Shown here: positions 1 through 55,150 of the stretch, piece after piece | Layout: each line of letters opens with the position of its first letter | Numbering within the stretch: position 1 is the stretch's first letter | From: Clostridia bacterium | GTDB taxonomy: Bacteria > Bacillota > Clostridia > Oscillospirales > Acutalibacteraceae | DNA: 55,150 nucleotides | Assembly (NCBI GenBank): GCA_017624675.1 | Contig: JAGAMO010000012.1 | Location: forward strand, 1 to 55,150 | Direction of reading: 5' to 3' | Program-made: the position numbers and the translations under genes | The notes under the pieces: generated by a model | What the model was told of the DNA's origin: nothing | Databases searched by the model: none | Seen by the model: the letters and a program-made list of their open reading frames with translations, nothing else

Positions 1-19
1 AATTTTTCTCAAAATTTGC

Positions 20-48
20 TTGACAACTAAAGGCATTTATGTTATAGT
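20..48 (+). promoter_or_regulatory. Promoter of the tRNA pair
   Basis: TTGACA at 20-25 and TATAGT at 43-48 with a 17-bp spacer form a near-consensus housekeeping promoter. The -10 box ends 17 bases before the first tRNA base, so the leader is very short, as expected for a tRNA unit. Confidence 0.8.
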
Positions 49-65
49 GTTTAGGCGCTGAAAAT

Positions 66-141
66 GCTGGTGTAGCTCAGTTGGTAGAGCAGCTGATTTG
101 TAATCAGCAGGTCGGGGGTTCGAGTCCGTCCACCAGCTCCA
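66..141 (+). tRNA. tRNA-Thr (anticodon TGT)
   Basis: The 76-nt sequence folds as a standard class I tRNA. The acceptor arms GCTGGTG (66-72) and CACCAGC (131-137) pair fully, and the CCA end is encoded (139-141). The anticodon loop TTTGTAA sits on a 5-bp stem GCTGA/TCAGC and reads ACN threonine codons. It is the first gene of a two-tRNA transcript. Confidence 0.95.
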
Positions 142-154
142 TTAAATTTAATAT

Positions 155-239
155 GGGAGATTTCCCGAGTGGCCAAAGGGGACAGACTGTAAATCTGCTG
201 GCTTCGCCTTCGGTGGTTCGAATCCACCATCTCCCACCA
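155..239 (+). tRNA. tRNA-Tyr (anticodon GTA)
   Basis: This is an 85-nt class II tRNA with a long variable arm. The acceptor GGGAGAT (155-161) pairs with ATCTCCC (229-235), and CCA is encoded at 237-239. The T arm is GGTGG-TTCGAAT-CCACC (212-228). The anticodon loop CTGTAAA carries GTA. The top pair of the anticodon stem (A182 with C198) is an A-C mismatch, where many bacterial tRNA-Tyr genes have G-C. Only 13 bases separate it from tRNA-Thr, so the two are co-transcribed. Confidence 0.95.
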
Positions 240-245
240 AAACAG

Positions 246-270
246 AAACCGACCAATAGGTCGGTTTTTT
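246..270 (+). terminator. Rho-independent terminator of the tRNA unit
   Basis: An ACCGACC / GGTCGGT stem with the loop AATA is followed by a run of T. It begins a few bases after the tRNA-Tyr CCA end and insulates the hairpin array downstream from tRNA transcription. Confidence 0.9.
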
Positions 271-283
271 GTTTTGGTGGAAC

Positions 284-458
284 TAAGTGTTTCGCAAGCG
301 AAACGATAAGCGCTTTCAGCGTGAAGTATCCTGCGGATGTGAAGTGTGCCTACGGCACGATTTGGAAGCGAAACACTTAACTTCACTTTGTGCGAAGCAC
401 AATACTTCATTATGCCGTAAGGCATAACTTCACGCAAGGCAAAGCCTTGCGCTTCACT
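284..458 (+). repeat. Array of seven short hairpins with GTGAAGT / ACTTCAC linkers
   Basis: The stretch is almost entirely perfect small hairpins: 289-304, 311-321, 328-338, 346-358, 388-402, 410-427 and 433-451. Stems are 4 to 8 bp and most loops 2 to 4 nt. In the left half the hairpins are joined by GTGAAGT (321-327, 339-345). In the right half the joints are the reverse complement ACTTCAC or close copies (380-386, 404-410, 427-433, 452-458). A 12-nt inverted repeat (284-295 with 368-379) brackets the left half. The array can therefore fold as one branched, roughly two-fold symmetric structure. It ends 40 bases before a four-helix-bundle gene. I recall similar hairpin arrays beside this gene family in other Firmicutes but cannot verify it here. 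It is not CRISPR, because there are no long identical repeats. Confidence 0.8.
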
Positions 459-475
459 AAAAATTATTGTATAAT
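447..475 (+). promoter_or_regulatory. Promoter of the four-helix-bundle gene, overlapping the last hairpin
   Basis: A perfect TATAAT lies at 470-475. Seventeen bases upstream is TTGCGC (447-452), a weak -35 box that lies inside the 3' arm of the last hairpin of the array (433-451). Extrusion or protein binding at that hairpin would compete with polymerase. The -10 is clear and the -35 assignment is tentative. Confidence 0.55.
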
Positions 476-498
476 ACAAATTAAAGGGAGTGGTACTA

Positions 499-849
499 AT
501 GTCCGAAAGCAAACTGCGTGATATGTCATTAGACTTTGCCGTATCAATCATTAATCTCGTCAAAGAACTTAAACTTAAGAAAGAAAATATCATCTCTAAC
601 CAAATCGGCAGAAGTGGCACTTCCATCGGCGCAAATATCCGCGAAGCGCAATATGCTCACGGCAAAGCAGACTTTATATCAAAACTCCAAATTGCCCTAA
701 AGGAAGCCAACGAAACAGGCTATTGGCTCGAACTTTTATATAAAACAAATTACATTGATGAAGCAACCTATAAAAATCTTGACTCGGCTTGCACCAGTAT
801 TCGTGTAATGCTGATTTCATCAGTAAACACAGTTAAATCTAAACAATAA
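499..849 (+). CDS. Four-helix-bundle protein (23S rRNA IVS / Avd-like family)
   Basis: The 116-residue product matches the small all-helical family named after proteins encoded in 23S rRNA intervening sequences (PF05635/TIGR02436). The typical core is present: IGRSGTSIGANIREA near residues 37-51, then a KADFISKLQIALKEANET helix. Family members form pentameric, basic four-helix barrels that bind nucleic acid. The related Avd protein assists reverse transcriptase in diversity-generating retroelements, but no reverse transcriptase or template repeat is present here. The ATG at 499 is chosen over an in-frame GTG at 490 because GGGAG sits at 486-490, 8 bases upstream. The gene is monocistronic between the hairpin array and a bidirectional terminator. 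The cellular role of such stand-alone copies is unknown. Confidence 0.85.
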   Translation: MSESKLRDMSLDFAVSIINLVKELKLKKENIISNQIGRSGTSIGANIREAQYAHGKADFISKLQIALKEANETGYWLELLYKTNYIDEATYKNLDSACTSIRVMLISSVNTVKSKQ

Positions 850-853
850 AAAC

Positions 854-889
854 AGCACCTGATTCCAAACTTGGTTTCAGGTGCTATTC
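854..889. terminator. Bidirectional terminator between convergent genes
   Basis: AGCACCTGA (854-862) pairs with TCAGGTGCT (877-885), and an inner CCAA/TTGG extends the stem. T-rich sequence follows on the plus side and A-rich sequence precedes it, so it can stop transcription both ways. The stop codon of the convergent xre gene lies inside it. Confidence 0.85.
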
Positions 890-1084
890 TTTTACGAATT
901 CTATTATATCGCAAACCTCACAATCAAGTGCATAACAAAGTGCATCAAGGGTTTTTGTGTTTATTGCTTCGCCTTTTTTCATTCTATGCAAAGTATTTGC
1001 AGAAAAGCCTTGCTTGAAAATGAGATTATATTCAGTAATGCCTTTTTTAAAAAGTGTTTCATAAAACGGCTTATATGAAATCAT
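884..1084 (-). CDS. Small Xre/Cro-C1 family HTH regulator
   Basis: The 66-residue protein is essentially one helix-turn-helix domain of the Cro/C1 type. The recognition region is FSANTLHRMKKGEAINTKTLDALCYALDCEVCDIIEF, a layout common in minimal phage- or ICE-type repressors (HTH_26-like). It has no sensor domain. The ATG at 1084 is preferred to the one at 1096 because GGTGAT lies just upstream of it and nothing resembling an SD precedes 1096. It is divergent from the membrane-protein/zinc-ribbon pair, and the shared 87-bp region holds three operator-like half-sites, so it probably represses that pair and itself. Confidence 0.85.
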   Translation of the reverse strand: MISYKPFYETLFKKGITEYNLIFKQGFSANTLHRMKKGEAINTKTLDALCYALDCEVCDIIEFVKE

Positions 1085-1108
1085 TTCTATCACCATTTTA
1101 ATATTATC

Positions 1109-1149
1109 ATACTTAATCTCTTGACTATACTTAACAAATTGAGTATAAT
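1109..1149 (+). promoter_or_regulatory. Promoter and putative Xre operator of the 1171 gene
   Basis: TTGACT (1121-1126) and TATAAT (1144-1149) with 17 bp between them form a strong promoter. ATACTTAA occurs at 1109-1116 and again at 1127-1134, and an inverted version, TTGAGTAT, lies at 1139-1146. The last two make a 22-bp imperfect palindrome (1126-1147) filling the spacer and touching the -10 box, so a bound dimer would block polymerase. Confidence 0.7.
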
Positions 1150-1170
1150 TGCAATGAGGAGGTTCAAAAG

Positions 1171-1395
1171 ATGGAATATTTATTTTTAATCATACTATTC
1201 ATTATATTTTTGGTTTTGGAATCCGTTCTGGATAATATTTTATGGATTGGTGCTATAGTTATAATCTTGATTGGCATATCTATAATTCGGGCATTTAACG
1301 ACTATAAAGAGTTTGGATTCGATTTCAATGATTTTATGATTTTGTTATTGAAATTAGCCGCGATTGCTGGCGTTGTGTATTTAATGTGTGTATAA
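1171..1395 (+). CDS. Small membrane protein of unknown function
   Basis: The 74-residue protein is almost wholly hydrophobic. It has two adjacent membrane segments at about 3-17 and 22-40, a short charged loop (NDYKEFGFDFNDF), and a third segment at about 54-72. An AGGAGG box (1157-1162) precedes the ATG well. It lies directly behind the putative Xre operator and 11 bases before the zinc-ribbon gene, so the two are expected to be co-transcribed. I do not recognise a family. Its size and the adjacent repressor would fit a membrane-active effector or a pore/anchor subunit, but nothing in the sequence proves this. Confidence 0.7.
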   Translation: MEYLFLIILFIIFLVLESVLDNILWIGAIVIILIGISIIRAFNDYKEFGFDFNDFMILLLKLAAIAGVVYLMCV

Positions 1396-1406
1396 GGAGA
1401 TAAAAG

Positions 1407-2423
1407 ATGAAATGTAAATTCTGTGGCACAATAAATAACGAAGAAGCTATTTTTTGTTTGTCATGCGGAAAACAAGTGAATAGCAACACACGTAAAATTG
1501 AAAATTATGATGCATTGATTCGTCACGCCAATAAAATAGTTAATGAATTTGACCTATATCCTTTAATGCCACGAGGCGATTTATCAATTGATTTTATAAG
1601 AGATGTTTTCAATTTTAATCCTCTTTTTGTTTTGGATGATTTAAAAAAAGCAGTAATGGATATGCTTTGGCAAGAAACAAACTATAAATACGATGAGAAA
1701 GAGTTGCTTCCTATATTAGAAGAAACATATGGCAAGCATGAAAACAAACACAAAGAAAGGATACTAAATATTTTAATCAATAATTATAAAAACGATATAA
1801 ACACTCTTTGGTTTAAACATTGGAGTTATATGAGATTAAGACCTGATGAAACTATCATTTTTTATTATGCATTCAGTATCTTTTATATTTCACGTGACCT
1901 AAATAATAATTCAGGTCTCCTCTTCGCAAGAAAAGCATTACAAGCATTAGAATTGTTTCAATGTGAAAAAAGTACAACCCCATTTGACGGAATTGGACAC
2001 ACAGGAAAGCTATTAAAACTATCTGAATTTTCTGCAGATAAAGCAATATATGATAAATTGATGCAAATGATTGAGAAAGAAATACAAAAGAATTCTAATG
2101 AGGATTATAATCAACAATTGTTGAAAGAACAACAAGAAGAATCATCCTCTAAAAAAGGCTGTTATATCGCCACCTGTGTATATGACTCATATAATTGTCC
2201 GCAAGTATGGACATTACGTCGTTATCGCGATTTGTGTTTAAAGAAAACATGGTATGGAAAAGTATTTGTTGAAACATATTACTTGATAAGTCCATTTTTA
2301 GTTAGAGTATTTGGTAGAACAAATTGGTTTAAAAAGGTTTGGAAAATTCCGCTTGATCATATAGTCGAAAAATTGCAATCCAGCGGTTTTGAATCTACGC
2401 CATATGAAGATTCCGGCATCTAA
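1407..2423 (+). CDS. Zinc-ribbon protein with C-terminal CFI-box domain
   Basis: The 338-residue protein starts with a double-CxxC zinc ribbon (CKFC at 3-6, CLSC at 17-20). A helical, mostly uncharacterised middle part (about 30-235) and a Gln/Glu/Ser-rich linker follow. The C-terminal domain begins KKGCYIATCVYDSYNCPQVW and continues with a conserved RRYRD motif and an aromatic segment, the pattern annotated as CFI-box-CTERM. That C-terminal module recurs on unrelated N-termini in many bacteria and has no established function. An AAGGAG box overlaps the intergenic space after the small membrane protein. The pair plus the divergent Xre looks like a mobile three-gene cassette. Confidence 0.7.
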   Translation: MKCKFCGTINNEEAIFCLSCGKQVNSNTRKIENYDALIRHANKIVNEFDLYPLMPRGDLSIDFIRDVFNFNPLFVLDDLKKAVMDMLWQETNYKYDEKELLPILEETYGKHENKHKERILNILINNYKNDINTLWFKHWSYMRLRPDETIIFYYAFSIFYISRDLNNNSGLLFARKALQALELFQCEKSTTPFDGIGHTGKLLKLSEFSADKAIYDKLMQMIEKEIQKNSNEDYNQQLLKEQQEESSSKKGCYIATCVYDSYNCPQVWTLRRYRDLCLKKTWYGKVFVETYYLISPFLVRVFGRTNWFKKVWKIPLDHIVEKLQSSGFESTPYEDSGI

Positions 2424-2441
2424 ATAGTTCGTAACACTCAG

Positions 2442-2475
2442 AAAAAGCGACTTGTTTTGACAAGTCGCTTTTTCA
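2442..2475 (+). terminator. Terminator after the zinc-ribbon gene
   Basis: A perfect 14-bp stem, AAAAAGCGACTTGT with ACAAGTCGCTTTTT and a TTTG loop. The A/T ends make it work on either strand. It isolates the cassette from the MarR operon. Confidence 0.9.
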
Positions 2476-2508
2476 ATTTTAGGATAAATTTTCGATATCT
2501 TTCGCCAT

Positions 2509-2557
2509 TTGTTGACATTTCAACAGGTTTATGTTATACTTGTTGAGGTTTCAACAA
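2509..2557 (+). promoter_or_regulatory. marR promoter with two 18-bp palindromic operators
   Basis: TTGACA (2512-2517) and TATACT (2535-2540) are 17 bp apart. Two copies of TTGTTGA-N4-TCAACAA flank the core. One at 2509-2526 covers the -35 box with one mismatch. The other, at 2540-2557, is perfect and starts at the last base of the -10 box. Their centres are 31 bp apart, about three helical turns. This is the typical layout of an autoregulated MarR promoter. Confidence 0.85.
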
Positions 2558-2576
2558 GACTTATGGAGGTAATCTT

Positions 2577-3014
2577 ATGCAAGAAAGATTTGAAACTTTT
2601 ACTGTGCTTATTAACAGAATCAGCCGTAATATTCGAAAGATTAAAAATCAGGAAATGGCAGAATATAATTTAAGAAGTGCTCACGTTTCTTGTCTTTATT
2701 ATCTTTATATGCACAAAGGCGCAACGGCAACTGACCTTTGTGAGCGTTGCGAAGAAGATAAAGCAACTATTTCTCGTGCGCTTGATTATCTCGAAACCAA
2801 TGGATTTCTGACCTGTGAATCTAAGTGTGTAAAGAGATATAAGAGTCCTCTTATTCTCACTGACAAAGGCAATGAAGCCTCAGAGAAGATTGCAGACAAA
2901 ATAAACAGTGTTCTTAACGCTATCAGTGGAGGACTTACAGAGGAAGAAAGGGTTGAGTTTTACCGCAGTCTTTCTATTGTAAGCGAAAGTTTAGAAGCTG
3001 TATCCAAAAAATAA
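2577..3014 (+). CDS. MarR family transcriptional regulator
   Basis: The 145-residue protein has the MarR winged-helix fold: an N-terminal dimerisation helix, then the helix-turn-helix ATDLCERCEEDKATISRALDYLETNGFL (about 52-79). A short wing (CESKCVKRYKSPLILTDKG) and C-terminal dimer helices follow. Several cysteines lie in and near the DNA-binding domain (residues 40, 56, 59, 81 and 85), so thiol or metal sensing is possible but unproven. GGAGGT at 2565-2570 supports the ATG. It leads a likely operon with a DegV protein. As DegV/FakB proteins carry fatty acids and the MarR protein FabT controls lipid synthesis, a lipid-related signal is a reasonable guess. Confidence 0.9.
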   Translation: MQERFETFTVLINRISRNIRKIKNQEMAEYNLRSAHVSCLYYLYMHKGATATDLCERCEEDKATISRALDYLETNGFLTCESKCVKRYKSPLILTDKGNEASEKIADKINSVLNAISGGLTEEERVEFYRSLSIVSESLEAVSKK

Positions 3015-3026
3015 GGAGTTACATTT

Positions 3027-3866
3027 ATGAAAACAAGAATTATAGTGGATTCTACATCTGACTTACTACCATCTATCAAGGAACAAGTGCATATTGTTCC
3101 GTTGACAGTTCATTTTGGTCAGGAAGAATATGTAGACGGTGTTACTATAGACCATAAAACATTTTATGAAAAGCTCATTGAAACCGATGTGCATCCTTCC
3201 ACCAGTCAGGCTTCACCTGCAACCTTTGAAATGGAATATGAAAAAGCTCGTGAGGCCGGAGAAGCTGCTGTTGTTATCACATTAACATCAAAACTCTCAG
3301 GAACCTATCAAAGTGCGACTATTGCCGCAGAGGATTATGACAATATCTATATCGTAGATAGCGGCACAGTTGCAATCGGCGGAGGTATCCTTGTAGAGTA
3401 TGCTCTTAGACTCCTTAATGAAGGTCTTGAAGCAAAAGAGATTGCTGAAAAACTTGAAGAGGTAAAAAGCCATATTAACATTGTTGCGTTGGTAGACACT
3501 CTTGAATATCTGAAAAAAGGCGGCCGTATTTCTAAAGCCGTGGCATTTGCAGGTGGAGTATTAAATATCAAGCCTGTCCTTTCGGTTGAGCATGGAGAAA
3601 TTAAAATTCTTGGTAAAGCAAGAGGCTCAAAGATAGGCAACAATCTTCTTGTAGAAGAAATTGAAAAAGCCGGTGGCGTTGACTTTTCAATGCCTTTGCT
3701 TCTTGGGTTTACAGGTCTTTCAGATGCAATGCTTCTCAAATACATTGAAGACAGCAAACATATTTGGGAAGGCAATGTGGATGAGGTGCGTTATACCTCA
3801 ATCGGTAGCGTTATCGGAACACATGCAGGTCCCGGTGCTGTCGCTGTAGCATTCTTTAAGAATTAA
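3027..3866 (+). CDS. DegV family fatty-acid-binding protein
   Basis: At 279 residues this is full length for the DegV/FakB family, which binds one fatty acid between two alpha/beta lobes; FakB members present it to the kinase FakA for phosphorylation. Family hallmarks are visible. The N-terminus has IIVDSTSDLL (residues 5-14). A TSQASP motif lies near residue 57, LTSKLSGTYQSA near 87-98, and DTLEYLKKGGRIS near 157-169. GTHAGPGAVAVAF ends the protein, with the His that contacts the carboxylate in known structures. It is 12 bases behind marR with its own AAGGAG site and is surely co-transcribed. No fakA is in the window. Confidence 0.92.
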   Translation: MKTRIIVDSTSDLLPSIKEQVHIVPLTVHFGQEEYVDGVTIDHKTFYEKLIETDVHPSTSQASPATFEMEYEKAREAGEAAVVITLTSKLSGTYQSATIAAEDYDNIYIVDSGTVAIGGGILVEYALRLLNEGLEAKEIAEKLEEVKSHINIVALVDTLEYLKKGGRISKAVAFAGGVLNIKPVLSVEHGEIKILGKARGSKIGNNLLVEEIEKAGGVDFSMPLLLGFTGLSDAMLLKYIEDSKHIWEGNVDEVRYTSIGSVIGTHAGPGAVAVAFFKN

Positions 3867-3879
3867 AAAGAGGTACGAA

Positions 3880-4611
3880 TTGAGTGTAATATCAGAAACA
3901 AGAAAAAGATATTTCGTCCGTCTATATGGTCGAATTGCAATTTTTATTACTTGTTTAATAATGTGCTTTGTATCTCCGCAAGTGTTTGAGATTTTGAACG
4001 GAAATAATTTCTTTAAAGAATTATCTGTGTTCCATCTATTGTGGCTCGTTTGGGTTGTAGATATGATTTTACAAATTATTCCTATAAAGAATAAGGTAGC
4101 GCTAGGCTCTCAAAAACTGTTTGCTAACCGTTTTCGTCCAATTCGTGAAAAGATAAACTACGAAGCACTAAAAAACTATGTTCTCACAACAACCAATGCG
4201 GCATATAAGGTTATGCTTATTTGGATTCTATTTATTGCAATCATTGGTGGTTTATACTATGCCGATATAATAAACAAACTATGGTTATTTATGATATCCG
4301 TGTTCTTCTATGTATGCGACTTGATTTGCGTACTTATTTGGTGTCCGTTCCGCCTTATAATGAAGAATAAATGCTGTACTACTTGCCGTATCTTTAATTG
4401 GGATCATTTGATGATGTTTTCGCCATTGATATTCGTAGGCGGTTTTTTCGCAATTTCTCTTGTGGCTTTGGCTATTCTTGCATGGCTTATATGGGAATTG
4501 TGTGTAATGCTATATCCCGAACGGTTTTGGGAAATTACGAATTTATCCTTGCAATGCTGTGAATGTACGGATAAGCTTTGTACGCAGTATTGTCAGAAAT
4601 TAAGAAAGTAA
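3880..4611 (+). CDS. Polytopic membrane protein with cysteine-rich motifs, unknown function
   Basis: The 243-residue protein begins at a TTG behind AAGAGGT, 13 bases after degV, and ends the operon. About five membrane segments can be seen, near residues 15-35, 43-65, 107-129, 133-160 and 178-206. A cytosolic-looking segment contains KCCTTCRIFNWDHLMMFSP (about 166-184). The C-terminal tail adds CCEC, C and C residues, so two cysteine clusters could bind a metal or a cofactor or undergo disulfide chemistry. I do not recognise a named family. Co-transcription with the DegV carrier and MarR regulator suggests a membrane-lipid or redox-related role, which is an inference. Confidence 0.7.
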   Translation: MSVISETRKRYFVRLYGRIAIFITCLIMCFVSPQVFEILNGNNFFKELSVFHLLWLVWVVDMILQIIPIKNKVALGSQKLFANRFRPIREKINYEALKNYVLTTTNAAYKVMLIWILFIAIIGGLYYADIINKLWLFMISVFFYVCDLICVLIWCPFRLIMKNKCCTTCRIFNWDHLMMFSPLIFVGGFFAISLVALAILAWLIWELCVMLYPERFWEITNLSLQCCECTDKLCTQYCQKLRK

Positions 4612-4629
4612 AAGGAAATAACCCTTACT

Positions 4630-4660
4630 GAGGAATTGATTAAAATAATAATTCCTCTTT
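4630..4660 (+). terminator. Weak terminator after the MarR-DegV operon
   Basis: GAGGAATT (4630-4637) pairs with AATTCCTC (4650-4657), followed by a short TTT. The stem is AT-rich and the loop 12 nt, so efficiency is uncertain. Confidence 0.5.
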
Positions 4661-4702
4661 CAGGTTGCAAAGCAGAACTGCAAGATTATATAAATTTCAT
4701 TC

Positions 4703-4930
4703 TATGGCAACCTAAACTATTACCGTGAGATTTCTGCAAAAATCGGAGTATCACCCGAAGAATGCTTGATGGTTGGAAACGACGTGTCAGATGATATGGT
4801 CGCCGAAAAACTCGGAATGAAAGTATTTTTGCTTACCGATTGCTTAATCAACAAAGAAAATAAAGATATCTCTGGATATTCTCAAGGAAGTTTTGATGAT
4901 TTGATTACTTACATTGAAAACCTAAAGTGA
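4703..4930 (+). pseudogene. C-terminal remnant of a HAD-family hydrolase
   Basis: The frame ending at the TGA at 4928-4930 encodes NLNYYREISAKIGVSP, then CLMVGNDVSDDMVAEKLGMKVFL. This is the third and fourth motif region of a HAD phosphatase (GNDxxDD with the Mg-binding acids). The first motif (DxDxT), the catalytic core and any start codon are missing, and an in-frame stop lies at 4691-4693. About 74 codons survive. The sequence upstream (4612-4700) has no coding similarity that I can see. It is a deletion relic whose stop lies 10 bases before gtrA. Confidence 0.75.
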
Positions 4931-4940
4931 GGAATTAGCT

Positions 4941-5348
4941 ATGAAAGAAAATAAGAAACAAATGTGGCAGGCCGTTAAATTTACACTCTTTTCTATTTCT
5001 GCCGGAGTCATTCAAATCGGCTCGTTTGCACTACTTGAAATCTTTATCAAGGATTATTGGATACCTTATTTGATATCCCTTGTGCTTTCAATCCTTTGGA
5101 ATTTTACGCTTAATCGCAGATACACCTTTAAGTCTGCGGCAAATGTGCCTGTGGCAATGGCGAAGGTGTTTGGCTTTTATCTTGTGTTCACACCGTTATC
5201 TACATATCTCGGCAATATGGCCGAAGGTTGCGGAGTAAACGATTTTGTTATTTTAATTGTAACGATGTTAGCAAATTTTGTATTAGAGTTTCTCTTCTGC
5301 AAGTTTGTGGTATATCGTGGTAAAGAAGACACACTTATCAACAAATAG
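4941..5348 (+). CDS. GtrA-like family membrane protein
   Basis: The 135-residue protein has four membrane segments (about 10-32, 38-57, 70-92 and 98-122) and the family signature. That signature is QAVKFTLFSISAGVIQ at the start, SILWNFTLNRRYTFKS in the middle (the conserved NFxxNRxYTF box), and FVLEFLFCKFVVYR at the end. GtrA-like proteins are thought to move lipid-linked sugars across the membrane or help cell-surface glycosylation. No glycosyltransferase partner is nearby. It lies in a decayed neighbourhood between two gene fragments, so its original operon has probably been lost. Confidence 0.9.
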   Translation: MKENKKQMWQAVKFTLFSISAGVIQIGSFALLEIFIKDYWIPYLISLVLSILWNFTLNRRYTFKSAANVPVAMAKVFGFYLVFTPLSTYLGNMAEGCGVNDFVILIVTMLANFVLEFLFCKFVVYRGKEDTLINK

Positions 5349-5350
5349 AA

Positions 5351-5485
5351 GGAATTATATCGCCCGTTGTTTCGGTTGGTTGTGATTATAAAACACCAAC
5401 CTCATACAGCGATGAAACTGAGATTTATGTATATCTTATGGGAATGGCTAATGTATTTGCAAGAACACTTAAAAGAAACTGGTGA
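5351..5485 (+). pseudogene. Fragment of a hotdog-fold acyl-CoA thioesterase
   Basis: Directly after the gtrA stop, an open frame without its own start reads GIISPVVSVGCDYKTPTSYSDE, then EIYVYLMGMANVF, and stops at 5483-5485. The SPVVSVxCDYKxPTxxxD pattern is the beta-strand region of YbgC/FadM-type thioesterases. The catalytic N-terminal part and the rest of the fold are absent. Further relics may lie in 5490-5600, where a Lys/Arg-rich frame is visible without recognisable identity. Confidence 0.6.
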
Positions 5486-5689
5486 CTTAAATTTATGCAG
5501 ATTGTCCGAGAATGTAAACGTCGGTGTTCTAATAAAATCAGCCGATTAAAAGACGAAATTCGAGAGGCAGCTAGAAGGTTTGTAACTAAATCCACACTTA
5601 CTTGTTGGTGAAATATTGCTCGTAATGTGAAATACACATACGGTGTGTGAAATCGCTACGACGGTGAGTTGATATTTATTATAAAAACC
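5486..5689. other. Decayed non-coding stretch
   Basis: The space between gtrA (ending 5348) and the next real gene (5746) is almost 400 bases. Apart from the thioesterase fragment it contains only short frames without ribosome binding sites. I see no RNA gene, repeat or terminator with confidence. Confidence 0.5.
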
Positions 5690-5718
5690 TTGTTAAAAAG
5701 GATAATATTTGATATAAT
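5690..5718 (+). promoter_or_regulatory. Promoter of the DUF2953-like gene
   Basis: TTGTTA (5690-5695) and TATAAT (5713-5718) with a 17-bp spacer. The gene starts 27 bases after the -10 box, behind AGGAGGT. Confidence 0.75.
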
Positions 5719-5745
5719 ATATCTATAACTTATAGGAGGTAAAAT

Positions 5746-6324
5746 ATGGAGATTTTTTTAATAATCTTGGCTGTTATTGTATTTTTAATAACCGCTATGC
5801 TTTTGCTTCCTATTCACTTTATCATAAAAAACGATGAGCGTAATAATTTTTCATTTATTTGTAAAGTTCTTTGGTTTACATTTGGAGACGGTAAAAGAAA
5901 GAGTAAATCTCTTGATAAATTAAAGAAAAAGGTTGGCGCCGATAAAAAGGCAGAAAAAGGAGAAGAGAAGAAAGACATAGTTTCTTTAGTTCGTGAGAAT
6001 TTGGGCCTTTTAAAGGATGTTTTAAAGGAAATTGTTGGTCTTTTAAGGCATTGCAAAGGTGAAAGTTTTGAACTTGAGATTATTTGCTCCTCTAAGGATG
6101 CAGCTTTATCTGCAATACACTATGGTGAATGCTGTGCGGTGGCTTACCCGATTTTAGGTTTTATAAATTCTATTATAAAAGTCAAAGATAGAAAAAGAAA
6201 AATCGATATTCGTTGTGAATATGAAGTTGAGTGGAGTGTAACTTTTAATTTTGACCTTAGTGTCCGTATTTGCCATATTTTAGCCGCCGCGTTTAGAGTT
6301 TTAAAAAAGAAAATAAAAAAATAA
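5746..6324 (+). CDS. DUF2953-like membrane-anchored protein
   Basis: The 192-residue protein has an N-terminal membrane helix (about 2-26) followed by a charged, Lys/Glu-rich linker with coiled-coil tendency (about 50-100). A C-terminal part contains SSKDAALSAIHYGECCAVAYPIL (about 122-144), resembling the conserved small-residue motif of DUF2953, and the protein ends in a basic tail. DUF2953 proteins (YtfI type) occur widely in Firmicutes, often near sporulation genes such as ytfJ, and have no known biochemical function. The gene has its own promoter and is convergent with the PBP gene; a shared terminator separates them. Confidence 0.55.
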   Translation: MEIFLIILAVIVFLITAMLLLPIHFIIKNDERNNFSFICKVLWFTFGDGKRKSKSLDKLKKKVGADKKAEKGEEKKDIVSLVRENLGLLKDVLKEIVGLLRHCKGESFELEIICSSKDAALSAIHYGECCAVAYPILGFINSIIKVKDRKRKIDIRCEYEVEWSVTFNFDLSVRICHILAAAFRVLKKKIKK

Positions 6325-6328
6325 TTTA

Positions 6329-6354
6329 AACCTCCCTAAAATTTTAGGGGGGTT
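6329..6354. terminator. Bidirectional terminator between DUF2953-like gene and PBP
   Basis: A near-perfect palindrome, AACCTCCCTAAAA with TTTTAGGGGGGTT, has one T-G wobble and A/T flanks on both sides. The PBP stop codon (minus strand, 6336-6338) lies inside it. Confidence 0.8.
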
Positions 6355-7907
6355 ATTCTATCGGCTAAAATACTAAAAATTTGTCCGCAACTAAGTGTTT
6401 GTTTTCTGTCATCTTCCGAAAAGATTATTGCGACATATTCGGGGTTTTCTGCGGGAAAAAATCCGCAAAACCAACCTTCGCAAATTTCTCTTCCGTTTTC
6501 AAATTTGCCTGTTTGTGCGGTTGCGGTTTTACCTGCAGCGGTTACGGTTTTGGGTTTTGCTGCTTCACCTGTACCTTCCTCTAAAACGCTTACAAGATAT
6601 TCTCTGAGTATTTTAGCGGTATTTCCGTTGAAAACTTTCGTTGGTAATCCAATGTTATACTCACTGTATTTACCATTTTCAATAACCCCCTCAACAAGAG
6701 AGGGAATATAATACTCTCCGTTTGAAGCAATGGCACAGTAAAGGGTGAGCATTGAAATAGGGGACAGCAATAATTCGCCTTGCCCAATACTGAAATTTGC
6801 CAAATGAGCAATATTTTCAAGACTTGCTTTTTGGGGGAGACTTCCCTTTGCAGTGGACATTCTTTCGCAAAGCTTTATGCTTTGGTCGAAATTAAACGCC
6901 TTTGCGGTTTTAAAAATTTTATCGTATCCCACATTAAAAGCGAAATTATAAAAATAAGTGTTGCAAGAATGTGCGAGACCGCCTCTTAAACCTAATAGCC
7001 CATGGCCGTCTAAGTTGTGGCACTTAAAAAATCTATCAATTATTTCACAACTTCCTGTGCAAGTATATTCGAAATCGCCTTTATCACTTTCAAGTCCTGC
7101 AACAGCAACACACGGTTTGAATACCGAGCCCACATTATAGGCGCTTATTGCACGATTTAAAAGGGGAGAACTTTCACTGTTAAGATAAATACTGACATTG
7201 TTTCGTTCGAAGCTCGGACGGCTTACAGAGGCTCTTATTTTACCTTTAAGGTCTGCCACTACAATGGCGCCTTTTTCTAAATTTTCGGCGCATTCCTCGG
7301 CTATTGATTGTATATTAATATCAAGCGTTGTTACAACGCCGTGGGTTGCCACGCGGTTATCATTTGTAAGTTCTGGTTCTAATCCTTCCAAAATCCTGCC
7401 CTTCGCGTCGGTGTTGTAGAAAATTGAAATATCGTTTTCTGAAAATAGTAGGCTATCGTACGCGTTTTCAATACCGCTGACACCGTGGTTATCACTGTTA
7501 GTATATCCTATAATATGGCGCGAGGGTGTGTCTGTGTCGGTGTAAATGGTGGTGCAAACTATTCCATCACAGTCGATTTTACGCGGCACTTCGCAGATGA
7601 CAGGCTTATTTGATTTAAGACCATCTAAAACTTCTTGCAAATCGTCTCCTTTAAGAACCTTGCTTATTGCTGTAATGGCTCTGGGCGTGGGGGATACACA
7701 GGCAATAATTTTTTCTTGACTGTTTGTAAGGCGCACACGATTTCGGTCGTAAATAGTGCCTCGACTGTTTGAAATTTTAAGTCTTATTCCATTATTTATG
7801 TTAGAAACCTTAGAAAAATCCGTGGTAGCAATAGTCGCTACGCGCATCACTGAAATGAAAAGCAAAATGACACAAATTAAAAAGCAAACAAGCGCTCGTT
7901 TTTGCAT
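6336..7907 (-). CDS. Class B penicillin-binding protein (PBP2-like transpeptidase)
   Basis: The 523-residue protein cross-links peptidoglycan on the outer face of the membrane. An N-terminal signal anchor (about 8-24) leads into the dimerisation/pedestal domain with NSRGTIYDRN (about 48-57). The transpeptidase domain has SxxK as SVFK (Ser261, Lys264), SxN as SCN, and a third motif KTATAQTG (Lys460), where Ala replaces the usual Gly of KTG. There are no PASTA domains. The ATG at 7907 is preferred over upstream starts because AGAGGTG lies 7 bases before it. It is the last gene of the minus-strand thyX set, about 100 bases after the U32 gene. Its SD is complementary to a segment upstream, so translation may be controlled by an RNA hairpin. 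SpoVD-type function is covered by another gene in the window, so a growth or spore-cortex role is open. Confidence 0.9.
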   Translation of the reverse strand: MQKRALVCFLICVILLFISVMRVATIATTDFSKVSNINNGIRLKISNSRGTIYDRNRVRLTNSQEKIIACVSPTPRAITAISKVLKGDDLQEVLDGLKSNKPVICEVPRKIDCDGIVCTTIYTDTDTPSRHIIGYTNSDNHGVSGIENAYDSLLFSENDISIFYNTDAKGRILEGLEPELTNDNRVATHGVVTTLDINIQSIAEECAENLEKGAIVVADLKGKIRASVSRPSFERNNVSIYLNSESSPLLNRAISAYNVGSVFKPCVAVAGLESDKGDFEYTCTGSCEIIDRFFKCHNLDGHGLLGLRGGLAHSCNTYFYNFAFNVGYDKIFKTAKAFNFDQSIKLCERMSTAKGSLPQKASLENIAHLANFSIGQGELLLSPISMLTLYCAIASNGEYYIPSLVEGVIENGKYSEYNIGLPTKVFNGNTAKILREYLVSVLEEGTGEAAKPKTVTAAGKTATAQTGKFENGREICEGWFCGFFPAENPEYVAIIFSEDDRKQTLSCGQIFSILADRITPLKF

Positions 7908-7913
7908 AAAAAA

Positions 7914-8000
7914 ACACCTCTCGGTTATAATGGAATAGGTTAGGCAAAACGCTTTTAAGCGTTTCAACTAACTACAATAATTATTATTGACGAGAGGTGT
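7914..8000 (-). promoter_or_regulatory. Leader with SD-sequestering inverted repeat before the PBP gene
   Basis: In the minus-strand transcript ACACCTCTCG (7991-8000) lies just past the U32 stop, and its exact reverse complement CGAGAGGTGT (7914-7923) contains the PBP ribosome binding site. Between them is an 18-bp palindrome (7947-7964, AAACGCTTTTAAGCGTTT) with a short U run, which could act as an intrinsic terminator. The two structures together can switch off or uncouple PBP expression. Confidence 0.6.
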
Positions 8001-8006
8001 ATTACT

Positions 8007-9245
8007 TTATTCAGCTTTCATTCTTAAAAGAGAACCTTGCTTTACGGGTCTCTCAAAAGGAATTTTAATTTTCATCATTGGTCTTGGTGCCGACTCAATA
8101 TATTCGCCTTTTTCGTTCATTAAGTTATCGGCTTTAACAATGAAGGGCGGAGACTTTGGTTCCAAACAGTCAAGTTCAGCACCGCTGTAAAACTTGTTTT
8201 TAAGGGTGGCGATAATGCAACCATCTTCATAACCGTCAACAACGGCGGCAACCGAATAGTCTCTTACATAACCTGCATTTTTATAGGTTTGAGAGTTTTC
8301 GGGAACACCAAGATAAAAACCTGTGGAATAGGTGCGGTGGCTGATTTTGTTAAGTTCTTCCAGCACCCACTGAGGACATTTCCAATCAAATGGGTTTGCT
8401 TTTATGCTGTCTAATGCGCCACGGTAAGCGTTTGTAACAACAGCGGTGTAATAATGAGATTTTGCTCTTCCCTCAAGCTTGAGACTGCCGACACCTGCTT
8501 TAATCATTTTATCCAAATGCTCTGCCATACACATATCGTTAGCATTTAGAATATAGGTGCCCTTGTCGGTTTCGGTAATGTCCATATACTGTCCCGGTCG
8601 TTTTTCCTCAACCAAAGAGTAACTCCAACGGCAAGACTGTGCACAGTCGCCACGGTTGGCATCTCTGCCTGTCATATAGCTAGAAAGAAGACATCTTGCG
8701 GAAAAGGAAACACACATAGCGCCGTGGGCAAATGCCTCAATTTCTAAATCAGCGGGGGTCTTTGCTCTGATTTCGGCAATTTCATCTAAAGATAATTCAC
8801 GGGCTAAAACAACACGCTTCGCGCCTAAATCGTAAAAAGCACGGGCAGTTTCATAGTTGCAGATGCCCGACTGTACCGATATATGCAAATTACAGTTGGG
8901 GGCATATTTTTTGACCATATTCATAGTGCCAAGGTCGGAGGCAATAATTGCATCGGCGCCAAGTTCGTTGAGTCTTTCTAAAAAAGCGGGGAGTCTTGGC
9001 ATTTCAGCATTATGTGGTATAGTATTGCAGGTAACATGCACCTTAACACCGTGTGCGTGGGCATAGTCAATACCGAGTTTTAAATCTTCCTCACCAAAAT
9101 TGGTGGCGGCAGTACGCATACCAAATTCTTCACCTGCTAAAAATACCGCATCGGCGCCGAAATCGACAGCGCCTTTGAGTCTTGTTAAATCACCTGCAGG
9201 GGAGAGAAGCTCGGGTAAGGTTATATAATCAGTTGAAGTACTCAT
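8007..9245 (-). CDS. U32 family peptidase-like protein (TrhP/RlhA type)
   Basis: The 412-residue protein carries the U32 signature EAFAHGAMCVSFSARC (about 168-183) followed by SSYMTGRDANRGDCAQSCRW. Its four cysteines probably bind an Fe-S cluster. In B. subtilis the related YrrN/YrrO (TrhP1/TrhP2) use prephenate to hydroxylate U34 of tRNAs, and E. coli RlhA hydroxylates 23S rRNA C2501, so an RNA hydroxylase role is more likely than proteolysis. A PEL/LSPAGD start (about 11-19) marks the TIM-barrel. Its start codon lies 17 bases inside the end of mltG, so translation is coupled. Confidence 0.9.
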   Translation of the reverse strand: MSTSTDYITLPELLSPAGDLTRLKGAVDFGADAVFLAGEEFGMRTAATNFGEEDLKLGIDYAHAHGVKVHVTCNTIPHNAEMPRLPAFLERLNELGADAIIASDLGTMNMVKKYAPNCNLHISVQSGICNYETARAFYDLGAKRVVLARELSLDEIAEIRAKTPADLEIEAFAHGAMCVSFSARCLLSSYMTGRDANRGDCAQSCRWSYSLVEEKRPGQYMDITETDKGTYILNANDMCMAEHLDKMIKAGVGSLKLEGRAKSHYYTAVVTNAYRGALDSIKANPFDWKCPQWVLEELNKISHRTYSTGFYLGVPENSQTYKNAGYVRDYSVAAVVDGYEDGCIIATLKNKFYSGAELDCLEPKSPPFIVKADNLMNEKGEYIESAPRPMMKIKIPFERPVKQGSLLRMKAE

Positions 9246-10479
9246 AAATCCATTGTTTTCCTTGCTGTAGTTTGGCTATGGTAGCCGATTGCTCAGCCAT
9301 GGTCTTGTGGAAATAGAAATTGCCTGAGCTATCTGTAACGAAATAGTAATAATCGGATTTTTTGGGGTAAAGCGCCGCATTTATAGCGTCAATACCTGGG
9401 GAACAGAGCGGTCCGGGAGGAAGTCCCTTTATTGCAGAAAATTCATTATCTCCTTGTGTATTATATCTGCCGTCGTCTTGCTTAAAGCTGTCACCGTAAA
9501 ACAGAGTGGGGGATGAACCTAATGTTCCGCCTGTTTCGGCTGAATCTAATCTGTTATAGAAAACACCGGCAACGCCCTTCATATTGGTTTCAAGACGTTT
9601 TTTAGCCTCTTCTGTTTTAACCTCTATTCCTGCTTCCATCTGAACTATGGACGCCATAGTCAAAATTTCGTTCATAGAATAGCCCATTTCCTCGGCGCGT
9701 TTAAACATAGCATCAGTAATTCGGCTCTCGGTTTCTTTAAGCATACGCTCAACCGCAAGACGGGCACATTCTTTTGAATTATCATAGGAATAGAAACTGT
9801 AAGTTTCGGGGAAAAGGTAACCCTCAAGGGTATAGTAGGTTTTTATATCGTCAGCACCCGACAAAAGCTTAGAATCTCTCTTTGCCTCTCTTAATGCTTC
9901 GTAAAAGTCTGACTTTGAGCAAACGCCCTTGTTTTCAAGAATGGTAGCAATTCCGGGAACAGTAACCTTTTCGCCGTTTACATTTTTGGTAAAATCGTTA
10001 ATGCCTGTGCCTTCGGGGATTGTAACCTCAATGGTTTCGGCCTTTGCACCGTCGTAAATCAGCATTTCGCAAAGTGATTTATAACCAGCTTCGGTGTTAA
10101 AGGTATAAAGACCGTATTTAAATTGGTTGTCATATCCCATAAGTTTAGAATAGACTCTGAAAAGCAAAGGCACCTTGACTGCACCTGTTTCTTCAAGTTT
10201 TTCAGCAATTTCGGCAGCAGGAGTTCCCATAGGAATATCCATAGTGGTATCTTCGCCTCTGCCAAAACCAATGCCTGTAAAATCGGCACCCGCATAAATA
10301 ATGCCTACGGCTAAACTTATAGAAACAACAATAATTGCAACTATCCAAATGATTCCCTTAACAGGGGAGTCTTTTTTCTTTCTGTGTTTTTTTGGTTTTT
10401 TAAGCTTGATTTCGTCTTCTTCTAATTCAAAGCCTTTACCGATTATAAAAGCATCATCATTTTGAAAGTTTTCGCTCAT
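9229..10479 (-). CDS. mltG: Endolytic murein transglycosylase MltG
   Basis: MltG cuts nascent glycan strands at the membrane and so ends polymerisation. The 416-residue protein has a Lys-rich cytosolic start (KKPKKHRKKK), one membrane helix (about 45-66) and a LysM-like/YceG domain. The catalytic motif is ILTMASIVQMEAG (about 264-276), containing the active-site glutamate. VFYNRL, then TLFYGD, YNTQ and GLPPGPLCSPG follow, as in characterised YceG proteins. The ATG has GGAGGT just upstream. It follows the DJ-1 gene by 1 base and overlaps the U32 gene. In B. subtilis mltG (yrrL) is also close to the U32 genes yrrN/yrrO, so this piece of gene order is conserved. Confidence 0.95.
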   Translation of the reverse strand: MSENFQNDDAFIIGKGFELEEDEIKLKKPKKHRKKKDSPVKGIIWIVAIIVVSISLAVGIIYAGADFTGIGFGRGEDTTMDIPMGTPAAEIAEKLEETGAVKVPLLFRVYSKLMGYDNQFKYGLYTFNTEAGYKSLCEMLIYDGAKAETIEVTIPEGTGINDFTKNVNGEKVTVPGIATILENKGVCSKSDFYEALREAKRDSKLLSGADDIKTYYTLEGYLFPETYSFYSYDNSKECARLAVERMLKETESRITDAMFKRAEEMGYSMNEILTMASIVQMEAGIEVKTEEAKKRLETNMKGVAGVFYNRLDSAETGGTLGSSPTLFYGDSFKQDDGRYNTQGDNEFSAIKGLPPGPLCSPGIDAINAALYPKKSDYYYFVTDSSGNFYFHKTMAEQSATIAKLQQGKQWIYEYFN

Positions 10480-10480
10480 T

Positions 10481-11032
10481 TTAAACCTCCGTGATACATT
10501 GCATTTGTTTTTTCAAAGAATCCGCTGTTTCGCTGTCCTTTAAATGTGCTAAAATTTCAAAGCCAAATTCAAAGGCAACACCTGCTCCTTTGGCGGTGAT
10601 TATATTGCTGTCTATAACAACAAATTTATCAGAAATAACAGCACCCTTAAGTTCTTCTTCAAACCCCGGGAAACAAGTGGCATTCTTGCCTTCTAAAAGT
10701 CCCATACCGCCCAAAATTTTAGGTGCGGCACAGATAGCACAAATGAGTTTTCCGTGTGTTTCTGCGAAAGAAACGGCGTTTCTCACTGTTTGGTTGTTTT
10801 CGAGATTTATAGTACCTGGCATTCCGCCGGGGAGTATAACAGCCTCTAAATCCTCATTTAACAAAATATCGTTTTCTAAAATATCGCATTTAACTGTTAT
10901 GCCGTGGGCACCTGTTATAAATTCGTTGCCAATACTAACAGTTTTAACTGTCACACCGCCTCGCCTTAAAATATCAAGGGGTGTTAATGCTTCGCATTCT
11001 TCAAAACCGTCGGCTAAAAATAAATATACCAT
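10481..11032 (-). CDS. DJ-1/PfpI family protein (YajL-like)
   Basis: The 183-residue protein has the DJ-1 subfamily layout. DGFEECEAL (about 8-16) supplies the conserved glutamate, and AVILPGGMPG (about 64-73) the loop before the nucleophile elbow. ICAICAAPKILG (about 96-107) holds the reactive cysteine. DJ-1 and YajL proteins are implicated in oxidative and carbonyl stress, with proposed glyoxalase or deglycase activity; the true substrate is debated. It is packed between tmk and mltG with 1-2 bases on each side, and its SD lies in the end of tmk. Why it is kept in this operon is unclear. Confidence 0.92.
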   Translation of the reverse strand: MVYLFLADGFEECEALTPLDILRRGGVTVKTVSIGNEFITGAHGITVKCDILENDILLNEDLEAVILPGGMPGTINLENNQTVRNAVSFAETHGKLICAICAAPKILGGMGLLEGKNATCFPGFEEELKGAVISDKFVVIDSNIITAKGAGVAFEFGFEILAHLKDSETADSLKKQMQCITEV

Positions 11033-11034
11033 AA

Positions 11035-11703
11035 TTAATCCTCATATACACGCAGTACAGAATTTAAAACATCCTCTGCTATTGCCTCAATAGTTCTGGC
11101 TTCGCCGTTTTCAGCGCAGGGGATAATCTCCCAATTTGAATACTCGGCAGTGAAAACAGCCGCTTTGCGGCATTTTGCTAAATATTCAGTGTCACTTTCG
11201 TGAATATCCTTTTTAGTGTCATCACCCTTGTAACGCTTGGTTAAAAGTTTTTGGGAAACCTCAATAGGCATATCAAGAAAAATAACCTTGTCAGGCTTTG
11301 GAATAGCAATTTTATTGTATTCAAAATCGTAAAGCCAATCTAAGAAATCTGTCCACTCATCTTCGGGGAGTTTAGAACACTGATGCACAGCGTTCGAGGT
11401 GGTGTATCTGCCTGAAACTATAGTGCCGCCGTCGGTGTAATAGTTGCCCCAGTTGGACTTAAAACTAGCGTAGCGGTCAACACTGTAGAACACTGATGCC
11501 GCAAAGGCGTTTACATCGCCGGGTTTCTTTCCAAACTCACCGCCCAAATACATTTTAACTAAAGTACTTGAGGGGTTATCATAGTTAGGGAAGGAGACTG
11601 CCTTGCAGTCAATACCCTTTGATTTAAGATTTTTTTCAAGCAATTCTAATTGAGTGGACTTTCCGCTACCGTCAAGTCCCTCTATAACTATTAATTTACC
11701 CAT
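11035..11703 (-). CDS. tmk: Thymidylate kinase
   Basis: This enzyme phosphorylates dTMP to dTDP in the cytosol. The 222-residue protein has a Walker A loop GLDGSGKST (about 9-17), an F-x-Y-S-V-DRYAS segment for the DRx motif (about 72-80), and a lid region with KRYKGDD. The C-terminal half is slightly longer than in E. coli Tmk. It overlaps the end of thyX by 8 bases, so synthesis and phosphorylation of dTMP are encoded in tandem. ATG at 11703; its SD would lie within the thyX end. Confidence 0.93.
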
Positions 11704-12469
11704 TGTTTTTAAGTTCCTTATAAAATTCTCTAACCTCAGCCGCTTTACCGCAGGTCATTTTACCCTCACTGCAGCCACCTCTTAAACAAGAGGGTCCTGC
11801 GTTTTTAAATAGGTTTGGAGCAACTGCAGACACAAGTGCCAACATTTGGTTTGCAACATCCTGAATTTCCCATTGTGCTCTCTTACAGCAACGGATTTTA
11901 AAGAAATTCATAAGTGAACGGGCATTCATTGTCATAACCATCTGTGTTTCACAAGCATTTGGCAAAACAAAACGGGCGTCCTCAATAGCCTTTTTCTCGG
12001 CTAATTTTTCGGCGGTTTTTTCGTCCTTACCCTCGGCAATAAAGGTGTTCTTGTGCTTTTCTTTTAAAATCTCCGAAAGGCGGTCATAACGCTTTTGGTC
12101 TTCGGCCATTATTTCTTCAAAAACCTCTAATGCCTCGGGAATTTCTGCGATTTCGGGAGGGGTTATGTATTCGAAACTGCCTTCTCTAACATAGCGTTGG
12201 CTTTTAACCGAGAAGGATGCCATTCTGTGGCGGGTAATCTGTGCGAGTAGAGATCTGGAAACACCCTCAATTCCAAATGTGAAACTTGCGTGTTCAATAG
12301 GGCTTTCGTGGCCTATTTGACTTAGCATATCTACAAAAGAAGAAGCTTGTTCGTCTGTTAAATTTTCGTTAAGTTCACTTACTTTTGAACTGCTGTAGCA
12401 AAGCTTTGCGGCACAGGCAATTGTGTGCTCTGGATTAGGAGTATGTGCTAATAAATATACTTTAGGCAT
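11696..12469 (-). CDS. thyX: Flavin-dependent thymidylate synthase ThyX
   Basis: ThyX methylates dUMP to dTMP using methylene-tetrahydrofolate, NADPH and FAD. The ThyX motif RHRxxSxxxxSxR is present as [13 protein letters not shown] (about 80-92). HESPIEH precedes it, and a C-terminal Cys-rich segment ([15 protein letters not shown]) is typical of clostridial versions. The product has 257 residues from the ATG at 12469. That start is chosen over the upstream in-frame one because AAAGGTG lies 9 bases before it and MPKVYLL matches family starts. It is the first gene of the six-gene minus-strand set and has its own promoter. No thyA is present in the window. Confidence 0.94.
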
Positions 12470-12503
12470 AATAAGGGCACCTTTCATCATTTTATACACT
12501 GAC

Positions 12504-12532
12504 ATTATATCAAAAAACACAAAAAAATTCAA
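12504..12532 (-). promoter_or_regulatory. thyX operon promoter
   Basis: On the minus strand TTGAAT (12532-12527) and TATAAT (12509-12504) are 17 bp apart. The start codon lies 35 bases past the -10 box. The rest of the 190-bp divergent region to prs is A/T tracts without a clear operator. Confidence 0.75.
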
Positions 12533-12619
12533 CTATTAAACCATATTATAGTGAGAAAAAATAAAATTAAAAAAAGTTGGAAAAAATTCAAAAAAAGGCT
12601 TTTTTTGTAAAGGGTTTTA

Positions 12620-12655
12620 TGGTATTATATATATAATTTAAAAAAAGCGGAGGTT
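12620..12655 (+). promoter_or_regulatory. Probable prs promoter and ribosome binding site
   Basis: TGGTATTAT (12620-12628) resembles an extended -10 element. No -35 box at proper distance is convincing, only a TTGTAA 12 bp upstream. GGAGGT at 12650-12655 places the prs ATG at 12662. The region is so AT-rich that the promoter is tentative. Confidence 0.4.
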
Positions 12656-12661
12656 TTAATA

Positions 12662-13798
12662 ATGGCGACTGTAGATTTCAAACATTCTCCCTACGGCGAC
12701 ATGGCGATTATAAGTATGCGCGGTTGTGAGGATATTTCTTCAAAGGTAGACTATTATCTAAAAAATTGGCGTGGTGTTAAGGAAGACGAAACTTTTGTGG
12801 TTCCTGCTAACTGTCCCCGTTTCGGAACAGGCGAGGCAAAGGCGGTTTTAAATCACACTGCAAGAGGTCTTGATGTATATATTATTTGTGATTGCTTTAA
12901 CTACAATGTTACATATAAAATGTATGGACAAACTGTTCCTATGAGTCCTGATGACCACTTCCAAGATTTGAAGCGTATTATTGCGGCATTAGGTGGAAAG
13001 GCTAGAAGAATCACTGTTATTATGCCTATGCTTTATGAGGGCAGACAGCACAGAAGAACAACAAGAGAGTCTATGGACTGTGCTATGGCTTTGCAAGAAC
13101 TTGTTGCTATGGGTGTTAAGAATATTATCACTTTCGATGCTCATGACCCCAGAGTTAACAATGCCATTCCTCTTGATGGTTTTGATAATGTTCAGGCGGC
13201 ATATCAAATGATTAAGGCTTTACTTAAAACCGTTCCTGATGTTAAGCTTGACCGCGACCATACTATGATTGTTTCTCCCGATGAGGGCGGAATGGGTCGT
13301 TGCATTTATTATTCTTCCGTTTTAGGCCTCGAGCTTGGTATGTTCTACAAGCGCCGCAACTATTCTGTTATTGTTAACGGTAGAAATCCCATTGAAGCTC
13401 ATGAATTCTTGGGTAACGATATCACAGGTAAGGATTTAATCCTTGTTGACGATATGATTTCTTCCGGTGAATCTATGCTTGATATTGCGGCAAAACTCAA
13501 GGAAAAGGGAGCAGCCAGAATTTTTGTTTTCTCTACCTTCGGTCTTTTTGTTGAAGGTCTTGAGAAATTTGATGAATATTATGAGAACGGTTTAATTGAT
13601 AAGGTATTTACTACCAACCTTATTTTCCAAACCGAGGAGCTCTTAAAACGCGAGTGGTATTGCAGCGTTAATATGTCTAAGTATATCGCTCTTTTAATTG
13701 ACACTCTTAACTATGACAATTCTATCAGCCATCTTCTTGACCCTGCTGACAGAATTAAAAATGTAGTTGCAAAATACGAAGAAGCACAAAAGAAATAA
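12662..13798 (+). CDS. prs: Ribose-phosphate pyrophosphokinase (divergent long form)
   Basis: PRPP synthetase transfers pyrophosphate from ATP to ribose-5-phosphate, feeding nucleotide, His and Trp synthesis. The PRPP-binding loop DLILVDDMISSGESM (about 258-272) is clear, as are two phosphoribosyltransferase-like halves. At 378 residues it is some 60 longer than classical Prs. The usual ATP-loop residues are replaced by MLYEGRQHRRTT (about 122-133), and the DxHAxQ motif by FDAHDPRVNNAIP (about 159-171). It therefore belongs to a divergent subgroup, and allosteric behaviour cannot be inferred. It is single, with a terminator behind it. Confidence 0.88.
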   Translation: MATVDFKHSPYGDMAIISMRGCEDISSKVDYYLKNWRGVKEDETFVVPANCPRFGTGEAKAVLNHTARGLDVYIICDCFNYNVTYKMYGQTVPMSPDDHFQDLKRIIAALGGKARRITVIMPMLYEGRQHRRTTRESMDCAMALQELVAMGVKNIITFDAHDPRVNNAIPLDGFDNVQAAYQMIKALLKTVPDVKLDRDHTMIVSPDEGGMGRCIYYSSVLGLELGMFYKRRNYSVIVNGRNPIEAHEFLGNDITGKDLILVDDMISSGESMLDIAAKLKEKGAARIFVFSTFGLFVEGLEKFDEYYENGLIDKVFTTNLIFQTEELLKREWYCSVNMSKYIALLIDTLNYDNSISHLLDPADRIKNVVAKYEEAQKK

Positions 13799-13830
13799 TT
13801 GCTGAAATTTAGCACCCGATAGACGGATTA

Positions 13831-13857
13831 AACACCCGTTTATTGGGTGTTTTTTTA
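13831..13857 (+). terminator. Terminator after prs
   Basis: AACACCC (13831-13837) pairs with GGGTGTT (13845-13851) and is followed directly by a T run. It separates prs from the mraZ promoter 38 bases downstream. Confidence 0.9.
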
Positions 13858-13894
13858 TTTCATTCAAAAAGTTTATTGTTTTTAAAAAAAATAC

Positions 13895-13990
13895 TTGATT
13901 TTTCAAAAATATAGGTATATAATTCAATTTAGTGGTGAAAAGTGCATCAAAATACCATTAAAGTGTTTAAATGTGGTGAATTTGGAGGTG
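13895..13990 (+). promoter_or_regulatory. mraZ promoter with MraZ-box-like GTG repeats
   Basis: TTGATT (13895-13900) and TATAAT (13918-13923) with a 17-bp spacer form the dcw promoter. Downstream, AGTG-type repeats recur with 10-bp period: AGTG at 13931 and 13941, then GTG at 13963 and 13973, running into the GGAGGTGA that is also the SD. MraZ is known to bind short direct repeats containing GTG/TGGG upstream of its own gene, so these are likely autoregulatory sites. Confidence 0.65.
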
Positions 13991-13996
13991 AGAACT

Positions 13997-14422
13997 GTGC
14001 TTTTCGGAGGTTACGACCATAAAATTGATAAAAAGGGCAGAGTTTTCATCCCTTCCGCCTTTAGAGATGAACTTGGTGAAAACTTTATTATTTGTAAAGG
14101 TATTTTCGGCAAGGGTTGTCTTTGTGTTTACTCAATGGACGAATGGAAAAAGTTTGTTGAGCGTTTAGGCAGTATGCCCGCGGCAAAGTCAAGCAATGTA
14201 AAACGCTTTTTGTATGACGGCGCTTTTAATGTTGAATTTGATACACAGGGAAGAATATTGGTTCCAAACTCCTTGCGTGAATATGCAGGACTTGACAGCG
14301 AGGTTCATATTATCGGTATGGACACCAACATTGAAATTTGGGACAGCAACGCTTGGGCTAAGGAGAAGGAAACCACAACATTTGAATCTATAGCTTCATC
14401 TCTTGAGGAGTTTGATTTCTAA
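13997..14422 (+). CDS. mraZ: Transcriptional regulator MraZ
   Basis: MraZ is a ring-forming, AbrB/SpoVT-like DNA-binding protein that controls the dcw cluster. The 141-residue product has two copies of the family repeat. The first is DHKIDKKGRVFIPSAFRD (about 7-24) and the second EFDTQGRILVPNSLREYAG (about 77-95). The GTG at 13997 is chosen because GGAGGTGA ends 5 bases before it and MLFGGYDHK matches other MraZ starts. An upstream frame extension runs through the promoter and is not real. It is first in the cluster, with rsmH starting 1 base after its stop. Confidence 0.95.
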   Translation: MLFGGYDHKIDKKGRVFIPSAFRDELGENFIICKGIFGKGCLCVYSMDEWKKFVERLGSMPAAKSSNVKRFLYDGAFNVEFDTQGRILVPNSLREYAGLDSEVHIIGMDTNIEIWDSNAWAKEKETTTFESIASSLEEFDF

Positions 14423-14423
14423 A

Positions 14424-15344
14424 ATGGAATTTAAACATATTTCTGTTTTATTAAATGAAACAATTGAAGCTTTAAATATTAAGCCTGACGGTATTTATAT
14501 TGACGGTACCGCAGGTGGAGCGGGTCACTCTAAAGAAATTGCAAAAAGATTAGATGGCGGTTTACTATTGGCATTAGACCAAGACCCCGACGCTATAAAG
14601 GTTGCTACCGCGCGTTTAAATGGATTGCCCGCAAAAGTTATTAATGTTAATTTCAGACAAATGGACGAGGTTGCAACTGCCGAGGGAATAGGAAAGGCAG
14701 ACGGAATACTCTTAGATTTAGGAGTTTCGTCCTATCAACTTGATACTGCTGAGAGGGGATTTTCTTATCATAAAGACGCCCCCTTGGATATGAGAATGAG
14801 CCAAAGCGGAATTTCCGCTAAAGATATTGTAAATACTTTTTCCGAAAAGGAACTTAGTGACATATTAATTCGTTTCGGAGAAGAAAAGTTCTCAAAAAGA
14901 ATTGCTCAAAGAATTGTAGCGGAAAGAGAAAAGGCAGAAATAACCACCACCCTGCAGTTGGCCGAAATAATTGCAAATGCAGTTCCTGCAAGTGCAAGGC
15001 GTGACGGACACCCCGCAAGAAAATCTTTCCAAGCAATTAGAATTGCCGTTAACGCCGAGTTAGATGTTTTGAGTGAGACACTAGACAAGGCTTTTGATTT
15101 GTTAAAGCCTGACGGTGTACTGGCTATCATAACTTTCCATTCTTTAGAGGATAGGATAGTAAAGCTCAAATTCAAAGAGTTTACAACGGGTTGCACCTGC
15201 CCGCCAGATTTTCCTGTTTGTGTTTGTGGAAAAACACCACGGGGAAGATTGCTTACCAGAAAACCCATTGAACCCACAACAGAAGAACTTGAGAATAACC
15301 CAAGAAGCAGAAGTGCAAAGCTCAGGGTAATAATAAAAAACTAG
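14424..15344 (+). CDS. rsmH: 16S rRNA (cytosine-1402-N4) methyltransferase RsmH
   Basis: RsmH (MraW) methylates N4 of C1402 in the 16S rRNA decoding centre using SAM. The 306-residue protein has HISVLLNE at the start, the SAM loop DGTAGGAGHS (about 26-35), and DLGVSSYQLD in the middle. FHSLEDRIVK (about 238-247) and the terminal NPRSRSAKLR are the classic MraW signatures. The ATG at 14424 follows the mraZ stop almost directly. AGGAG lies a little far upstream (13 bases), so translational coupling to mraZ is likely. Confidence 0.95.
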   Translation: MEFKHISVLLNETIEALNIKPDGIYIDGTAGGAGHSKEIAKRLDGGLLLALDQDPDAIKVATARLNGLPAKVINVNFRQMDEVATAEGIGKADGILLDLGVSSYQLDTAERGFSYHKDAPLDMRMSQSGISAKDIVNTFSEKELSDILIRFGEEKFSKRIAQRIVAEREKAEITTTLQLAEIIANAVPASARRDGHPARKSFQAIRIAVNAELDVLSETLDKAFDLLKPDGVLAIITFHSLEDRIVKLKFKEFTTGCTCPPDFPVCVCGKTPRGRLLTRKPIEPTTEELENNPRSRSAKLRVIIKN

Positions 15345-15369
15345 AATATAAGATAGAGGAGCATTACAA

Positions 15370-15840
15370 GTGAACAATATTAAGTATTATAACGACAGTC
15401 TTGCTTATGATTTCAGTATGTTTGCACCGAAACCTGCAAGGGCAGAAAGACAAAATGATAATATTGTTGTAATGCCCAAAGTCAGAAAAAATCAGGCTAA
15501 GCGCAGAAGGGCAGCAACTAAAGCTCTTTCCGCACCTGCATTACTCGTTATGACAGCAGTGATTGTTTTAGCGGGACTTTGCGGTAATATTGCTTTGAGA
15601 CTTAAAATCAATGAAGTGAATGCAGAAATTACTGAGGTAAAAGCGGCTATTGCCGAGCTTGACAGTGAAAAAACCGAGCTTGAGGTCCAGATGCAAAGAA
15701 GAATTTCTTTTGCTAATCTTGAACTTGAAGCCACAGAGCTTGGTATGAAAAAACCCGAAAAAGATAATGTGGTTTATATTAGAGTTAACAATAAAGATGC
15801 CGCTAAAACGGCAGACGGCAGATTAATGGTGTCGGAGTAA
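15370..15840 (+). CDS. ftsL: FtsL-like cell division protein
   Basis: The 156-residue protein has a basic cytosolic segment (RKNQAKRRRAA), one membrane helix (about 54-77) and a periplasmic-side coiled coil (about 78-117). A conserved patch ELEATELGMKKPE (about 118-130) follows, as in FtsL/DivIC septum-forming proteins. Sequence identity in this family is always low, so position between rsmH and spoVD is the main support. The N-terminal 50 residues are longer than in E. coli FtsL. It begins with GTG behind GAGGAG. It would form the FtsL-DivIC-FtsQ complex that activates FtsW and the PBP. Confidence 0.8.
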   Translation: MNNIKYYNDSLAYDFSMFAPKPARAERQNDNIVVMPKVRKNQAKRRRAATKALSAPALLVMTAVIVLAGLCGNIALRLKINEVNAEITEVKAAIAELDSEKTELEVQMQRRISFANLELEATELGMKKPEKDNVVYIRVNNKDAAKTADGRLMVSE

Positions 15841-15870
15841 TAATAAAACAATAAAGTGCAATATATTAGT

Positions 15871-15901
15871 ATACGAGAGTGGAAATTTCCAACTCTCGTA
15901 T
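15871..15901 (+). promoter_or_regulatory. Strong hairpin in the ftsL-spoVD leader
   Basis: ATACGAGAGT (15871-15880) pairs with ACTCTCGTAT (15892-15901), and GGAAA/TTTCC closes the top with a single bulged A. No T run follows, so it is not a typical terminator. It lies 14 bases before the GGGGGTG SD of spoVD and may tune mRNA stability or stoichiometry between ftsL and the PBP. Confidence 0.6.
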
Positions 15902-15926
15902 TCGACTTTACATTGGGGGTGTAGAA

Positions 15927-18182
15927 ATGGCAGTAAAACCTGGCAAGGAAATGATTACTCGCATTTTTATTGTGATGTTGGCTTTGATTATTGCCTTTAG
16001 CGGCATTTCTGCACTGCGACTCATAAACATAATGATTATCAACGGAGAGAAGTATCAAAACGAGGCTTCCGAACAACAACTTTACGATAGTTTGGTTTCT
16101 GCTCCCAGAGGCGATATTTACGATAAAAATATGCAGGTGTTGGCAAAATCTACCACTGCTTGGACAGTTTATATAACACCTAATGGAATTTTGAAAATTG
16201 AAGATGAAGGCGATAGGGAATATGTCAGAAAAACTATTGCCGAAAACCTTTCAAAGATACTTGATGTTGAGTATGACAAGATATATGAGCAAACTGATAA
16301 AAACTCATATTATGTGATAGTTAAGAAAAAGATTGATAAGAGCGTTGCAGATAAAGTCAGAGAGTTTTTGAGCGACGAAAAATATGAAGATTTAGAACTT
16401 GTGAGATATGTAGGTCTTGACGAAACTACCAAGAGATACTATCCAAATGATAGTCTGGCTTCAGTGGTTTTAGGCTTTGTGGGTGACGATGACCAAGGCT
16501 TGGGCGGACTTGAAAGTTATTATGACAACGAGCTTACAGGAATTGCGGGTCGTGTTGTTGCTGCTAAAAGTGCCGCCGGTACTGATATGAGCTGGACTTA
16601 TGAAAGGGTAGAGGCGGCAACTAAGGGCAGTTCTTTAGTTTTAACGCTTGATTCTTACATTCAGTACACTGCCGAAAAATATTTGGAAGCCGCAATAGCC
16701 GAAAATCAAATTGCAGAGCGTGGCGCCGCTATCGTAATGAATGTTAAAAACGGCTCGATTTTGGCTATGGCGGTTAAAGGCGACTTTAATCCCAACGCCC
16801 CGTTTACACTGTCTCAAGCCGACCAACAAATTGTTGATGCTTTAGAAAATGATGAGGAAAAATCTAAGAAAACAAGTGAACTTTTAAACCGTCAGTGGCG
16901 TAACAAAGCGGTTTCTGATACCTATGAGCCCGGCTCGGTATTTAAAGTTGTGACTGCTGCTATTGGATTAGAAGAAAATCTTATTAACGAAAGCAATACC
17001 TTCTATTGCAACGGTCATACCACCATTGCAGGAAGAAACTATAATTGCCATAAACTTGCCGGTCACGGAACACAGTCCTTGGCACAGGCAATGTCAAATT
17101 CCTGTAACCCTGCCTTTATAACCATAGGTCAGGATATAGGAATTAACACCTTTTCCAAATACTTTAAAGCATTTGGACTTACCGAGAAAACAGGTATTGA
17201 CCTTCCCGGCGAAGCAAATTCTACTTATCATAAGCAATCTAATATGGGACCTGTAGAATTAGCATCTTCCTCTTTCGGTCAGACCTTTAATATAACCCCT
17301 ATGCAGTTAATATCTGCTGCCGCTACATGTGTTAACGGCGGATATTTAGTAAGACCTCATCTGGTTGAAAAAATGATTGATGAAGAGGGTAAGGTTGTTA
17401 AAACAACCGATACCGGATATAAACGCCAAGTAATATCCGAAAGCACTTCTGCAACACTTAGAACACTTATGGAGTTTGTGGCTCAAAACGGTGCAAAAAA
17501 TGCACTGGTATCGGGTTATCGAATTGGTGCAAAAACAGGTACTTCTCAAAAGATGTCAAAAATTCTTGCAACGGGAGATAACTACTTGTATATTGGCTCA
17601 TGTGTTTCGATAGCTCCCATTGATGACCCTGAAATCGCTGTACTCGTACTGCTTGATGAACCTAAGAGCGATAAGTATTACGGCGGTGTTATTTCCGCCC
17701 CCGTTAATGGAAAAATCATGACCGATATCTTGCCCTATTTAGGATACGAGCCAAGCTATAGCGAGGAAGAACTTAAAAACTTGGCAATGTCTGTTCCTGA
17801 ATTGGTTGGTGACACGGTAGAAAACGCAAAAGCAAAGCTTTCTTCGGCTAAACTGCAATATCAGATTCAGGGAAATGGTGAAAAAATTATTCGTCAGCTT
17901 CCCGAGGCAGGCAACCGAATTTTAAGCGGCGGTGTGGTTATACTTTATACCGAGGATACAGGTGATAAGACCGTAACCGTGCCGAATTTAGTGGGACTTA
18001 CGGCTAATGAAGTGAATAAGGCTTCAGTAAACAGCGGAATAAATGTAGAATTTTCCGGAAACACAACCTCCGGAGGATTAAAATCTTATAGACAAAGCAT
18101 TGACCCCGGAACGACGGTTAATGCAGGAACAATAGTAACGGTTTACTTTAGAGATGAATCGGCGGTAGACGCGGCTGATTGA
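15927..18182 (+). CDS. spoVD: SpoVD/FtsI-type class B PBP with two PASTA domains
   Basis: This septal transpeptidase works with the SEDS glycosyltransferase FtsW. The 751-residue protein has a membrane anchor (about 12-32), the pedestal motif SAPRGDIYDKN (about 55-65), and the active-site triad SVFK (Ser337), SNSCN and KTGTSQ (Lys536). Two C-terminal PASTA domains follow, VPELVGDTVENAKAKL and VPNLVGLTANEVNKAS. Two PASTA units recall B. subtilis PbpB, while SpoVD has one, so vegetative or sporulation duty cannot be told. ATG 15927 is supported by GGGGGTG; the longer frame runs back into the leader hairpin. It is followed directly by murE. Confidence 0.93.
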   Translation: MAVKPGKEMITRIFIVMLALIIAFSGISALRLINIMIINGEKYQNEASEQQLYDSLVSAPRGDIYDKNMQVLAKSTTAWTVYITPNGILKIEDEGDREYVRKTIAENLSKILDVEYDKIYEQTDKNSYYVIVKKKIDKSVADKVREFLSDEKYEDLELVRYVGLDETTKRYYPNDSLASVVLGFVGDDDQGLGGLESYYDNELTGIAGRVVAAKSAAGTDMSWTYERVEAATKGSSLVLTLDSYIQYTAEKYLEAAIAENQIAERGAAIVMNVKNGSILAMAVKGDFNPNAPFTLSQADQQIVDALENDEEKSKKTSELLNRQWRNKAVSDTYEPGSVFKVVTAAIGLEENLINESNTFYCNGHTTIAGRNYNCHKLAGHGTQSLAQAMSNSCNPAFITIGQDIGINTFSKYFKAFGLTEKTGIDLPGEANSTYHKQSNMGPVELASSSFGQTFNITPMQLISAAATCVNGGYLVRPHLVEKMIDEEGKVVKTTDTGYKRQVISESTSATLRTLMEFVAQNGAKNALVSGYRIGAKTGTSQKMSKILATGDNYLYIGSCVSIAPIDDPEIAVLVLLDEPKSDKYYGGVISAPVNGKIMTDILPYLGYEPSYSEEELKNLAMSVPELVGDTVENAKAKLSSAKLQYQIQGNGEKIIRQLPEAGNRILSGGVVILYTEDTGDKTVTVPNLVGLTANEVNKASVNSGINVEFSGNTTSGGLKSYRQSIDPGTTVNAGTIVTVYFRDESAVDAAD

Positions 18183-18192
18183 GGTGACAGTA

Positions 18193-19614
18193 TTGAGACT
18201 TGAATTATTAATTGAATGTCAGGAAAACTTAAAGGATTTAGAAATCACAGGTGTTACTTGTGATTCCAGAAAAGTCCAGAAGGGATTTGCCTTTGTTTGC
18301 ATCAATGGAGCTTTAAGTGATGGTCATGACTATGCTTTACAGGCATTGGAAAAAGGTGCGGCTGTAATTATCTGCGAAAAAGACTTGAATTTGGATAATC
18401 AAGTTATCGTAGAGGATACACATAAAGCATTTGCTACAATGAGCGCTAACTGGTTTTCAAATCCCGCTGACTCGCTTAAACTAATCGGTGTTACAGGTAC
18501 AAACGGCAAAACTTCTGTCACCTATATGCTAAAGCAAATATTAGAGTCTTTTGGTGAAAAGGTTGGACTTATAGGTACTATACAAAATATGATAGGCGAT
18601 GAGATAATCCCCACCAGTAATACCACTCCAAATGCATATGACCTTAATGCTCTTTTCGCTTCAATGAAAGAAAAAGGTTGCAGATATGTGGTTATGGAGG
18701 TTTCCTCTCACGCTTTGGACCAATGCAGAGTTTATGATTTAGACTTTGAAGTTGCAATATTTACAAATCTTACACAAGACCATCTTGATTACCATATTAC
18801 AATGGAAAATTATCTTGATGCCAAGAAAAAACTCTTTAAAATGTGTAAAACTGCAGTTATTAATAGTGATGACCAGTATGCCGAAAAAATTGCAGAGGGT
18901 CTTGACTGTGAAATTATTACTTATTCCACTAAAAACGACTCAACCTTTAGCGCAAAAGCAATTAATTACAGACCTGCAAGTATTGAATATGAGCTTGTAA
19001 GCGATAGTGTTTTACAGCATATTAAGGTTAATACAGGCGGTAAATTTACTGTTTATAATTCTCTTGCTGCTGTATGTTGCGCTTTGAAGTTAGGTTTTAA
19101 TGCGAGCGAAATTGCCGAAGCGTTGGCAAGTCTTCAAGGTGTAAAGGGTAGAGCAGAGGTTGTTGAAAATGATAAAGGTTTTACCATCATCATTGATTAT
19201 GCTCATACTCCGGATGGCTTAAAAAATATTCTTTCGACCTTTAGAGAATGCAAGAAAAATCGTGTTATTGCTCTTTTTGGATGTGGTGGCAACCGTGACA
19301 AAACAAAGCGACCTATTATGGGTAGTATCGCTTCAAGATATGCAGATTACGTTATCGTTACAAGCGATAATCCAAGAAAAGAAAATCCCACGGATATTAT
19401 AAATGATATTCTTGTAGGGTTAGATGGCAGTCCCACACCTTATAAGGTTATTGAAAATAGAATAGAGGCAATAAAATATGCCGTTAAAATTGCTCAGCCT
19501 GATGATATTGTTGTTTTGGCCGGAAAGGGTCATGAAACCTATCAGATTTTGGCTGATGGCACAATTCATCTTGACGAGAGAGAAGTTGTTGCCGAGGCTT
19601 TGAAAGAAATCTAA
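18193..19614 (+). CDS. murE: UDP-MurNAc-tripeptide synthetase MurE
   Basis: MurE ligates the third stem-peptide residue to UDP-MurNAc-L-Ala-D-Glu in the cytosol. The 473-residue protein has TGVTCDSRKVQKGFAFV near the start, the P-loop GVTGTNGKTS (about 102-111) and a C-terminal domain with DNPRKENP. The DNPR tetrad (Asp392 to Arg395) is the known determinant for meso-diaminopimelate, so this cell wall is predicted to be DAP type. TTG 18193 is preferred to GTG 18184, because GTG 18184 is part of the SD GAGGTGA itself. murF, usually next, is absent; mraY follows after 17 bases. Confidence 0.95.
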   Translation: MRLELLIECQENLKDLEITGVTCDSRKVQKGFAFVCINGALSDGHDYALQALEKGAAVIICEKDLNLDNQVIVEDTHKAFATMSANWFSNPADSLKLIGVTGTNGKTSVTYMLKQILESFGEKVGLIGTIQNMIGDEIIPTSNTTPNAYDLNALFASMKEKGCRYVVMEVSSHALDQCRVYDLDFEVAIFTNLTQDHLDYHITMENYLDAKKKLFKMCKTAVINSDDQYAEKIAEGLDCEIITYSTKNDSTFSAKAINYRPASIEYELVSDSVLQHIKVNTGGKFTVYNSLAAVCCALKLGFNASEIAEALASLQGVKGRAEVVENDKGFTIIIDYAHTPDGLKNILSTFRECKKNRVIALFGCGGNRDKTKRPIMGSIASRYADYVIVTSDNPRKENPTDIINDILVGLDGSPTPYKVIENRIEAIKYAVKIAQPDDIVVLAGKGHETYQILADGTIHLDEREVVAEALKEI

Positions 19615-19631
19615 AAAAAGGGGAAATCAAA

Positions 19632-20654
19632 ATGGGAGATTACACTTCAATTATTAGTGCTGCAGTAGCCTTTGTTGTGACGGTTCTTTTGGGATTTGTG
19701 GTTATTCCTTATTTAAGAAAACTTAAATTTGGGCAAACTATTTTAGAAGAAGGTCCTACCTGGCATAAAGGTAAACAAGGCACCCCCACAATGGGCGGAG
19801 TTATGATTATTGCTGGTGTTATTATTGCGATAGTTGTGGGTTACAGTTATGCGGCAATAGCAAATTTAAAATTTGCCGAAGAGTTTACAGATTCTTTTAG
19901 GTGCACTAACTTTATTGCGGGAATTTTTATGGCCCTTTGTATGGCGGCAATAGGCTTTATTGACGACTACATAAAGGTTGTGAAAAAACGCAATTTAGGA
20001 CTAACTGCCCGTCAAAAAACCTTCTTACAACTTTTGATTGCGGCTTGTTATTTGGCAGCTCTTTGCATTGGCGGAATGCACACAACCTATATCCCGTTTA
20101 TCGGTGATGTTAATATTGTAAGCGGATTTGGTCTTATCTTTTGGCCTATAGCTTTACTCTTTATATACGGATTCACAAATGCAGTTAACCTTACCGACGG
20201 TGTTGACGGTTTAGCTTCATCTGTAACAGTAGTAGTTGCTTGTTGCTTTATGTTGGCGTCTTCGTTCCTTAATATAGCAACAATTAATGTGCTTTCTGCA
20301 TCACTCGCGGGTGCTTGTGTTGGTTTCATTTTCTGGAATGCAAAACCCGCAAAGGTATTTATGGGTGATACCGGTTCTATGTTCTTGGGCGGTATGGTTG
20401 TTGCAATTTCTTTTGGAATAGGCAAACCTATTTTATTGATATTTGCAGGTATTACTTATTTCTTAGAGGCACTATCTGATATAATTCAGGTTGCATATTA
20501 TAAGAAAACCAAAAAACGCATATTCAAAATGGCACCTTTGCATCATCATTTTGAAATGTGCGGTTGGAGTGAACAAAAGGTCGTAGTGGTTTTTTCCGGT
20601 ATAGCTTTTGTAGGGTGTGTTATTGCCCTTTTACCTATTTTATTGAATTTTTAA
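19632..20654 (+). CDS. mraY: Phospho-MurNAc-pentapeptide transferase MraY
   Basis: MraY makes lipid I by moving phospho-MurNAc-pentapeptide to undecaprenyl phosphate. The 340-residue protein has about ten membrane segments. Signatures are KQGTPTMGGVMI (about 49-60), GFIDDYIKVVKKRNLGL (about 112-128, with the DD pair), NLTDGVDGLA (about 187-196), FMGDTGSMFLGG, and the HHHFEMCGWSE loop near the end. Good SD (AAAGGGGA) before the ATG. It is flanked by murE and ftsW with the usual short spacings. Confidence 0.96.
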   Translation: MGDYTSIISAAVAFVVTVLLGFVVIPYLRKLKFGQTILEEGPTWHKGKQGTPTMGGVMIIAGVIIAIVVGYSYAAIANLKFAEEFTDSFRCTNFIAGIFMALCMAAIGFIDDYIKVVKKRNLGLTARQKTFLQLLIAACYLAALCIGGMHTTYIPFIGDVNIVSGFGLIFWPIALLFIYGFTNAVNLTDGVDGLASSVTVVVACCFMLASSFLNIATINVLSASLAGACVGFIFWNAKPAKVFMGDTGSMFLGGMVVAISFGIGKPILLIFAGITYFLEALSDIIQVAYYKKTKKRIFKMAPLHHHFEMCGWSEQKVVVVFSGIAFVGCVIALLPILLNF

Positions 20655-20672
20655 GATATGGAGGAATAACTG

Positions 20673-21806
20673 ATGGCTGTTTCAAAAAAGCAGACAAAAC
20701 CTAAAAACGGCAAAATTGATATTACCTTTTTAGCTATTGTTCTAATTCTTTTGACAATAGGTCTTGTTATGCTATTTTCTGCCAGTTACGCTTATTCCTT
20801 AGAATATTATGACAGTAGTTACCGCTTTATTTCCCGTCAGGCACTTTTTGCTGTGATTGGTGTTGCGGCTATGCTTTTTGTTTCTAAAATAGACTATCAT
20901 TTTTGGCGTAAATTTGCTTGGATAGTTTACGGAATTTCCGCAGTTCTTTTAGTTATCCTTTTAATCGTGCCCCCAATGGTAAGCGGAATGGATGTTAAAA
21001 GATGGTTTGTTATAGGGCCTATTAACTTTCAGCCCTCTGAAATTGCAAAGTTTGCAATAATTTTGTTGTTTTCTTCCCTTATTGCGGGGAACTATAAGGA
21101 AATGAAAAAGTTTGGTTTTATAGCATTTCTTTTTGCTATTTTATTGTTAACTGCAGGTTTGATTGTTGCCGAGCCTCATTTATCAGCCACATTGCTTGTT
21201 TTAGCCATCGGTGTTGTTTTGATGATAGTTGGCGGAATGGCTAAAAAATTTATTTTTGCCGGTGCCTTAGCAGGTGTAGCAGGAATTGTTGTCTTTATGC
21301 TTTCGGGTGCAATCAGTTATGTTAAAGACCGTTTGGATTATTGGATTGACCCATGGGCAGATGCTACAGGTAAAGGCTTTCAGACAATTCAGTCGCTTCT
21401 AGCTATTGGCTCGGGTGGAATATTAGGCCGAGGAATAGGTCAGTCAAGGCAAAAATACCTTTGGGTACCTGAGCCTCATAATGACTTTATCTTTTCAATC
21501 GTTTGCGAAGAATTGGGTCTTATCGGTGCGGTTGTAATAATAATTGCATTCTGTTTACTTGTGTGGAGAGGCTTTTATATTGCAATGCACGCAAAGGATA
21601 AATTCGGCTCTTTGTTGGCAATAGGTCTCACATTCCAGGTAGGACTTCAAGCAATGCTTAATATTTTTGTTGTAACCAACACAATTCCAAATACAGGTAT
21701 TAGTTTACCATTCTTCAGTTACGGCGGAACTTCACTGTTAATACTTCTTGCCGAAATGGGTATTGTATTATCGGTTTCGCGTGGCTCTAATATAGAAAAA
21801 ACTTAA
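20673..21806 (+). CDS. ftsW: SEDS glycosyltransferase FtsW/SpoVE
   Basis: This polytopic peptidoglycan polymerase partners with the class B PBP at the septum. The 377-residue protein has about ten membrane helices. SEDS landmarks are MLFSASYA near the start, WFVIGPINFQPSEIAKFA (about 110-127), VPEPHNDFIFSIVCEELG (about 264-281) and NTIPNTGISLPFFSYGGTSL (FtsW signature near 340). GGAGGAA precedes the ATG. Position between mraY and murG matches spoVE/ftsW in other Clostridia; murD, normally beside it, is missing. Confidence 0.94.
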   Translation: MAVSKKQTKPKNGKIDITFLAIVLILLTIGLVMLFSASYAYSLEYYDSSYRFISRQALFAVIGVAAMLFVSKIDYHFWRKFAWIVYGISAVLLVILLIVPPMVSGMDVKRWFVIGPINFQPSEIAKFAIILLFSSLIAGNYKEMKKFGFIAFLFAILLLTAGLIVAEPHLSATLLVLAIGVVLMIVGGMAKKFIFAGALAGVAGIVVFMLSGAISYVKDRLDYWIDPWADATGKGFQTIQSLLAIGSGGILGRGIGQSRQKYLWVPEPHNDFIFSIVCEELGLIGAVVIIIAFCLLVWRGFYIAMHAKDKFGSLLAIGLTFQVGLQAMLNIFVVTNTIPNTGISLPFFSYGGTSLLILLAEMGIVLSVSRGSNIEKT

Positions 21807-21822
21807 AATTGGGGTGTTTAGT

Positions 21823-22935
21823 TTGAAAATTTTATTTGCGGGCGGCGGAACTGCCGGACATATAAACCCTGCTTTGGCTGTTGCAGGATACATAAAAGAG
21901 AATCACCCTGATGCCGAGATTTATTATATAGGAACTGCGGGCAGACTTGAAGCCAAGCTTGTTCCCGAAAAGGGTTACGATTTTCATACCATTGATGTTG
22001 TAGGCTTTTCGAGGAGCCTATCTCCTAAAGGTGTTATTAAAAATATAAATGCTGTCAAAAAGGCGGTTACCGCCTCTAACAGATGCAAAAAATTGTTAAA
22101 AGAAATTAACCCTGATGTAGTTGTGGGTACGGGCGGATATGTTAGCGGTCCTGTGCTAAAAACTGCACAGAAAATGGGCTTTAAAACTGCAATTCACGAG
22201 CAAAATGCTTTTCCAGGCGTTACAACTAAAATGTTGGCGGGCGGCGCTGATACCGTTATGCTTGCAATGAAGGAAGCCGAAAGACATTTGAATTTAAAGA
22301 AAAAGCCTGTTATAACAGGAAACCCAATAAGACTTGAACTTTTAAAGGTTAAAAGGGAAGAAGCAAGGAAAAAATTAGGTCTTGATAGCCGTCCTTTGAT
22401 TTTGTCCTTTGGCGGCTCTTTGGGTGCAGAAAAGGTTAACGAAGCGGTTACTGAACTTATTAAATGGCACAATGGCTCAGGTAAGTTTTATCATATCCAC
22501 GCTACCGGAAAATCAGGATTTGAGGATATGAAAAAGGCTTTAAGCGATATTAAACTTGCAAAAGAAATTGATTTAAGAGAATATATAAACGATATGGACA
22601 TTTGTATGGCTGCTGCCGATTTGGTTATTTGCCGTGCAGGTGCCATAACCCTAGGAGAACTTGAGGCTTGCGGTAAGCCCTCAATTCTTATTCCTTCTCC
22701 CTATGTTGCTGAAAATCATCAATTCCATAACGCAATGACCCTTAAAAAAGCGGGTGCGGCGGAAATTTTGGAAGAAAAGGATTTAAGCGGAGAGAGTTTG
22801 ATTAGCAAGGTTGAAATGCTTATTGAAAATAACCTCAAGCTTGAAAAAATGAGTGCTAACGCTAAAAAAATAGCAATAATTGACGCTAACGAGCGAATTT
22901 ATAACGAAATAATGAAGCTTTACACTTGTGTTTAA
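21823..22935 (+). CDS. murG: UDP-GlcNAc transferase MurG
   Basis: MurG converts lipid I to lipid II at the inner membrane face. The 370-residue GT28 protein has the N-terminal loop FAGGGTAGHINPALA (about 5-19), VVGTGGYVSGP (about 94-104), HEQNAFPG, and the donor-site stretch ICRAGAITLGELEACGKPSILIP (about 267-289). TTG 21823 is used: GGGGTG lies 6 bases upstream, whereas the longer GTG start at 21814 is in that SD. It is 16 bases after ftsW. Confidence 0.95.
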   Translation: MKILFAGGGTAGHINPALAVAGYIKENHPDAEIYYIGTAGRLEAKLVPEKGYDFHTIDVVGFSRSLSPKGVIKNINAVKKAVTASNRCKKLLKEINPDVVVGTGGYVSGPVLKTAQKMGFKTAIHEQNAFPGVTTKMLAGGADTVMLAMKEAERHLNLKKKPVITGNPIRLELLKVKREEARKKLGLDSRPLILSFGGSLGAEKVNEAVTELIKWHNGSGKFYHIHATGKSGFEDMKKALSDIKLAKEIDLREYINDMDICMAAADLVICRAGAITLGELEACGKPSILIPSPYVAENHQFHNAMTLKKAGAAEILEEKDLSGESLISKVEMLIENNLKLEKMSANAKKIAIIDANERIYNEIMKLYTCV

Positions 22936-22952
22936 CGCAAAATGTTCTTTTT

Positions 22953-22977
22953 GCATAGTATAAACTGAAAACTATGC
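22953..22977 (+). promoter_or_regulatory. Hairpin in the murG-murA gap
   Basis: GCATAGT (22953-22959) pairs with ACTATGC (22971-22977) around an 11-nt loop, just before the GAGGGTG SD of murA. There is no T run, so it is more likely an RNA-processing or translation-tuning element than a terminator. The function is not known. Confidence 0.45.
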
Positions 22978-22992
22978 TAAGAGGGTGTTTTT

Positions 22993-24246
22993 ATGGCAAA
23001 AATTCTAATAAAAGGTGGCAAAAAGCTAGAGGGAGAAATTACTCTTCAAGGTGCCAAAAACAGCGTTCTGCCAGTCCTTGCCGGCACCCTTTTATGTGAT
23101 GAAAAGTGTGTTATACATAACTGTCCCGATATTGCCGATGTTGAAACATCAGTAAAAATATTAGAAACTCTTGGCTGTGTTTGTAAGCGAGAAAAGAAAA
23201 CCTTGACGGTTGATCCATCAAAGGCATCGGAAATTGAAATTCCTGATAATTTAATGCGTGAAATGCGTTCTTCGGTTGTCTTTTTAGGTGCAATAATTGG
23301 AAAAAACGGTAAAGCTGTTATCAGTAGTCCCGGTGGCTGTGAGTTGGGTCCCAGACCCATTGATTTGCATTTGTCTTCCCTTAAAAAAATGGGTGTTACC
23401 ATTACTGAAGAACACGGATTTTTATATTGTGAAGCCAAAAAGGGTATTAAAGGTACTGAAATCACTTTGGGTTTTCCTAGTGTTGGTGCCACCGAAAATA
23501 TAATTCTTGCAGCAGTAAAAGCCGAGGGACTTACAATAATACACAATGCCGCAAAAGAGCCTGAAATCAGCGATTTGGCAGATTTTCTTAATTCTGCGGG
23601 AGCTAGAATTTACGGCGGTGGCTCGGATACTGTTTATATTCACGGAGTAGAGCATTTGAGAGGCACCGAACATTCCATAATACCTGATAGAATTGTTGCC
23701 GCAACATATATGTCCTGTTGTGCTGTGACAGGCGGAGAACTTATATTAAAGGGTGCAATGCCGTCACATATAACATCAATTTTATCGGTTTTTAGAGATT
23801 CGGGTTGCGATGTGAGAGTAACGGGCAAATCTTTGAAAATAAGCGCAAGAAATAAACTTTTAAGGGTTCCTACAATTAGAAGCCTGGTTTACCCCGGTTT
23901 TCCAACAGATGCAGGACCTTTGGTTATCGCAATGCTTTGTAAAGCACGGGGCACATCGGTTTTTGTTGAAAATATTTTTGAAAACCGTTTCCGTTATGCC
24001 GATGAGCTTAAACGCTTGGGTGCAAAAATAGAAACACAAGGTAAAATTGCCGTTATTGAAGGAGTCGAAAGTCTTTCGGGTGCTACTTGCAAGTGTACCG
24101 ACCTTAGAGGCGGCGCCGCGTTAGTCACTGCAGGGCTTTGCGCTAAAGGAGAAACCTTAATAGATGAAATACATCACATTGAACGGGGATATGATAACAT
24201 TGTTTCAACCCTGAGAAGCGTGGGCGCGGATATACAATATGTTTAA
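22993..24246 (+). CDS. murA: UDP-GlcNAc 1-carboxyvinyltransferase MurA
   Basis: MurA transfers enolpyruvate from PEP to UDP-GlcNAc, the first committed step of peptidoglycan synthesis and the target of fosfomycin. The 417-residue protein has LQGAKNSVLPVLAGTLL (about 17-33, with the Lys-Asn pair). The catalytic-loop region reads SSPGGCELGPRPIDLH (about 110-125), and its Cys is the residue fosfomycin alkylates. FPTDAGPLVIAMLC (about 302-315) also contains an active-site Asp. Most MurA proteins have FPTD-QP; here the Gln is replaced by Ala. The gene sits between murG and ftsQ. Confidence 0.94.
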   Translation: MAKILIKGGKKLEGEITLQGAKNSVLPVLAGTLLCDEKCVIHNCPDIADVETSVKILETLGCVCKREKKTLTVDPSKASEIEIPDNLMREMRSSVVFLGAIIGKNGKAVISSPGGCELGPRPIDLHLSSLKKMGVTITEEHGFLYCEAKKGIKGTEITLGFPSVGATENIILAAVKAEGLTIIHNAAKEPEISDLADFLNSAGARIYGGGSDTVYIHGVEHLRGTEHSIIPDRIVAATYMSCCAVTGGELILKGAMPSHITSILSVFRDSGCDVRVTGKSLKISARNKLLRVPTIRSLVYPGFPTDAGPLVIAMLCKARGTSVFVENIFENRFRYADELKRLGAKIETQGKIAVIEGVESLSGATCKCTDLRGGAALVTAGLCAKGETLIDEIHHIERGYDNIVSTLRSVGADIQYV

Positions 24247-24257
24247 GGAATGATTTT

Positions 24258-25043
24258 TTGAAAAAAGAACCGGTAAGAGATGAATTCGTTAAAAAAAGAA
24301 TGGAACGCCAGAGAAAAATCAGAAAAAGGCGTCTTACTGCTTTTTTTGTGATATTTGTAATCTTGGCTGTGTGCACCGCAACAGTACTTTCCTTTACAGT
24401 CTTTTTTCCGATTGAAAGGATAGACATAAGGGGAAGCAAAATTTATTCAGCAGAGGAAATTTTAGATGCTTCTAAAATAGGAAAAGGGGATAATCTGTTT
24501 GCATTAAGCCGTGGAAAAATTGAAACGGCAATAAAGCAAAAGCTTCCCTTTGTTGATAAAATTAAGTTTGAAAGAAAATTGCCAGATACACTTAAAATTA
24601 CGGTAAAAGATGCGATTGAGATTGCGGCATTTAAGGTAAAAAACAAATATTATACCGTTTCGTCTTCGGGTTGGGTTATGGAAGAAAACAAAAAAGCTCC
24701 CAAAAATCTACCCTTGATAATTTGTGATGTAGGCTGTAAAGTTGGCAGTGAAATTGTTTTTAAAAATGAGGTGGAAAAGCAACTTTTAGATGATTTTTCA
24801 TCTTCATTAGAGGGAAAAAATATAAAGGTCAATTCGATTGATGTGACCCGTCAAACTGCCTTGACTTTAGAACTTGAAGATCGTTTTGAAGTTGATTTGG
24901 GCTCGTCAAATAACATACCTGAAAAAATCAGTCATTTAACGGCAATGATGGAGAAAATAAGTCCCGAAAAAGAGGGCAAAATTGACCTTAGTATGTGGAG
25001 CAGTACCAATACAAAAGGCACTTTTGTTGAACAAAAAAATTAA
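24258..25043 (+). CDS. ftsQ: FtsQ/DivIB cell division protein
   Basis: The 261-residue single-pass protein has a very basic cytosolic start (KKRMERQRKIRKRR), a membrane helix (about 28-50), and a POTRA domain starting FFPIERIDIRGSKIYSAEEIL (about 49-69). An FtsQ/DivIB beta domain includes KLPFVDKIKFERKLPDTLKITV and a C-terminal tail with acidic and Ser residues. It stabilises FtsL and DivIC at the divisome. TTG start behind AAGGAATGA, 11 bases after murA. It is the last gene before the separate ftsZ promoter. Confidence 0.9.
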   Translation: MKKEPVRDEFVKKRMERQRKIRKRRLTAFFVIFVILAVCTATVLSFTVFFPIERIDIRGSKIYSAEEILDASKIGKGDNLFALSRGKIETAIKQKLPFVDKIKFERKLPDTLKITVKDAIEIAAFKVKNKYYTVSSSGWVMEENKKAPKNLPLIICDVGCKVGSEIVFKNEVEKQLLDDFSSSLEGKNIKVNSIDVTRQTALTLELEDRFEVDLGSSNNIPEKISHLTAMMEKISPEKEGKIDLSMWSSTNTKGTFVEQKN

Positions 25044-25077
25044 ATTTCAAAAAAATTACAAAATTGTAATAAAACTG

Positions 25078-25106
25078 TTGAAATTTTAAATAAAGTGTGT
25101 TATTAT
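25078..25106 (+). promoter_or_regulatory. ftsZ promoter
   Basis: TTGAAA (25078-25083) and TATTAT (25101-25106), 17 bp apart, lie in the 118-bp gap after ftsQ. ftsZ begins 56 bases past the -10 box with an ACGGAGGA ribosome site. No terminator precedes the promoter, so ftsZ is probably also read from upstream. Confidence 0.75.
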
Positions 25107-25161
25107 CAATGTGTATGATAATATATACTTGGAAATTTATATAAACACGGAGGAATTAAAA

Positions 25162-26214
25162 ATGCCATTTGAAGTAGCAGAGCAGGCAAATGTAGTTCAA
25201 ATCAAAGTTGTGGGTGTCGGCGGAGGCGGCGGAAACGCTATTAACCGCATGGTTGACGCTGGTGTTAAGGGTGTTGAATTCGTTGCAATCAATACCGATA
25301 AAGCAGCTTTAATTAAGTCTAAAGCAACTCAGAAAATCCAAATTGGAGATAAGACCACTGCAGGTATGGGCGCAGGCGGAAATCCTGACAACGGAAGAGC
25401 TGCAGCAGAAGAATCACGCGACGAAATTGCAGCAGCTATTAGAGATGCTGATATGATTTTCATTACTGCAGGTATGGGCGGCGGTACAGGTACCGGCGCT
25501 GCTCCTATCGTTGCAACTGTTGCAAAGGAATTAGGAATACTTACCGTTGGTATCGTTACTAAGCCCTTCGCTTTCGAAGGTAAAAAGCGCATGACTCAGG
25601 CTGAGGCTGGCATCGCCGCTTTAAAAGAAAATGTAGACAGCCTTGTTGTTATCCCCAACGAGCGTCTTAAGTTTGTTAGCGAAGAGAAGATTACTTTCAA
25701 GAACGCATTTGATATTGCTGATGATGTTCTTCGTCAGGGTGTTCAGAGCATTTCTGAACTTATCAATGTTACCGCTTTGGTTAACCTTGACTTTGCTGAT
25801 GTTCGCTCTATTATGGCTGATGCCGGTTACGCTCACATGGGCGTTGGCGTTGCTACAGGCCGTGATAAGGCAGAGCAGGCAGCTCGTACTGCTATCAACA
25901 GTCCTCTTATTGAGACTTCAATGGATAACGCTCGTGGCGTAATCATCAGCATCACCGGTTCTAGCGATATCGGTCTTGAGGAAGTTGAACTTGCTTCTTC
26001 TATCATTTCTGATATGGCCCATCCTGATGCTACCATTATTTGGGGTGCTCAGCTTGATGATACTCTTGAGGACACCATCCGCGTAACAGTTGTTGCTACC
26101 GGATTGGGTGATGACCGCAAGGATGACAAAAACGATTTGGTTTCTTTCTTAAACACAACTAGCAATGACGATGATGAAACCTACACCGATGCTTTAAGCT
26201 TCTTTAAACAGTAA
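25162..26214 (+). CDS. ftsZ: Cell division GTPase FtsZ
   Basis: FtsZ polymerises into the Z-ring. The 350-residue protein has [14 protein letters not shown] (about 13-26), the tubulin signature [13 protein letters not shown] (about 105-117) and the T7 loop [14 protein letters not shown], whose acidic residues complete the GTPase site of the next subunit. The ATG at 25162 is chosen because it follows ACGGAGGA and matches family starts. The linker after the globular domain is short and acidic, and the tail DALSFFKQ lacks the basic residues of the usual FtsA/SepF-binding peptide. There is no ftsA nearby. Codons are noticeably more C/G-rich at third positions than in the neighbours, as expected for high expression. 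Confidence 0.97.
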
Positions 26215-26224
26215 TAAATTTTAA

Positions 26225-26260
26225 CAGCACATCTGCGTAATACAGATGTGCTGTGTTTAT
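26225..26260 (+). terminator. Terminator after ftsZ
   Basis: CAGCACATCTG (26225-26235) pairs perfectly with CAGATGTGCTG (26243-26253), followed by the T-rich TGTTTATT. The 11-bp stem is strong and the tail imperfect. Confidence 0.8.
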
Positions 26261-26271
26261 TAAATGTATCT

Positions 26272-26307
26272 CGGAGAGGCGGGAAACCGTTTTCTCCGTT
26301 TGTTTTT
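26272..26307 (+). terminator. Second terminator in the ftsZ-argG gap
   Basis: CGGAGA (26272-26277) pairs with TCTCCG (26293-26298) around an inner CGG/CCG stem, followed by TTTGTTTTT. Two successive terminators strongly isolate the arginine operon from dcw transcription. Confidence 0.7.
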
Positions 26308-26387
26308 ATGGGTTTTGTATATATTGAACAAAAGTAATTAAACATTGGCATACAATATGTGCAAAAAATAAAACTTGTAAATAATAC

Positions 26388-26457
26388 TTGCATATTTATT
26401 CAAAATATGTTATTATTTATGCATAGAAAATATTGAAATATGCATAATTTATGCATA
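26388..26457 (+). promoter_or_regulatory. arg operon promoter with ARG box and TATGCATA repeats
   Basis: TTGCAT (26388-26393) and TATTAT (26411-26416) are 17 bp apart. TGCATATTTATTCA (26389-26402) matches the ArgR/AhrC half-operator consensus TGMATWWWWATKCA at every position and covers the -35 box. Downstream TATGCATA occurs three times (26418, 26439, 26450), and the last two form the palindrome TGCAT-N5-ATGCA. Spacings of 21 and 11 bp put them on one face of the helix. Arginine-dependent repression of argG onward is the natural reading. Confidence 0.75.
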
Positions 26458-26471
26458 ACGGAGGAATTATT

Positions 26472-27701
26472 ATGAATAAAAAAGAAATTAAAAAGGTTGT
26501 ACTTGCTTATTCGGGCGGTTTGGATACATCTATCATTATTCCTTGGCTTAAGGAAAACTACAACAACCCCGAAATAATTGCCGTTTCCGGTAATGTTGGT
26601 CAAGCTGATGAGCTCGAAGGACTGGAGGAAAAGGCTATTAAAACAGGTGCTTCAAAGTGCTATATTGAGGACCTAACAGAAGAGTTCTTAACCGATTTTG
26701 TTTTCCCTTGCGTTCAAGCAGGTGCTAAATATGAAGACTATCTTTTAGGTACTGCTTTTGCTCGTCCTCCTATTGCAAAGAGAATTGCTGAAATTGCTTT
26801 GGCAGAGGGTGCAGACGCTATTTGCCACGGCTGTACAGGTAAGGGTAACGACCAAGTTCGTTTCGAACTTGCTATCAAGGCTTTGGCTCCTGATATTACA
26901 ATTATCGCTCCTTGGAGAGAGTGGGAAATTAAATCCCGTGAAGAGGAAATTGCTTATGCTGAGGCTCACAATGTTCCTCTAAAGATTAACCGTGAGACTA
27001 ACTATTCTAAGGATAAGAACATTTGGCACTTATCACACGAAGGTCTTGACCTTGAGGACCCCGCAAACGAGCCTTTATATAATAAGGAAGGCTTCCTTGA
27101 AATGGGCGTTTCTCCTGAAATGGCTCCTGATAAGCCAACCTATGTTACAATTCATTTCGAGCAAGGTGTTCCCACTGCTGTTGATGGCAAGGAAATGGGT
27201 GCCGTAGAATTGGTTGAAACCCTTAATAAATTAGGTGGCGCAAACGGTATCGGTCTTTTAGATATCGTTGAAAACCGTCTTGTTGGTATGAAGTGTCGTG
27301 GTGTTTATGAGACTCCAGGCGGTGCTATTATTTACAAGGCGCACAGCGCGCTTGAGATGCTTTGTCTTGATAAGGAAACTTCACACTATAAGGCACTTGT
27401 TGCTCAGAAATTGGGCGAACTCGTTTATAATGCTCAGTGGTTCTCTCCCTTGACCGAGGCTATTCTTTCCTTTGTTAAAACAACACAAAAGACAGTTACA
27501 GGCGATGTAACCTTAAAGCTTTATAAGGGTAATATGATTAACGCAAGTATTACTTCTCCTTATTCACTCTATGACCCCGAAATTGCTACTTTTGAAGAGG
27601 ATGAGGTTTACGACCAGACAGATGCTACAGGCTTTATAAACCTTTATGGACTCCCCACATCGGTTTATGCAAAGATGAAGCAGAAAAACAATATTAAATA
27701 A
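26472..27701 (+). CDS. argG: Argininosuccinate synthase
   Basis: ArgG joins citrulline and aspartate with ATP to argininosuccinate. The 409-residue protein has the N-type ATP pyrophosphatase loop [10 protein letters not shown] (about 9-18). It also has AFARPPIAK, the [15 protein letters not shown] segment (about 117-131) that binds citrulline and aspartate, and [11 protein letters not shown] near the middle. ATG 26472 follows CGGAGGA; the longer frame starting 26451 begins inside a regulatory repeat. It is first of seven arginine genes, and argH starts 18 bases later. Confidence 0.97.
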
Positions 27702-27719
27702 TAAAAAGCAGGTATTATA

Positions 27720-29099
27720 ATGGATAAAATGTGGGCAGGAAGATTTGAAAAAGCCCTTGATAAACAGGCTGACGATTTTAATTCTTCCATTCATTTTGAC
27801 TCAAGAATGTATAAGCAGGATATAATTGGCTCGATGGCTCATGCTATTATGCTAAGACGCCAAGGAATTATTTCCGAAACAGAGGAAAAGGAAATTCAAA
27901 AAGGACTTTCTGGTATCTTGGCTGATATCGAATCGGGTGATTTACAGTTTGATATGAACGCCGAGGATATCCATATGTTTGTTGAGTCTGAGCTTACAAA
28001 ACGTATTGGTGATGCAGGTAAAAAACTTCACACAGCAAGAAGCAGAAACGACCAAGTAGCGCTTGATATTCGTATGTATTTAATGTCTGAGTGTGAAGAA
28101 ATCGGCGGACTTTTAAAGGATTTGATACGTGCTATTCGTGATTTGGCGAAAAAACATAAGACTACTATTATGCCGGGATACACCCATCTTCAACGTGCTC
28201 AACCTATAACCTTTGCTCACCACATTTTAGCCTATGGTATGATGTTTACCCGTGACATTAACCGTTTGGGTGATGCCGTTAAGAGAATGTATGAGAGCTG
28301 TTCTATCGGCTCTTGTGCTTTGGCGGGTACTACATATGATACTGACCGTGAGTGGGAAGCTAAACGCTTGGGCTTTAGCGGAATTTCACTTAACAGTATA
28401 GACGGTGTTTCAGACAGAGATTTCTGCGTAGAGCTTTTATCCGCATATGCTATGATTATGATGCATCTTTCCCGTTTTTCAGAGGAAATTATCCTTTGGT
28501 CAAGTTGGGAATTTAAGTTTGTTGAGCTTGACGACAGTTACACAACGGGTTCTAGCATTATGCCCCAAAAGAAAAACCCCGATATGGCAGAGTTGGTTAG
28601 AGGTAAAACAGGTAGGGTATACGGCGATTTAATGGCTTTGCTTACCACCCTTAAAGGTTTGCCTTTAGCATACAACAAGGATATGCAAGAGGATAAAGAG
28701 GCTATTTTCGATGCTGTTGATACTGTAAAGAAGTGTGTTAGTATCTTTACACCAATGCTTGCTACAATGAAGGTTTTACCCGAAAATATGCTTTCTGCCG
28801 CAGGTAAAGGCTTTATAAATGCTACCGATTTGGCTGATTACTTGGTTAAAAAGGGTAAGCCTTTCAGAACGGCTTACAAAATTGTCGGCGAAATTGTGGC
28901 TTACTGTATTCAAAACGGACTGATTTTAGAAACTGTTTCTTTGGATAAATACAAAGAGTTTGACGATAGTTTTGAAAAGGATTTATACGGCGAAATCTCC
29001 CTTAAAACATGTGTTGAAAAGAGAATTTCTGCAGGTGGAACAGGTGAGAAATCAGTAGAAAAGCAAATAGAATTTTTAACGGAGTTATTAAATGACTAA
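27720..29099 (+). CDS. argH: Argininosuccinate lyase
   Basis: ArgH splits argininosuccinate into arginine and fumarate, the last step of the pathway. The 459-residue protein of the fumarase/aspartase superfamily has HTARSRNDQVALD (about 103-115), TIMPGYTHLQRAQP (about 149-162) and the signature GSSIMPQKKNPD (about 277-288), whose mobile loop carries the catalytic serine. AGGTATTATA precedes the ATG, so the SD is weak and coupling to argG likely. Its last 8 bases overlap argC. Confidence 0.97.
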   Translation: MDKMWAGRFEKALDKQADDFNSSIHFDSRMYKQDIIGSMAHAIMLRRQGIISETEEKEIQKGLSGILADIESGDLQFDMNAEDIHMFVESELTKRIGDAGKKLHTARSRNDQVALDIRMYLMSECEEIGGLLKDLIRAIRDLAKKHKTTIMPGYTHLQRAQPITFAHHILAYGMMFTRDINRLGDAVKRMYESCSIGSCALAGTTYDTDREWEAKRLGFSGISLNSIDGVSDRDFCVELLSAYAMIMMHLSRFSEEIILWSSWEFKFVELDDSYTTGSSIMPQKKNPDMAELVRGKTGRVYGDLMALLTTLKGLPLAYNKDMQEDKEAIFDAVDTVKKCVSIFTPMLATMKVLPENMLSAAGKGFINATDLADYLVKKGKPFRTAYKIVGEIVAYCIQNGLILETVSLDKYKEFDDSFEKDLYGEISLKTCVEKRISAGGTGEKSVEKQIEFLTELLND

Positions 29100-30021
29100 G
29101 GTTTTTATTGACGGCAGTGCAGGAACTACGGGTCTTAGAATTGCCGAAAGATTAAGTTTTAGAAAAGATATTGAGCTTATCACTTTAACTGAAGAAAACC
29201 GCAAGGATATAAACGCTCGTAAAGAGGCAATAAATCAGGCAGACATTGTTTTTCTTTGTCTGCCCGATGTGGCTTCTATAGAGTCGGTGTCTCTTTGTGA
29301 TAACGAGAATACGGTTATTATTGATACCTCAACCGCTCATAGAACAAACAGTGACTGGGCATACGGTTTTCCCGAACTTTCACGGAAGTTTGAAGAAAAA
29401 ATCAAAACTTCAAAGAGAATTGCAAATCCAGGCTGTCACGCAAGCGGTTTTATTGCATTGATTTACCCCTTAATTGAAAGTGGTATTTTAAAGGACGATG
29501 CACTTCTTTCCTGTGTTTCATTAACAGGTTACAGCGGTGGCGGTAAGAAGATGATAGCCGAGTATGAGGCAGAAGATAGGGATGAACTTTTAGATGCTCC
29601 CCGTCAATACGGACTTTCACAGTCTCACAAGCATTTGCCTGAAATGATGGCTGTTACAGGTATTAAAAATGCACCCGCATTTATGCCGATTGTAGGAGAC
29701 TTTTACAGCGGTATGGAGGTTACAATTCCTCTTTTCCCCGAAATGCTAAACAATGCAAGTGTAGAGGATATCAAAAAAATTTATAAAGAAAAGTACAACG
29801 GACCTATCGTTACCTTTGTTGATAACTTTGATGAAAGCGGTTTTGTTTCGGCTAATAAGCTTAAATTAAAAGACAGTATGGAAGTATCTGTTAGCGGAAA
29901 CGATGATAGAATTTTACTTATTGCCCGTTACGATAACCTTGGCAAAGGTGCTTCGGGTGCGGCAGTAGAATGTATGAATATTGTTCTTGGTTGTGATATA
30001 ACAACCGGTCTTGAAATTTAG
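29092..30021 (+). CDS. argC: N-acetyl-gamma-glutamyl-phosphate reductase (short, type 2)
   Basis: ArgC reduces N-acetylglutamyl phosphate to the semialdehyde with NADPH. The 309-residue protein is of the shorter type 2 class rather than the ~345-residue type of E. coli and Bacillus. It has the Rossmann start VFIDGSAGTTGLRI (about 4-17), DTSTAHR, YGFPEL, and the catalytic cysteine in ANPGCHASGF (about 112-121). SHKHLPEM and KGASGAAVECMN follow. It overlaps argH by 8 bases and is followed by argJ. Confidence 0.93.
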   Translation: MTKVFIDGSAGTTGLRIAERLSFRKDIELITLTEENRKDINARKEAINQADIVFLCLPDVASIESVSLCDNENTVIIDTSTAHRTNSDWAYGFPELSRKFEEKIKTSKRIANPGCHASGFIALIYPLIESGILKDDALLSCVSLTGYSGGGKKMIAEYEAEDRDELLDAPRQYGLSQSHKHLPEMMAVTGIKNAPAFMPIVGDFYSGMEVTIPLFPEMLNNASVEDIKKIYKEKYNGPIVTFVDNFDESGFVSANKLKLKDSMEVSVSGNDDRILLIARYDNLGKGASGAAVECMNIVLGCDITTGLEI

Positions 30022-30032
30022 GAGTGTTAAAT

Positions 30033-31247
30033 TTGAATATTATTTCAGGTGGTGTTACCGCGGCAAAAGGCTTTAAGGCAAGCGGTGTTCACTGCGGTAT
30101 CAGAAAAAATAAACTAAAAAAGGATTTAGCTTTAATTTACAGTGAAACAAAGGCAAATGTTGCGGCGGTTTATACCACAAATGCTGTTAAAGGCGCACCC
30201 TTGACCGTTACCAAAAACCATATTGCCGACGGATATGCCAGTGCAATTATTTGCAACAGCGGAAATGCTAACACATGTAATGCTAACGGAATTGAAATAG
30301 CCGAGCAAATGTCTGCACTTTTGGGCGATGCACTAAAAATTGACCCTTGCGATGTAGTTGTGGCGTCTACCGGTGTTATCGGTCAGCCTTTGGATATTGA
30401 GCCTATCAAAAACGGAATACCATCTTTGGTGGAGTCATTAGATGAGAATGGAGGACTTTCTGCCGCAGAGGGTATAATGACTACCGACACCAAAGCAAAA
30501 GAGGTTGCGGTAGAGTTTGAAGTCGGCGGCAAGGTGTGTAAAATCGGCGGTATTGCCAAGGGCTCTGGTATGATTCATCCCAATATGGCAACTATGCTCG
30601 TTTTCATTACCACCGACTGTAATATAAGCTCACAAATGCTTCAAAAGGCGCTGTCGTCAGATATTCAAAGCACATTTAATATGGTAAGTATAGATGGCGA
30701 TACCTCTACAAATGATATGGTTTGTGTTCTTGCAAACGGCATGGCAGGAAACGAAGAAATCACAGAAGATAATGACGATTTTAAAACCTTTATGAAGACT
30801 TTGAATACAGTAAACATTAATCTTTGCCGCAAAATCGCAGGTGACGGCGAGGGTGCAACAAAGCTTTTAGAGTGCAAGGTTTCGGGCGCTCAGAGTGATG
30901 AAATTGCGAAAACTGTTGCAAAATCGGTTATTTGCTCTTCACTTACAAAGGCGGCAATGTTTGGTGCTGATGCTAACTGGGGCCGTGTTCTTTGTGCTAT
31001 CGGATACAGTAAGGCACCCGTTGATGTTAACAAAATTGATGTTTCCTTTAAATCAGCAAAGGGCGAAATCCCTGTTTGTAAAAACGGTGCAGGAATAGAA
31101 TTTTCAGAAGAAAAGGCAAAGGAAATTTTGCTTGAAGAGGTAATTGAAATTTTAATAGACCTTAACTCTGGGGACTGCAGTTCTACTGCTTGGGGTTGCG
31201 ACCTTACCTATGAATACGTTAAAATTAACGGCGATTACAGAACATAA
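30033..31247 (+). CDS. argJ: Bifunctional ornithine/glutamate acetyltransferase ArgJ
   Basis: ArgJ recycles the acetyl group from N-acetylornithine to glutamate. The 404-residue precursor has GVTAAKGFKASGVHCG near the start and the self-cleavage site GSGMIHPNMATMLVFITTD (about 176-194), where the Thr of ATM becomes the nucleophile of the beta chain. DADWGR-like DANWGRVLCAIG follows, and it ends in CDLTYEYVKING. TTG 30033 is used with GGAGTG upstream; the longer GTG start at 30024 overlaps that SD. No argA is present, consistent with a cyclic acetyl pathway. Whether it also accepts acetyl-CoA cannot be read from sequence. Confidence 0.95.
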   Translation: MNIISGGVTAAKGFKASGVHCGIRKNKLKKDLALIYSETKANVAAVYTTNAVKGAPLTVTKNHIADGYASAIICNSGNANTCNANGIEIAEQMSALLGDALKIDPCDVVVASTGVIGQPLDIEPIKNGIPSLVESLDENGGLSAAEGIMTTDTKAKEVAVEFEVGGKVCKIGGIAKGSGMIHPNMATMLVFITTDCNISSQMLQKALSSDIQSTFNMVSIDGDTSTNDMVCVLANGMAGNEEITEDNDDFKTFMKTLNTVNINLCRKIAGDGEGATKLLECKVSGAQSDEIAKTVAKSVICSSLTKAAMFGADANWGRVLCAIGYSKAPVDVNKIDVSFKSAKGEIPVCKNGAGIEFSEEKAKEILLEEVIEILIDLNSGDCSSTAWGCDLTYEYVKINGDYRT

Positions 31248-31262
31248 AAGAAGTGATAAATT

Positions 31263-32144
31263 ATGTATATTGATGATATAACAAATGCTCAAAGGGCAGA
31301 GGTTTTAACAGCGGCATTGCCCTTTATTAAGATGTATAACGGCAAAATCGTTGTTGTTAAATACGGCGGAAACGCTATGATTAACGAAGACCTTAAACAA
31401 CAGGTTATGGAGGACTTGGTTCTTCTTCACTTGGTTGGTGTAAAGGTTGTTTTGGTTCACGGGGGCGGACCTGAAATTACCGAAATGTTAAGCAAGGTTG
31501 GAAAAGAGACCAAGTTTGTTGACGGACTCAGAGTGACCGACGGTGAAACTGCCGAAATAGTTCAAATGGTTTTGGCAGGTAAAATTAATAAGAGCCTTGT
31601 AAATCTTTTGGGGACAAAGGGCGGCAAGGCAATGGGTATTTCGGGCATTGATGCTCATATTATTGAAGCCGAAGTTAAGGACGAGCGTTTAGGCTTTGTG
31701 GGTAATATCACAAAGGTTAATGTTGAGCCTATTAAGAACCTTATGGATAACGATTACATACCCGTTATTTCAACCGTTGCTTGTGATGACAAGGGTAATG
31801 TTTATAATGTTAACGCTGATACCGCTGCCGCATATATTGCGGGTGCCTTAAATGCAGAGCGTTTAATTTCTATGACCGATATTGCGGGAATTTTAAAGGA
31901 TAAGGACGACCCAACTTCCCTTATTCCTTGCATTGATGTTAATGAAGCAAAGCAATTATTTAGTGACGGCACAATTTCTGGCGGTATGATACCCAAGGTT
32001 GAATGTTGCTTGGAGGCAATCTCAAAGGGTGTTAAAAAGGTTGTTATAATGGACGGCAGAGTGCCACACTCTTTGCTTATTGAAACCTTGACCGATGAGG
32101 GTGCAGGTACAATGGTTATAAAGGAAAAAGGTAATGAATATTAA
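31263..32144 (+). CDS. argB: Acetylglutamate kinase
   Basis: ArgB phosphorylates N-acetylglutamate, usually the arginine-inhibited step in organisms with ArgJ. The 293-residue amino-acid-kinase-fold protein has VVKYGGNAMI (about 31-40), VLVHGGGPEITEML (about 61-74), and NVNADTAAAYIAGAL (about 180-194). GGMIPKVECC follows (about 240-249), with the ATP-site Lys. An N-terminal helix (AQRAEVLTAALPFIKMYNGK) of the sort needed for hexamer formation suggests arginine feedback inhibition. It overlaps argD by 11 bases. Confidence 0.96.
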   Translation: MYIDDITNAQRAEVLTAALPFIKMYNGKIVVVKYGGNAMINEDLKQQVMEDLVLLHLVGVKVVLVHGGGPEITEMLSKVGKETKFVDGLRVTDGETAEIVQMVLAGKINKSLVNLLGTKGGKAMGISGIDAHIIEAEVKDERLGFVGNITKVNVEPIKNLMDNDYIPVISTVACDDKGNVYNVNADTAAAYIAGALNAERLISMTDIAGILKDKDDPTSLIPCIDVNEAKQLFSDGTISGGMIPKVECCLEAISKGVKKVVIMDGRVPHSLLIETLTDEGAGTMVIKEKGNEY

Positions 32145-33297
32145 AGAAAAAGACAGTCTTTATATCGCAAATACCTATGGCAGATTTCCTTTAGTTTTAA
32201 CAAAGGGAAAAGGATCAAAGGTAATGGACGAAGAGGGCAAGGAATATATAGATTTGGCAACAGGCATTGCCGTTAATTCATTTGGATATTGCGATGACGA
32301 GTGGACTAATGCAATAAATAGCCAATTAAATACATTGCAACACACATCGAATTTGTATTACTCCAAGCCTTGCGTGGAACTTGCCGAGCTTTTGTGTGAG
32401 AAAACGGGTATGAAAAAGGTTTTCTTTTCAAACTCGGGCGCAGAGGCTAACGAATGCGCTATAAAGGTAGCAAGAAAATACGCGGCCGACAAAAAGGGCA
32501 GTGATTATAACACAATTATAACTCTTAAAAACAGTTTCCACGGAAGAACAATTACCACCCTTGCCGCAACAGGTCAGGATGTCTTTCATAAGGACTTTTT
32601 ACCCCTTACGCAAGGCTTTGCCTATGTAGAGGCTAATAACTGCGACGAGCTTGTTAAAACCGTAGAAAACGGCAAAATTGCCGCTATTATGTTTGAAACA
32701 GTTCAGGGCGAGGGCGGTATTAATCCCTTGACCGAAGAATTTGTCAAAACTATATTCGATTTGGCCGAAAAGTATGATATTATCACTATCGCTGACGAGG
32801 TTCAAACAGGCAACGGCAGAACAGGTGAGCTTTACGGCTTTATGAACTACGGCGTCTTGCCCGATATTTTCTCAACCGCAAAGGGTCTAGGTGGTGGGTT
32901 GCCTATTGGCGCTACCGTTTTGAGTGAAAAGACAAAGGATGTTTTAAAGTCAGGCGACCACGGCTCTACCTTTGGCGGAAACCCTGTGGCTTGTGCGGGT
33001 GCAATTAGCATATTAAAGCGAATTGACTGCAAACTTTTAAACGAGGTTAAACAAAAATCTCAGTATATAGTTGAAACCCTTTCAAAATGTAACGAGGTAA
33101 AATCGGTAACAGGCAAGGGACTGATGCTTGGCATTGAAACTGTAAAGGATGCAGGTCAGATAATTGCAGAGTGTCAGCAAAGGGGAGTGTTGGTTATAAA
33201 AGCTAAGAATAAAGTAAGGCTTTTGCCCGCCCTTAACATTCCTTTTGATGAACTCAAAAAAGCTATTAACATTTTGTGTGAAGTAATTGAGGAGTAG
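32134..33297 (+). CDS. argD: Acetylornithine aminotransferase
   Basis: ArgD is a PLP enzyme that converts N-acetylglutamate semialdehyde to N-acetylornithine. The 387-residue class III aminotransferase has FFSNSGAEANECAIKVARKY (about 95-114), NSFHGRT and ETVQGEGGI. ADEVQTGNGRTGELY precedes the Schiff-base lysine in STAKGLGGGLPIG (about 247-259), and DHGSTFGGNPVACA follows. GAAAAAGGTAATG around the overlap with argB implies translational coupling. Confidence 0.95.
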   Translation: MNIKEKDSLYIANTYGRFPLVLTKGKGSKVMDEEGKEYIDLATGIAVNSFGYCDDEWTNAINSQLNTLQHTSNLYYSKPCVELAELLCEKTGMKKVFFSNSGAEANECAIKVARKYAADKKGSDYNTIITLKNSFHGRTITTLAATGQDVFHKDFLPLTQGFAYVEANNCDELVKTVENGKIAAIMFETVQGEGGINPLTEEFVKTIFDLAEKYDIITIADEVQTGNGRTGELYGFMNYGVLPDIFSTAKGLGGGLPIGATVLSEKTKDVLKSGDHGSTFGGNPVACAGAISILKRIDCKLLNEVKQKSQYIVETLSKCNEVKSVTGKGLMLGIETVKDAGQIIAECQQRGVLVIKAKNKVRLLPALNIPFDELKKAINILCEVIEE

Positions 33298-33300
33298 ATT

Positions 33301-34284
33301 ATGGACTTTAAGGGAAAAAGTTTTTTAAAGCTTTTAGATTTTTCTGCCGAAGAAATTGATTGTTTGATTGATTTGGCAGGGGAGCTTAAAAATAAAAAGA
33401 AAATGGGTATTCCCCATAGACTTTGTGACGGCAAAAACATTGCCCTCATTTTTGAAAAGACGAGTACCCGTACCCGTTGCGCTTTTGAGGTTGCGGCGTA
33501 TGACCTTGGAATGGGCGTGACCTACCTTGACCCTACGGGCTCTCAAATCGGCAAAAAAGAGAGTATTGCTGACACTGCAAGGGTGCTCGGCAGAATGTAT
33601 GACGGTATTGAATACCGAGGCTTTGGTCAAGAAATTGTTGAGGATTTGGCAAAATATGCGGGTGTTCCCGTATGGAACGGCTTAACTAATGAGTTCCATC
33701 CAACACAAATTTTGGCAGATTTTCTTACAATAAAGGAAAAGTTCGGTTATTTAAAGGGCATTAATTTTGTTTATATGGGCGATGCCAGATACAATATGGG
33801 TAATTCCTTAATGGTTGGCTGCGCTAAAATGGGTCTTAATTTTACCGCTTGCGCCCCGAAAAAATATTTTCCCGACCAAGCTTTGATTAAAGAGTGCGAG
33901 GAAATTGCAAAACAGTCGGGCGCAACATTGCGTTTTGAAGAAGACCCTGTGAAAGCTACTGAAAACGCCGATGTTATCTACACTGATGTTTGGGTTTCAA
34001 TGGGTGAGCCTGCCGAGGTTTGGGAGGAAAGAATAAAGGAACTTTCGCCCTATCAGGTTAACAAAAAGCTTATGGCAAATGCCAAGGAAACGGCAGTGTT
34101 TATGCACTGTTTACCCGCCTTCCATGACCTTAATACAGGCATTGGCAAAGAAATGTTTGAAAAATTTGGCATTGGAGAAATGGAGGTAACAAACGAGGTG
34201 TTCGAGAGCGAACAGTCCATCGTTTTTGACGAAGCCGAAAACCGAATGCACACAATTAAAGCCGTTATGGCGGCAACCTTATAA
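33301..34284 (+). CDS. argF: Ornithine carbamoyltransferase
   Basis: OTC forms citrulline from ornithine and carbamoyl phosphate. The 327-residue protein has the carbamoyl-phosphate loop [17 protein letters not shown] (about 52-68), [12 protein letters not shown] (about 129-140), DVWVSMGE (about 229-236) and the ornithine-site HCLPAFHD (about 266-273). It is the last gene of the arginine set, 3 bases after argD, and closes the route from glutamate to arginine except for carbamoyl phosphate supply (carAB is not here). A terminator that extends into the next gene follows. Confidence 0.96.
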
Positions 34285-34297
34285 TCATAATAAGAAT

Positions 34298-34358
34298 AAA
34301 AGTCTTCATTATTTCATACTATTTTTTAAGTGGGTGAAAGATAATGAAGACTTTTTTT
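34298..34358 (+). terminator. arg operon terminator overlapping the bofA start
   Basis: AAAAGTCTTCATTAT (34298-34312) pairs perfectly with ATAATGAAGACTTTT (34341-34355), followed by a seven-T run. The loop is 28 nt and contains the region where a bofA ribosome site would be (GTGGGTGAAAG). The 3' arm includes the bofA ATG and its first codons, so bofA can be translated only from transcripts that read through or start within. Confidence 0.75.
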
Positions 34359-34595
34359 ATTGTTATATTTTCGGTTTTTGCTTTGGCGGTTTTATTTTTT
34401 ATGATAAAAAGCCATAAGCTTTTTAGAACACTGATTTTCAATGCTTTTTTGGGGCTTTGTGTTTTGGCTATTATAGACTTAACAAGCAAATTAACAGGTC
34501 TTTATATACCTATAAATTGGTACAGTGTAGGGGGTACGGCTATCTTTGGCATCCCTGCGGTTTGTCTTTTTCTAGTACTCCAAATACTTATTTAA
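34344..34595 (+). CDS. bofA: BofA-like pro-sigma-K processing inhibitor family protein
   Basis: The 83-residue protein has two hydrophobic segments (about 3-20 and 25-45) and a C-terminal amphipathic/hydrophobic part. The family motif reads YIPINWYSVGGTAIFGIPAVCLFLVLQ (PxNxxxxxxxxxxGIPGxxLLxxLQ in the family). In B. subtilis BofA holds SpoIVFB, the protease that activates sigma-K, inactive in the forespore outer membrane. The match is to the C-terminal motif; overall similarity is modest. The position between arg and ctsR operons gives no extra support. GGGTGAAAG precedes the ATG. Confidence 0.75.
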   Translation: MKTFFIVIFSVFALAVLFFMIKSHKLFRTLIFNAFLGLCVLAIIDLTSKLTGLYIPINWYSVGGTAIFGIPAVCLFLVLQILI

Positions 34596-34622
34596 CTCCC
34601 GAAATTAAGGGAGTTTTTATTT
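34594..34622 (+). terminator. Terminator after bofA
   Basis: AACTCCC (34594-34600) pairs with GGGAGTT (34609-34615), followed by TTTATTTTTT. The bofA stop codon is in the 5' arm. Confidence 0.85.
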
Positions 34623-34636
34623 TTTATAAAAATTTA

Positions 34637-34685
34637 TTGACTTTTCCTGACCTTTCTTATATAATTAAAGTCAGGAAAGGTCAAA
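34637..34685 (+). promoter_or_regulatory. ctsR operon promoter with two CtsR boxes
   Basis: TTGACT (34637-34642) and TATAAT (34660-34665) are 17 bp apart. CtsR heptads (RGTCAAA type) occur as a 10-bp-period pair in both orientations. The reverse pair spans 34637-34656 over the -35 box, and the forward pair AAGTCAGGAAAGGTCAAA at 34668-34685 lies just past the -10. Two operators flanking the promoter core imply tight heat-shock repression. Confidence 0.88.
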
Positions 34686-34698
34686 AAGGTGATTTAAA

Positions 34699-35151
34699 AT
34701 GAGAATGAGCGATATAATAACACAGGAAATATTAAAAATGCTTAGCGAATCTGAGGAAAATACTGCCGAAATTCAGCGCAATGAATTTGCAGGAATAATG
34801 GGCTGTGCCCCAAGTCAGATTAACTATGTGCTTTCCTCCCGTTTTACACCTGAGCATGGTTATATTATTGAAAGCCGTCGCGGTGGCGGAGGATATATTA
34901 AAATAAGAAGGGTTATGCTAAAACAAAGCTCGGCTTTAATGCATATTATCAACTCCATAGGGGATAGAATAGATGCTTTAAGCACCCGAATTGTTTTGGA
35001 AAATTGTTTAGAATTGGGTCTTATAAACCGAGACACTGCAAGACTTATGGCTGCGGCCGTCGGCGAAAAGGTTATGCAAGAGATACCACCCGTTTTAAAG
35101 GACACAGTACGCGCGGCAATTTTAAAACAGATGCTTTTAACCCAAATTTAA
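34699..35151 (+). CDS. ctsR: Heat-shock repressor CtsR
   Basis: CtsR represses clp and its own operon until heat or protein-arginine phosphorylation by McsB releases it. The 150-residue protein starts MRMSDIITQEILKML. It contains the winged helix with FAGIMGCAPSQINYVLSSRFTPEHGYIIESRRGGGGYIKI (about 26-65), including the glycine-rich heat-sensing wing tip RGGGGY. The C-terminal half is the dimer and McsB/ClpC interaction part. AAAGGTGA precedes the ATG, and part of the operator overlaps the SD. Confidence 0.97.
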   Translation: MRMSDIITQEILKMLSESEENTAEIQRNEFAGIMGCAPSQINYVLSSRFTPEHGYIIESRRGGGGYIKIRRVMLKQSSALMHIINSIGDRIDALSTRIVLENCLELGLINRDTARLMAAAVGEKVMQEIPPVLKDTVRAAILKQMLLTQI

Positions 35152-35163
35152 CGAGGCGATTTT

Positions 35164-35622
35164 ATGTTATGTGAAAAATGCGGGAAATATCACGCAACCA
35201 CCCATATACGAACAGTTGTAAACGGCGTTGCAAAGGAACAGAATTTATGTGATTATTGCGCCGCTGGGGAGGGCTTGAATGTTACACCAAAAAGCATTTT
35301 TGCTTCAATGTTTGGCGAAATGCTTGAATTAAAGCCCCAAAATATGAAGCGTTGTCACGTTTGTAATTCAAGCTTTAATGACATTGCAAAAAGCGGCAAG
35401 GCAGGTTGCAGTGAATGCTATAAAACCTTTAAAGCGGAGCTTTTGCCTTATTTGAAAAGGGTGCACGGTAGCACTCATCACATAGGCAAAACACCTGAAA
35501 ATAAAGACAGTATTAACGAACTTAAAACCGAGCTTAAGCGTTTAGTGCATGAAGAGAAATACGAACAAGCGGCGGTTTTAAGGGATAAAATTAAGGAAAT
35601 GGAGGCAGACTCCCGTGAGTAG
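35164..35622 (+). CDS. mcsA: McsA, activator of protein-arginine kinase
   Basis: McsA is a zinc-binding cofactor that activates McsB and links it to ClpC. The 152-residue protein has CxxC pairs CEKC (3-6), CDYC (about 29-32), CHVC (about 64-67) and CSEC (about 79-82). A C-terminal UVR domain, INELKTELKRLVHEEKYEQAAVLRDKIKEME (about 118-148), follows as in ClpC and UvrB. It starts 12 bases after ctsR and overlaps mcsB by 8. Confidence 0.95.
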   Translation: MLCEKCGKYHATTHIRTVVNGVAKEQNLCDYCAAGEGLNVTPKSIFASMFGEMLELKPQNMKRCHVCNSSFNDIAKSGKAGCSECYKTFKAELLPYLKRVHGSTHHIGKTPENKDSINELKTELKRLVHEEKYEQAAVLRDKIKEMEADSRE

Positions 35623-36628
35623 TTGGTACACCGACAAAGACAATAGAAATTTTAGTGTACTAAGCACAAGAATTAGACTTGCTCGAAATTTAGGCGGTAT
35701 GCCTTTCCCTTACAAAATGACCGATGCTGACCGTGAAGAACTTAAAACAAAAGTTAAAAATGCGGTTAAAAACAGCAATTCTCCTTTAATTTCCACCTTA
35801 AAATATATTGATATGGCCGACGTGCCTGATACTAAAATTAAAGCGATGGTCGAAAGACATGTTATAAGCCCCGAATTTGCTACTTTCAAAAATTCCGCAA
35901 TAATACTCTCAGAGGATGAGAGCATAAGTATTATGGTGGGGGAAGAAGACCACATCAGAATTCAGGTTGTTTTGGCAGGTCTTCAGCTTGAAAATGCTTA
36001 TGAAATAGCCGAGCAGGTTGACCGACTTTTAAACGATAGTCTTGAGTTTGCTTATGACAGTGAACTTGGGTTTCTAACCGAATGTCCCACCAATTTGGGA
36101 ACAGGTCTCAGAGCATCGGTTATGATGCATTTACCCCTTTTGGAAAGCACGAGGAAACTCAACTCTCTTTGCGAAAATATAGCCAAAATCGGCTTTACTG
36201 TAAGAGGTATTTACGGTGAGGGCTCAAAATCATCGGCGTCACTGTATCAGATTTCTAACCAAATAACCTTGGGAATCAGCGAGAAAAACGCTATTGATAA
36301 TCTAACGCTGATTGCTACACAGTTGACCGAAAAGGAAATACAAACCGAAGATGAAATTGATAGAATTTCTCTTGAGGATAAAATTTTCAGAGCTTTGGGA
36401 ATTTTGCAAAACTGCAGAATTTTGACAAGTGCTGAAATGATGAATTTATTATCACTGATTAATTTAGGGCTCAGAATGGGCATAATTAAAGAGGACTATG
36501 AGCCTGTAAGACTTTTAATTGATGCTAAACCTTATATGTTGATGGATAAATACGGAGATTTAACTCCCGATGAGCGTGATGTTAAACGTGCCGAGTATGT
36601 AAGGGAGCATCTAAAACCCACTATGTAA
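35615..36628 (+). CDS. mcsB: Protein-arginine kinase McsB
   Basis: McsB phosphorylates arginines on damaged proteins, marking them for ClpCP, and on CtsR. The 337-residue phosphagen-kinase-like protein has STRIRLARNLGGMPFPYKM (about 17-35) with the conserved arginines. IMVGEEDHIRIQ (about 106-117) and LTECPTNLGTGLRASVMMHLP (about 154-174) follow, with the nucleotide-site Cys. RGIYGEGSKSS (about 198-208) comes next. GTG start inside mcsA. In Bacillus this gene order is the same. Confidence 0.96.
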   Translation: MSSWYTDKDNRNFSVLSTRIRLARNLGGMPFPYKMTDADREELKTKVKNAVKNSNSPLISTLKYIDMADVPDTKIKAMVERHVISPEFATFKNSAIILSEDESISIMVGEEDHIRIQVVLAGLQLENAYEIAEQVDRLLNDSLEFAYDSELGFLTECPTNLGTGLRASVMMHLPLLESTRKLNSLCENIAKIGFTVRGIYGEGSKSSASLYQISNQITLGISEKNAIDNLTLIATQLTEKEIQTEDEIDRISLEDKIFRALGILQNCRILTSAEMMNLLSLINLGLRMGIIKEDYEPVRLLIDAKPYMLMDKYGDLTPDERDVKRAEYVREHLKPTM

Positions 36629-36643
36629 AGAAGGTGTTACTTT

Positions 36644-39085
36644 ATGAAATATAATTTCAGCGGATTTACTTCTAAAGCAAACGATGCCTTAAATTTGGCT
36701 ATTAGTTTTGCCGAGAATATGGGGCACACCTATGTTGGAAGCGAACATCTGCTTTTAGGACTTTTAAAATTAGGCGGCGGAGTGGCCTTTTCTGTTCTTA
36801 GCAAAAACGGTGTTACTGCCGATAAAATCGAAGAACTTTTAAGAACTCAAATAGGCTCTGGAACACCAACGAGACTTTCTCCCGATTACTTTACCCCAAG
36901 AGCTAAAAAGGCTATTGAAACAGCTATGAGAACAAGCAGTGGTATGGGTAAAAAATATTCGGGTACCGAGCATTTGCTTATGGGAATTTTAAGCGAGGGC
37001 GACAATTTTGCTATCCGCTTTATCAATGCCTCGGGTGGCGATGTTTCAATGATTATAAACGAAGCGTTAAAGACCTCGGGCATTGACCCTCAGGCTGATA
37101 TGGGCGGTAAAACTGCACCCAAAAAGAGTGGCAAAGAAAGTAACAGTGTTCTTGAAAAATACGGTATTGATTTAACTGAGGAAGCAAAAAAGGGTAAAAT
37201 CGACCCCGTTATCGGCAGAGAAACCGAGATTGAACGAGTTATTCAAATTCTTTGCCGAAGAAACAAGAACAACCCTTGCCTTATAGGTGAGCCTGGTGTC
37301 GGTAAAACCGCAATAGTTGAAGGCTTGGCACAAAAGATTATTGATGGTCAAGTGCCTGATATTCTTGAAAATAAGAAGTTAATTACCCTTAATTTAACAG
37401 GTATGGTTGCGGGTACAAAATACCGTGGCGACTTTGAAGAACGCATCAAGGCTGTTATTGACGAGGTTACCGCAAGGGATGACATAATTCTCTTTATTGA
37501 TGAGGTTCACACTATTATCGGTGCGGGTTCTGCCGAGGGTGCTACCGATGCGGCAAATATTTTAAAACCCGCATTGGCAAGAGGTGAGTTTCAACTCATC
37601 GGTGCCACTACAATTAGTGAGTACAGAAAAAATATTGAAAAGGATTCAGCTTTGGAACGCCGTTTTCAGCCTGTTACCGTTGCCGAGCCTAACGAAGATG
37701 ACGCTTTGCTCATTTTGAAAGGCTTAAAGGATAAATATGAGGCGCACCATAAGGTTGTTATTACCGATGAGGCTTTGGAGACTGCAGTTAAGCTGTCTGC
37801 AAGGTATATAAGCGACCGTTTTTTGCCCGATAAGGCAATAGACTTAATTGACGAAGCGGCTGCAAAGGTGCGACTTAAGGTCAGCAATGCTCCCGACTTT
37901 TTAAAGGATTTGGAAAGCGAAATTTCTTCGGTTGAAGCTGAAAAAGAAGAGGCTATCTCGGCAGAAGAGTTTGAACACGCCGCAACTCTTAGAGACAAAG
38001 AAACAAGCCTTAGAAATGAACTCGAGGAAAAGAAAAAGGCTTGGGAAGAGAAAAACGGCCACAGCAACGGTCAGGTCGTTCCCGAGGATATTGCCGATAT
38101 AATTGCTTTATCAACAGGCATTCCCGCATCTCAACTTACCGAGGCTGAAAGCCAAAGACTTCTTCGCCTAGAGGATGAACTGCATAACAGAATTATCGGT
38201 CAAAATGAGGCTGTAACTGCCGTTGCAAAGGCTATAAGACGAGGCAGAGTAGGACTTAAAGACCCCAACAGACCAATTGGCTCGTTTATCTTCTTAGGTC
38301 CCACAGGCGTTGGTAAAACCGAACTTTGCAAGGCACTTTCAAGCGCTATGTTTGGCAGCGAAAACGCTATGATTAGACTTGATATGTCGGAGTATATGGA
38401 GAAACATACCGTTTCCCGTCTTGTTGGCTCTCCACCCGGATATGTAGGCTTTGAAGAGGGCGGTCAGCTTACCGAAAAGGTAAGACGCAACCCGTATTCA
38501 GTGGTGCTTTTTGATGAAATTGAAAAAGCGCATCCCGATGTTTTCAATATGCTTTTGCAGATTTTAGAGGACGGAATTTTAACCGACTCACAAGGCAGAA
38601 AGGTCGATTTTAAAAATACGATTATTATTATGACCTCTAATGTTGGTGCCAGAAAACTGACCGAGAAAAAGGTAAGCTTTGGCTTCGGCGAAAGTTCTAA
38701 TGCTAATGAAAATGTTAAGGAAGCGGCTTTGGGTGAACTTAAAGCTACTTTCAGACCCGAATTTTTAAACCGTGTTGACGATATCATTGTTTTCTCAAAA
38801 CTCAGCAAAGAGGAAATTGAGCAGATTGCAGATAAAATGCTTGAAAACCTTAAAAAAAGACTTTCAAATATTAACATCACTTTAACTTGGGATGATAATG
38901 TAAAGTCGGCATTAGCTGAAAAAGGTTTTGATGATATTTACGGTGCAAGACCGCTTCGCCGTGAAATTCAAAGCAAAATTGAAGATGCTTTGAGCGAGAA
39001 AATTCTTGACGGCAGCGTTAAAAACGGCGACGCCGTAAACTGCAGTTTTAAAGAAAACGAGTTTGTTTTCAAAACCATTAAATAA
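36644..39085 (+). CDS. clpC: ATP-dependent unfoldase ClpC
   Basis: ClpC unfolds marked proteins into the ClpP chamber. The 813-residue protein has two Clp N-repeats (about 5-65 and 80-140) and AAA1 with Walker A GEPGVGKT (about 215-222) and Walker [11 protein letters not shown] middle domain contains a UVR-like segment, [22 protein letters not shown] (about 438-459). AAA2 has [14 protein letters not shown] (about 552-565) and [19 protein letters not shown]. ClpP-binding loops such as VGF motifs are in AAA2. The N-terminal domain binds McsB/pArg substrates. No clpP in the window. Confidence 0.96.
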
Positions 39086-39091
39086 AAACAC

Positions 39092-39118
39092 ACCGCCTAA
39101 GGATTTTCCTTAGGCGGT
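39092..39118. terminator. Bidirectional terminator between clpC and the SASP gene
   Basis: ACCGCCTAAGGA (39092-39103) pairs perfectly with TCCTTAGGCGGT (39107-39118) around TTT. A/T-rich flanks on both sides allow use by the two convergent genes. Confidence 0.88.
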
Positions 39119-39151
39119 ATATTATTTAGAAACGATTTGTTCTAAAACAAA

Positions 39152-39340
39152 TTATTTCATGCTGTTTTCGTAAGACTCAATCATTTTCTTAACCATCTGA
39201 CCGCCGATAGAGCCAGCCTGTTTAGAGGTTAAGTCGCCGTTGTAACCCTGCTTAAGGTTAACACCAACCTCGTTAGCAGCTTCCATCTTAAAACGGTTGA
39301 GTGCTTCTCTAGCCTCAGGTACTACGTTTTTGTTAGACAT
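39152..39340 (-). CDS. Alpha/beta-type small acid-soluble spore protein
   Basis: These proteins coat and protect forespore DNA and are degraded by the GPR protease at germination. The 62-residue product has NVVPEAREALNRFKMEAANEVGV, covering the helix and the GPR cleavage segment. NGDLTSKQAGSIGGQMVKKMIESYE follows, holding the DNA-binding helix with the conserved GxxGGxMVKKM. GGAGAG lies upstream. It is monocistronic, convergent with clpC. A sigma-G promoter would be expected; I could not assign one with confidence. It is the best evidence here for a sporulating organism. Confidence 0.95.
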   Translation of the reverse strand: MSNKNVVPEAREALNRFKMEAANEVGVNLKQGYNGDLTSKQAGSIGGQMVKKMIESYENSMK

Positions 39341-39898
39341 GATAATACTCTCCTATAAAATTTTGTTTTTCGCGTTTGCAATATTATCTTGTGAAAACAT
39401 TTCTTATTTATTAAAGGAAAAATTTGATTTTTTTTGTAAATTTATCCGCAAAAAAACCACAGATATCTTTTTGAAAAAGGCATTATAACAAAGCGAGAAC
39501 ATAACAAAATGTTCCTTCAAATACTTTCAATTTGTAGCAAAGGGAAGAAGTAGTATTAATCGAGTTTCGAATGCGATTTGAATTGTATCAAAACTAATTT
39601 AGAAAAGGATGTGTGTCAAGAGGTAAGAAAAGTCAATGATAAGGAAGTCGAAAAGAATGATTATGTGTCTTAGTGTTAAGTGGTGAATAAACAAAGACTT
39701 TATTTTTGTAAAACAATACTAACATAAATACCAGATTTATTTGTATGTGCGCTGATATAAGAGTTTCTAACAAGCCTTAATCGTATAAAAATATGCCGGT
39801 CGAGTTTTTTTGGTCGGCATATAAAAATTTTATATGTAATGCGTATAATAAAGCTATTAGAAAGGGAAGTATATGAAAGATTTGATGAGTTCACAATG
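39341..39898. other. Gene-free AT-rich stretch with one hairpin
   Basis: More than 500 bases lack a convincing gene. The only clear structure is ATATGCCG (39791-39798) with CGGCATAT (39815-39822) around a T-rich loop. Short frames in both strands have no SD and low-complexity products. It probably holds the SASP promoter at its left end and otherwise decayed sequence. Confidence 0.5.
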
Positions 39899-39939
39899 AA
39901 AAATGCGTTGCTGATTTTTATAACCAGTAACGCATTTTT
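39899..39939 (-). terminator. Terminator of the araC-type gene
   Basis: AAAAATGCGTTGCTG (39899-39913) pairs with CAGTAACGCATTTTT (39925-39939) with one mismatch. Read on the minus strand it ends in a U run, 30 bases after the regulator stop codon. Confidence 0.8.
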
Positions 39940-39969
39940 ATATACTTAAATCATATTGTTTCCGAGATT

Positions 39970-40872
39970 TTAGAAATTATTGTTATTATTACTTTTCCTA
40001 AATTCTTTTGGTGTGACTCCGTATTTTCTTTTAAACAGCCGGTCAAAGTAATATTGATTAGGAAAACCTATTTTATTTGAAATTTCTCCGATTGTATAGC
40101 TAGAGGAAATCAGATATTCACATGCAGCGGTAAGCCTTAAATCATTAATATAATCAACAGTTCCTTTTCCTAAAAAATTACGGAAAAGCTTTGTAATGTA
40201 TGAGGTTGAAAAACCAAAGGTTTCAGCGATTGATGTAAGAGTTAGGTTTGTAGTGTAATTTTTGTTTATATAATGCAAGATTTTTTGAAGAGTGTTATTT
40301 GGTGCTTGATGTGTTGCTAATTCTGTTGAAATTAGTATCAAAAGCTCGCGGATTATATTATCAAGAAGAAGCTTCTCATAGTTATTGCGCCAAATGTTAA
40401 GTTTTGTAGCACGTTCAAAAACGTTGCGTAAAGGATAATACAATTTGAAGTTGTTGTGTTTAATATGAACAGGTAAGTTTATAACTGAACTATATTGTTT
40501 TCCATAGTAATTATATGCATAACCATTTTCTGTAACTTCTTGGAATCTAAGGAGAGATTGGTCTATGCTGGATGGTGGCGTGTTCTCAAGAGTAGTGGCA
40601 GAAAAATGCACAAAATAGTATGAACACCCTTCTGTCTCTCTGGGTTGATAGATTGTTTTGGCCGGGATAATAACTACATCTCCCTCAGAAACGTTGTATA
40701 TATCGTCTCCTATGAGCATATTAAAATAGCCGCTTGTAACATACAGTAGTAAGTTGGAAGAAATAAATTGAGATTTTTGGGGTTGGTCTTTTTGGTCAAT
40801 CCAAAATCCATTTTGTTGAGTGGTCTTTCCAAACATTTTAACATTAACGGGTTTATCAAGGTCCACAACCAT
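39970..40872 (-). CDS. AraC family transcriptional regulator
   Basis: The 300-residue protein has an N-terminal cupin-type ligand domain (SNLLLYVTSGYFNMLIGDDIYNVSEGDVVIIPA, about 39-71). The C-terminal double helix-turn-helix begins LTLTSIAETFGFSTSYITKLFRNFLGKG (about 213-240). The second helix-turn-helix contains YTIGEISNKIGFPNQYYFDRLFKRKYGVTPKEFR, the AraC/XylS signature. ATG 40872 is used because AAGAGGTGAT lies before it. It faces the GH28 gene across about 150 bp containing inverted ACAAACATT motifs, so it most likely activates the pectin-type uptake genes when it binds a sugar ligand. Confidence 0.93.
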   Translation of the reverse strand: MVVDLDKPVNVKMFGKTTQQNGFWIDQKDQPQKSQFISSNLLLYVTSGYFNMLIGDDIYNVSEGDVVIIPAKTIYQPRETEGCSYYFVHFSATTLENTPPSSIDQSLLRFQEVTENGYAYNYYGKQYSSVINLPVHIKHNNFKLYYPLRNVFERATKLNIWRNNYEKLLLDNIIRELLILISTELATHQAPNNTLQKILHYINKNYTTNLTLTSIAETFGFSTSYITKLFRNFLGKGTVDYINDLRLTAACEYLISSSYTIGEISNKIGFPNQYYFDRLFKRKYGVTPKEFRKSNNNNNF

Positions 40873-40913
40873 AAATATCACCTCTTGCGGTCATTATATC
40901 AGTTAAAAATTTA

Positions 40914-41003
40914 AATTTCAATACAAACATTTTTATTAGTGCGATATTGTATTAAAATAAATTGTGTAGTGCATTGAAATAATGTTTGTGAATAGTATAC
41001 AAT
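40914..41003 (+). promoter_or_regulatory. GH28 promoter and putative AraC sites
   Basis: TTGAAA (40974-40979) and TACAAT (40998-41003), 18 bp apart, are the likely GH28 promoter. ACAAACATT at 40923-40931 and its reverse complement AATGTTTGT at 40981-40989 form a spaced inverted repeat, and each is next to ATTTCAA or its complement TTGAAAT. One copy overlaps the promoter spacer, the usual place for AraC-type control. Confidence 0.55.
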
Positions 41004-41030
41004 AATTATGTATTAGTGTAGGTGTGTTTT

Positions 41031-42302
41031 ATGGATTTTGTTGTTGAATATTTACCTGTATTTGAAAGAAATAAACTTTATACAAAAGCAATACAGTCTG
41101 CAATAGATGCCTGTGCTGCCTCGGGTGGAGGCAAGGTAATAATTAGAGACGGTGTATATATGACAGGCACCTTAATTTTAAAAAGTAATGTTAATTTACA
41201 CATTGAAGAAAGTGGTGTGCTTTTAGGCTCACCCGATTGTGCTGATTATCCTGAAAGACCTGATGTGAAGCATGTAAACAGTAAATGTTTACCACGCAGA
41301 AGAAATGCTTGTTTGATTTTTGCCGAAGAATGTGAAAATGTATCAATAACAGGTATGGGCAAAATTGACTGCAACGGCCTTTCGTTTATTAAGGAAAAAG
41401 TGAATTATGAAAGTGGTTGGAGATTTGAAAGAATAGATGCACCCACTCCACCAAGAGTAGTTTTCTTTACGGGATGTAAAAATGTCAATATTCAAGATAT
41501 TACAATGGTTAACCAACCTGCAGGATGGAGCTATTGGATACATGACTGCGATTTTGTGACTTTGGACCGTCTTAAAATAAATGCGGATGTGCAGTATCCA
41601 AATAATGACGGAATACATATTAACTCTAGTAGAAATGTTACCGTTTCAAATTGCTCTATAGTTTGTGGGGACGATTGCATAGTTGTAAGAGCCAATAATG
41701 CGTCTCTCACTGAAAACAAGGTTTGTGAGAAGGTGGTTGTTACAAACTGCAATCTGACAAGTTATGCCAGCGGAATAAGAATTGGCTGGCTTAACGATGG
41801 GGTTATTAAAAACTGCACATTTTCAAATATTGTTATGACTGATACTAATGTTGGTGTTGCAATAAAGTTACCATTTTCAGGGGACAAGGAATGTGAGCCA
41901 GGCAATTGCCCTCCCGAGCTTCCGCTTCATCTCGTTGATAGAGGCAGGGAAGAGACTCTCATTGAAAGTTTGTCTTTCAATAATATTGTTATGGATGAAA
42001 TATATGCAACGCCCATAGCTGTTGAAATTGCCGATTGCAAGGCAACTAAATGTAATGCAATAAAAAATCTGTACTTTAGTGATATACATGCGCGTGGTTT
42101 GGAATTTCCTTATTTCAAGGGCAGAAAGCAAAATGTAATAAAGAATATCACATTAAGTAATTGCACCTTTGAAAAGGTATCTGATGAGGAACTTCCAAAC
42201 TATAAAGAACACGGTGCTGTTTGGGGCAGACCAATAAACAACACGATATTCACCCATATTGAAAATATTGTTTTGAACTCCACAGCGTTTACAAACCTCT
42301 AA
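41031..42302 (+). CDS. Glycoside hydrolase family 28 protein (polygalacturonase-like)
   Basis: The 423-residue protein is a right-handed beta-helix of the GH28 type, which cleaves galacturonan or rhamnogalacturonan. Catalytic aspartates are present: YPNNDGIHI (Asp193) and CGDDCIVV (Asp214, Asp215). The usual GHG histidine is replaced in SYASGIRIGW, and RIK is AIK in VAIKLPF, so substrate or activity may differ from classical enzymes. There is no signal peptide, so it probably acts inside the cell on imported oligosaccharides. ATG 41031 follows AGGTGTG. It is transcribed toward the ABC genes and lies 88 bases ahead of them. Confidence 0.85.
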   Translation: MDFVVEYLPVFERNKLYTKAIQSAIDACAASGGGKVIIRDGVYMTGTLILKSNVNLHIEESGVLLGSPDCADYPERPDVKHVNSKCLPRRRNACLIFAEECENVSITGMGKIDCNGLSFIKEKVNYESGWRFERIDAPTPPRVVFFTGCKNVNIQDITMVNQPAGWSYWIHDCDFVTLDRLKINADVQYPNNDGIHINSSRNVTVSNCSIVCGDDCIVVRANNASLTENKVCEKVVVTNCNLTSYASGIRIGWLNDGVIKNCTFSNIVMTDTNVGVAIKLPFSGDKECEPGNCPPELPLHLVDRGREETLIESLSFNNIVMDEIYATPIAVEIADCKATKCNAIKNLYFSDIHARGLEFPYFKGRKQNVIKNITLSNCTFEKVSDEELPNYKEHGAVWGRPINNTIFTHIENIVLNSTAFTNL

Positions 42303-42389
42303 AATGTATAGCCAATATTTACCTATAGAATAAAAAAATTTAACAATATATAATTTTATTATCTACCATGAAAGGAACGGTGAAACCAA

Positions 42390-45110
42390 TTGCGAAAAAC
42401 TTTAAAATTGACAGCAGCAATTATGGCGGTTTTACAAATTTTAACTATTACGTTGAGTGTATCGGCAGATGAAGTAGCAGAAACGCCACAGAAAGCGGAA
42501 GTAATACTTGAAAATGGTCAGACTGCAACTGAGAATATCGCCGTATCCGAAGATGGTGAATATGAGATATCTATTGTGTTTAAAGCAGTAGATGTTAGCA
42601 CACAAGTAATTGAATATGCAGTTAAGGTAGATGGCGAGTATCCGTTTTCCGGTGCAGAGCTGCTAGAAGCGCCTGTAATTTATGAAGACGATGGCGATAT
42701 AAGAACATTATCAAACGGCGACCAGACCGCTCCTGCACAGAAAGTAAAGGAAGGATATTTCACTTCTAAAGCTTACGATAAAACCGGCGTTAATATTATG
42801 CCGTATAAATTTAATTTAACCGCAGGTGAGCATGAGGTAACAATTGAAAATTTAGGTGATACCTTTGAATTTTCCAAAGTTGTGTTATCAACACCTGAAG
42901 ATATCAAAACCTATAAGGAAGTATTGGTTGAATATTCTAAATATGAAAAATATGACGGTAAGCAAATCGAAATAGAAGCAGAAAAGCCCTTGTACAAAAA
43001 TGATTATTCGCTTACTGCTAAAGCTGATAATGGCTCTGTTGATATCAGTCCAACAAGCGCAAAAAATTCTTTAATCAATTATATTGGCGGTTCCACATGG
43101 AGCGCACCTTTCCAAGAACTAACTTGGGAAATTGATGTTCCAAGTGACGGACTTTATAAGTTAGGATTTAACTTTAAACAAAATACAATCACTAACGGTA
43201 ATGCATATCGTTGGCTTAAGATTGACGGTAAAACTCCGTTCGAGGAAGCCACTAAAATAAGTTTCAGTTATAAAACTGCTTGGCAGTATAAGGACTTACA
43301 AGATGAAAATGGCGAAGATTATCTTTTTTATCTTACCAAAGGAACTCACAACTTGTCTTTAAGTGTTACCTTAGCGGGTGTTGCAGATATTTACGATAGA
43401 CTTAATACAATTTCCTCAGAAATAGGTGATATGTATTTAGATATTGTAATGATTACAGGCGAAACACCTGACGCTAACAGAGACTATGAGCTTTATAAAC
43501 AAATACCTAAATTCGAAGAAAAATTAAAAGGTTTCTATGATGAGCTCACAGCAATGTCGAAAGAACTTAATTCTAGAAACGATATTAACGGTGAATTAGA
43601 CGGTGCGGTTAAAAATATGGCTCGTGTGTCAAAGCTAATGCATGATAACCGTTATGAATCTCATCTATATTTAGATACATATTATTCTTACTATCAAACA
43701 TTATCTTCCTGGCTCTATGATATTAAAAATATGGCCTTGAGTATTGATAAGATAATTTTATCGGCGCCCGAAAGGGAAACCGATTCAGGAAAAGCAGGAT
43801 TTTTTGAAAGAATTGGTTTTAGTTTAAAACGTTTCTTCATTTCTTTTGTTGGCGATTATTCAGTAGTATCTACAGCCGATAAAGATGCCCCCACTATTAA
43901 GCTTTGGGTTAACTGGGGTAGAGACCAGGTAAAAGTATTAAACACCCTTATACAAGAATCATTTACAACCAAGACCGGAATTAATGTAAAGGTTGAGCAG
44001 GTTAACGCAAGTTTGGTACAGGGCATAATTTCAAACAATTCGCCTGACCTTTATTTGCACCTTGCACGTACAGAACCTGTAAACCTTGCAATGCGTGGAG
44101 TTTTATACGACCTTTCATCATTCCCGGATTATGAGGAAGTTTTAAAGAACTTCCAAGAGGGTGCAGAGAAGCCATATATATACAAAGGCAAAACTTACGC
44201 CTTACCTGATACACAGGGATTTAACGTAATGTTTGTTCGTAATGATATTTTAAATGAACTTGGAATTGAAGTTCCCGAAACTTGGGAAGATTTCTTATCA
44301 GCAACATCAGTTTTGCAGAGAAAAAATATGAATACTTACTTGCCCCATATAAGAATTACAGCGGCAACAACTGTTAATACGGGTGCAGGTGGACTTTCAA
44401 TATTCCCTACAATGTTGATGCAAAATGATGAGAGTCTCTATAATGATGAACTTAATGCTACAAATTTGGCATCACCCAAATCAGTTACAGCCTTTAAATT
44501 CTGGACTGATTTTTACACCAAATATAAATTAAATCCTGATGCTAATTTTTATCAGAGATTCAGAGTTGGAACAATACCCCTTGGAATAGCATCCTACTCT
44601 AATTATTTGACATTTACTGTAGCTGCACCTGAAATAGCAGGTAAGTGGTCTGTTCATCAGTTGCCTGGCGTTAAAAAAGAAGACGGCACTATAGATCGTT
44701 CAAGTGCGGGTTCAGGTACCGGCTGTGCAATTATGAATTCAAGCAAAAATAAAAAGGCTGCTTGGGAATTCTTGAAGTGGTGGGTTTCTGCAGATACACA
44801 GTATTCTTACTCGTTTAATTGCGAAGCAATACTTGGTCAATCGGGAAGAAGCGCAACCGCTAACGTTGAAGCTCTAACCCGTCTTTCTTGGGATAAAGAA
44901 AGTTTAAAAACCATTTTAAAGCAATGGGAAAATGTAAATGAAATTGAAGAAGTACCCGGAAGTTATTATGTTTCTCGTTCAATTGACCAAGCTTTTTGGG
45001 CAGTTTATAACGGTGAAGCTACCGAAAAAGAGGCTATTACAGATTGGTCAAGAACTTCTGATAAGGAAATTAAGAGAAAAATAGCTGAGTATGCTAACAA
45101 AAAATATTAA
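42390..45110 (+). CDS. Large sugar-binding protein of an ABC importer, with N-terminal beta-sandwich region
   Basis: The 906-residue secreted protein has a signal peptide (about 1-26, cleavage near VSA-DE) without a lipobox. An N-terminal half (about 35-360) of repeated beta-rich segments resembles carbohydrate-binding modules (IEIEAEKPL, WEIDVPSDGLYKLGFNFK). A helical connector (about 370-480) joins it to a family 1 solute-binding domain (IKLWVNWGRDQVKVLN onward, about 515-900). In that domain PDLYLHLARTEPVNLAMRG and WEFLKWWVSADTQYSY are typical. Membrane retention is unclear; perhaps a hydrophobic segment or partner holds it. TTG start behind AAGGAACGG. It is followed 14 bases later by the first permease. 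Confidence 0.85.
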   Translation: MRKTLKLTAAIMAVLQILTITLSVSADEVAETPQKAEVILENGQTATENIAVSEDGEYEISIVFKAVDVSTQVIEYAVKVDGEYPFSGAELLEAPVIYEDDGDIRTLSNGDQTAPAQKVKEGYFTSKAYDKTGVNIMPYKFNLTAGEHEVTIENLGDTFEFSKVVLSTPEDIKTYKEVLVEYSKYEKYDGKQIEIEAEKPLYKNDYSLTAKADNGSVDISPTSAKNSLINYIGGSTWSAPFQELTWEIDVPSDGLYKLGFNFKQNTITNGNAYRWLKIDGKTPFEEATKISFSYKTAWQYKDLQDENGEDYLFYLTKGTHNLSLSVTLAGVADIYDRLNTISSEIGDMYLDIVMITGETPDANRDYELYKQIPKFEEKLKGFYDELTAMSKELNSRNDINGELDGAVKNMARVSKLMHDNRYESHLYLDTYYSYYQTLSSWLYDIKNMALSIDKIILSAPERETDSGKAGFFERIGFSLKRFFISFVGDYSVVSTADKDAPTIKLWVNWGRDQVKVLNTLIQESFTTKTGINVKVEQVNASLVQGIISNNSPDLYLHLARTEPVNLAMRGVLYDLSSFPDYEEVLKNFQEGAEKPYIYKGKTYALPDTQGFNVMFVRNDILNELGIEVPETWEDFLSATSVLQRKNMNTYLPHIRITAATTVNTGAGGLSIFPTMLMQNDESLYNDELNATNLASPKSVTAFKFWTDFYTKYKLNPDANFYQRFRVGTIPLGIASYSNYLTFTVAAPEIAGKWSVHQLPGVKKEDGTIDRSSAGSGTGCAIMNSSKNKKAAWEFLKWWVSADTQYSYSFNCEAILGQSGRSATANVEALTRLSWDKESLKTILKQWENVNEIEEVPGSYYVSRSIDQAFWAVYNGEATEKEAITDWSRTSDKEIKRKIAEYANKKY

Positions 45111-45124
45111 GGAGGAGAAAGCAT

Positions 45125-46027
45125 ATGACTAAACAAACTAAAAAGTCGATGTTCAGCGGTAGCCGTTGGCAGTTATATGTACTGCTTGCTCCTTTTCTTA
45201 CAATCTTTTCCCTTATGATAGTTTTGCCGGTATTGTCATCTATGGTACTTAGCTTTTTTAATTTTGATATGGTGTCAACTCCAACATTTGCTGGTCTCCA
45301 AAACTATATCCGTATGTTCTTACACGATGATATTTTCCCAATCGTTTTAAAGAACACAATACTCTTGGCAATACTCACAGGTCCTGCAGGTTTTTTGCTT
45401 TCTTTTGTACTTGCTTGGTTTATTAACGAATTTGGCAGGGGACCCAGAACTCTATTTTCCTTTATGTTCTATGCTCCTTCATTAGCCGGACATGCGGTAT
45501 ATATTTGGCAGATACTGTTTTCAAGTGATAGTTATGGTTATATTAACAGTTTTTTAATGTCTTTAGGACTTATAACCGAGCCTATAACCTGGCTTTCAAA
45601 TTCTACATATATAGTACCTATTGTAGTAGCAGTACAGCTTTGGTCAAGTCTTGGTATTTCATTCCTTTCAAATCTTTCAGGATTGCAAAATATTAATACC
45701 GAACTTTATGAGGCGGGCGCCATTGACGGTATAAGAAACCGTTGGCAGGAGTTATGGTATATAACCTTGCCCGGAATGAAACATATGTTGCTATTTAGTG
45801 CAGTTATGCAGATAGCATCAGCCTTCTCAATAAGCAACATAATAACTCAATTAGCAGGTTATCCTACAGTTGGATATGCGGCAGATACTATTGTTTCTTA
45901 TCTTCACGACGTTGGTACCGTTAAGTACGAAATGGGTTATGCATCAGCATTATCTGTTATTCTTTTCTTACTTATGGTAGGAACACGTTGGATAACCAAT
46001 AAGTTAATAAATAAAACAGGAAGGTGA
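45125..46027 (+). CDS. Sugar ABC transporter permease (MalF/UgpA type)
   Basis: The 300-residue protein has six membrane helices (about 17-38, 75-97, 108-130, 160-180, 212-235, 270-290) and the EAA loop EAGAIDGIRNRWQELWYITLPGM (about 198-220), which docks the ATPase. It pairs with the next permease. AAGGAGGAGAAAG sits just upstream. No ATPase is encoded nearby, so a shared MsmX-like subunit elsewhere is needed. Confidence 0.94.
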   Translation: MTKQTKKSMFSGSRWQLYVLLAPFLTIFSLMIVLPVLSSMVLSFFNFDMVSTPTFAGLQNYIRMFLHDDIFPIVLKNTILLAILTGPAGFLLSFVLAWFINEFGRGPRTLFSFMFYAPSLAGHAVYIWQILFSSDSYGYINSFLMSLGLITEPITWLSNSTYIVPIVVAVQLWSSLGISFLSNLSGLQNINTELYEAGAIDGIRNRWQELWYITLPGMKHMLLFSAVMQIASAFSISNIITQLAGYPTVGYAADTIVSYLHDVGTVKYEMGYASALSVILFLLMVGTRWITNKLINKTGR

Positions 46028-46031
46028 TAAT

Positions 46032-46925
46032 ATGAAAAAATTAAGAGAAATATTACATCTTCCACGAATAAACGAAGCAAAAAGATATACACGAAGCAAA
46101 GTGGGAAATTTATTTTATTTCATCTTTTTATTTGCTGCCGGTATGTTTTCGCTTTTACCAATGATATATTGTGTGGTTACATCCTTCAAACCGTTAGATG
46201 AGCTGTTGGTTTTTCCACCTACATTATTTACTGTTAAAAGACCTACAATTAACAATTATTTGGCATTGCCTGACTTAATTTCAAGTCTTTCAGTGCCTTT
46301 ATCCCGTTATGTTTTTAACAGCATTTTTATTGCAGTTGTCGGAACTGTTCTTTGCGTTATTTTCTCGGCAATGTCTGCATTCGTACTTTCTAAGACAGAC
46401 ATTAAGTACAAGGGAGTTATATTTACAGTAATTCAGTTTGCTTTGTTGTTTAACAGTTATACATTAGCAATACCACAGTATATTATTTACTCTGAGCTTA
46501 GAGTAATAAATACATATTTTGTTTATCTTTTACCTACACTCGCATCATCAATGGGTGTGTTCCTAATGAAGCAGTATATGGACGGTTATGTTCCGGATGC
46601 GCTCATAGAAGCAGCTCATATTGACGGTGCAGATTGGTTCCAGATATTCGGTAAAATTATTTTACCTATTATTAAACCTTGTGTGCTTACTCTTACACTC
46701 TTTACTTTTTTAGGTCTTTGGAATGTAGGTAACTCTGGAACGATTTTTAGTGAACAACTAAAAACTCTGCCCACGGTAATGTCTACAATTGCTACAGGCG
46801 GTCTGGCACGTACGGGTTCTTCAATGGCAGTTTCAGTAATTATGATGATACCGCCTATCTGTGTTTACTTAATATCTCAAAGCAGCATTAAGGAAACTAT
46901 GGGTAGCGCAGGAATTAAGGGGTGA
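46032..46925 (+). CDS. Sugar ABC transporter permease (MalG/UgpE type)
   Basis: The 297-residue protein has six membrane helices and the EAA loop EAAHIDGADWFQIFGKIILPIIKP (about 195-218). The N-terminal RYTRSKVGNLFYFIFLFAAG and the long first external loop fit MalG-like subunits. It lies 4 bases behind its partner permease and its stop TGA is in the SD of the following gene, so all are translated from one message. Confidence 0.94.
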   Translation: MKKLREILHLPRINEAKRYTRSKVGNLFYFIFLFAAGMFSLLPMIYCVVTSFKPLDELLVFPPTLFTVKRPTINNYLALPDLISSLSVPLSRYVFNSIFIAVVGTVLCVIFSAMSAFVLSKTDIKYKGVIFTVIQFALLFNSYTLAIPQYIIYSELRVINTYFVYLLPTLASSMGVFLMKQYMDGYVPDALIEAAHIDGADWFQIFGKIILPIIKPCVLTLTLFTFLGLWNVGNSGTIFSEQLKTLPTVMSTIATGGLARTGSSMAVSVIMMIPPICVYLISQSSIKETMGSAGIKG

Positions 46926-46930
46926 TAACT

Positions 46931-49063
46931 ATGAAAAAAAGTAAGTTTTTAACCTCTTTAGTTATATTACTGTTATTGTTTGTTATGCCCTTTAATGTAT
47001 CTGCAGTTCAGCAGGAAACCGGCGCAGCTAACTCAAAGGAAGTGCCTTATCAAAGCTATACTTATTGGGTTGACTATAACACAAGTGAAAAAATGCCTGT
47101 GTATTCAAAACCAATGTATAAAACCGATACGATAGTTTCCGCAGCAGTGTTAGGCGCCGATGAAAATAGCAAACTTAATGATGTTGCAGTAGACAGTAAC
47201 GGCACAACATACATTCTTGATAGCGGAAATTCAAGAATATATATGCTTGATGTAAATTATCAACTTATAGGAACATTAGCTGATATTGTTTTGGATGAGA
47301 AACCACTTAAATTTACTGATGCGCAGGGTATTTATGTTGATAATAACGGTACCATTTATGTTTGCGATACCGAAAATGCCCGTGTTATATGCCTTGATGT
47401 AAATGGAAGTGTAAAAGATATGTTAACCCTTCCTAAGTCTGAACTAATACCTACAGGATTTAAATACCGTCCTGTAAAGGTGGCGGTTGACTCTAAGGGT
47501 TATACATATATTGCAAGTGAAGGTTCCTATTATGGTGCAATTTTATATTCACCTGAAATGGAATTTTTAGGATTTTTTGGTGCAAACACCGTAAAATCCA
47601 CCCCACTTGATGTTTTGTCAAATCTTTGGAAAAGATTAACCTCCAATGATATAAAACGTGCAGCAGATGAAATTTCACTGCCTTATGCGTTTACCGATAT
47701 AGTTGTTGGACCTGCTGATTTTGTTTATACATCTACCGGTAAAGGTTCTAATTCCAATGCCCAAACAGGACAAATTTGTGTGTTAAATCCTGGCGGTAAA
47801 AACATCATTGCAAATGAGGGAAAGAATTTTGCCGATTATAAAGTTGGTAGACTTCTTTTCGCTAGTCTCACACAAAATATGAGTAATCTCGATGTTGATG
47901 CAGATGGAATGATATTTGCTCTTGATAAGACATACGGCAGAATTTTCTGGTATGACAGTGAGTGTAATCTATTTTCAGTTTTTGGCGGCAGCGCAGGGCA
48001 GGGTACCCAAAAAGGAACTTTTTCAATGCCTTCAGCAATCGCTGTAAATGGTTCTGATGTACTTGTAACCGACTCATCTAAGAATACTCTTACAGTATTT
48101 AAAATTACTGAATATGGGGCAGCAGTTCGCTCGGCACAACTTATTACACTTTCTGGTGATTTTGCATCATCACTTGATAGTTGGAAATTTATAATATCTG
48201 AGGACACAAACTGCCAAATGGCATATAGAGGTCTTGGTAAAGCTTACTACGATATGGGCGATAACGCCAAGGCAATGGAATACGCTAAACTTGGCGTGGA
48301 CCGCGACACCTATGCTAAGGCATTCGAGTTGGAACGCACCAATCTTATTGAGAAATACTTTTATATTATTTTTATAGCTATTGCAGTTATTGTAGCGTTT
48401 GTAATTATACTGAAGATTAAATTTGGGAATAAACAGTTTACATTGGTAAATAACACTCGTCTCAAGGTCGCGCTTTCAAGTGTGGCGCATCCGGTTGAGA
48501 GTTTTAGACTCGTAAAAGAAAAGGGCGAGGGTTCGCCTATTATTGGCGCTGTGATTTTAGTGCTTTTCTATGTGTTCACAGTTCTTAATGATACCAGTGG
48601 CGGTTTTGCTTTTACAGTGTTTGATTCGGAAAATTACAGTGCTATATATGTATTGCTTAGCACAGTGGGATTTGTGTTATTGTTTAGTGTTGCAAACTGG
48701 CTTGTGTGTACACTTGCGGGTGGTATTGGTACGCTAAAAGAAATTTTCACTGTAACTTGTTACAGTCTTATCCCTATGTTAGCATTTAGGATAGTAAGAC
48801 TTGCTTTAACTCATGTTCTTATTCCTGATGAGGGAGCCTTTCTTAATGTAATTGCAGTAGCATGTGTAATTTATACATTGTTTATGCTGATAATCGGCAT
48901 AATGCGAATTCACGATTATGAGTTTGGTAAATTTATTGCAACAACCATTATGACAATAATCGGAATGTTAATAATTGTTTTTCTGCTTTTCCTTACTTTC
49001 ATGTTGATACAGCAGGTGCTAAATCTTGTTAGCACAGTTTATATTGAAATTAGATATAGATAG
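46931..49063 (+). CDS. Secreted NHL-repeat domain fused to a Yip1-like membrane domain
   Basis: The 710-residue protein has a signal sequence (about 1-26) and an external beta-propeller of NHL-type repeats (about 60-380). Recurrent NHL motifs are DVAVDSNGTTYILDSGNSRI, GIYVDNNGTIYVCDTENARV and AIAVNGSDVLVTDSSKNTL. A TPR-like pair follows (AYRGLGKAYYDMGDNAKAMEYAKLGV, about 420-445), then a membrane helix (about 470-492). The C-terminal part has four to five helices resembling the Yip1 family. ATG 46931 is preferred to GTG 46922, which overlaps the previous stop and is the SD. The role is unknown; the layout suggests a surface sensor or binding hub for the transporter. Confidence 0.75.
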   Translation: MKKSKFLTSLVILLLLFVMPFNVSAVQQETGAANSKEVPYQSYTYWVDYNTSEKMPVYSKPMYKTDTIVSAAVLGADENSKLNDVAVDSNGTTYILDSGNSRIYMLDVNYQLIGTLADIVLDEKPLKFTDAQGIYVDNNGTIYVCDTENARVICLDVNGSVKDMLTLPKSELIPTGFKYRPVKVAVDSKGYTYIASEGSYYGAILYSPEMEFLGFFGANTVKSTPLDVLSNLWKRLTSNDIKRAADEISLPYAFTDIVVGPADFVYTSTGKGSNSNAQTGQICVLNPGGKNIIANEGKNFADYKVGRLLFASLTQNMSNLDVDADGMIFALDKTYGRIFWYDSECNLFSVFGGSAGQGTQKGTFSMPSAIAVNGSDVLVTDSSKNTLTVFKITEYGAAVRSAQLITLSGDFASSLDSWKFIISEDTNCQMAYRGLGKAYYDMGDNAKAMEYAKLGVDRDTYAKAFELERTNLIEKYFYIIFIAIAVIVAFVIILKIKFGNKQFTLVNNTRLKVALSSVAHPVESFRLVKEKGEGSPIIGAVILVLFYVFTVLNDTSGGFAFTVFDSENYSAIYVLLSTVGFVLLFSVANWLVCTLAGGIGTLKEIFTVTCYSLIPMLAFRIVRLALTHVLIPDEGAFLNVIAVACVIYTLFMLIIGIMRIHDYEFGKFIATTIMTIIGMLIIVFLLFLTFMLIQQVLNLVSTVYIEIRYR

Positions 49064-49076
49064 AGGGTGATAATCA

Positions 49077-51332
49077 TTGAAAAAAGCAATTATTAAAGTA
49101 ATTGGAATAATACTTGTCTTTTCATGTATGTTATCACTCCTTACAGGCTGTAACGAAAGTGAAAAGGCATCCTATGCTAAAACTTTATCCTTTTCAAAAC
49201 TTAAATATACTACTAACACAATAAATGATGGCGAAATTTGTCAAAATGATCGTTTTATAATGTCTTGGAACGATACTTATAAACAGGTCGTATTTACTGA
49301 TAAGCAAAGTGAATCAGTTTACAGTACAATGCCAACTGAAGCAATGCAGGTAGAATATGATGAAGAAGGATATGAGATTAAAAACAATGTTCAAATAGAG
49401 TCACCTATTATAGTTTATTACTATAATCCTTCTACTATTTCGGAAAACAGTGCCTATGGTTCATTGGATTCTATTGAAAGCGGCGATATTTTTTCTGAGG
49501 CAGTTGACAACGGTATTAAAGTTACCTATGTTTTCCCCTCACAAGAGATTGCTGTTTCGGTGGTTTATAAGTTAAATAAAGATAATTTTGAAATTTCGGT
49601 AGACCCCAAAGAAATTTACGATAATGGCGAAAGCGTTGTAACGGGCGTTGCGATAGCGCCATTCTTGTGCTCTCTTAAAAACGATAGTCAGGATAGTTAT
49701 CTGTTTATTCCTGATGGAAGTGGCGCAATAGTAAAACCACAAGACATTGATAAGGTAGGCCGTCAAGGCAGCACCCGAGTGTATGGTGAAGATGTAACAA
49801 TAAATGATTTTACACTTTCTACCTTTACCGAAAAGATTAATATGCCGATTTTCGGCAAAAAACAAGGCGATACCGCCATTCTTGGAATAATAACGTCATC
49901 AGCTGAGAGAGCTTATTTAAATTGGGATATTGGATCATCCGCTAAGAAGTATTCATCAATTTATCCGTTTTTCAGAATAAGGGGATATGATATCGTTAAA
50001 AGACCTTCAGGATTTGTAATGAGTTTAGCGGAAATTCCGCTTTTTGATGATTACATAACCGAAGAAGTAATGAAGGTTAACTATTATCCTCTTAGTGGTG
50101 AAGATGCAAATTATAACGGAATGGCTAAAACCTACCGTGAGTATCTTTTGAAGAACGGACAACTTAATAAAAGTAATCAGGACCAAGCTGCGACCATTAG
50201 AATACTTGGTGGTCTAAACCAAAAAACATTTAATTTTGGTATTCCTGATACCAAACTTGCGAAGCTTACTACTATAAGCGAAGCAGAGGAAATTGTAAGA
50301 TATTTTGATAAAAAAGTGGATAGCGACCTTATTGTATCGCTTGTTGGCTTCGGTGAAAGCGGTCTTGATGTAGGAAAGATTGGTTCGGGCTTTAAGATTT
50401 CATCTAAGCTTGGTAAAAAGTCTGATATTGCTTCTCTAACGGATTTTTGTAAGGAAAGCAATATAAAGTTATTTATGGATTTTGATATAGTTGGTTTCAA
50501 TAAAAGTGGAAACGGTTTTACCACATCCAAAGATACTGCAAAATCCTTTGATGGTCAGACTAAATACTTGAGTTTTTATAACAATATTACCCGTATTAGC
50601 GAAGGCAAAACTTCATATATGTTGCTTAGCCGAGATAGACTTGGCGCCGCTGCTGAAAAGGCAGTAAATGCTACTAAAAAATACGGATTTAACGGTGTTT
50701 CTTTATCCTCACTTTCAACTATTGCATATTCCGATTATTCTTCGGTTGGTGCAGGTGTCTCGGGTGGGCTTTCCAAGACTGTTGTTGATATTTTGAAGAA
50801 CACCGCTAAGAAAACTGAGGTTGTAACCAGTAATGCAAATATTTATGCGGCAGGTTATTCGGACTATATTATGGAAACACCTGTAACATCATCTCAGTTT
50901 GATATTACAGCTTACGATGTTCCTTTTTATCAAATGGTGCTTAGAGGATACGCTCCCATGAGCAGCACATCAATTAACATTTCTGTTGATTACGAAACGT
51001 CTGTTTTAAAATGTATTGAGTCGGGAATTTCTCCATCCTTTACACTTACTTACAATTATGATAACAGTTTTGCTTCCTCTAAGTTTTCTGCTATTCCTGT
51101 TTCTTACTATAATGGACAAAAAGAGAAGATTGTCGAAACTGTGAATAAGGTAAATGATGTTTTAGAAAAAACTTCAAATGCTACTATTTCACAGCATTTA
51201 GTTTTAGAAAACGGACTTCGTGTAACCAAATTTGATAATGGCGCAACCGTTGTTGTGAATTACAGTGATGAAACTGTTGATTATGAGGGTTCATCGGTTG
51301 GCGCAAAAGATTATATTGTATGGGAGGAATAG
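49077..51332 (+). CDS. DUF5696-type lipoprotein
   Basis: The 751-residue protein has a lipoprotein signal with lipobox LLTGC (Cys at about 25) and a large outer domain. Segments such as LFIPDGSGAIVKPQ (about 211-224), NYNGMAKTYREYLL (about 345-358) and FNGVSLSSLS (about 537-546) match DUF5696 proteins, which are regularly found beside carbohydrate ABC genes in Clostridia and Paenibacillaceae. The middle part looks like an alpha/beta barrel, so a glycosidase-like function is conceivable; catalytic residues cannot be assigned. TTG start after GAGGGTGATAA, 13 bases behind the NHL gene. Confidence 0.75.
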   Translation: MKKAIIKVIGIILVFSCMLSLLTGCNESEKASYAKTLSFSKLKYTTNTINDGEICQNDRFIMSWNDTYKQVVFTDKQSESVYSTMPTEAMQVEYDEEGYEIKNNVQIESPIIVYYYNPSTISENSAYGSLDSIESGDIFSEAVDNGIKVTYVFPSQEIAVSVVYKLNKDNFEISVDPKEIYDNGESVVTGVAIAPFLCSLKNDSQDSYLFIPDGSGAIVKPQDIDKVGRQGSTRVYGEDVTINDFTLSTFTEKINMPIFGKKQGDTAILGIITSSAERAYLNWDIGSSAKKYSSIYPFFRIRGYDIVKRPSGFVMSLAEIPLFDDYITEEVMKVNYYPLSGEDANYNGMAKTYREYLLKNGQLNKSNQDQAATIRILGGLNQKTFNFGIPDTKLAKLTTISEAEEIVRYFDKKVDSDLIVSLVGFGESGLDVGKIGSGFKISSKLGKKSDIASLTDFCKESNIKLFMDFDIVGFNKSGNGFTTSKDTAKSFDGQTKYLSFYNNITRISEGKTSYMLLSRDRLGAAAEKAVNATKKYGFNGVSLSSLSTIAYSDYSSVGAGVSGGLSKTVVDILKNTAKKTEVVTSNANIYAAGYSDYIMETPVTSSQFDITAYDVPFYQMVLRGYAPMSSTSINISVDYETSVLKCIESGISPSFTLTYNYDNSFASSKFSAIPVSYYNGQKEKIVETVNKVNDVLEKTSNATISQHLVLENGLRVTKFDNGATVVVNYSDETVDYEGSSVGAKDYIVWEE

Positions 51333-51335
51333 AAC

Positions 51336-52250
51336 GTGATTTGCAAAGTTAAGCATAAAAACAGAAGCATTAAAGAGCTAAAAGAACGTTATGCGTATAT
51401 GTTCCTTTCTCCCTGGATATTTGGAATGATTGTTTTCTTCCTTTTCCCAATATTTAATTCCATTTATTTGAGTTTTGCAAAAATGAGTATCGGTACCGAA
51501 GGTGTTGTAACACAGTTTGTTGGTAACATTAATTACTATAAAATTCTTGTTACTGAACCTGAGTATTTAGACAATGTTTTACTGGCACTTAAAAATATAT
51601 TTATTTCTGTACCGTTTATTTTGGTTGTAAGTATGGTACTTGCACTACTTCTAAACGGAAATTACAAAGGAAGAGTATTTTTCCGTGGACTTTACTTTAT
51701 GCCTGTTATTATTGCTACAGGAGCAGTGCTGCAACTGTTTTTAACAACTGCATCTACTAATGCGACCGAGGCTGCTGTTTCTGATGCTGCAGGGTTTAAT
51801 ATGATTGATTTTGATGCTGTACTTACAGGTTTAAAACTACCGTCATCAATAGAAAAATATATTTCGCTGGCTTTAAGTGAAATATTTATGCTTGTGTGGC
51901 AAAGTGGTATACAAACAATACTTATTATTGCAGGTCTTCAATCAATACCTGACCTTCATTATGAAGTTGCTCGTGTAGAAGGCGCAAATGCTTGGGAAAC
52001 ATTTTGGTTTGTTACATTCCCACAGCTTATTAGAACAATGATTTTGGTAATAATCTTTTCTATAATTGATGTGTGCTCAGCTAATACAAATGAGATTATA
52101 TCGGCGGCATACAATAAATTTAATGATATTGAATACGGTGTTGGTTCAGCAATGCTTTGGTTCTATTATCTATTTGTTGCCATTATTATGCTATTGATTT
52201 TCTTAATTTATCAAAAAGTATTTGTTAAGAAATGGGGTGAGAGCGCATGA
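51336..52250 (+). CDS. Second sugar ABC permease, MalF type
   Basis: The 304-residue protein has six membrane helices (first at about 18-40) and an EAA-like loop HYEVARVEGANAWETFWFVTFPQL (about 208-231). An acidic, extended third loop (TASTNATEAAVSDAAGFNMIDFDAVL, about 133-158) resembles LplB/YtcP-type permeases for oligosaccharides. GTG start behind GGAGGA. Its last 4 bases overlap the next permease. Confidence 0.93.
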   Translation: MICKVKHKNRSIKELKERYAYMFLSPWIFGMIVFFLFPIFNSIYLSFAKMSIGTEGVVTQFVGNINYYKILVTEPEYLDNVLLALKNIFISVPFILVVSMVLALLLNGNYKGRVFFRGLYFMPVIIATGAVLQLFLTTASTNATEAAVSDAAGFNMIDFDAVLTGLKLPSSIEKYISLALSEIFMLVWQSGIQTILIIAGLQSIPDLHYEVARVEGANAWETFWFVTFPQLIRTMILVIIFSIIDVCSANTNEIISAAYNKFNDIEYGVGSAMLWFYYLFVAIIMLLIFLIYQKVFVKKWGESA

Positions 52251-53203
52251 TAAAAGCTTCACCTGTAAAGATTAAAAAGCGCATGACTTCGCTTGGTATT
52301 AATGTGTTTCGTTACATTATGCTCACTGTAATAGGTTACATAGTAATTTATCCTCTCTTTTATATGATTAGTGGTTCAATAAAACCTATTAAAGCGCTTT
52401 TGGATGTGAGATTCATATGGATACCTCGTCATGTTACCTTTGATTTATTTGAAACTGCTTTTGAATATCTTGACTTTTTACCTTCTTTAGGCAGAACTTT
52501 AAGTTTACAAATCGTTTCGGCATTCATTGAGGTATTTATATGTGCTGCGGTGGCATACGGCTTTTCGAGATTTGATTTTAAGGGAAAGAAAATTGCCACA
52601 GCATTTTTGATGCTTTCCTTGATGGTACCTCTCCCGATGTACAGTTTATCCCTTTCGGTAAACTACAGACAACTTGATTTTCTCGGGATTTTAGGTATTA
52701 TTGACAGTTTGACGGGTCTTGATTTAAGACTTAATGTATTTGACACTGACTGGGTATATTGGCTACCTTCAATTTTCGGTGTGGGAATCCGTTCGGGAAT
52801 GCTTATATATATTTATATGCAATTCTTTAAAGGACTTCCTGCTGAACTTGAGGATGCCGCTTATGTGGACGGTGCAGGTCCAATCAGAACTTTTTTACAA
52901 ATTGCATTACCGTCATCAAGTGTTGTAATCGTAACGGTTATAGTTTTAGCGGTTGTTTGGCATTGGAACGAAAGTTATCTTGCTGCCCTATGCTTTACAA
53001 ACGGAACGCGACCACTTTCGGTTATGATATCACAAATTGAAGTACCTCTTCATCAAGACGGATTGTGGCTTGGTACTCAGCCCATAGCAAATACAATAGT
53101 TTTTGCATCTTGTTTGTTATTTATTGCAATACCACTGGTTTTATACTTGATACTTCAAAGAAAGTTTGTAAAGAGTATCGACCGTGTTGGTATTACAGGT
53201 TAA
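52247..53203 (+). CDS. Second sugar ABC permease, MalG type
   Basis: The 318-residue protein has six membrane helices and the EAA loop EDAAYVDGAGPIRTFLQIALPSS (about 202-224). ATGA overlap with the upstream permease shows strict co-translation. The insert SLTGLDLRLNVFDTDWVYWLPS (about 149-170) between helices is longer than in the first pair, so the two transporters are not simple duplicates. Confidence 0.93.
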   Translation: MIKASPVKIKKRMTSLGINVFRYIMLTVIGYIVIYPLFYMISGSIKPIKALLDVRFIWIPRHVTFDLFETAFEYLDFLPSLGRTLSLQIVSAFIEVFICAAVAYGFSRFDFKGKKIATAFLMLSLMVPLPMYSLSLSVNYRQLDFLGILGIIDSLTGLDLRLNVFDTDWVYWLPSIFGVGIRSGMLIYIYMQFFKGLPAELEDAAYVDGAGPIRTFLQIALPSSSVVIVTVIVLAVVWHWNESYLAALCFTNGTRPLSVMISQIEVPLHQDGLWLGTQPIANTIVFASCLLFIAIPLVLYLILQRKFVKSIDRVGITG

Positions 53204-53243
53204 TTTTGATCTAAATTTTAATATATTAAGGAGAAATATCATT

Positions 53244-54671
53244 ATGAAAAAGCAAATCATAAGAATTATGTCTTTAGTACTCACATTGGCTATGGTATTA
53301 ACACTTGGCGCTTGTGGTAGTAAAGGTGCATCTTCAGATGTTGAGGGTGGAGCTATCCTTGATTTTGAAGATGAAAAGGGCGATGGTTTCACTGTTGATT
53401 CGGATCAACCTCACGGTGCTGATGCTGACATCGTATCTCAAATCGGTACAGGTGTTACCATTACTGAGGATGACAAGGTAGACCTTTCAAGTGACGATCC
53501 TTTCGCAAACATTCCAAAACGTCTCAGAGGCAGTACAGTTGTTTTTGCATGTTGGGGTGATGAGGGTCACGACAAGTATAAAAAAGTGTATCAAGAATTC
53601 ACCAAGAAAACAGGTATTAAGGTGCAAATTCGTAATGTAGACCAAAATACTTATCTTGCTACTGTTGCTCAACAAATTGCTGCAGGAAATTCTCCTGACG
53701 TTTTGGTTGACTGTTACAATTTTGCAAATCAAATTGAAATACTTCAACCTATGCAAAACCTTATTGATATTAATGACCCATTCTGGGATCAAAACATTAT
53801 AAAAATTTCTACTATAAAGGGCAATACCTACGAAGTTAGCTCAAATAAGAGTTGTTGGCAAGGTCACCAGTTTATCCTTTACAACAAAAAGTTGTTTGCA
53901 ACCAATTCTATTACTTCTCCCGGCGAATATTACAGCCGTGGACAATGGACTTATGAAAATGCGCTTAAATGTATGCGTGAAATCACCAAGATTTCCGGTA
54001 ACTATGGCGGTGTTATTATGCCTGACCTTATTGCTGCTTCTCTTGGAACTCCTATCGTTTCTTATGATACTACAAAAGCTCAATTTGTTAATAATATTAG
54101 TTCCGCAAATGTTCTTGCAGGTTATCAATTCTATGCAACTATTAAAGAAGAAAAGATTTGGGAGACCGGTATGTGGTATACCCATTTCAACAACGGTAAT
54201 GTAGGCCTTTATGATGGTGACGTATATTCCGCTAAGTTTAATGGACGTTTTTCAACATTTGAAGATAGCGCCCTTGCTGCAGTTCCAATGCCTACGTCTT
54301 ACCAAGGCAAACCAACAAAGCAGGTTGGGTTATATCGTGCATACGGTATAGCTAAAAATGCTAAGAATCCTTCTGGTGCGGCATATTTCCTTAGATGGTT
54401 CCTTGATTATTCTAAGTATGAAGAAGCAGGCGTTAAGGTATTTAAGAACGATTCTCTCAAAGATTTCTACTATAACACCTATGTTCCTCTAATTGAAAAA
54501 GAAGGTATTAATTACAGCTTCTATCAAACTGCTACTGCATATTTAAACGAGGATTCTAACACATTTATCCACGTTGATGATAGTGGTAAGGATCAAATCA
54601 CCGGTTTGCTTGATTCTAAGAAAAATAAGATTGATGGTGCTGTTGATGCACTTAACGCAAAACTTAAATAA
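53244..54671 (+). CDS. Sugar-binding lipoprotein of the second ABC importer
   Basis: The 475-residue protein has a lipoprotein signal with LTLGAC (Cys at about 24) and an acidic linker rich in Asp/Gly (about 30-85). A family 1 solute-binding domain follows, with TVVFACWGDEGHDKYKKVYQEFTKKTGIKV (about 97-126), GNSPDVLVDCYNFANQIE (about 145-162) and GAAYFLRWFLDYSKYEEAG (about 376-394). ATG 53244 follows AAGGAGA. It is the final component of the second transporter; separation from the permeases by 40 bases and the hairpin downstream may raise its level. Confidence 0.93.
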   Translation: MKKQIIRIMSLVLTLAMVLTLGACGSKGASSDVEGGAILDFEDEKGDGFTVDSDQPHGADADIVSQIGTGVTITEDDKVDLSSDDPFANIPKRLRGSTVVFACWGDEGHDKYKKVYQEFTKKTGIKVQIRNVDQNTYLATVAQQIAAGNSPDVLVDCYNFANQIEILQPMQNLIDINDPFWDQNIIKISTIKGNTYEVSSNKSCWQGHQFILYNKKLFATNSITSPGEYYSRGQWTYENALKCMREITKISGNYGGVIMPDLIAASLGTPIVSYDTTKAQFVNNISSANVLAGYQFYATIKEEKIWETGMWYTHFNNGNVGLYDGDVYSAKFNGRFSTFEDSALAAVPMPTSYQGKPTKQVGLYRAYGIAKNAKNPSGAAYFLRWFLDYSKYEEAGVKVFKNDSLKDFYYNTYVPLIEKEGINYSFYQTATAYLNEDSNTFIHVDDSGKDQITGLLDSKKNKIDGAVDALNAKLK

Positions 54672-54690
54672 GTTTAGTTCATAAAATAAC

Positions 54691-54729
54691 ATGCCCCCGA
54701 AAAAGATGTGCAACTTTTTTGGGGAGCAT
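54691..54729 (+). terminator. Long hairpin after the second binding-protein gene
   Basis: The stem pairs ATGC-CCCC-G-AAAAA-G (54691-54705) with C-TTTTT-T-GGGG-A-GCAT (54714-54729), with one bulge and a G-T pair. No T run follows. It may terminate partially or protect the 3' end of the abundant binding-protein message. Confidence 0.6.
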
Positions 54730-54775
54730 ATAAATAGCCTCTCCAATATAATTTTTTATGATTAGGAGGATAAAA

Positions 54776-55150
54776 ATGAAAAGATGTATTTCCGTGATAT
54801 TATCAATAATTTTGTTAATATCTGTGGTATTTACGGTTCCTTATGTTTTTGCCGAAAAAACGGATACTAATAATAGTGTTGTAATTACCAATACATTTGA
54901 TGAAAGTGATTGGACATTGTCGGACACTGAAAATTTCAGTTTGGCGACTTTAGATGGTTCAAACGGAAACGCACTTCGTTACTTTAAGGCAACAAGTTAT
55001 ACTCCTGACAGAACAGGTAACGATATTCGCCATTACAAAATTTATAATCCTACAAAGACTTCAAACGGATACGAGGATTATAAGCCATCTGTTAACACTA
55101 CTTATAAATTAACATTCCGTTACAACACAAAGAGTTATAACAATAATGAT
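54776..55150 (+). CDS. Secreted protein, cut off by the window end
   Basis: ATG 54776 has AGGAGGA just upstream and opens a frame that runs to the last base (125 codons, no stop). Residues 1-26 are a signal peptide (IILLISVVFTVPYVFA, then EK). The mature part, VVITNTFDESDWTLSDTENFSLATL and NGNALRYFKATSYTPD, reads like the start of a beta-sandwich carbohydrate-binding or laminin-G-like module. A possible TATAAT at 54747-54752 lies ahead. It probably encodes a large extracellular polysaccharide-binding protein or enzyme of the same locus. Confidence 0.75.
   Translation, partial: MKRCISVILSIILLISVVFTVPYVFAEKTDTNNSVVITNTFDESDWTLSDTENFSLATLDGSNGNALRYFKATSYTPDRTGNDIRHYKIYNPTKTSNGYEDYKPSVNTTYKLTFRYNTKSYNNND

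Follow-up and report, generated by a model that had tools for sequence, protein, structure and literature searches.

The window analysed here is a stretch of 55,150 nt from a Clostridia bacterium of the family Acutalibacteraceae (contig JAGAMO010000012.1). It opens with a tRNA-Thr gene (66-141) and a tRNA-Tyr gene (155-239, forward strand). The tRNA-Tyr gene lies outside the unit described below and marks its insertion site, and the same site was seen in other species. It is followed by a hairpin with a T-run (244-269, forward strand) that is terminator-like on both strands, then by an array of small hairpins, and then by a gene for a four-helix-bundle protein. Arrays that we examined by eye usually begin directly 3' of such a terminator-like hairpin. 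At 2439-2477 of the window lies another symmetric hairpin of the terminator type, about 90% identical to several of these pre-array hairpins, and no array was read behind it.

The hairpin array and its gene

We found seven hairpins on the forward strand, at 289-304, 311-321, 328-338, 346-358, 388-402, 410-427, and 433-451 (hp1 to hp7), joined by a 7-nt linker whose orientation changes from GTGAAGT to ACTTCAC. A hairpin scan requiring at least 5 bp recovered five of the seven, while hp2 and hp3, with 4 bp each, fall below this limit and were identified by eye. All linkers are on the forward strand. A pattern search located the left linker GTGAAGT at 321-327 and 339-345, and the first left linker is a variant, GATAAGC, recognized by eye at 305-311. 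The right linker ACTTCAC, with which the orientation flips, was found by sequence and pattern search at 380-386 and by sequence at 427-433, and its variants ACTTCAT (404-410) and GCTTCAC (451-457) were recognized by eye. A sixth match of the hairpin scan (463-475) corresponds to the -10 region and lies outside the seven. In 300 Markov shuffles, the number of hairpins ranged from 0 to 5 (median 1). The pattern GTGAAGT-N-GTGAAGT-N-ACTTCAC has a single occurrence in the window and was absent from all of 100 window shuffles, and the fold of 270-475 has a z-score of -4.44, with no equally good fold in 200 shuffles. The sequence, the hairpin scan, and the shuffles thus confirm the seven hairpins and the flipping linker reported in a preliminary description of this DNA.

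The array has a further feature that the preliminary description did not contain. Its left end (284-295, forward strand) is complementary both to the middle segment at 368-379 (forward strand), with which it forms a long-range stem, and partly to the local 3' arm of hp1. All three of these segments change in concert in the relative L193. A search of the genome for the exact linker pattern returned three matches, two in the window array and one likely due to chance, but the architecture recurs with other linkers. The view of the array as unique was rejected because of this recurrence.

The gene directly behind the array (499-849, forward strand, start ATG at 499) encodes a protein of 116 aa that matches PF05635 (E 1.6e-27) and TIGR02436, in agreement with its earlier reading as a stand-alone gene similar to those of rRNA intervening sequences (IVS) and Avd. 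PF05635 is the sole Pfam family found in this protein, which yielded no catalytic domain, and a PHROGs search with three proteins returned no family. An AlphaFold2 model of the protein has four helices (pLDDT 95). Its top structural matches were 2rld, from the S23 family of Bacteroides, and 2gsc, and Avd of a diversity-generating retroelement (4dwl) ranked behind them (TM 0.79, Foldseek E 0.11). A Xanthomonas relative was described as a homopentamer, and the sections of that report consulted give the family no known function (PMC4990558). In the consulted part of another report, PF05635 is treated as Avd-like (PMC10053308). Polar residues that are invariant across 34 sequences include N46, E49, D58, K62, K68, E69, and E72, and this invariance makes a functional surface on the protein likely.

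A possible promoter for the gene, TTGCGC-17 nt-TATAAT (447-475, forward strand), was identified by eye. The preliminary description placed the -35 box within the last hairpin. The overlap with hp7 is real, and TTGCGC (447-452) matches the consensus at only three of six positions. TATAAT lies at 470-475, and the promoter at 447-475 is absent from the output of a promoter scan. The overlap is common to the window and its nearest relative, L193, and is absent in L051 and L053 (by eye). This bears on an alternative in which the array is mainly an operator or leader, the protein controls its own expression by binding linkers close to its promoter, and solo arrays are decayed copies. The position of the last linker and hp7 over the possible promoter in the window and L193 would suit such a role, whereas the likely promoter of L051 and L053 is placed further downstream (by eye). 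We consider this reading unlikely, also in view of the distribution of arrays described below.

Recurrence and borders of the unit

The genome of the window contains five PF05635 genes, and all of them have arrays of inverted short repeats (judged by eye and from the fold). Three, those of the window, L004, and L005, have full hairpin arrays, with other linkers in L004 and L005. L003 has a small linker-only array beside tRNA-Met, and L001 has heptads on both sides of the gene. A PF05635 gene was present in 57 of 70 genomes of the genus, in up to seven copies, and in 70 of 150 genomes of a family sample and 57 of 299 genomes of a phylum sample. We scored the flanks of these genes with a sequence-blind array detector, which looks for a 7-mer occurring at least twice followed by its reverse complement at least twice, at a spacing of 13-48. 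Of 148 distinct genes or gene fragments, 67 reached a score of at least 7 on their upstream side, compared with 2 of 148 Markov shuffles and 3 of 59 genomic control windows taken downstream. At a score of at least 6, the corresponding numbers were 94 of 148, 10 of 148, and 6 of 59. The cut-off of 7 is strict, because all five genes of the window's own genome stay below it (window, 6; L004, 5; L005, 6; L003, 4; L001, 0). We also analyzed a set of named genomes, comprising the best 80 of 579 confirmed loci, mostly from metagenome-assembled genomes (MAGs) of rumen and gut Clostridia, of which four were too short. Here, 57 of 76 loci scored at least 7, and 53 of 76 had a co-oriented tRNA gene within 700 nt upstream, a count that has no control set. 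Similar stretches of terminator and array were found by eye behind different tRNAs.

The linker was found to follow the protein. Across 61 automatically chosen arrays, linker similarity correlated with protein identity (Mantel r 0.55, p<=2e-4), and the correlation held among pairs located beside different tRNAs (642 of 666 pairs, 37 arrays; Mantel r 0.59, p<=2e-4). Array and gene may travel as a single unit, or the protein may read the linker, and most likely both apply, although the co-variation may also reflect joint descent of the unit instead of binding. Changes of layout class on the protein tree numbered 30, a count without a shuffle control that is left out of the evidence.

The borders of the unit were defined by comparison with related loci. 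The nearest relative, L193 in genome G030, encodes a protein with 95% identity, and its DNA is 86% identical over window positions 278-859. No blastn match to L193 was found outside this range in matches starting from position 241 on, and a separate alignment of window positions 201-300 found no tRNA-Tyr end in L193, whose left flank ends in a stretch resembling a tRNA 3' end. The tRNA-Tyr site of G030 itself (L147, about 138 nt behind the tRNA) carries a plain terminator and no array. Conversely, the right flank of the window unit (845-1151) continues at the tRNA-Tyr locus L165 of genome G035 with 87% identity, where the unit is absent and a small linker-only array stands in its place. G035 (72% complete) has no PF05635 match. 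The right border falls at 845-859, at the stop codon, because these 15 nt are common to L193 and L165. The match to L193 and the unit-less site L165 thus delimit a co-mobile unit of array and PF05635 gene at 278-850 on the forward strand, with its right border within 845-859. A decayed copy occupies the same site in L152 (G005), where a left array half, with a different linker, and the 3' end of the gene are followed by the same right flank. L167 (G025) also has the right flank of the window and is weaker evidence, because the shared flank lies more than 500 nt beyond its tRNA-Tyr.

We scanned tRNA-Tyr loci with the spacing limit loosened to 7, which left 37 loci with enough sequence after seven that were too short had been excluded. 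Twelve of the 37 scored at least 7, with different repeats, and 25 scored below 7, including the window at 6, counts that have no control set. Other species leave the terminator site behind tRNA-Tyr empty or fill it with arrays of other linkers. One could argue that selection maintains the arrays as insulators or terminators that separate tRNA genes from promoters further downstream, with the PF05635 gene as a passenger, and the placement of many arrays, solo arrays among them, with a tRNA terminator on one side and a promoter-like stretch on the other (by eye) would fit. We regard this as highly improbable, as the linker tracks the protein even beside different tRNAs and 25 of the 37 tRNA-Tyr loci, the window among them, score below 7. 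By these comparisons, array and gene behave as one unit that seems to move between tRNA-adjacent sites in gut bacteria. The pairing of array and gene is real and recurrent, and of the options raised in the preliminary description the best fit is a selfish element that carries its own helper. Against a mobile element, the unit encodes no nuclease, recombinase, or reverse transcriptase (RT), and a clean target-site duplication was not found at the window unit, where only 845-859 is common to L193 and L165.

Several further arrangements were observed. At L044 and L050, a heptad-flanked PF05635 gene lies beside tRNA-Leu, and the 5' part of the tRNA (44 and about 23 nt) is repeated on the far side of the gene in the manner of a target duplication. 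At L015 and L023, a near-identical array is present both upstream and downstream of the gene (by eye), which looks as though arrays can multiply by themselves. A heptad-flanked PF05635 gene lies immediately before the tmRNA gene at L042 (G170:C27). The interval between tRNA-Thr and tRNA-Tyr in L160-L172 holds a different element of about 160 nt behind tRNA-Thr, which ends in 18 nt that repeat the 3' end of tRNA-Thr (by eye), and L169 seemingly contains a second, partial copy of it (by eye).

Gut-1 matches, solo arrays, and stem pairing

Comparison with Rfam indicates that arrays of this type are full-length forms of Gut-1 (RF01706), with two halves that match the family on opposite strands. 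The published description of Gut-1 (PMC2864571), in the part consulted, presents it as a probable noncoding RNA represented only by environmental (human gut) sequences. In the window, both halves match below the cut-off of 50 bits, the left half on the forward strand (301-368, 24.5 bits) and the right half on the reverse strand (375-459, 25.2 bits). In L048, the left half is above the cut-off (55.8 bits) and the right half scores 41.6 on the opposite strand. In G001:C15 (69.3 and 56.7 bits), G012:C21 (67.1 and 52.5 bits), and G025:C18 (73.3 and 52.1 bits), the two halves match on opposite strands and each is above the cut-off. Read by eye, the full element consists of a terminator, a left end, four hairpins on linker X, a middle segment, and three hairpins on the reverse complement of X.

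Gut-1 is widely dispersed in the genus. Matches at E<=0.01 occurred in 59 of 70 genomes, with up to 35 in a genome, and 47 genomes had matches above the cut-off, while among 14 control genomes two had a match at E<=0.01 and none had one above the cut-off. The genome of the window has 13 matches at E<=1 in nine places. Five are above the cut-off, one of which is a solo left half between other genes at 5583-5658 of the window (forward strand, 56.8 bits), with no right half read behind it. Most of the arrays listed are solo yet associated with the helper gene, because 137 of the 150 Gut-1 matches listed had no PF05635 match within 2 kb on the contig (contig ends may hide some) and 13 did, compared with about 1.4 expected. 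Copy numbers of Gut-1 and PF05635 correlated across genomes (Spearman 0.54, p 1e-6, on raw counts that ignore genome size, completeness, and kinship), with a mean of 8.2 Gut-1 matches in the 57 genomes with the gene and 1.8 in the 13 without it. Some genomes are rich in arrays and poor in helpers, such as G016 (32 matches, one gene) and G043 (64% complete; eight matches, no gene).

These numbers also bear on the operator reading. Among the matches listed, Gut-1 within 500 nt of PF05635 was upstream of the gene in nine of nine cases, as an operator would be. The 137 solo matches and the heptad-flanked genes of other lineages, which lie inside, between the two halves, speak against self-regulation as the main function of the array, and this suggestion of the preliminary description is not supported.

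We examined the stems by comparing cognate with non-cognate arms in segments cut by linkers only. Both strands were scanned, so the left and right rows mirror each other. This comparison replaced a MAFFT alignment of seven window-type arrays, which misaligned the variable hairpins. For the linker GTGAAAT (340 segments, 71 arm sequences), the outer four arm positions formed Watson-Crick pairs in 92% of cognate and 30% of non-cognate arms. Three other linker groups gave 80-82% and 28-34%, respectively. The compensatory changes in the stems are therefore very strong. By hairpin detection, about 97% of stem pairs were Watson-Crick, and the mismatches on the sense strand comprised 35 G-T and 9 A-C. 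A second count gave 91 against 92, and it says nothing about the strand because every array was counted from both strands. The G-T excess hints at folding of the sense single strand.

Such an excess, together with the Rfam match itself, would fit if the array were a host noncoding RNA, as Gut-1 is filed, with the protein as its RNA partner. Set against it are the position of the array directly behind a terminator in the loci examined, the similarity of the two strands, with each half matching Gut-1 on its own strand, the copy number of 0-35 within one genus, and the presence or absence of the array at one and the same site. We therefore find this interpretation rather improbable.

Another interpretation is a retroelement that borrows an RT in trans, with the protein acting like Avd. 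The Avd fold, the discussion of PF05635 as Avd-like (PMC10053308), and the repetition of the 5' part of tRNA-Leu to either side of L044 are compatible with it. No more than 17 of the 70 genus genomes had an RT match (RVT_1), and RT showed no association with the number of Gut-1 matches (p 0.32) or the presence of PF05635 (p 0.50). Genomes G016 (99% complete, with its 32 Gut-1 matches) and G041 (97% complete, 29 matches) are free of RT. The RT partner considered in the preliminary description is not supported, and this interpretation is very unlikely. RT hijack as a general route is likewise unlikely, given the RVT_1 search of the 70 genomes and the array-rich, near-complete genomes without RT.

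A wider heptad family and comparison with known systems

In the phylum sample, the flanks of PF05635 genes have a period of seven. Self-identity at lag 7 was 0.45 upstream and 0.41 downstream of 31 genes, compared with 0.25 in the control, and at other lags of 3-20 that are not multiples of 7 it was 0.22-0.32 in the PF05635 flanks. The flank detector scored at least 7 in 23 of 34 genes, of which L278, L280, and L296 come from named genomes, and in 16 of 170 shuffles. Four phylum genes (L351, L357, L362, and L363) lie inside 23S rRNA, as classical IVSs do. Excision from the transcript by RNase III is a defining trait of that class. In L360 (G265:C1, match 1229-2003), a PF05635 gene with inverted heptads is located within a loop of RNase P RNA, on a stem that we take to be P12, and represents an intervening sequence outside rRNA. 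In L280, from a MAG labelled Acholeplasmataceae, the gene lies between hairpin half-arrays that have the linkers of the window, which ties the layout with the array before the gene to that with the gene between the halves. We think that the window linker is the heptad unit of an IVS-like family, with hairpins inserted between the repeats. The elements seem to prefer the borders and loops of structured RNA genes. This would recall the view of IVSs as tolerated because the RNA survives cutting.

Taken together, it is probable that positions 278-850 of the window are a minimal mobile element of the rRNA-IVS kind, made of a heptad-hairpin array and a gene with the Avd/S23 fold, with solo arrays as its non-autonomous copies. 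In the proposed mechanism, the inverted array of the 7-nt unit (GTGAAGT / ACTTCAC) would be the cis part, with hairpins that space the repeats, and the Avd/S23-fold protein would be the product of the sole gene of the element. The Avd-like protein probably reads its own heptad. A ring of the protein, with five subunits in the Xanthomonas relative, may bind the heptads of its own array, which the hairpins may display side by side on a single strand or a cruciform, and host enzymes could then copy or insert this complex of protein and heptads. In this view, Gut-1 RNAs and other arrays without a gene would be non-autonomous copies that can be served in trans, and the 23S rRNA IVS would be an element of the same kind that carries the gene inside and has no hairpins separating its repeats. 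A broader proposal, which we offer tentatively and which falls somewhat short of probable, is a large and so far unrecognized superfamily that unites rRNA IVSs, Gut-1, tRNA-flanking arrays, and heptad-flanked PF05635 genes. Here, a ring of the S23/Avd fold would read 7-nt repeats and place the element at structured RNA genes, in the loops of rRNA and RNase P RNA and on the 3' sides of tRNAs, without a transposase or RT.

No paper joining PF05635, heptad arrays, and Gut-1 was found in the open-access literature searched. Joining the S23/IVP proteins, which have solved structures and no known function, with Gut-1, described in 2010 without a function, would give the proteins a concrete candidate target, their own heptad, and would give Gut-1 an explanation. 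It would also turn the element into a testable example of spread by means of one small protein, with no recognizable recombinase. In addition, such arrays may confuse repeat-array finders and small-RNA annotation. The label '23S rRNA IVP' appears in a figure of new CRISPR adaptation module associations, in the consulted part of a survey whose pipeline also took other repeat arrays (PMC10910872). One idea, offered only as such, is that hairpin or heptad arrays might have been mistaken for repeat arrays there.

Among known systems, REPIN/RAYT also has inverted short palindromic repeats, dispersed copies, and a helper gene beside some of them, as described in the portion of the report consulted (PMC3116915). 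In our case, the helper is a four-helix-bundle protein in which no transposase domain was found, and what repeats is the 7-nt linker, while the hairpins that it joins are free in sequence. Diversity-generating retroelements share the fold of their Avd with the protein, as the match to 4dwl indicates, but no RT lies beside the gene, the single RT of its own genome is on contig C34, and 53 of 70 genomes of the genus have no RT match. Miniature elements (MITEs) are marked by terminal inverted repeats and a target-site duplication. Inverted repeats are present here, while duplication-like repeats were recognized only near tRNA-Leu (L044 and L050) and none at the window unit. The intergenic TAACTGA repeats of Beggiatoaceae, cyanobacteria, and Bacteroidetes are direct heptads, and their authors discuss a repeat-binding protein as a possible mobile element. 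The terms S23, four helix, and intervening are absent from the portion of that text consulted (PMC4679880).

Close likenesses also exist to Gut-1 and the 23S rRNA IVS. The preliminary description could name no known element class for the pairing. This was half right, since the halves of such arrays are Rfam Gut-1 and the 23S rRNA IVSs share PF05635 and inverted heptads. Both halves of the arrays of relatives match Gut-1, on opposite strands, but Gut-1 as filed covers only half of a two-sided element, and the window array remains below its cut-off. The unit differs from the 23S rRNA IVS in that it lies behind tRNA-Tyr, with no rRNA found by Rfam in the window, in that it has hairpins between the heptads, and in that its gene is outside the array, with a possible promoter of its own. 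The inverted linkers and long-range stem of the window may correspond to the complementary ends of the IVS, but they stand beside the gene and not around it. With the IVS the unit shares the protein family (PF05635, TIGR02436), a scattered distribution, and inverted heptads with a period of 7. The unit thus links an orphan RNA family, a protein without a function, and selfish inserts long known from rRNA genes.
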